Positions 1 to 21,249 of a stretch of DNA of 21,249 nucleotides are shown here, piece after piece (position 1 is the first letter of the stretch; the number at the start of each line of letters is the position of its first letter). The notes beneath the pieces are model-generated. The model did no database searches. It was not told where the DNA came from and saw only the letters and a list, made by a program, of their open reading frames with translations. A program made the translations under genes and the position numbers. This DNA comes from a virus, in IMG/VR virus record IMGVR_UViG_3300017776_000251, positions 1 through 21,249 of that record. The stretch is one strand, 5' to 3'.

Positions 1-1
1 A

Positions 2-1216
2 TTAAGCGATTCTGAAGCAAACTTATTAATAGAACAGAAAAAGTTTAATGCTAAGAGTATAGAAAATGAATTAGATCGTTTAAAAGAATTACAATCAATT
101 GACAAGCTCGAAGAAAAAATACAGTTAGATAGATTACAAAAAACAATTGACTTAGCTAAAAAAGGAACAAAAGAAAGAACTACTGCTATAATAAATTTCA
201 ATAAAACTAAACAAAAGTTTGAACAGCAAGAAATAACAAGAGCAAAAGAAATAGAAGCAGTTAAATCAAAACTACAAGACGAAGAGTTAGCAAAAGAAAA
301 GCAGCAACAAGATTTATTAAATCAATTAAAAAACGATGCGCAACAACAAGAAATAGCAAAACTTATTGAGCAGTATGACGCTAAGTTTCAATTAGCTTTA
401 GGAAACATTGAACTTGAAAAAGCACTTGAAGAGCAAAAGCAAATAGACTTAAAAGCTATTAGAGACAAATACGATGCTATCGCAAAAGAGGAGCAAGATA
501 AAAAAGATGAAGAAAAGAAAGCTAAAAGAGATGCAGACATACAATTTACTGTTGACACTTTAACGCAAGCTGCTGATGTTATTTCTCAGTTTGCTTTAAT
601 GAATCAAGAAAAGTTTGATGCTTTAAACGCTGGTGTTATAGAACAACAAGAAGAGTTAAGTCAAAAAATATTAGATAATGAAAATTTAACTAATAAACAA
701 AAAGAACAACAGATTGCTCAACTAAACGCAGTAAAACAAAGAGAGTTAGATGCAAACAACAAAAGAGCAGAAAAGGCTTTTAAAGTTCAACAAGCTGCAA
801 GCATAGCTCAAGCACTTGCTACAACTTATTTAAGTGCTGTTCAGGCTTATCAATCACAGTTTGTGCCAATTGCTGACGCAACTTCACCAATTAGAGGTGG
901 TATTGCTGCTGGTTTAGCAATTGCAGCTGGATTAGCTAACGTTGCTGCAATTAAAAAACAAAAGTTTGAAGCTGCTTCATTTGCGCCTATACAAGTACCA
1001 AGTCAAAGCGTTTCTTCTGGAGGTGCTGCAGATGGAGGCGGAGCTGGAACATCACCAAGTCAAGCACCACAATTTAACGTTGTTGGTCAGTCTGGGTTTA
1101 ACCAAGTGGCTGGAGCATTAGGTCAACAAGGACCAGTACAAGCGTTTGTAGTTTCAGGAGATGTAACTACCGCACAAGAATTAGAAAACAATACAATTAC
1201 ACAAGCAACATTTTAA
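2..1216 (+). CDS. Tail tape-measure protein, C-terminal part (5' truncated by window edge)
   Basis: The reading frame is open from base 2 to the TAA at 1214-1216, giving 404 visible residues; the true start lies upstream of the window. About the first 180 residues are a highly charged Lys/Glu/Gln-rich coiled coil with heptad character. This is followed near residues 265-320 by an Ala/Gly-rich hydrophobic stretch (AGLAIAAGLANVAAIKK) and then a Gly/Ser/Gln-rich tail. I know this C-terminal pattern from tape-measure proteins of Bacteroidetes phages, which set tail length and help DNA passage during injection. An internal ATG at 599 is only an in-frame methionine and not the start, because the coiled coil runs through it without a break. 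A coiled-coil minor structural protein is the main alternative. Confidence 0.75.
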   Translation, partial: LSDSEANLLIEQKKFNAKSIENELDRLKELQSIDKLEEKIQLDRLQKTIDLAKKGTKERTTAIINFNKTKQKFEQQEITRAKEIEAVKSKLQDEELAKEKQQQDLLNQLKNDAQQQEIAKLIEQYDAKFQLALGNIELEKALEEQKQIDLKAIRDKYDAIAKEEQDKKDEEKKAKRDADIQFTVDTLTQAADVISQFALMNQEKFDALNAGVIEQQEELSQKILDNENLTNKQKEQQIAQLNAVKQRELDANNKRAEKAFKVQQAASIAQALATTYLSAVQAYQSQFVPIADATSPIRGGIAAGLAIAAGLANVAAIKKQKFEAASFAPIQVPSQSVSSGGAADGGGAGTSPSQAPQFNVVGQSGFNQVAGALGQQGPVQAFVVSGDVTTAQELENNTITQATF

Positions 1217-1227
1217 AATAAAACACA

Positions 1228-2190
1228 ATGGACATAATAGAATTAATATTAGACGAAGATAGTGAAGGGTTAACTGGAATCGAAGCAGTTAGCATTGTCG
1301 AGCTACCAGCGATAGAATCTGACTTTGTAGCACTATCAGAACAAGAAATTAAATTGGCTAAGGTAGATGGCGAGAAGCGTTTATTGATGGGAGCTGCTTT
1401 AATACCTAACAAGCCAATCTTTAGAAAGAATGGAGATAACACTTTCTATGTTTACTTTTCTGAGAAAACAGTAAGAAGGGCAAGCGAATTGTTTTTCCAA
1501 AACAGTATGCAGAATAACGCAACTTTAGAACACGAAATGGAAATTAATAACTTGACTGTTGTTGAGTCGTGGATTGTAGAAGATACTGAAATGGATAAAT
1601 CTAAAAAGTATGGTTTAAGTGTACCAAAAGGAACTTGGATGATCAGTATGAAAGTAGAAAACGAAGATGTTTGGAATGATTATATAAAAACTGGTAAAGT
1701 AAAAGGTTTTAGCATTGAAGGTTACTTTGCGGACAAAGCACAAGTAAAAGACCCAAGTTTAAAATCTGAATGGAGTAAAGAACTACAAGAGATAGAAGAA
1801 GCTGAGGCTGAATATATGCTTAGTAATATTAAGGCTTTAATTAAAAAAGACAAAAGAACTAAGTCAGGTAAAAGAACAGAGCTTGAAACATTTAACGACT
1901 ATCCTGATGCGGTAAGTAATAATGCAAAGCGAGGTATAGAACTAAATAAAAAAATAAATAATAAATGCGCTACACAAGTAGGTAAGATTAGAGCACAACA
2001 ATTAGCTAACAAAGAAAACATTAGTGTTGAAACCTTAAAAAGGATGCATAGTTATTTAAGCAGAGCGCAAGAGTATTATGATGAAGGAGATACAAAAGCT
2101 TGTGGAACTATTAGCTATTTATTATGGGGTGGTAAAGCTGGTTTAAGATGGTCTGAAAGTAAATTAAAGCAACTTGAAAAAAATAAGTAA
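1228..2190 (+). CDS. XkdF-type prohead serine protease with extra C-terminal domain
   Basis: The first ~170 residues match the XkdF-like putative phage serine protease family (Peptidase_S78_2). They begin with VSIVELPAIESDFVAL, continue with NATLEHEME (His102), then ESWIVED and YGLSVPKGTWM, and end with VKGFSIEGYF (Ser162). His102 and Ser162 are the likely catalytic residues by analogy with S78-type prohead proteases. This enzyme would process scaffold and capsid during head maturation, and the scaffold and capsid genes follow within 2.3 kb. After a charged linker (about 175-215) comes a second domain, residues 222-317, with YPDAVSNNAKRGIEL and a C-terminal YLLWGGKAGLRW; such a module is attached to assorted phage proteins and has no clear function. 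ATG at 1228 follows an A-rich leader 11 bases after the tape-measure stop. The protease call is strong; the catalytic residues are inferred. Confidence 0.85.
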   Translation: MDIIELILDEDSEGLTGIEAVSIVELPAIESDFVALSEQEIKLAKVDGEKRLLMGAALIPNKPIFRKNGDNTFYVYFSEKTVRRASELFFQNSMQNNATLEHEMEINNLTVVESWIVEDTEMDKSKKYGLSVPKGTWMISMKVENEDVWNDYIKTGKVKGFSIEGYFADKAQVKDPSLKSEWSKELQEIEEAEAEYMLSNIKALIKKDKRTKSGKRTELETFNDYPDAVSNNAKRGIELNKKINNKCATQVGKIRAQQLANKENISVETLKRMHSYLSRAQEYYDEGDTKACGTISYLLWGGKAGLRWSESKLKQLEKNK

Positions 2191-2545
2191 TAAATACTAT
2201 GACTTATTGTTGGGTGATTCTTGTGAAGACTTATTTAATTATTACAAAGTAAATTTTATTCATGGTTTAACTAAAAATGATTGTAAGTGTTATAATGAAA
2301 CTAATAATGATGCTTATATAGCTGGCATGAGCAATGAAACACCAAACAAGGAAGTAAGTAAAAAACCTTATGTATTTATTAATTTAAAAAGATTAAATAA
2401 AACCTTTGAAGATCACCTACTTTTTTTTCATGAGTTTATGCACTTGTCGTTTAGGTTGCATAACTGGGATATAAACAAAGAAGAACAGATTATTACATGG
2501 GCAGAATTAGAAACAATAAAAACAATTAAAAAACTAAACAAATGA
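2174..2545 (+). CDS. Small HEXXH zinc-metalloprotease-like protein (zincin)
   Basis: This 123-residue protein has a clear zincin motif, FFHEFMHLSF, with His86, Glu87 and His90. A downstream NKEEQIITWAELE segment (Glu103/Glu104) may supply the third zinc ligand, as in IrrE/ImmA-like peptidases. The start codon at 2174 is TTG, overlapping the protease gene by 17 bases; there is no ATG before residue 52, so TTG or another non-ATG start is required to keep the N-terminal part. No membrane segment or signal peptide is visible, so it should act in the cytoplasm. It lies between the prohead protease and the scaffold, which suggests a role in head assembly or cleavage of a host factor, but neither is shown. 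Metal binding is inferred from the motif alone. Confidence 0.65.
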   Translation: MKKISNKYYDLLLGDSCEDLFNYYKVNFIHGLTKNDCKCYNETNNDAYIAGMSNETPNKEVSKKPYVFINLKRLNKTFEDHLLFFHEFMHLSFRLHNWDINKEEQIITWAELETIKTIKKLNK

Positions 2546-2694
2546 AAAGTAAAAAATATAAAACACCAAGTAACTCAAGTCCAAGAAATAGTAGAAGAGG
2601 TTGTTTGTGTTCTGATAATACTTACAGCAGCAAATGTTGTGACGGAAGTTTACAAGCTCAAGGCATTGGAAACATAACTGGAACACCAGAATAA
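2542..2694 (+). CDS. 50-residue Cys-motif miniprotein
   Basis: The ATG at 2542 overlaps the end of the zincin gene by 4 bases and the TAA is at 2692-2694. The N-terminal half is basic and Ser/Asn-rich. It is followed by a compact cysteine cluster, GCLCSDNTYSSKCCDG (Cys21, 23, 32, 33), and a tail QAQGIGNITGT. The four cysteines could bind a metal ion or form disulfides. I recall similar short Cys proteins from flavobacterial phages but cannot verify this here. The translational overlap and the absence of stops support a real gene. Its place between the prohead protease and the scaffold suggests a minor head component or assembly factor, which is inference. Its small size makes it easy to miss in routine gene calling. 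Confidence 0.65.
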   Translation: MKSKKYKTPSNSSPRNSRRGCLCSDNTYSSKCCDGSLQAQGIGNITGTPE

Positions 2695-2723
2695 AAATAA
2701 ATTTGCAAAAAAATATAACAGTT

Positions 2724-2739
2724 AACGTTTTCAAACGTT
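2724..2739. promoter_or_regulatory. Perfect 7-bp inverted repeat upstream of scaffold gene
   Basis: AACGTTT-TC-AAACGTT lies in the 65-base gap before the scaffold gene, 20 bases upstream of its ATG. The 2-base spacer is too tight for an RNA hairpin loop, so a dimeric protein-binding site is the more natural reading. No convincing Bacteroidetes promoter (TTG plus TAnnTTTG) could be placed around it. It could also be a chance palindrome in AT-rich DNA. Confidence 0.3.
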
Positions 2740-2759
2740 TATAGGTATATACTCAAATT

Positions 2760-3380
2760 ATGAAAGCAAACGAAATACTAAACAAAATAAAAAATATTGT
2801 TGGTGAAAAAGTTGAACTTTCTGAAAACAAAATAGAAATGGCTGAAGTTACTTTAGAGAATGGAACTGTACTTGTTGCAGAATCGTTTGAAGCTGGTAAT
2901 TCAATATTTATTAAAACAGAAGATGAGCAAATTGCTTTACCTGTTGGTGAATATGAATTAGAAGATGGTAAAATCTTAGTTGTTGTTGAAGAAGGTTTAA
3001 TTGACAGTATTAAAGAAGCTGCTAAAGAAGAAGAAGCAGTTGAAGAAGAACTTTCTGAAGAGTCTAAAGAAGTTAAAGAAACTGAATTAGAAGAAGAAGA
3101 AAAAGAAGAAATGAACTACGTTACTAAAGAAGAATTTACATCTGCTGTTGAAGAGATCAAAGCAATGATAGACGAAAAACTTGGTAACAAAGAAGAAATG
3201 AAGGAAGAAGCAAAAGAAGAAGTTAAGGAAGAAAAAGAAGAACTTTCTGCTGTTGCTCCTGAACCTGTAAAACATAATCCTGAAGCTGAAGTTGATAATA
3301 AAATGAACTTTAAAATTTCTGAAAACAGAATTAAAACAACTAAAGACAGGGTTTTTGATAAAATTTTTAACAATAATTAA
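2760..3380 (+). CDS. Head scaffolding protein (acidic, Glu/Lys-rich)
   Basis: This 206-residue protein directly precedes the major capsid gene with an 11-base gap. Residues 25-78 look like a small beta-rich domain. Residues about 83-162 are an extremely Glu/Lys-rich region with a predicted helical segment, NYVTKEEFTSAVEEIKAMI. A basic C-terminal tail ends in TKDRVFDKIFNNN. Acidic helical proteins with a basic tail just upstream of the capsid gene are typical phage scaffolds: they shape the procapsid and are then removed, here probably by the XkdF-type protease at 1228-2190. No sequence signature is fully diagnostic, so the call depends on composition, size and position. Repeated GAAGAA codons make the DNA low in complexity. 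Confidence 0.7.
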   Translation: MKANEILNKIKNIVGEKVELSENKIEMAEVTLENGTVLVAESFEAGNSIFIKTEDEQIALPVGEYELEDGKILVVVEEGLIDSIKEAAKEEEAVEEELSEESKEVKETELEEEEKEEMNYVTKEEFTSAVEEIKAMIDEKLGNKEEMKEEAKEEVKEEKEELSAVAPEPVKHNPEAEVDNKMNFKISENRIKTTKDRVFDKIFNNN

Positions 3381-3391
3381 TATAAAATAAA

Positions 3392-4318
3392 ATGGCTAAT
3401 AGTTTAAATAGTTTAACTACTACATATGCTGGAGAGTTTGCGGGTAAATATTTATCTGCTGCTTTATTATCAGCTAACACAATAGACAAAGGCGGAATTG
3501 AAGTGAAGCCTAACATAAAGTATAAATCAGTAATGAAAAAAGTAGCAACAGGTGCTGTAATAGCAAATGCAAGTTGTGACTTCACTAAAACTGACGATGC
3601 TGTAACAATAACTGAAAGAATCCTACAACCAGAGGAGTTTCAAGTAAACCTTGAATTTTGCAAAAAAGACTTTGCATCTGATTGGGAAGCGGTTCAAATG
3701 GGATACTCTGCATTTGATAATATGCCACCACAATTTTCTGATTACATAATCGGACACGTTGCTGGTTTAGTTGCAGAAAAAAACGAGCAGTCAATATGGG
3801 AAGGCGTTAACGCTAACGCTGGCGAGTATGATGGCTTGGCTACTTTAGCTTTAGCTGATACTGATGTTCTTGATGTAACTGGAACAACTGTTGATGCTGC
3901 TAATGTTGTTGCTGAATTAGGTAAAATTGTTGATGCAATACCTTCTTCACTTTATGGTAAAGAAGATGTACACATTTACATTTCACAAAACATTGCGAGA
4001 GCTTATGTTAGAGCATTAGGTGGATTCGCTGCTACTAATAGTGGTGTAAACGCTCAGTCTCATATGTGGTACGGTGATGGCGCACTTTCTTTTGATGGTG
4101 TTAAATTATTCGTTGCTAACGGTCTTAATGATAACACTGCAATGGCTGCTCAGAAATCTAACTTATTCTTCGGAACTGGTTTACTTTCTGACATGAACGA
4201 AGTGAAATTGATAGACATGGCTGACATTGACGGTTCTCAAAATGTAAGAATTGTTATGAGATATACAGCTGGTGTTCAATACGGAATCGGATCTGATATT
4301 GTTCTTTACCACGTTTAA
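3392..4318 (+). CDS. Major capsid protein
   Basis: This 308-residue protein follows the scaffold gene and is followed by a terminator-like hairpin, as expected for the most strongly expressed head gene. It starts MANSLNSLTTTYAGEFAGKY, contains a central segment QSIWEGVNANAGEYDG, then HIYISQNIARAYVRALGG, and ends with MRYTAGVQYGIGSDIVLYHV. The length fits an HK97-fold capsid subunit. The N-terminus shows no long scaffold-like delta domain, in line with a separate scaffold gene. It would polymerise into the icosahedral head around the scaffold. The assignment rests on size, context and a resemblance to flavobacterial phage capsid proteins; the HK97 fold is assumed, not shown. Confidence 0.8.
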   Translation: MANSLNSLTTTYAGEFAGKYLSAALLSANTIDKGGIEVKPNIKYKSVMKKVATGAVIANASCDFTKTDDAVTITERILQPEEFQVNLEFCKKDFASDWEAVQMGYSAFDNMPPQFSDYIIGHVAGLVAEKNEQSIWEGVNANAGEYDGLATLALADTDVLDVTGTTVDAANVVAELGKIVDAIPSSLYGKEDVHIYISQNIARAYVRALGGFAATNSGVNAQSHMWYGDGALSFDGVKLFVANGLNDNTAMAAQKSNLFFGTGLLSDMNEVKLIDMADIDGSQNVRIVMRYTAGVQYGIGSDIVLYHV

Positions 4319-4331
4319 GAAATAAAATAAT

Positions 4332-4360
4332 AATTAGGGAGCTGAAATGCTCCCTTAATT
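4332..4360 (+). terminator. Hairpin after capsid gene, probable terminator or attenuator
   Basis: The perfect 7-bp stem AGGGAGC / GCTCCCT (4336-4342 with 4349-4355) encloses a 6-base loop and can be extended by AATT/AATT past a bulged T. It starts 13 bases after the capsid stop. The downstream T tract is weak, so partial termination or 3'-end protection of the capsid transcript is as likely as full termination. Confidence 0.55.
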
Positions 4361-4375
4361 TAAAATTAATAACAA

Positions 4376-4924
4376 ATGGCTTGCGATTTAACACAAGGTA
4401 GAAAAGTACCATGTAAAGATGTTATTGGTGGTATTGTTAGAGCTTGGTTCGTTGACTTTGGAGACTTAGGAACGGTAACTAAAACTGACGATGAAATCAC
4501 TGATTTATCTGGAACATTTACTTGCTACCAATACGATTTAAAAGGAACAAATAGTTTAGAAACTGCTATTACATCTTCAAGAGAAAACGGAACAACCTTT
4601 TTCGAAGAAACATTAACATTAACTTTACCTAAGTTGTCTAAAGAAGACAATAAGGAACTTAAGCTTATGGCTTACGGAAGACCTCACATTGCTGTAGAGG
4701 ACAGAAACGGAAACTTTATGCTTTGCGGATTAGAGCATGGTATGGACGTGACGGGCGGTAGTATAGCTACGGGAACAGCTTTTGCAGACCTTTCAGGTTA
4801 CTCATTAACACTTACTGGGCAAGAGCTTGAACCGTCTAACTTTATTAGCGGTGGAACTTCTGCTGATCCTTTTGCTGGAATGAGTTCTGCAACTGTTACT
4901 GTAACTGTAGGAACTAATAGTTAA
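4376..4924 (+). CDS. Probable major tail tube protein
   Basis: This is a 182-residue, beta-rich protein with no membrane segment, flanked by two hairpins (4332-4360 and 4975-5008), as expected for an abundantly made structural subunit. It begins MACDLTQGRKVPCKDVIGG and includes TFFEETLTLTLPKLSKEDN and DLSGYSLTLTGQELEPSNF before a Thr/Val-rich C-terminus, TVTVTVGTNS. The N-terminal pattern of a short Cys-containing leader followed by CKD and a Gly-rich turn is familiar from Bacteroidetes phage structural proteins annotated as tail tube or unnamed virion protein. It would stack in hexameric rings around the tape measure. A head decoration or minor capsid protein is the main alternative because the tape measure is not adjacent. 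Confidence 0.55.
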   Translation: MACDLTQGRKVPCKDVIGGIVRAWFVDFGDLGTVTKTDDEITDLSGTFTCYQYDLKGTNSLETAITSSRENGTTFFEETLTLTLPKLSKEDNKELKLMAYGRPHIAVEDRNGNFMLCGLEHGMDVTGGSIATGTAFADLSGYSLTLTGQELEPSNFISGGTSADPFAGMSSATVTVTVGTNS

Positions 4925-4974
4925 AAAAAGACGCGATTAATATAATTGTGTGATTCATAATATATAGTTTGATT

Positions 4975-5008
4975 GGAGGGGAGGAAGTGATTAGCCTCCC
5001 CTTTTTTT
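4975..5008 (+). terminator. Rho-independent terminator
   Basis: The stem GGGGAGG / CCTCCCC (4978-4984 with 4995-5001), with a 10-base loop, is followed directly by seven T residues (5002-5008). The stem can be lengthened with G-T and A-T pairs into the T run. It follows the tail-tube-like gene and is the strongest terminator in the window. The next gene starts only 11 bases later, so it must be partly read through or a promoter must lie within or upstream of it. Confidence 0.85.
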
Positions 5009-5018
5009 ATTTAAAAAT

Positions 5019-5372
5019 ATGCAAATATTAACTACAAGTGGCACACGAATTATTAACTTTATACCAAGAGAAACAATAACTGGTACTAAAACTTATAAAT
5101 TAGTGATAAAGTCAGAAGCTCAAAATAAAGTTATATTAACAGACGATGCAGCAACATTTTCTGAACTGGATTACTATTACCAATATTCAACTACTCAAGC
5201 ATTAGTTGAGAATAATTACTATACTATTACAATCACCAATACAACAGACAACGCAATAATTTTTAAAGACAAGATGTATTGTTCAGACCAAACACTTTCA
5301 GACTATGAAATTTCAAACGGTGTTTATATAGAACAAAGCACAGGAAACAATCAATTTGTTTATTATGGATAA
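5019..5372 (+). CDS. Small beta-rich structural protein, function unknown
   Basis: This 117-residue protein starts at the ATG at 5019, right after the terminator, and overlaps the portal gene by 8 bases. The sequence alternates beta strands and polar turns (for example TKTYKLVIKSEAQNKVILT and NNYYTITITNTTDNAIIF), rich in Thr, Tyr and Asn, with no charge clusters, signal peptide or membrane segment. This suggests a compact beta sandwich, possibly a tail or connector accessory protein. I do not recognise a family. Its translational coupling to the portal gene suggests the two are made together. Confidence 0.6.
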   Translation: MQILTTSGTRIINFIPRETITGTKTYKLVIKSEAQNKVILTDDAATFSELDYYYQYSTTQALVENNYYTITITNTTDNAIIFKDKMYCSDQTLSDYEISNGVYIEQSTGNNQFVYYG

Positions 5373-7170
5373 TTTACACTTAATACAATTAAATCAATAC
5401 GAAAGACCTACTATTACAGAAGAACGTAATAGAAACTATGTATCAATAGGAGATAATAACGACTATTATCAATGTTTAATTGATGCTTACATGGATAGCA
5501 CTACAAACAATGCGGTTATTAACGGAATAGTCAACCAGATATATGGCAAAGGATTAGATGCTACTGATTCAGCTGAGAAGCCTGACCAGTATGCACAAAT
5601 GAAAAGTTTAGTTAAACCTCACGATTTAAGAAATGTTTGTCAAGATCTTAAGTTATTAGGAGAAGCTGCTTTTCAAATTACTTACAATGGTAATAAAATA
5701 TCAGCAATAACACATTTTCCAAGAGAAACTTTAAGAGCTGAAAAGATGAATGACAAAGGCGAAATAAAAAACTATTTTTATTCTGCTGATTGGTCTAAGG
5801 TTCAAAGAAATACTAAACTAAAAAAGTTTCCTGTTTTTGGTAGTGGTGGACAAAATGAAATTTATATCATTAAAAGATATGTTACTGGTTTTTACTACTA
5901 TTCACCAGCTGACTACAATACAGCTTACGCCACTTTAGAAAACGAAATTGCTTGTTATTTAATTAACGATACTCAAAATGGTTTTAGTGGTACAAAGGTT
6001 GTAAACTTCAACAATGGTGTACCAGATAGAGAAAAACAACTTGCTATAAAGAATGATGTAATGTCTAAACTTACAGGAAGTTATGGCGAGAAAGTAATTG
6101 TAGCATTTAATAACAATGCAGAAAGTAAAACGACTGTCGAGGATATACCATTAAATGATGCACCAGCTCACTACTCTTATTTAAGTGAAGAATGTTCTAA
6201 AAAGATTATGTTAACTCATAGAGTTACTTCTCCATTATTACTTGGCTTATCTTCTGCTAATGGTTTTTCAAGTAATGCTGATGAAATAGAGAACGCTTCA
6301 AGGCTTTTTAATAACGTGGTTATACAACCATACCAAAACCTTTTGATTGATTGCTTAGATACAATATTAGCAGTGAATGATATTAGTTTAAATCTTTACT
6401 TTAAAACTATTGAGCCACTTGAGTTCATGGATTTAGAGAACGTTGAAGGCGAAGAAGCTATTGAAGAACAAACTGGCATTAAAGAAGAAGAAGAAAACAC
6501 CGCAGAACTGGAATTAATGGCTTCTAATGCTAAAAAATCTGATTTAGATAAATTTATTGAGTCAGGACAAACAGAAGAGCAATTATCAAACGATTATGAT
6601 TTAGTACACGAAGCTGACGTTGATTATGATTTAGAAGACGAACTTGATTATGTAGTTAAAGAAATAAATAAAACTACTAAAAAAGAATTTTCTGGAACAG
6701 GTAGAGCTTATCCAAATGCAGAAAGTTCTCAAGACGGAACATCAACAAGAGAAGAGGAAGAAGGTGTTGAATTTATAGTTAGATATTCTTACACTACAGC
6801 ACCACAATCTTCTGCTGCTAATTCAAGAGATTTTTGCAAAGCTATGTTGTCAGCTAATAAACTTTATAGAAAAGAGGATATACTTAGAATGAGTAATACA
6901 GCAGTAAATGCAGGATTCGGAGAAGGTGGAAGTGATACTTACTCAATTTGGCTCTACAAGGGCGGAGCGAGATGCTCCCATCGCTGGAACCGTAAACTGT
7001 TTTCAAGAAAAGGTGGAAGAAGTTTAGGTGAAGCAGTATCAACAACAAAGGCAATTAAAAGAGGATTTAGACCAGAATCAAACGATAACAAAGTTTCAAT
7101 AGCACCTAAAAACATGAAGTACGCTGGTTACACTGCTGCTTATTGGAATAAAAAAGGGTATAAGAAATGA
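5365..7170 (+). CDS. Portal protein with C-terminal Cys/His extension
   Basis: Residues 1-355 read as a phage portal protein: YYQCLIDAYMDSTTNNAVI near the start, an LLGEAAFQI segment, HFPRETLRAEK, then HRVTSPLLLGL and ASRLFNNVVIQPYQNLLID as in HK97/PBSX-type portals. The portal forms the dodecameric ring at the capsid vertex through which DNA passes. An acidic linker (355-440) leads to a second domain (about 440-601). It has SRDFCKAMLSANKLYRKEDI, then YKGGARCSHRWNRKLF (Cys537, His539) and RGFRPESND. This recalls the Cys/His motifs of Mu gpF/SPP1 gp7-like minor head proteins, so the gene may be a portal-minor head fusion. The ATG at 5365 is preferred over a TTG at 5356. The downstream ATGA overlap couples it to the connector gene. 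Confidence 0.75.
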   Translation: MDNLHLIQLNQYERPTITEERNRNYVSIGDNNDYYQCLIDAYMDSTTNNAVINGIVNQIYGKGLDATDSAEKPDQYAQMKSLVKPHDLRNVCQDLKLLGEAAFQITYNGNKISAITHFPRETLRAEKMNDKGEIKNYFYSADWSKVQRNTKLKKFPVFGSGGQNEIYIIKRYVTGFYYYSPADYNTAYATLENEIACYLINDTQNGFSGTKVVNFNNGVPDREKQLAIKNDVMSKLTGSYGEKVIVAFNNNAESKTTVEDIPLNDAPAHYSYLSEECSKKIMLTHRVTSPLLLGLSSANGFSSNADEIENASRLFNNVVIQPYQNLLIDCLDTILAVNDISLNLYFKTIEPLEFMDLENVEGEEAIEEQTGIKEEEENTAELELMASNAKKSDLDKFIESGQTEEQLSNDYDLVHEADVDYDLEDELDYVVKEINKTTKKEFSGTGRAYPNAESSQDGTSTREEEEGVEFIVRYSYTTAPQSSAANSRDFCKAMLSANKLYRKEDILRMSNTAVNAGFGEGGSDTYSIWLYKGGARCSHRWNRKLFSRKGGRSLGEAVSTTKAIKRGFRPESNDNKVSIAPKNMKYAGYTAAYWNKKGYKK

Positions 7171-7673
7171 GTAAAGCACTATTTGTAACAAGACACGATA
7201 TATCAGTATTTACTGCTGCTAATGGCAACATCGACAATGACAAGATCTTACCTTATATTAACCAAGCGCAAGATGTTCACATACAAAATTATCTTGGTAC
7301 TGATTTATATAATAAAATACAAGCTGACATAGTTGGTAGTACTTTGGCTGATCCTTATTTAAGTTTATTAAATGACTATATTAAACCAATGCTACTACAT
7401 TGGAGCATGGTCGAGTATTTACCTTATGCTGGTGTTAATATTGCTAATGGTGGTATATATACTAAAAACCCTGAAAACAGTACAGCATTAACAAAAGAGC
7501 ACGTTGACTACTTAATACAAAAGTCAGAAAGTACAGCACAATTTTATACAAGAAGATTTATTGATTATATGCAAAGTGGAGTAGCACCTTCTAACTTTCC
7601 AGAATATTACAGTAATACACAAGCGGATATGTATCCAGATGACGTTGCAGAAAATCAAACTTGGGTACTTTAA
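7167..7673 (+). CDS. DUF6712-like head-tail connector protein
   Basis: This 168-residue, mostly helical protein overlaps the portal stop by 4 bases (ATGA). The N-terminal half carries the pattern of the DUF6712 family found in Bacteroidetes phages: FTAANGNIDNDKILPYINQAQ, then QDVHIQNYLGTDLYNKI and a later LHWSMVEYLPY. Helical proteins of this size next to the portal usually act as head-completion adaptors that bind beneath the portal ring and prepare it for the tail. Position and family resemblance agree. The adaptor role is inferred and the family name is from memory. No membrane segments or enzyme motifs are visible. Confidence 0.65.
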   Translation: MSKALFVTRHDISVFTAANGNIDNDKILPYINQAQDVHIQNYLGTDLYNKIQADIVGSTLADPYLSLLNDYIKPMLLHWSMVEYLPYAGVNIANGGIYTKNPENSTALTKEHVDYLIQKSESTAQFYTRRFIDYMQSGVAPSNFPEYYSNTQADMYPDDVAENQTWVL

Positions 7674-7685
7674 AATAAAAAAACT

Positions 7686-9353
7686 ATGAGTGACACTTGG
7701 GGTAAAGGTTCGGTAAATAACAACATAGGTTGGGGACAAGCTGCTGGTAGTGCAACTAATGACTGGGGTAAATCTCAGAAGGAAAGTTGGGCTGGTCAAA
7801 CAGATATTGTTGGCATAACTTCTGTATCCATTACTTATTCATCAAGCGCATTTTGTTCTGATGCAAATGATCCTACACCAACCATAAGTAACAACGCTGG
7901 TGCTGGAACTTTTAGTTCAACTGCTGGTTTAGTTTTTATTAGTACAACTACAGGTGAAATTGACATTTCTGGTTCAACTGCTGGTAGTTATGTAATTACT
8001 TATACAGATACAGATGCTGCTACTGCAACTTTTGATTTAGCTATTAACACAATACCTACTGTGACAGTAAGTGCTTCTGCTGGTACTATTTGCGATGGTG
8101 AAAGCACAATATTAACTGCAAGTGGTGCTAATTCTTATACTTGGAGCAATGGCGTAACAGGAGCAAGCATAACAGTTTCACCAAGTACAACAACTTTATT
8201 TACTGCAACAGGAACAGATTCTAATGGTTGTACAAGTTCTGGTGCAACTACAATTACTGTAAATGCTCAAGATAGTGCTGCTTTTAGTTATGCTGCAAGT
8301 GCTTTCTGTGCTAATGGTACAGACCCAACACCAACAATAACAGGTACTGCTGGCGGTGCTTTTACTTCTACTGCTGGAATAACTTTAAATAGTTCTACTG
8401 GTGAAATTGATTTGGATGCTTCTACAGTTGGAACTTATTCAATTACTTATACAACTACAGGAGTTTGTCCAGCTAACCAAAGTACAAACATTACAATTAA
8501 CGCTGCTGACAATGCTGCTTTTGCTTATTCTGCGAGTAGTTACGAACCAACAGATGCAGACCCAACACCAACTATAACAGGTTTAACAGGCGGAACGTTT
8601 AGCGGAACTACTGGTTTAGTAATTAATTCAACTACTGGTGAAATAGATTTAAGTGCTTCTACTGTTGCGAGTCATACTATTACTTATGATACTACTTCAA
8701 GTGGTTCAAGTGTTTGCCCAAATACATCTACACAAACAGTAGATATTGCTTTAGCTGGTATTGCTAATAATTACAGTATGAGCTTTGATGGTTCAGATGA
8801 TTATATAGATGTAGGTGATAATAATAGTTTAAATCCGACATCACAATTAACATTATCTGTTTGGGTTAAAAAAATTGGAAGTGGCACTGGTTCTACTCCT
8901 GCTGTTTACTCAAGTAGTAAAAGTTCATCAAATAATGGCGGTTTTTTAATTACTCTTCATCCTACAAGTTCAAGATTTCAATTTTATGTAGACACAACAG
9001 GTTCAGGCGGTTGGGTTTCCATACAAAACAATGTTGGTATAGTTACAAACCAATGGTATCATATAGTGTCTACTTGGGATGGTAGCAACATTAAAATGTA
9101 TGTTGATGGAGTTTTACAAACAAATACAGCAAGTGTTTCACAAATAGTTTATTCTATAGATATAAGTGCAACAATAGGTAAATATGCTACAAGTTATTTC
9201 AATGGCTCTATTGACGAAGTAGCAATCTGGGATACAGCTCTAACATCTACACAAGTATCGGAGATATATAACGCAACCTCAGCAGGACTAACTAAAGACT
9301 TGTCAACTATTGAACCTTCAAATTTAAAATATTGGAATCGCATGGGCGATTGA
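7686..9353 (+). CDS. Fibre/receptor-binding protein with adhesin-like Ig repeats and LamG domain
   Basis: This 555-residue protein has four parts. Residues 1-43 are a Trp/Gly/Asn-rich anchor (WGKGSVNNNIGWGQ, ending GQTDIVG), a likely virion-attachment segment. Residues 44-121, 196-272 and 275-356 are three related Ser/Thr-rich repeats with DPTPTI, then GTFSSTAGL, STTGEIDLSAST and TITY. Residues 122-195 form a different Ig/PKD-like domain (TICDGESTILTASGANSYTW). Residues 362-545 are a LamG/concanavalin A-like domain starting NYSMSFDGSDDYIDVG, which usually binds glycans. The repeats look like those of flavobacterial gliding and cell-surface adhesins. It is probably a tail fibre or head fibre contacting host surface sugars. 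There is no signal peptide, as expected for a virion protein. Confidence 0.7.
   Translation: MSDTWGKGSVNNNIGWGQAAGSATNDWGKSQKESWAGQTDIVGITSVSITYSSSAFCSDANDPTPTISNNAGAGTFSSTAGLVFISTTTGEIDISGSTAGSYVITYTDTDAATATFDLAINTIPTVTVSASAGTICDGESTILTASGANSYTWSNGVTGASITVSPSTTTLFTATGTDSNGCTSSGATTITVNAQDSAAFSYAASAFCANGTDPTPTITGTAGGAFTSTAGITLNSSTGEIDLDASTVGTYSITYTTTGVCPANQSTNITINAADNAAFAYSASSYEPTDADPTPTITGLTGGTFSGTTGLVINSTTGEIDLSASTVASHTITYDTTSSGSSVCPNTSTQTVDIALAGIANNYSMSFDGSDDYIDVGDNNSLNPTSQLTLSVWVKKIGSGTGSTPAVYSSSKSSSNNGGFLITLHPTSSRFQFYVDTTGSGGWVSIQNNVGIVTNQWYHIVSTWDGSNIKMYVDGVLQTNTASVSQIVYSIDISATIGKYATSYFNGSIDEVAIWDTALTSTQVSEIYNATSAGLTKDLSTIEPSNLKYWNRMGD
7815..8753 (+). repeat. Adhesin-like repeat array within fibre gene
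   Basis: Three related segments of about 75-82 codons (7815-8048, 8271-8501, 8508-8753) share the order DPTPTI - GG/AGTF - TAGL/TTGL - STTGEID - ITY. They are interrupted by one unrelated Ig/PKD-like segment at 8049-8270. The copies have diverged in DNA but keep their codon frame, so they are old domain duplications and not a recent tandem expansion. Confidence 0.65.
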
Positions 9354-9365
9354 TAAATTTAAGAT

Positions 9366-11585
9366 ATGAGTAACTACTATAATGACCAATGGCGTTTGCC
9401 TAACAATGAGAATAAAGACAAGCAGAGTAACTATTCTATGTATATAGATAGCACTCCATACATAAAAAGCTCATTATCTGTAGATGAATTAAATGAAATT
9501 ACTATTTCTTTATGGTTCAAAACTTCTATAAGTAACCAAAGTGATGGAGTTTTAATTGCTTTTCCAGAAACTACAAGTGCAACAGGTCTTGATATTTCTT
9601 TCCAATATTCAAATCCAAATGAAAAAATAAGATTTAACACTTACACACATTCAAGTAATAATAGAGTAGAAGCTAATTTTAATTACAGCGATAATAATTG
9701 GCATAATTTAATATGTAGTTATAATGGTTCTGTTCATAATATATATATAGATGGTGTTTTAAAAGCATCTGAATCAGCTTCAGGAACTTTAAAAAATGCT
9801 CAAAATGAATTTTTTATTGGTGCGTTTAACACTACATATCCATCATTAAGAGCTGATAATACATTTTATGACCAAGTGGCTGTTTTTAATTACGCTCTTT
9901 CTGATGGTGGTGTTTCAGTTGGCCAAACTGCTACTGGTCAAATAGCTACATTATATGGTGGTGGTTCTGCTATAGGAAACCCAATGTCGCTAAGTCCAGC
10001 TCCTGTTGCTTACTATCCTTTAGGCGACCAAGATGCGTTTAACGGAGCAGATTATTTAGTGCCTAATAGTTCTTTGAAAGATTATGTTTTTGATTTTAAC
10101 GGTAGTAGTAACGTAGTTGATACTGGAACTGGTTTAACAATTACAAGAGATTTAACGCTTTCAGGTTGGGTTAAATTTACATCAACCAGCTCAGGTGGTA
10201 GCACTGTTATTTCTAAACACATAACCGCTTACGGTCAACCCTATTATACTTATCGCTTGTATATTGAGAGTAATAAAGCTAAGTTTAGAATAGGAATAAG
10301 CACAGCAACTTTTATAACAGGAACTACAGATATAAATGATGGTAACTGGCATCATATACTTAGCACTTATGATGGTAGTAATATTAATTTATATGTTGAT
10401 GGAGTTTCTGACGCTACTGCTGTAGCAGTTTCTGGTAATTTAAATACTGCTGTTAAAAAAACAACAATAGGTAATGTTATAAGTGGAGATACAAACGCTT
10501 TATTTACAAACACTGTATTTAACGGTGAACTTTCTAACGTTCAAATATTCAACACAGCACTACCAGCAACAGGTTCTAACTCAATAGAAACTCTTTACAA
10601 TAATGGTTCACCACTTACTTCAATGTCAGGATTTACTTCTTTACAAGGTTGGTGGAAATTAGATGCTTCTGCTACTTATGATGGTTCTGATTGGACTATC
10701 CCTGATGACAGTTCTAATTCTAACGATGGCACAAGCTCAGGAATGACACAATCAGCATTACAACAGTCAGATTTATCTTTCAAAACTTCTTATTCACCCT
10801 ACGCTTTAGATTTTGATTCTGGTAGTGGTGATTATTTACAAGTTCCTAATACTACAGATTTTGATTTTGGAACAGGAGATTTTACTTGGTCACTATGGAT
10901 AAATTATGAAACACACGTTAATTATTCAGGTTTATTATATACTGGAATTTCTAATACTACATATAGATTAAAATTTCAAACATCTGGACAAATATTATTT
11001 ATGCAAAATGCTGACGGAGATTCTCAAGTTGCTGATTTAGGAACTAATATTACTGGCACAGGTTGGCATCATTTATGCCTTGTAAGAAGTTCTGGAACAA
11101 TAACTACTTATTTAGATGGTTCTCCTGTTGACACAGATTCAAGAGCGGGCAACGTTAACTCTAATGGTAATGATTTACTAATTGGAAAAAATGGAAGTAG
11201 TAGTTATTTTAATGGTAAACTGTCAAATATTTCAATATGGAACGCTGGTTTAACATCTTCACAAGTAAAAGAAATTTATAGTGAAGGTGTACCACAAAAC
11301 TTAAACAACCATAGTGCCTATTCAAACTTAGTAAGCTGGTGGCAGTTAGGTTCTAATAGTTCTTTTAATACTAATTGGACTGTACTTGATGAAAAAGGTA
11401 GTAACAATGGAACGTCTGTAAATATGATAGAATCGGACATCGTAGACGGAGTAAATTCTTACGCTAATGGTTTGAGTTCTGGAATGGGTGGCGATGAAGT
11501 AATAGGTGATGCACCTTACAGCAGTAGCAACTCGCTTAGTGTCAATATGGATGTAGAAGATAGAACAACAGACACACCAAGTTAA
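9366..11585 (+). CDS. Triple LamG-domain fibre/receptor-binding protein
   Basis: This 739-residue protein starts 12 bases after the first fibre gene. It shows three successive LamG/concanavalin A-like domains, at about residues 22-200, 239-415 and 480-640. Each has the sequence order Y/F-x-DFDG or YSMYIDS, then LTLSGWVKF or FTWSLWINY, then NWHHIL or GWHHLCL, then LYVDG or TYLDG, and finally F-NG-L--V-I-N. LamG domains bind carbohydrates or matrix proteins, so this is a candidate for host recognition together with the preceding gene. Linkers rich in WWKLDA or WWQLGS precede the later domains. The C-terminal 100 residues are Ser/Asn-rich. No signal peptide or anchor domain like that of the previous gene is visible, so it may attach through its partner. 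Confidence 0.7.
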   Translation: MSNYYNDQWRLPNNENKDKQSNYSMYIDSTPYIKSSLSVDELNEITISLWFKTSISNQSDGVLIAFPETTSATGLDISFQYSNPNEKIRFNTYTHSSNNRVEANFNYSDNNWHNLICSYNGSVHNIYIDGVLKASESASGTLKNAQNEFFIGAFNTTYPSLRADNTFYDQVAVFNYALSDGGVSVGQTATGQIATLYGGGSAIGNPMSLSPAPVAYYPLGDQDAFNGADYLVPNSSLKDYVFDFNGSSNVVDTGTGLTITRDLTLSGWVKFTSTSSGGSTVISKHITAYGQPYYTYRLYIESNKAKFRIGISTATFITGTTDINDGNWHHILSTYDGSNINLYVDGVSDATAVAVSGNLNTAVKKTTIGNVISGDTNALFTNTVFNGELSNVQIFNTALPATGSNSIETLYNNGSPLTSMSGFTSLQGWWKLDASATYDGSDWTIPDDSSNSNDGTSSGMTQSALQQSDLSFKTSYSPYALDFDSGSGDYLQVPNTTDFDFGTGDFTWSLWINYETHVNYSGLLYTGISNTTYRLKFQTSGQILFMQNADGDSQVADLGTNITGTGWHHLCLVRSSGTITTYLDGSPVDTDSRAGNVNSNGNDLLIGKNGSSSYFNGKLSNISIWNAGLTSSQVKEIYSEGVPQNLNNHSAYSNLVSWWQLGSNSSFNTNWTVLDEKGSNNGTSVNMIESDIVDGVNSYANGLSSGMGGDEVIGDAPYSSSNSLSVNMDVEDRTTDTPS

Positions 11586-11605
11586 ATAATATTAAATAAA
11601 TAAAA

Positions 11606-11851
11606 ATGAATAATAGAACATACATAATTTGTGATTTATCAGACAGTAACCTTGTGTTATTTTCACAAGTAAACCAAAGCTCTGCGCAATCTGTAAGAAG
11701 GAATTTAGCTAATACTGAAATGGTTTTAAGTTACCAAGTAGAACCAAGTTTTATAACTGATGGAACTTTAACACCTTTAGGAGTATATACTCACGAAGAA
11801 ATTTTAGTTATTTTAGCTGGCAGCGATTGGAGTGAACCAATGCCAGAATAA
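11606..11851 (+). CDS. Small conserved-looking phage protein, unknown function
   Basis: This 81-residue protein lies between the fibre genes and the lysis block and ends in a TAATG overlap with the next gene. The N-terminal half (TYIICDLSDSNLVLFSQV) is strand-rich. The middle NQSSAQSVRRNLANTEMVLSY and the C-terminal YTHEEILVILAGSDW are likely short helices. No catalytic motif, membrane segment or signal peptide is seen. It may be a small virion or fibre accessory protein, but the sequence does not say. Confidence 0.55.
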   Translation: MNNRTYIICDLSDSNLVLFSQVNQSSAQSVRRNLANTEMVLSYQVEPSFITDGTLTPLGVYTHEEILVILAGSDWSEPMPE

Positions 11852-12177
11852 TGAATTGCTTAAAAAGTATAAAGATGGATGATCACAGTATATTGATGGC
11901 TGTAACTGCTTTAATATCCGCAATAGGCTTAAAAGAGGTTTGGAGTATATTTAAACAAAAGATTGATATTAACGCAAAGAAAGAAGAAAGAAGCGACAGT
12001 ATGTATGCTCAACAAGTTGCAGTTTTAAGTAATAAGATACAACAGCTTGAAACAAAGATTGAATTATTAATTGAGGAAAATATACAGTTAAGAGTTAAAG
12101 TTGTGAAGATGGAAGCACGTTTAATTACGAGTGCTAAGAAAAAAGTAAATAAAAGAAAAGATGAGAAAAGTAAATAA
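11851..12177 (+). CDS. Membrane-anchored coiled-coil protein (lysis accessory candidate)
   Basis: This 108-residue protein has one probable membrane segment at residues 14-34 (LMAVTALISAIGLKEVW). A coiled coil follows (about 45-92, AVLSNKIQQLETKIELLIEEN) and then a strongly basic tail (AKKKVNKRKDEKSK). It overlaps the preceding stop by one base (TAATG) and the amidase start by 17 bases, so it belongs to the lysis unit. The layout suits a spanin-like or holin-associated protein, but no diagnostic sequence exists for either. A second in-frame ATG at 11875 gives a protein 8 residues shorter and cannot be excluded. Confidence 0.6.
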   Translation: MNCLKSIKMDDHSILMAVTALISAIGLKEVWSIFKQKIDINAKKEERSDSMYAQQVAVLSNKIQQLETKIELLIEENIQLRVKVVKMEARLITSAKKKVNKRKDEKSK

Positions 12178-12676
12178 GATTGTAATACATTGTACTGCTA
12201 CCAAAGAAGGGCAGAACGTAAGTCCAGCTACTATAAAGAAGTGGCATTTAAACAGGGGTTTTTCGGACATTGGCTACCATTACATAATTTCTATTGAAGG
12301 AAAAATTAATTCTGGTAGACCAGTTTCTAAGATTGGTGCGCACGTTAAGAACGGTAATAGCGATAGCATTGGCCTTGCTTACGTTGGTGGTTTAGATTCT
12401 AATGGTAAAGCAAAAGACACAAGAACAGAAGCTCAAAAAGCATCATTAATTAAAATACTAAAAGTTTTAAAAAACATTTATCCTAAAGCGAGTATTCATG
12501 GACATAGAGACTATTCACCTGACAAAGATGGCGATGGTGTAGAGGAACATGAGTTTATGAAGCAGTGTCCTTGTTTTTCAGCTGAGGAAGAATATTTAGA
12601 TTTACAACCAAAATCATTTAAACCAAAAACTAAAAAAGCAAAAGAAAAACTAAATGGAAAAAAACAATCAAACTAA
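12161..12676 (+). CDS. N-acetylmuramoyl-L-alanine amidase (endolysin)
   Basis: This is a 171-residue zinc amidase of the Amidase_2/PGRP (T7 lysozyme-like) family, which cuts the bond between N-acetylmuramic acid and the stem peptide. The visible active site comprises His10 (VIHCTAT), Tyr39 (DIGYHY), His115 (GHRDYSP), and Lys134 with Cys136 (KQCPCF); His10, His115 and Cys136 would bind zinc. An insertion between His115 and Lys134, PDKDGDGVEEHE, resembles a calcium-binding loop and is common in Bacteroidetes amidases. The tail after residue 148 is basic and Lys-rich. There is no signal peptide, so release depends on a holin such as the one at 12767-13204. It overlaps the upstream membrane protein by 17 bases. 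Confidence 0.9.
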   Translation: MRKVNKIVIHCTATKEGQNVSPATIKKWHLNRGFSDIGYHYIISIEGKINSGRPVSKIGAHVKNGNSDSIGLAYVGGLDSNGKAKDTRTEAQKASLIKILKVLKNIYPKASIHGHRDYSPDKDGDGVEEHEFMKQCPCFSAEEEYLDLQPKSFKPKTKKAKEKLNGKKQSN

Positions 12677-12770
12677 CTTAGAAGACTTAATTAAAAGAAT
12701 GGAAAACGTTCCAGTTCCAGAAAGAACTTGTAACATAGATGACGAAACTTGTGAAAGTTGTAGCGGATGA
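12654..12770 (+). CDS. 38-residue acidic Cys peptide in lysis block
   Basis: The ATG at 12654 overlaps the amidase end by 23 bases, and the TGA at 12768-12770 overlaps the holin start (ATGA). The peptide is helical at the N-terminus (NLEDLIKRMENV) and ends in RTCNIDDETCESCSG with three cysteines (residues 26, 33 and 36). The overlaps on both sides fill the gap between amidase and holin exactly, the main evidence that it is translated. No membrane segment is present. A metal-binding or disulfide role is possible, and it may modulate lysis; both are guesses. Confidence 0.5.
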   Translation: MEKNNQTNLEDLIKRMENVPVPERTCNIDDETCESCSG

Positions 12771-13204
12771 AGAAACTGCAAGACACTAAAATAGGGCAAT
12801 TACTAAAAGAAAAAGCACCACAAGTTTTTGAGGTAGCAAAGAATCTTTTACCAGACAAAGGCTTGTTAGGAGTTGTTAAAAATTTAGTTAGTCAATCAGA
12901 TTTATCGCAAGAAGATAAAGAACAAATACACAAGCAGCTTGTAGAATTTTACGAGTTAGAGGTAAAAGACAGAGACAGCGCAAGAGATAGAGAAGTTAAA
13001 ATGGCTGAGGCTGGTGCTAATGACTGGATGATGAACGTTACAGGCATCATTGGTTTATCTTGTTTTGTTTTTATTATTTACTCGGTTGTGTATATACCAC
13101 AAGTTTTAGACAATGAATTGTTTATACATTTAATGGGTATGGTAGAAGGTGTGGTCATTGGAAATATCTTTGCTTTTTACTACGGAACAAGTTCTAAAAA
13201 GTAA
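12767..13204 (+). CDS. Holin-like membrane protein
   Basis: This 145-residue protein has a soluble helical N-terminal region (residues 1-88, Lys/Glu/Asp-rich with DRDSARDREVKMAEAG). Two membrane segments follow, GIIGLSCFVFIIYSVVYIP and a second around MVEGVVIGNIFAFYYG, and then a short Lys-containing tail. This order matches 3TM-type phage holins of Bacteroidetes phages, which have a soluble helical part followed by closely spaced hydrophobic helices. It would open the inner membrane so that the amidase can reach the peptidoglycan. It overlaps the 38-residue Cys peptide by 4 bases. The membrane segments are clear; the holin role follows from its position beside the amidase. Confidence 0.7.
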   Translation: MKKLQDTKIGQLLKEKAPQVFEVAKNLLPDKGLLGVVKNLVSQSDLSQEDKEQIHKQLVEFYELEVKDRDSARDREVKMAEAGANDWMMNVTGIIGLSCFVFIIYSVVYIPQVLDNELFIHLMGMVEGVVIGNIFAFYYGTSSKK

Positions 13205-13225
13205 TTTATAATTTTTTTTTATATA

Positions 13226-13245
13226 TTTAACAAAAAACTGTTAAA
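13226..13245. promoter_or_regulatory. Inverted repeat TTTAACA-N6-TGTTAAA upstream of phosphoesterase (candidate operator, copy 1)
   Basis: A perfect 7-bp dyad with a 6-base spacer ends on the A of the phosphoesterase ATG (13245). The same core, TTAACA-N6-TGTTAA, recurs at 14314-14333 just after the gene. It also overlaps a TAtaTTTA sequence (13222-13229) that resembles the Bacteroidetes -7 element TAnnTTTG. It could be an operator or an RNA hairpin hiding the start codon. Confidence 0.45.
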
Positions 13246-14312
13246 TGAAATCACATAATAAAAGGTGGAGAGAGAAGGGTTCTAACCCAAAATACCGTTT
13301 AAATACAGACGAAGCTCAGATTATAAACGATTACAGAAGGTTAAAGCAAGAAGCACAAGCAGAAGGTTTAAATCCTAATGACATTCACAGCGGGTGGATC
13401 AAAAACAAAAAAGCCAGTTTATATTTTAAAAACCCAAATTTTAAGAAAAACGATTTAAAGGAGTTTAAGCAACAGTTATTAAACGACTTAAAAGAATATT
13501 CACCAAACTTTCAAAAGGTTGTTAAACCTAAAGTAAAGGATGGCCATTGCTTGTTAATATCACCAGCTGATATACATATTGGTAAATTATGTAAAAGTTT
13601 TGTAAGTGGTGAAGAGTATAACAAACAAATAGCAGTACAAAGAACATTAGAAGCTATTGACGGTATATTACAAAAGAGTAACGGTTTTAACATAGATAAA
13701 TTAATACTTTGTATTGGTAACGATGTAATGCACATTGACACACCAAGCGGTGGTAAAACTACAAGAGGAACGGTTCAGGATGTTGACGGTATGTTTTTTG
13801 AACATTTTCATATAGCAAAAAGATTATATATAAATATTATTGAAACCTTAGTTAGTTTCTATCCTGATCTTCATGTAGTTTACAATAGCAGTAACCACGA
13901 TTACTTAACAGGATTTTGTTTAGCTGATACAATAGCAACTTACTTTAGAAATAGTAAAAACATAACTTTTGATATTAGTTTACAGCATAGAAAGTATTAT
14001 ACTTATTATGATAATTTAATAGGCTCAACACATGGCGATGGTGCTAAGTGGGACTTATTACCGTTATTAATGGCTGATGAATGTTCTGAATGGAGTAAAA
14101 CAAAATATAGATATATGTTTACTCACCATGTTCATCATAAAATGAGTAATAAAGATTTAGTTGGATGCACTTTAGAAAGTTTTAGAAGTCCATCACCAGC
14201 AGACAGTTGGCATCATAAAATGGGTTATACTTCATCTAATAACCAAGCAATTGAAGGGTTTGTATTTTCAAAACATAATGGCCAAGTAGCCAGAATTACA
14301 CATTTATTTTAG
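13245..14312 (+). CDS. Calcineurin-like metallophosphoesterase
   Basis: This 355-residue protein carries the five metallophosphoesterase motifs in order: D109-x-H111 (SPADIHIGK), G158-N159-D160 (IGNDVMH), N217-H218-D219 (SSNHDY), H263-G264-D265, and THHVHH (His295, His297). These residues would bind two metal ions and hydrolyse phosphodiesters or phosphate esters. Residues 1-95 form a separate, basic, mostly helical N-terminal region that might bind nucleic acid. A DNA-repair-type nuclease (Mre11/SbcD-like) role is possible, but no SbcC-like partner is in the window, and a phosphatase acting on nucleotides or signals is also possible. The gene stands alone between lysis and early genes and is flanked by matching inverted repeats. 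The ATG at 13245 abuts the left repeat. Confidence 0.8.
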   Translation: MKSHNKRWREKGSNPKYRLNTDEAQIINDYRRLKQEAQAEGLNPNDIHSGWIKNKKASLYFKNPNFKKNDLKEFKQQLLNDLKEYSPNFQKVVKPKVKDGHCLLISPADIHIGKLCKSFVSGEEYNKQIAVQRTLEAIDGILQKSNGFNIDKLILCIGNDVMHIDTPSGGKTTRGTVQDVDGMFFEHFHIAKRLYINIIETLVSFYPDLHVVYNSSNHDYLTGFCLADTIATYFRNSKNITFDISLQHRKYYTYYDNLIGSTHGDGAKWDLLPLLMADECSEWSKTKYRYMFTHHVHHKMSNKDLVGCTLESFRSPSPADSWHHKMGYTSSNNQAIEGFVFSKHNGQVARITHLF

Positions 14313-14313
14313 A

Positions 14314-14333
14314 ATTAACATTTCTTTGTTAAT
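14314..14333. promoter_or_regulatory. Inverted repeat ATTAACA-N6-TGTTAAT downstream of phosphoesterase (candidate operator, copy 2)
   Basis: A perfect 7-bp dyad with a 6-base spacer starts 2 bases after the phosphoesterase stop. Its arms share TTAACA/TGTTAA and the spacer length with the repeat at 13226-13245. It stands upstream of a promoter candidate at 14351-14383. An RNA terminator is possible, but the stem has a single G-C pair and the T run 5 bases downstream is short. Confidence 0.45.
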
Positions 14334-14350
14334 AAAGTTTTTGTGGTGTT

Positions 14351-14383
14351 TTGTAATATGTATTATAATTATATATATATTTA
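14351..14383 (+). promoter_or_regulatory. Candidate Bacteroidetes-type promoter for the early gene block
   Basis: This 90-base gap (14313-14402) is the second-largest intergenic space and precedes the long replication gene block. TTG at 14351-14353 and TAtaTTTA at 14376-14383 approximate the Bacteroidetes -33 TTG and -7 TAnnTTTG elements, with a 22-base spacing and one mismatch (A for the final G). The inverted repeat at 14314-14333 would lie just upstream. The call rests on pattern only. Confidence 0.35.
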
Positions 14384-14402
14384 CAAACATAAACTTAAAC
14401 AA

Positions 14403-14516
14403 ATGGATATATTTAATAAAACGCAAATCTTTAACGACTTAGAAGAACTAAGTCAGTTAGCAAATAAAATAGATAAACAAAACGAAGAATTAATTAACTA
14501 TATAAATAACAAATAA
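14403..14516 (+). CDS. 37-residue helical peptide at head of early block
   Basis: The ATG at 14403, after an A-rich leader (TTAAACAA), opens a frame ending at the TAA at 14514-14516. The product is one long amphipathic helix or short coiled coil, FNDLEELSQLANKIDKQNEE, with no cysteines or membrane segment. It would be the first gene transcribed from the promoter candidate at 14351-14383, and the next gene starts 2 bases after its stop. Function unknown. Codon use is like the neighbours. It may be a leader or regulatory peptide. Confidence 0.5.
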   Translation: MDIFNKTQIFNDLEELSQLANKIDKQNEELINYINNK

Positions 14517-14518
14517 TT

Positions 14519-14674
14519 ATGAGTAGAGAAATATCATATACAACGAGAACCTTTTATGTGCCAGCAAATAAAATAGATACGCTGGTAGAATTTCAAGGTA
14601 AATGCAAAGAGAACGGACACAGGTCTTATTCTGAGGTATTACTAAGTTTAATGGAGCAATACAACAAGTCATGA
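14519..14674 (+). CDS. Ribbon-helix-helix-like small DNA-binding protein
   Basis: This 51-residue protein starts at the ATG at 14519 and overlaps the next gene by 4 bases (ATGA). A short strand (TTRTFYVPAN) is followed by a helix (KIDTLVEFQGKCKENG), a turn with RSYSEV, and a second helix (LLSLMEQYNK). This matches the MetJ/Arc-type ribbon-helix-helix fold in length and order, with Arg/Lys on the strand as used for DNA contact. It would bind DNA as a dimer and is a natural candidate for the 7-bp dyads upstream at 14314-14333 and 13226-13245, though that pairing is inference. No full family match can be claimed by eye. Confidence 0.55.
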   Translation: MSREISYTTRTFYVPANKIDTLVEFQGKCKENGHRSYSEVLLSLMEQYNKS

Positions 14675-14988
14675 TACATTATCCGCACCCTCACAACGAA
14701 CAGCACCATAATGACAATATAGCTCATTGGTGGGCTTATGAAACTAACAAGTATTTACAAGATAGATTAAGAAACTTAGTTGTAAGAGCTAACTGGAATA
14801 AAAGAATTATTTGTCAAATAAGATTATCAAACAATGACTTAGAAATACATAGACATAGGTTTGATGGTTACATTTCACAATTAGACAACATTGCAAAACA
14901 ATTAAAAACTATTGCGGTGCAATACAATGAACAAAGAATAAATAAATTAAAAACTATATTTACAAAAATTAAAAACTATGAAAATTAA
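14671..14988 (+). CDS. His-rich N-terminus early protein, unknown function
   Basis: This 105-residue protein overlaps the preceding gene by ATGA and the following gene by 11 bases. The N-terminus is unusually rich in histidine: His3, 6, 8, 12, 13 and 19 in MIHYPHPHNEQHHNDNIAHW, which suggests metal binding. The rest is helical and basic, for example RLRNLVVRANWNKRI and a C-terminal coiled-coil-like region ending in KTIFTKIKNYEN. No recognised fold and no membrane segment. Its position next to the candidate annealing protein suggests a role in DNA metabolism or early takeover, without direct evidence. Confidence 0.55.
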   Translation: MIHYPHPHNEQHHNDNIAHWWAYETNKYLQDRLRNLVVRANWNKRIICQIRLSNNDLEIHRHRFDGYISQLDNIAKQLKTIAVQYNEQRINKLKTIFTKIKNYEN

Positions 14989-15352
14989 AGAAATAGCACA
15001 GAAATATAAATTATCAAAAGATGACTTTTGGGAATTAAAAAGAGGAACAAGATCAATGTGGATTATTACACATGATGCTTGTGAAAAGATAGCAGCTCAA
15101 GAAAACATACAATTCGGCGCACCTACAATATATAGAGACAGCAACCAAGATGTAGCTATAGTAGGAGATGCAAAAAGAGGTAATAAAATTATCTGGTCAA
15201 CTGGTGAAGCTGGTCCTAAGAACTGCAAAGCTCCTTACCCTTTTGCAATGGCTGAGAAACGATTAAAAGATAGATTAGTATTAAAATTAATTAACGCTTA
15301 CGAATATGGTATTTATTCAGATTCTGAAGCAGATAACTTTAAAAAACAATGA
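14978..15352 (+). CDS. Candidate single-strand annealing / recombination protein
   Basis: This 124-residue protein starts with an HTH-like or helical segment (IKEIAQKYKLSKDDFWEL). It has a central strand-rich part and then a signature WSTGEAGPKN (73-82), APYPFAMAEKRLKDRLVLKL (85-104) and YSDSEADNF (113-121). I recall the GEA-x-PKN...YP-x-AMAEKRxxDRxxLKL pattern from phage proteins near recombination nucleases, and it faintly resembles the helical signatures of Rad52/Erf-like annealing proteins. The PD-(D/E)XK exonuclease at 15457 is 105 bases downstream, as in lambda Red/RecET pairs. The annealing role is therefore a hypothesis based on context plus a weak motif. An alternative is a small replication accessory factor. 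Overlaps at both ends show it is in the operon. Confidence 0.5.
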   Translation: MKIKEIAQKYKLSKDDFWELKRGTRSMWIITHDACEKIAAQENIQFGAPTIYRDSNQDVAIVGDAKRGNKIIWSTGEAGPKNCKAPYPFAMAEKRLKDRLVLKLINAYEYGIYSDSEADNFKKQ

Positions 15353-15441
15353 TAGAGACAAACGTTTTAGAGGTGATACAAGTGGTCTTGCTTTGCCTCA
15401 CATTAGGGTTTTTAATCGGAACTCATTTAAATAAAAAATAA
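15349..15441 (+). CDS. 30-residue single-pass membrane microprotein
   Basis: The ATG at 15349 overlaps the preceding stop by 4 bases and the TAA is at 15439-15441. The product has an acidic N-terminus (MIETNVLEV), one hydrophobic helix (IQVVLLCLTLGFLIG) and a basic end (THLNKK), a clean single membrane span. It is too small for most gene finders. It sits between the candidate annealing protein and the exonuclease. Function unknown; superinfection exclusion or modulation of a host membrane enzyme would fit. The ATGA overlap supports translation. Confidence 0.45.
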   Translation: MIETNVLEVIQVVLLCLTLGFLIGTHLNKK

Positions 15442-15444
15442 ATT

Positions 15445-15456
15445 AAACTATATATT
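15445..15456 (+). promoter_or_regulatory. Leader AAACTATATATT abutting exonuclease start (copy 1)
   Basis: This 12-base AT-rich element ends directly at the ATG of the exonuclease gene and recurs as AAATTATATATT, also abutting the start, at 17991-18002 before the initiator-like gene. Both are followed by ATGAAA. It could be an A/U-rich translation enhancer, as used by Bacteroidetes, or a TATA-like -7 element. Confidence 0.3.
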
Positions 15457-16182
15457 ATGAAAAAGAATCACTTAAGTTACTCGGCATTGTGCCAGTTTAA
15501 AAAGTCACCAAATCACTTATTAGCTTATTGGAATAAAGAAACAAAAACAACTGATGCAATGCAGTTTGGTACAATAATACATAAGATGTTATTAGAACCA
15601 GAAACATTTGCTGATGAGTTTGCGATCTTTGAAGGTGCAAGAAGAGCTGGTAAACAATGGGTTGAGTTTAAAGAACAGAACGAAGGTAAAACACTAATTA
15701 AGCAACAAGAGTTAGACGATGCTAATAAAATAATTAACAACGCAATGTTGCATCCAGTACTAACTGAAATGATGCAGAATAAAATACAATCTGAAGTTAA
15801 ATTAGAATGGCAACATAAAGATGTTAATTTTAAGGGCTTTGCGGACCTTGTAACAACGTTTAACGGCAAGTATTGCATTGTAGATATAAAAACTACTAAT
15901 GATGCTGGTAGACGTTTTGAGCGTGACTTGTATTACAATGATTATAAAATGCAGTTAGCAATGTATCATGACCAATACGACAAAGATACAGATGCTTATA
16001 TTGTAGCAATAGAAACTACTACACCATTTAATGTTCAGATATATAAATTAGATGATAGTTTATTATTTAAAGGTTGGATGGATTACGACCATTACACTGA
16101 TAAGTTTTTAGAATGGGATGGTAAGCCACAAGGATACTCAAATAGTATAGTAGAAGTAAAAACAGAAACAGAAGAAATATGA
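15457..16182 (+). CDS. PD-(D/E)XK exonuclease (RecE/YqaJ-like)
   Basis: This 241-residue protein shows the PDDEXK_1 (exodeoxyribonuclease VIII-like) pattern. His42 lies in FGTIIHKMLLEP, Glu113/Glu117 in SEVKLEW, Asp130 in FKGFADLV, and Asp143-x-Lys145 in IVDIKTT; Gln166 is in KMQLAMYHD. These residues form the metal-dependent core that digests double-stranded DNA 5' to 3' and leaves tails for strand annealing, as with lambda Exo or RecE. The opening YSALCQFKKSP is also typical of the family. It would pair with the candidate annealing protein just upstream to repair and concatenate the phage genome. The length matches a stand-alone phage exonuclease. It overlaps the next gene by ATGA. Confidence 0.85.
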   Translation: MKKNHLSYSALCQFKKSPNHLLAYWNKETKTTDAMQFGTIIHKMLLEPETFADEFAIFEGARRAGKQWVEFKEQNEGKTLIKQQELDDANKIINNAMLHPVLTEMMQNKIQSEVKLEWQHKDVNFKGFADLVTTFNGKYCIVDIKTTNDAGRRFERDLYYNDYKMQLAMYHDQYDKDTDAYIVAIETTTPFNVQIYKLDDSLLFKGWMDYDHYTDKFLEWDGKPQGYSNSIVEVKTETEEI

Positions 16183-16334
16183 AAAAACTTGCAATAATAG
16201 GCGGATTAAGCTTGATGACTGCTGGCACTACAAGTATAGTCTGGCACAAACAAAACTTAAATTTAAATCCTAATACATTTGCAATAGCTACAGGAGGGTT
16301 TTTTGTAGCTGTAGGAATTACCTACAAATTTTAA
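16179..16334 (+). CDS. 51-residue two-span membrane protein
   Basis: The ATG at 16179 overlaps the exonuclease stop (ATGA). Two hydrophobic segments are visible, residues 4-21 (LAIIGGLSLMTAGTTSIV) and 34-48 (FAIATGGFFVAVGIT), linked by a polar KQNLNLNPN loop, so both ends are likely on the same side of the membrane. An N-terminal MKK followed by a hydrophobic stretch could also be read as a signal peptide. Function unknown. It is the second of three tiny membrane proteins in the replication block (with 15349-15441 and 20382-20471). Confidence 0.5.
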   Translation: MKKLAIIGGLSLMTAGTTSIVWHKQNLNLNPNTFAIATGGFFVAVGITYKF

Positions 16335-16352
16335 AAATCAAAAATAAATATA

Positions 16353-17072
16353 ATGAATAACAACAATAATATACAAATAAATGAAACTACTGATTATAGT
16401 AGATTTAAATTTTTACATGGTAATAGAAATGTGAATAAAAACCATGTACAAAGATTGAAAAACTCAATGACTAAAAATTACTTACACACTGTAATAACGG
16501 TAAACCAAAACTATGAGGTTATAGATGGTCAACATAGATTAACAGCTTGCTCAGAACTTGGGTTGCCTGTTAAATATGTCATGCTTAAAAACTATGGCTT
16601 AAAAGAGGTACAAACTTTAAATGCAATGACATCAAATTGGACTACAGGTCAATATTTAGATTCATATTGCACTAAAGGTTATCAAGATTATATTGATTAT
16701 AAAAGGTTTAAACTAAAATATAATTTATCACATAGGGAAAATATATTATTATTATGTTCACCTGATATTAGAACGCATGAAGAAAAGTTTAAAGACGGTT
16801 CTTTTAAAGTAATTAATTATAAAAAAGCGTGCTATTATGGGGATGAATTATCAAAAGTTGCTGAATTTTATAAAGGATATAATAGAAGGTATTTTGTAAG
16901 AGCTATATATTTTTTATTAAATAAGCCTGAGTTTTCTATGGATGAGTTTTTGCAAAAACTAACATTTCAAAGAACAGCACTTGTTGACTGCGTAAATAGA
17001 GATTCTTATTTATCTTTAATTGAAGAAATATACAATTATAAAAGAAGAATGAAAATTAATTTAAAATACTAA
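16353..17072 (+). CDS. ParB/Srx-fold domain protein
   Basis: This 239-residue protein has an N-terminal ParB-like nuclease (ParB/Srx) domain: residues 30-40 HVQRLKNSMTK, then TVITVNQNYEVIDGQHRLTA (46-65) with the hallmark DGQHR, followed by ELGLPVKYV. The rest is helical, rich in aromatic and basic residues (YNRRYFVRAIYFLL, YNYKRRMKINLKY), and could bind DNA. Phage ParB-like proteins act as nucleases, nucleotide-dependent clamps or regulators, and this one lacks a neighbouring ParA ATPase, so genome partition is unlikely. Its place between the exonuclease and the SSB-like gene suggests DNA processing. The domain is clear; the exact role is not. Confidence 0.75.
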   Translation: MNNNNNIQINETTDYSRFKFLHGNRNVNKNHVQRLKNSMTKNYLHTVITVNQNYEVIDGQHRLTACSELGLPVKYVMLKNYGLKEVQTLNAMTSNWTTGQYLDSYCTKGYQDYIDYKRFKLKYNLSHRENILLLCSPDIRTHEEKFKDGSFKVINYKKACYYGDELSKVAEFYKGYNRRYFVRAIYFLLNKPEFSMDEFLQKLTFQRTALVDCVNRDSYLSLIEEIYNYKRRMKINLKY

Positions 17073-17098
17073 ATAATAAACAATAAAAACAAATAACA

Positions 17099-17362
17099 AT
17101 GAATAAAAAAGAAGAAACAATATACTGCGGAAGCGGTAAAGTTATGAATGACAAATGGTTAAAAGTGACTATTAATCCAACTAAAATCGCTGATCACATT
17201 CAAGAGTTTAATGGTAATAAGTTTATCAAATTAAATATTAATATAAAAGATGAGCCAGATCAGTACGACAAAAATGTAAGTATTAGTGTTGATACTTGGA
17301 AGCCAGATGCAGAAGCACCAAGAGCTGCTGTAAAAGAAACTTCAAATGACTTACCCTTTTAA
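17099..17362 (+). CDS. Small SSB-like protein with acidic C-terminal tip
   Basis: This 87-residue protein has strand-rich segments compatible with an OB-like fold (ETIYCGSGKVMNDKWLKVTI; KFIKLNINIKDEP; KNVSISVDTW). It ends in SNDLPF, which closely resembles the acidic DDIPF-type tail by which single-stranded DNA-binding proteins recruit partners. It would protect replication or recombination intermediates and may dock the exonuclease, ParB-like protein or helicase. It is shorter than bacterial SSB (about 110 residues or more for the OB domain alone), so a minimal or degenerate fold is implied. It follows a 26-base A-rich leader, and the next gene begins 5 bases after its stop. Confidence 0.6.
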   Translation: MNKKEETIYCGSGKVMNDKWLKVTINPTKIADHIQEFNGNKFIKLNINIKDEPDQYDKNVSISVDTWKPDAEAPRAAVKETSNDLPF

Positions 17363-17367
17363 ATACC

Positions 17368-17679
17368 ATGAAGGAATCAAAAGTCTTGAAAGCATTGGGT
17401 TTGACTTCGTCAGATATACAAAATTTATTGATGAGCGGAGTATCAATGCCAGAAATAGCAAAGAGGTATAAAATTAGTTATATCTCTTTAGTTCAGGCAT
17501 ATAAAATCCAAAAGAAAGATTTCAAGTATATTGATTTTGTACAACCTAAAAAAGAAGTGGAGGACATTAAAAAGGTGTCCTTCACCTTTGACAAACTATA
17601 TACAGAAGAATCACTAAACGAAGATGAGCTGATTGCTTATTATAAGTATGAAGCAAAACACAAATCATATTATGAATAA
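17368..17679 (+). CDS. Helix-turn-helix protein
   Basis: This 103-residue protein has an HTH-like segment at residues 14-48 (SDIQNLLMSGVSMPEIAKRY followed by KISYISLVQAYKIQ). The order of helix, turn, recognition helix is that of resolvase/sigma-type DNA-binding domains, followed by an acidic C-terminal half (DKLYTEESLNEDELIAYY). It might regulate early genes or help load the initiator. It overlaps the following gene by 8 bases. The HTH assignment is by eye and moderate. Confidence 0.6.
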   Translation: MKESKVLKALGLTSSDIQNLLMSGVSMPEIAKRYKISYISLVQAYKIQKKDFKYIDFVQPKKEVEDIKKVSFTFDKLYTEESLNEDELIAYYKYEAKHKSYYE

Positions 17680-17992
17680 AGAAATCGCAAAAGAATTAAA
17701 TGCTAAAGCTAATCACATAGCTAAATTATATTCAAAGAAAGATAGAGAAGGAAACTATAATAATGAAGATTTCAAAGTAAAAGAAGCAATACCAACTTCG
17801 GATCACACCGCAACTGTTATAATGGAAAAGAACACAGGAAAGTTAGCTGCTTATTTTTTTTACTATATTAATCGCGGAAAAAGCAAAGGCTGGAAATATT
17901 TTGTACCAACTGATTCACATATAACTGGTATGAGAGCTTTTGAATATTATAAATTACAATGTGAACGATCAAACTATAAAAAAAATTTTTAA
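17672..17992 (+). CDS. Unknown early protein (106 residues)
   Basis: The ATG at 17672 overlaps the preceding stop by 8 bases and is preferred over the upstream TTG at 17633. The N-terminal helix (KEIAKELNAKANHIAKLY) is followed by a Thr/Lys-rich strand region (SDHTATVIMEKNTGKLAAYF) and an aromatic, basic C-terminal part (GKSKGWKYFVPTDSHITGMR). The latter could bind nucleic acid, but nothing points to a fold or activity. No membrane segment or cysteine cluster. It directly precedes the initiator-like gene. Confidence 0.6.
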   Translation: MNKEIAKELNAKANHIAKLYSKKDREGNYNNEDFKVKEAIPTSDHTATVIMEKNTGKLAAYFFYYINRGKSKGWKYFVPTDSHITGMRAFEYYKLQCERSNYKKNF

Positions 17993-18002
17993 ATTATATA
18001 TT
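17991..18002 (+). promoter_or_regulatory. Leader AAATTATATATT abutting initiator start (copy 2)
   Basis: Same element as at 15445-15456, with one base different, placed directly against the ATG at 18003 and overlapping the previous stop codon. The identical spacing argues for a role in start selection or expression of the two genes, although AT-rich context makes chance similarity possible. Confidence 0.3.
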
Positions 18003-18383
18003 ATGAAACTAACAAAAAGAAAAGGTTTTAATTTTTTTAGAAGTTATTACGATGTTTATAACGAATTAGAAAAAGATAAAGACAAATTACAATTTATTGA
18101 AGCGTTACTTAACAGGCAGTTCTTAGGTGTAAAACCTACTAATTTAAAAGGCATGGCTAAGTTTGCTTATATAAGTCAGACTAATAGTATTGATAGCCAA
18201 GTTAAAGGTTATGAGACTAAGACTGGCAATGCCCTATCACAAGACCCTAAGCAAGGGGGTAAGCATGGACCTAAGCAAACCCCTAAGCTACAAGTAGAAG
18301 TAGAAGAGAAAGTAGAAGGGAAAGAGAAAGAGAAAGGTGTTAAGTTTAAAGACCCTTACCTAACTACAACATTTATAAAATGA
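18003..18383 (+). CDS. DUF6291-like replication initiator/organiser candidate
   Basis: This 126-residue protein is most likely started at the ATG at 18003; a longer TTG start at 17940 would overlap the previous gene and is not needed. Residues 8-70 (GFNFFRSYYDVYNELEKDKD ... GMAKFAYISQTNSIDSQV) match the DUF6291 pattern found in phage replication regions, just upstream of helicase or helicase-loader genes. The middle is a four-fold Pro/Lys/Gln repeat (PKQG, GKHG, PKQT, PKLQ) encoded by 12-bp repeats, then an acidic/basic linker. The C-terminal 16 residues (VKFKDPYLTTTFIK) may contact the helicase, whose gene overlaps by 4 bases. The initiator role is inferred from context. Confidence 0.6.
   Translation: MKLTKRKGFNFFRSYYDVYNELEKDKDKLQFIEALLNRQFLGVKPTNLKGMAKFAYISQTNSIDSQVKGYETKTGNALSQDPKQGGKHGPKQTPKLQVEVEEKVEGKEKEKGVKFKDPYLTTTFIK
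18246..18293 (+). repeat. Four phased 12-bp TAAGC repeats (candidate origin iterons)
   Basis: TAAGC occurs at 18248, 18260, 18272 and 18284, exactly 12 bases apart, within units starting CCTAAGC or GGTAAGC. The patch is notably GC-rich in an AT-rich genome and is followed by a polypurine tract (about 18294-18340). It lies inside the initiator-like gene, as ori-lambda lies inside gene O, and encodes a 4-residue protein repeat. A purely protein-driven repeat is the alternative. Confidence 0.45.
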
Positions 18384-19237
18384 TAGTTAACAAAGAAGAT
18401 AACTTAAAATACTTATACGCTTTTAAGGAAGGTAAGATTAAACGTGGTTTAGAAATTGGTAACGAGTTTGACAAGTGGTATGTTCACAAGCGTGGCAGCT
18501 TTACAGTAATTGTTGGCTTAGATAATGTTGGTAAAACTTTTTTTATGTTATGGTATTTTTTATGCTTAAGTATTAAACATAATGTAAAGTGGTGCATTTG
18601 GTCTGGTGAAAATAGTTCTGGACAATTAACAAGAGATTTAATTCAAATGTATGCACAATGTAAATTAAGTGAGTTAAGTAAAACTAAAATTGATGAATAC
18701 AACAATAAGATTTCAGAGTGGTTTACTTTTGTAAGTAATAAAAAAATGTACAATCATAAAGACTTATTAAAAATATTTAAGCAAAGTAATTGCGATTCAT
18801 TTGCGCTTGATCCTTTTACAGGTTTAAACCATGATAGAAGAGTTAATCAATATGAACGTAATTATTTAATATGTAATGACATAAGAGACTTTTGCAATAC
18901 TACAGGTAAATCAATTTATGTAATGACACATCCAATGACAGAATCTGCAAGAAGAGTATTTCCACCCAACCATGAATATGCTGGTTATATACAACCACCA
19001 AGAAAATCTGATGTTGAAGGTGGTCAAGTGTTTGCGAATAGATGCGATTCTTTTCTTTCGATACATAGGTTTATTAATTCACCTGAAAGCTGGATGATGA
19101 CACAAGTAAGAGTAGAGAAAATAAAAGACAAAGAAACTGGAGGAACACCAACTCTTGATAAACCACTATGTTTTGATTACAATGGTGGACTTGGTTTTAC
19201 AATTGGTGGTAATAATGTACTAAAACAAAAACAATGA
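18380..19237 (+). CDS. RecA/DnaB-fold ATPase (probable replicative helicase-like)
   Basis: This 285-residue P-loop ATPase has a Walker A motif G46-LDNVGK-T53 (FTVIVGLDNVGKTFF) and a Walker B motif at 139-146 (DSFALDPF, Asp144). A sensor-like VMTHP follows (181-185), and then SDVEGGQVFANRCD (210-223), as in DnaB/RepA/AAA_25-type enzymes. It is about half the size of DnaB because it lacks the N-terminal primase-binding domain. It would unwind DNA or load onto the origin with the initiator-like protein, whose gene it overlaps by ATGA. A RecA-like recombinase or a KaiC-type ATPase is a less likely alternative. It ends in a 4-base overlap with the methyltransferase gene. Confidence 0.75.
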   Translation: MIVNKEDNLKYLYAFKEGKIKRGLEIGNEFDKWYVHKRGSFTVIVGLDNVGKTFFMLWYFLCLSIKHNVKWCIWSGENSSGQLTRDLIQMYAQCKLSELSKTKIDEYNNKISEWFTFVSNKKMYNHKDLLKIFKQSNCDSFALDPFTGLNHDRRVNQYERNYLICNDIRDFCNTTGKSIYVMTHPMTESARRVFPPNHEYAGYIQPPRKSDVEGGQVFANRCDSFLSIHRFINSPESWMMTQVRVEKIKDKETGGTPTLDKPLCFDYNGGLGFTIGGNNVLKQKQ

Positions 19238-19238
19238 A
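19221..19238 (+). repeat. 18-base repeat spanning a start codon (copy 1; copy 2 at 19873-19890)
   Basis: TAAAACAAAAACAATGAA is present identically at 19221-19238 and 19873-19890. In both places the ATG is the start of a gene (methyltransferase at 19234, unknown protein at 19886). In copy 1 it is also coding for the last residues of the ATPase. A related TTAAAACAATGA occurs at 20114-20125. It probably reflects a preferred A-rich translation-initiation context or a duplicated leader. Confidence 0.5.
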
Positions 19239-19875
19239 GATATTAAATTTATATGCTTGTTTAGGTGGTAACCGATACAAGTGGGATGAAGTTACAGATA
19301 TAGAAGTAACTGCTGTTGAATTAGACCCAGAGGCAGCAAGATTGTACCAAGAGAGGTTTCCAAATGATAAAGTAATAGTAGCAGATGCTCACCAATATTT
19401 GTTAGACAATTATAAGGAATTTGATTTTATTTGGAGTAGTCCACCTTGTCCAACACATAGCAGAATGAATTTATCTAATGTTAATAAAATAAAATTAAGC
19501 TATCCAGATATGAAACTGTATCAAGAGGTGATATTTTTAAAACAGTTTTTTAAAGGCAAATATTGTGTCGAAAATGTTGTGCCATATTATGAGCCGCTAA
19601 TACCATCAAATAAAAGAGGCAGACATTTATATTGGACTAATTATAACTTGCCTAATAATTTAGGTGAAAGAAAAAGTGTTGACTGGTCAAGAATAAAAAA
19701 TGAAATAGATGCTTGGTCTAAATTTCACAATTATGATTTTAGAAAATACAAAGGCGAACAAGCAAGAAGAAAAATAGCAAGAAACTTAGTAGACTATGAA
19801 GCTGGTAAAACAATATTAGAAACAGCAGTAGGAATAGTAAGAAAACAAAATGTAAACCAAACAGAATTATTTTAA
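19234..19875 (+). CDS. Short C5-cytosine DNA methyltransferase
   Basis: This 213-residue protein carries the C5-methyltransferase motifs in order: motif I (LYACLGGNRYKW), ELD at 29-31 for S-adenosylmethionine binding, motif IV SSPPCPTHS (68-76, catalytic Cys72), motif VI ENV (113-115) and RGRHLYWTN (128-136). A family member of normal length is 300 or more residues; here the target-recognition region after motif VIII is short, a form common in phages. It would methylate cytosine in phage DNA, perhaps to escape host restriction. No restriction endonuclease partner is nearby, so it is probably an orphan. The motif I variant (CLGGNR instead of FxGxGG) is slightly unusual. It overlaps the ATPase by ATGA. 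Confidence 0.8.
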   Translation: MKILNLYACLGGNRYKWDEVTDIEVTAVELDPEAARLYQERFPNDKVIVADAHQYLLDNYKEFDFIWSSPPCPTHSRMNLSNVNKIKLSYPDMKLYQEVIFLKQFFKGKYCVENVVPYYEPLIPSNKRGRHLYWTNYNLPNNLGERKSVDWSRIKNEIDAWSKFHNYDFRKYKGEQARRKIARNLVDYEAGKTILETAVGIVRKQNVNQTELF

Positions 19876-19885
19876 AACAAAAACA

Positions 19886-20125
19886 ATGAAATACAAATAC
19901 GAAAACATAGAAGAGTTTACAGGATTTAAAAGCTGGACTGATAAAAGAAAAATAGATACACTTTTAGAAATAGATTGCAGTTTGTATGCACATCTTGGAA
20001 CAGATTCTACTAAAGCAGAGAAAGAAGAAGTAAAAAGAAAAAGTATAGAGATATACAGAACTATTAAAAAGATAGATAAAGAATTAGGAGATGAGTTTTT
20101 ATTAACCATGAACTTAAAACAATGA
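19886..20125 (+). CDS. Unknown small early protein (79 residues)
   Basis: The ATG at 19886 lies in an A-rich leader 10 bases after the methyltransferase stop. The product is Lys/Glu-rich and helical (ENIEEFTGFKSWTDKRKIDT; KAEKEEVKRKSIEIYRTIKK) with no membrane segment or enzyme motif. The motif TGFKSWTDKRK is distinctive but I do not recognise a family. It overlaps the next gene by ATGA, so the two are likely co-translated. Confidence 0.55.
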   Translation: MKYKYENIEEFTGFKSWTDKRKIDTLLEIDCSLYAHLGTDSTKAEKEEVKRKSIEIYRTIKKIDKELGDEFLLTMNLKQ

Positions 20126-20385
20126 CAGATTTAGATTATACAATTACAAAGAACAAATTAGAAATATTACTTTTAAAGGCACAAGAAGGTTTAAAGGTGG
20201 GTAAGGTAACACAAAGTAAATTGGATGCAGTAGAAACGCTACAAAGTAGCTTAAAATGCATTATAGAACTAAGAAGCACAATTGATGAAATGAAAAACAA
20301 ACAAACGTTGTTAACAATGCAAAATGTAAAAGCATATCAAGAAACTGCAGAACTTAAGAAAAAATTTAATACATTTAAAAAATGA
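20122..20385 (+). CDS. Coiled-coil early protein (87 residues)
   Basis: This protein starts at an ATGA overlap with the upstream gene and ends in an ATGA overlap with the microprotein at 20382. Most of it is amphipathic helix: KNKLEILLLKAQEGLKVGK, then LQSSLKCIIELRSTIDEMKN and TAELKKKFNTFKK, with heptad-like spacing of Leu/Ile. A coiled-coil assembly or adaptor protein is likely. No catalytic motif is visible and the partner is unknown. Confidence 0.55.
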   Translation: MTDLDYTITKNKLEILLLKAQEGLKVGKVTQSKLDAVETLQSSLKCIIELRSTIDEMKNKQTLLTMQNVKAYQETAELKKKFNTFKK

Positions 20386-20471
20386 ACGGATTATTAGCAT
20401 TAATTATTACAACACATTTAATCAGTTTTATAGCTGGATCAGTTGTAACATATTTTTTTTATAATGAATAA
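20382..20471 (+). CDS. 29-residue single-pass membrane microprotein
   Basis: The ATG at 20382 overlaps the preceding stop (ATGA) and the next start at 20464 lies inside this gene. The product MNGLLALIITTHLISFIAGS followed by VVTYFFYNE is almost wholly hydrophobic, one membrane helix with a Tyr/Phe-rich end. Like the microprotein at 15349-15441, it is threaded into the replication operon. Function unknown. The overlaps on both sides support a real gene. Confidence 0.45.
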   Translation: MNGLLALIITTHLISFIAGSVVTYFFYNE

Positions 20472-20625
20472 AAAAAGGTCTTTAAATGAATACAGACAAA
20501 CAAAGGACTCGTATTATATTAACCATGATACTCCTGTTGAATATAGTATTAATTTTTTGTGTAGGTTATATACTAATGACGCTGAACTTGGAGCAATAAT
20601 TAGAAAACATTTTCAAAAGTTATGA
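20464..20625 (+). CDS. Unknown 53-residue early protein
   Basis: The ATG at 20464 overlaps the membrane microprotein by 8 bases, and the TGA at 20623-20625 overlaps the nuclease start (ATGA). The product is basic at the N-terminus (NKKRSLNEYRQTKD) and helical at the C-terminus (TNDAELGAIIRKHFQKL). There is no membrane segment and a single cysteine, Cys33. I do not recognise a family. The tight overlaps are the best evidence that it is expressed. Confidence 0.5.
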   Translation: MNKKRSLNEYRQTKDSYYINHDTPVEYSINFLCRLYTNDAELGAIIRKHFQKL

Positions 20626-20972
20626 GTTTAAATGCAAATCAAAAAGGTAAAAGGTTCGAGCTAAAAATTGCAAAAGATTTAGCAAAGAAGTTTGACACAA
20701 ATATAAGAAGAACACCAAACTCAGGTGGATTAAGTATTAAAGGAGATATTCTAACAACAAGTGGCATACTATCTGAGTATAGTTGGGAATGTAAAAATCA
20801 AGAGAAGCTCAATATCTGGAAAGCACTGGAACAAAGTAAAAACGATGCTCTTGGTACTATGAAAAGCCCTGTGGTTGTGTTTACTAAAAACTTTGAAGAC
20901 GATTACATTGCTTTAAAATACGATGATTTTGTAAATATACTTCTTGAATTAAATGAGTACAGAAGTAAATAA
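20622..20972 (+). CDS. PD-(D/E)XK nuclease, Holliday-junction-resolvase-like
   Basis: This 116-residue protein shows the minimal PD-(D/E)XK core in Hjc-like order: Glu13 in KGKRFELKIAKDLAK, Arg/Pro/Gly-rich RRTPNSGG, Asp42 in KGDIL, and Glu56-x-Lys58 in SWECKNQ, then a Gln/Ser-containing helix (KALEQSKNDA). Such proteins cleave four-way DNA junctions or other branched DNA, a need during phage replication and packaging. VRR-NUC-type or Vsr-like nucleases are possible alternatives. Its size fits a resolvase dimer subunit. The ATGA overlap with the upstream gene, and a 20-base overlap with the sigma-like gene, place it in the same operon. Confidence 0.7.
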   Translation: MSLNANQKGKRFELKIAKDLAKKFDTNIRRTPNSGGLSIKGDILTTSGILSEYSWECKNQEKLNIWKALEQSKNDALGTMKSPVVVFTKNFEDDYIALKYDDFVNILLELNEYRSK

Positions 20973-21249
20973 TATATTGCACCTTTTGGTAAGAGATGAA
21001 AAAACTTGGCTAAGTATGGCCGAAGAAATAAGCAGCAATAGTAAAATACCAGCAAAAGATTTATTACACGACTTTTATATTGCTTTACATAGTAAAATTG
21101 ATAGTAAAAAAGTAAAAATTAATGATATTCTATATAACGATTCTTTAAATAAAGCGTTTATATATAAGATGATGCACAATATATTCATTGATACAATAAG
21201 AGTAGACAAAGATATACTAATAGAAAAAGATTTAAAAAACATAGTAGAA
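20953..21249 (+). CDS. Sigma-70-like factor, N-terminal part (3' truncated by window edge)
   Basis: The frame opens at the ATG at 20953, overlaps the nuclease gene by 20 bases and runs off the window after 99 codons. The visible part has KDLLHDFYIALHSK (about 35-48) and NKAFIYKMMHNIFIDTIR (66-83). These match the region-2 pattern of ECF-type sigma factors, with D-L-x-x-D/E-x-F followed by a helix ending in xxIDxxR. If right, it may redirect RNA polymerase to late phage promoters. The C-terminal region 4 that would confirm this lies outside the window. An alternative is a different helical DNA-binding protein. Confidence 0.55.
   Translation, partial: MSTEVNNILHLLVRDEKTWLSMAEEISSNSKIPAKDLLHDFYIALHSKIDSKKVKINDILYNDSLNKAFIYKMMHNIFIDTIRVDKDILIEKDLKNIVE

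Follow-up and report, generated by a model that had tools for sequence, protein, structure and literature searches.

The window studied here (the whole stretch of DNA analysed, a 21,249-bp virus record; IMG/VR IMGVR_UViG_3300017776_000251, positions 1 to 21,249) comes from an uncultured phage and carries a small predicted zinc peptidase of the zincin type, encoded inside the head operon (Table 1). A second protease-like gene between an XkdF-type head maturation protease and a scaffold-like protein raises the question of what its product would cleave, and the initial annotation had proposed either a capsid component or a host defence or repressor protein. The open reading frame (ORF) on which that proposal rested was recovered exactly where it had been placed, with its TTG start and an intact HEFMH motif. 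Close relatives occur in eight IMG/VR contigs (69–99% identity); L001–L005 keep the TTG, and the TTG start of the window gene is taken as correct because L006, L007 and L008 have ATG at the same residue 1. The window zincin is confirmed as a real gene: pairwise dN/dS values of 0.06–0.28 (15 comparisons, 6 sequences) indicate a protein under selection and not a chance ORF. Among 701 distinct stop-to-stop ORFs of 100–200 aa from L001–L160 and the window, HEXXH occurs in six, all of them members of the zincin family, and the zincin gene is the only one with this motif among the 64 window ORFs of at least 60 aa. Its hydropathy reaches a 15-residue maximum of 0.66, the N-terminus stays below 0 and no membrane or signal segment is present; being devoid of a hydrophobic segment, the protein should remain cytoplasmic. 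Translation would probably proceed via coupling to XkdF.

The head-module order in the loci is XkdF, Cys-rich ORF, scaffold and capsid. The Cys-rich ORF, which has no match in PHROG or Pfam, is present with or without the zincin, the exception among the 24 loci listed being L057; in L011 and L114 it bears an additional C-terminal His/Cys-rich stretch (~75 aa). The scaffold label reflects position and composition. The family phrog_24921 (349 positions) also matches XkdF, over its positions 10–173, and a 349-aa CDS with a protease match abuts the capsid CDS in Nonlabens phage P12024S, an isolate; from these alignments, protease and scaffold seem to be fused in some flavophages and split in the window. 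The C-terminal domain of XkdF (residues ~212–320) recurs at ~29–42% identity in unrelated phages and haloviruses, within proteins whose annotation is portal, major capsid protein or prohead protease.

Table 1. Position of the zincin gene, its conserved residues and its neighbours in the window.
Feature	Position	Strand	Evidence
XkdF-type (Peptidase_S78_2) head maturation protease with C-terminal extra domain, upstream neighbour	1228..2190	+	PF14550, E 2.8e-17
Zincin-type accessory gene	2174..2545	+	123 aa; TTG start; overlaps XkdF stop by 17 nt; AF2 pLDDT 96.1
His30-Gly31-Leu32, invariant N-terminal motif	2261..2269	+	102/102 aligned (6 of the window group and 96 from the C-terminal motif scan)
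Gly51..Asn54..Pro57, invariant motif	2324..2344	+	102/102, same aligned set
Asn70, invariant, end of strand 66-70 preceding the active-site helix	2381..2383	+	102/102 and 85/85; strand from model
HEFMH motif, residues 86-90 (His86, Glu87, His90), predicted zinc ligands and general base	2429..2443	+	H, E, H in 85/85 N-terminally selected ORFs listed
Glu103/Glu104 codons	2480-2485	+	ORF translation
Glu104, predicted third zinc ligand, next helix	2483..2485	+	52/52 in A2 (EE in selecting pattern); 85/85 N-terminally selected (unselected for Glu104)
Glu111, conserved acidic residue, two helical turns past Glu104	2504..2506	+	51/52 and 85/85
50-aa Cys-rich ORF (RGCLC..NTYS.KCCDGSLQAQGIG; CLC..CCDGS..AQGIG), downstream neighbour	2542..2694	+	In 23/24 loci listed
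Scaffold-like protein	2760..3380	+	Matches positions 199-336 of phrog_24921

Invariant residues and predicted fold

A degenerate DNA pattern (HExxH, a spacer and EExxIxWA) was scanned over viral contigs and yielded at least 119 stretches; all 119 ORFs listed from this C-terminal motif scan, the window group itself accounting for five of them, match the six-sequence window-group profile (worst E 1.4e-12). Since that pattern held C-terminal residues alone, the N-terminal residues provide an independent test of the family, and their invariance is given in Table 1. A pattern containing HEXXH cannot itself test the conservation of HEXXH, and for this reason a scan with an N-terminal-motif-only DNA pattern was added, giving at least 88 further ORFs beyond those of the first. 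In this second set HGL, GxxNxxP and Tyr48 are present through selection; the pattern also requires Met29, where the window group has Ile, so that it samples the wider family only.

Conservation of HEXXH in relatives, the check put forward with the zincin proposal itself, holds in 85 of these 88 ORFs, none of them chosen on that motif, and the proposal stands. The three ORFs lacking it comprise two cut by the contig end (L289 and L300) and one (L312) with an in-frame TGA upstream of the motif. In L312 the TGA immediately precedes an intact HELCH..EEEIITWAE, and sequencing error, decay or recoding are all possible; reading TGA as a sense codon raised the amino-acid count of long open stretches from 1122 to no more than 1200, and the locus was kept as a lone interrupted copy. 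His86, Glu87, His90, Glu104 and Glu111 are invariant in the 85 N-terminally selected ORFs listed (78 distinct sequences), whereas position 103 is Glu in 74 and Ser in 11 of the 85, and Trp109 is also variable. The third ligand had been sought in the Glu103/104 pair; being invariant, Glu104 is the better candidate across the family. In the proposed mechanism, His86, His90 and Glu104 would hold one Zn2+ and Glu87 would activate water, while the strand ending at Asn70 would present the substrate. His30 is a candidate pocket residue that would line the site, and Glu111 a possible second-shell residue or alternative ligand.

The metal site could also be real and serve something other than proteolysis, as in another zinc hydrolase or a metal-binding inhibitor. 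No activity is known for the family, and no solved structure is matched significantly, both of which suit such a role; on the other hand, Glu87, the expected catalytic base, is as invariant as the ligands, which at the sequence level would argue for catalysis, and we regard a non-protease function as unlikely.

The fold was predicted with AlphaFold2. An earlier six-sequence prediction (pLDDT 71) was too poor and its structure search was set aside; with 52 family members (alignment A2; 116–144 aa, starts chosen by the analyst), pLDDT reached 96.1 and pTM 0.88. This model comprises strands at residues 2–5, 10–14, 51–54 and 66–70, the HEXXH helix (78–95) and the helix bearing Glu104 (100–122). 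The top Foldseek match in BFVD, A0A6J5MV28 [uncultured Caudovirales phage], is the nearest predicted structure to the window zincin (E 3.0e-8, TM 0.83/0.81, 30% identity over 126 columns); uncharacterized and unannotated itself, it likely belongs to the same family. A phage PolyVal metallopeptidase is among the weaker BFVD matches (E 0.023, probability 0.96), and SprT-like proteins appear among the BFVD matches below significance. A Foldseek search of the PDB with the 52-member model gave none at E≤0.001, and among the 280 chains listed by VIA the best hit was the zinc metalloprotease domain of BlaR1, weakly aligned (Z 2.6, rmsd 4.6, 75 aligned). Motif conservation and the predicted fold together support a zincin-type assignment of the window protein.

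Among sequence models, the M3 oligoendopeptidase model TIGR02289 was touched by 10 of the 52 members (best E 8.9e-6), which is read as a hint only. Other models were discarded as grounds for membership: FBPase_3 (12/52, best E 0.0003) was reached by weak single-relative matches, and eIF5 W2 (5/52), PhageMetallopep (2/52, best 0.015), phrog_513, phrog_37955 and phrog_87 metallo-protease (best E 0.00091, 0.0017 and 0.023) were likewise weak and left unused. The SprT-like model does not match the window protein, touches one of 10 other members at 14.4 bits (cut-off 25.6) and one of the 52 at E 0.091. Profiles of 6 and 52 rows searched against PDB sequences reached E 0.093 at best, on eIF5, which is taken as chance. 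The window protein has no match in Pfam (checked up to E 10), PHROG or NCBIfam; three members including it have none in INPHARED (50,697 phage records), and one member searched against plasmids has none there. GTDB genome contigs returned nothing for the queries A1 and XkdF, in a search that needs exact short motifs and reaches close relatives only.

By sequence, then, the window protein belongs to a large, widespread and unnamed family of tiny predicted zinc peptidases in uncultured tailed phages. The superfamily is well known, and none of the three libraries scanned contains a model that covers the window protein. A similar layout is described for MPTase-PolyVal, a zincin-like MPTase domain found in polyvalent proteins of phages and plasmids, in which a sheet is followed by the HEXXH helix and a helix with a conserved Glu, with an additional conserved upstream His in some clades (PMC5512222). 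The modelled layout of the window zincin resembles it, and the BFVD fold match carries that name. The window protein differs in being the product of a small stand-alone gene instead of a domain of a large multidomain protein, in the two strands that its model places ahead of the first helix, and in its own invariants (HGL, GxxNxxP and Asn70); moreover, of the 25 Pfam families that at least one of the 52 members matches at E≤1, none is MPTase-PolyVal. A gluzincin-type layout, predicted for the window zincin, is shared with M3 oligoendopeptidase, SprT-like proteins, minigluzincins and the BlaR1 peptidase domain, but the window protein itself matches none of the four and the fold match is not significant. 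Among flavophages, Maribacter phage Molly encodes a 199-aa zinc metallopeptidase described as having a lipoprotein domain and as possibly degrading extracellular matrix (PMC8776804). This is likewise a small zinc peptidase; in contrast, the window zincin has no hydrophobic N-terminus, and it has no match in the phage collection. No description of the zincin family was found in the literature searched, a body that mostly leaves out subscription papers and part of which was available as partial text.

Patchy presence and changing position

L012 and L092, with XkdF proteins 96% and 95% identical to that of the window, lack the zincin; against these two loci it stands out as a clean insert of one gene, placed between XkdF and the Cys-rich ORF. 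Among 47 distinct XkdF loci, six have the zincin, eight have another gap of more than 300 bp (in L011 this "long" gap is the extended Cys-rich ORF), and 33 have a shorter one. The corresponding tree was built from the first 300 residues of these 47 distinct sequences, leaving aside truncated loci and weaker matches: each sequence had to score at least 400 bits, have an identifiable start and be followed by scaffold or capsid. Its supported branches force at least three gains or losses of the zincin. Presence on the tree is more clustered than expected by chance (7 of 500 shuffles were as low), and identities to the L006–L008 group agree between the zincin (69–73%) and XkdF (73% for two of the three contigs). 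Based on this clustering and agreement, the zincin may be a long-standing gene of this lineage that some members have lost, and not a freely moving one. It would be an accessory gene of the phage, acquired or shed as one unit, and the window copy would occupy a cargo slot between head protease and Cys-rich ORF. A second accessory slot lies between the Cys-rich ORF and the scaffold, where minus-strand ORFs of 64–146 aa run against the direction of the head operon; such unrelated ORFs fill the long gap in nine loci (L029, L035, L043, L116, L126, L135, L144, L151 and L160), the same one being found in L029 and L126.

These data bear directly on the proposal of a head-morphogenesis protease that would trim capsid or scaffold together with XkdF. 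The order XkdF-zincin-scaffold is found in the window and in seven of its eight close relatives, and in the eighth (L005) the zincin follows XkdF and the contig ends ahead of the scaffold, all of which is what such a role would predict. Nevertheless, the zincin is missing from 41 of the 47 distinct XkdF loci, L012 included; in Nonlabens phage P12024S the protease-match CDS abuts the capsid CDS, and the window zincin has no match in the collection that contains this phage; and in phages with related head genes (L241, L235, L257 and L358) the zincin lies ~3–5 kb past the portal match and so at kilobase distances from both protease and scaffold. With presence in so few XkdF loci, absence from L012 and a location away from the head genes elsewhere, the head-assembly reading fails, and we hold the capsid-trimming role once suggested for this gene to be highly improbable. 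The probable site of action of the zincin is the infected cell and not the capsid, and its placement among head genes looks incidental.

In the wider family, presence is patchy and position changes from phage to phage. Family loci extend to ~15 kb at most, so that absence from a locus does not equal absence from a genome. Window-type head proteins match in 19 of the 207 family loci listed (in L181 and L215 via the XkdF C-terminal domain only), and the zincin adjoins XkdF or the Cys-rich ORF in the window group only (L164, L172, L204, L208 and L273). Neighbours were counted in 200 of these 207 loci and include no universal partner gene: the most frequent neighbour family is found at 43 of the 200 and the most frequent directly adjacent one, which matches phrog_3704 (moron, auxiliary metabolism and host takeover; E 5.7e-67), in 22. 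Near subfamily A loci a DnaB-like cluster (23/115) and a second helicase cluster (20/115) are found, and a nucleotide-kinase-like family is also among the neighbours.

Part of this setting would suit a cytosolic peptidase linked to lysis at the end of infection. The zincin lies one to four ORFs after cell-wall peptidase genes, namely Peptidase_M15_3 in L216 (E 5.5e-18), Peptidase_M15_4/VanY in L257 (E 3.7e-19) and, in L358, a protein just under the CHAP cut-off (E 3.4e-5), of which L353 has a look-alike. Yet the zincin has no membrane or signal segment, the window amidase (12161–12676) is 9.6 kb away from it, and the neighbours of other subfamily A loci are the helicases mentioned above; a lysis-linked function is accordingly rated as improbable.

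Candidate target of the peptidase

The explanation that we favour, with a confidence slightly above even, is that of a soluble accessory peptidase whose target would lie in the cytoplasm and would in all likelihood be a host protein. It would most likely cleave a protein of the host or of a rival element in the infected cytoplasm, for counter-defence or takeover; a target of this kind is preferred because the protein has no hydrophobic segment and the gene has no universal partner, and accessory distribution and changing position likewise fit a target in the host cell or in a competing element. Of the two roles offered by the initial annotation, the second, directed against a protein of host defence or a repressor, is the direction favoured by our analysis. 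Besides the clustered presence on the XkdF tree and the PDB search with no significant fold match, other observations count against the favoured explanation: the cell-wall peptidase genes upstream in L216, L257 and L358 are left unexplained by a host-protein target, and an HTH-like gene in 17 of the 200 loci suits the regulatory peptidase considered below.

IrrE/ImmA proteins (Peptidase_M78) are small HEXXH peptidases of mobile elements. By analogy, the zincin could have a regulatory role, cleaving a transcriptional repressor of phage or host and thereby switching lysis-lysogeny or a stress programme. The size class and the logic of HEXXH plus Glu-helix are the same, one of the 52 relatives touches Peptidase_M78 (E 0.0088), and subfamily B has an AEDEAN stretch which we take to resemble the EREAN motif of M78. 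The HTH-like neighbours form a weakly supported cluster (cluster 20; HTH_60 E 0.03, under cut-off), mostly at -4, some four ORFs ahead of the zincin. Against this, the cluster is adjacent in none of the 200 loci and missing from most of those examined, so that, unlike in the IrrE/ImmA case, no adjacent repressor gene is established; the window protein is unmatched by Pfam, Peptidase_M78 included, and PF06114 finds nothing within the window. A repressor-cleaving switch seems to us rather unlikely, if less so than most of the other roles weighed here; it and the lysis-linked function are the chief competitors of the favoured explanation.

A more specific version of the host-protein explanation can be tentatively put forward, although we doubt it in its full form: the unnamed mini-zincin family might be interchangeable phage cargo, each copy using proteolysis to disable a protein of host defence or regulation, and the window copy might be made late, protecting progeny or blocking rivals. 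Late production is suggested by its slot in a head-operon region that holds different accessory genes in related phages.

To our knowledge, a host target has been established for only a few phage proteases. The zincin family is common in viral metagenomes (at least 119 plus at least 88 ORFs), yet the window protein is unmatched in three libraries. For the search for targets it would offer a small enzyme, predicted with confidence, in which Glu87 is the evident residue to mutate for an inactive form, and it marks an accessory-gene region within a flavophage-type head operon. Its significance would be less if it proved a housekeeping regulator or a lysis helper; the fold itself is unsurprising, and the interest of the family lies in its tractability. 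Elsewhere, the window also encodes a PDDEXK-like DUF3799 nuclease (15457–16182, E 4.9e-25), a GmrSD_N match under cut-off (16353–17072, E 2.8e-6), a match to the N-terminal part of C-5 cytosine DNA methylase (19234–19875, E 8.8e-9) and a phage PDDEXK endonuclease (20622–20972, E 6.6e-20).
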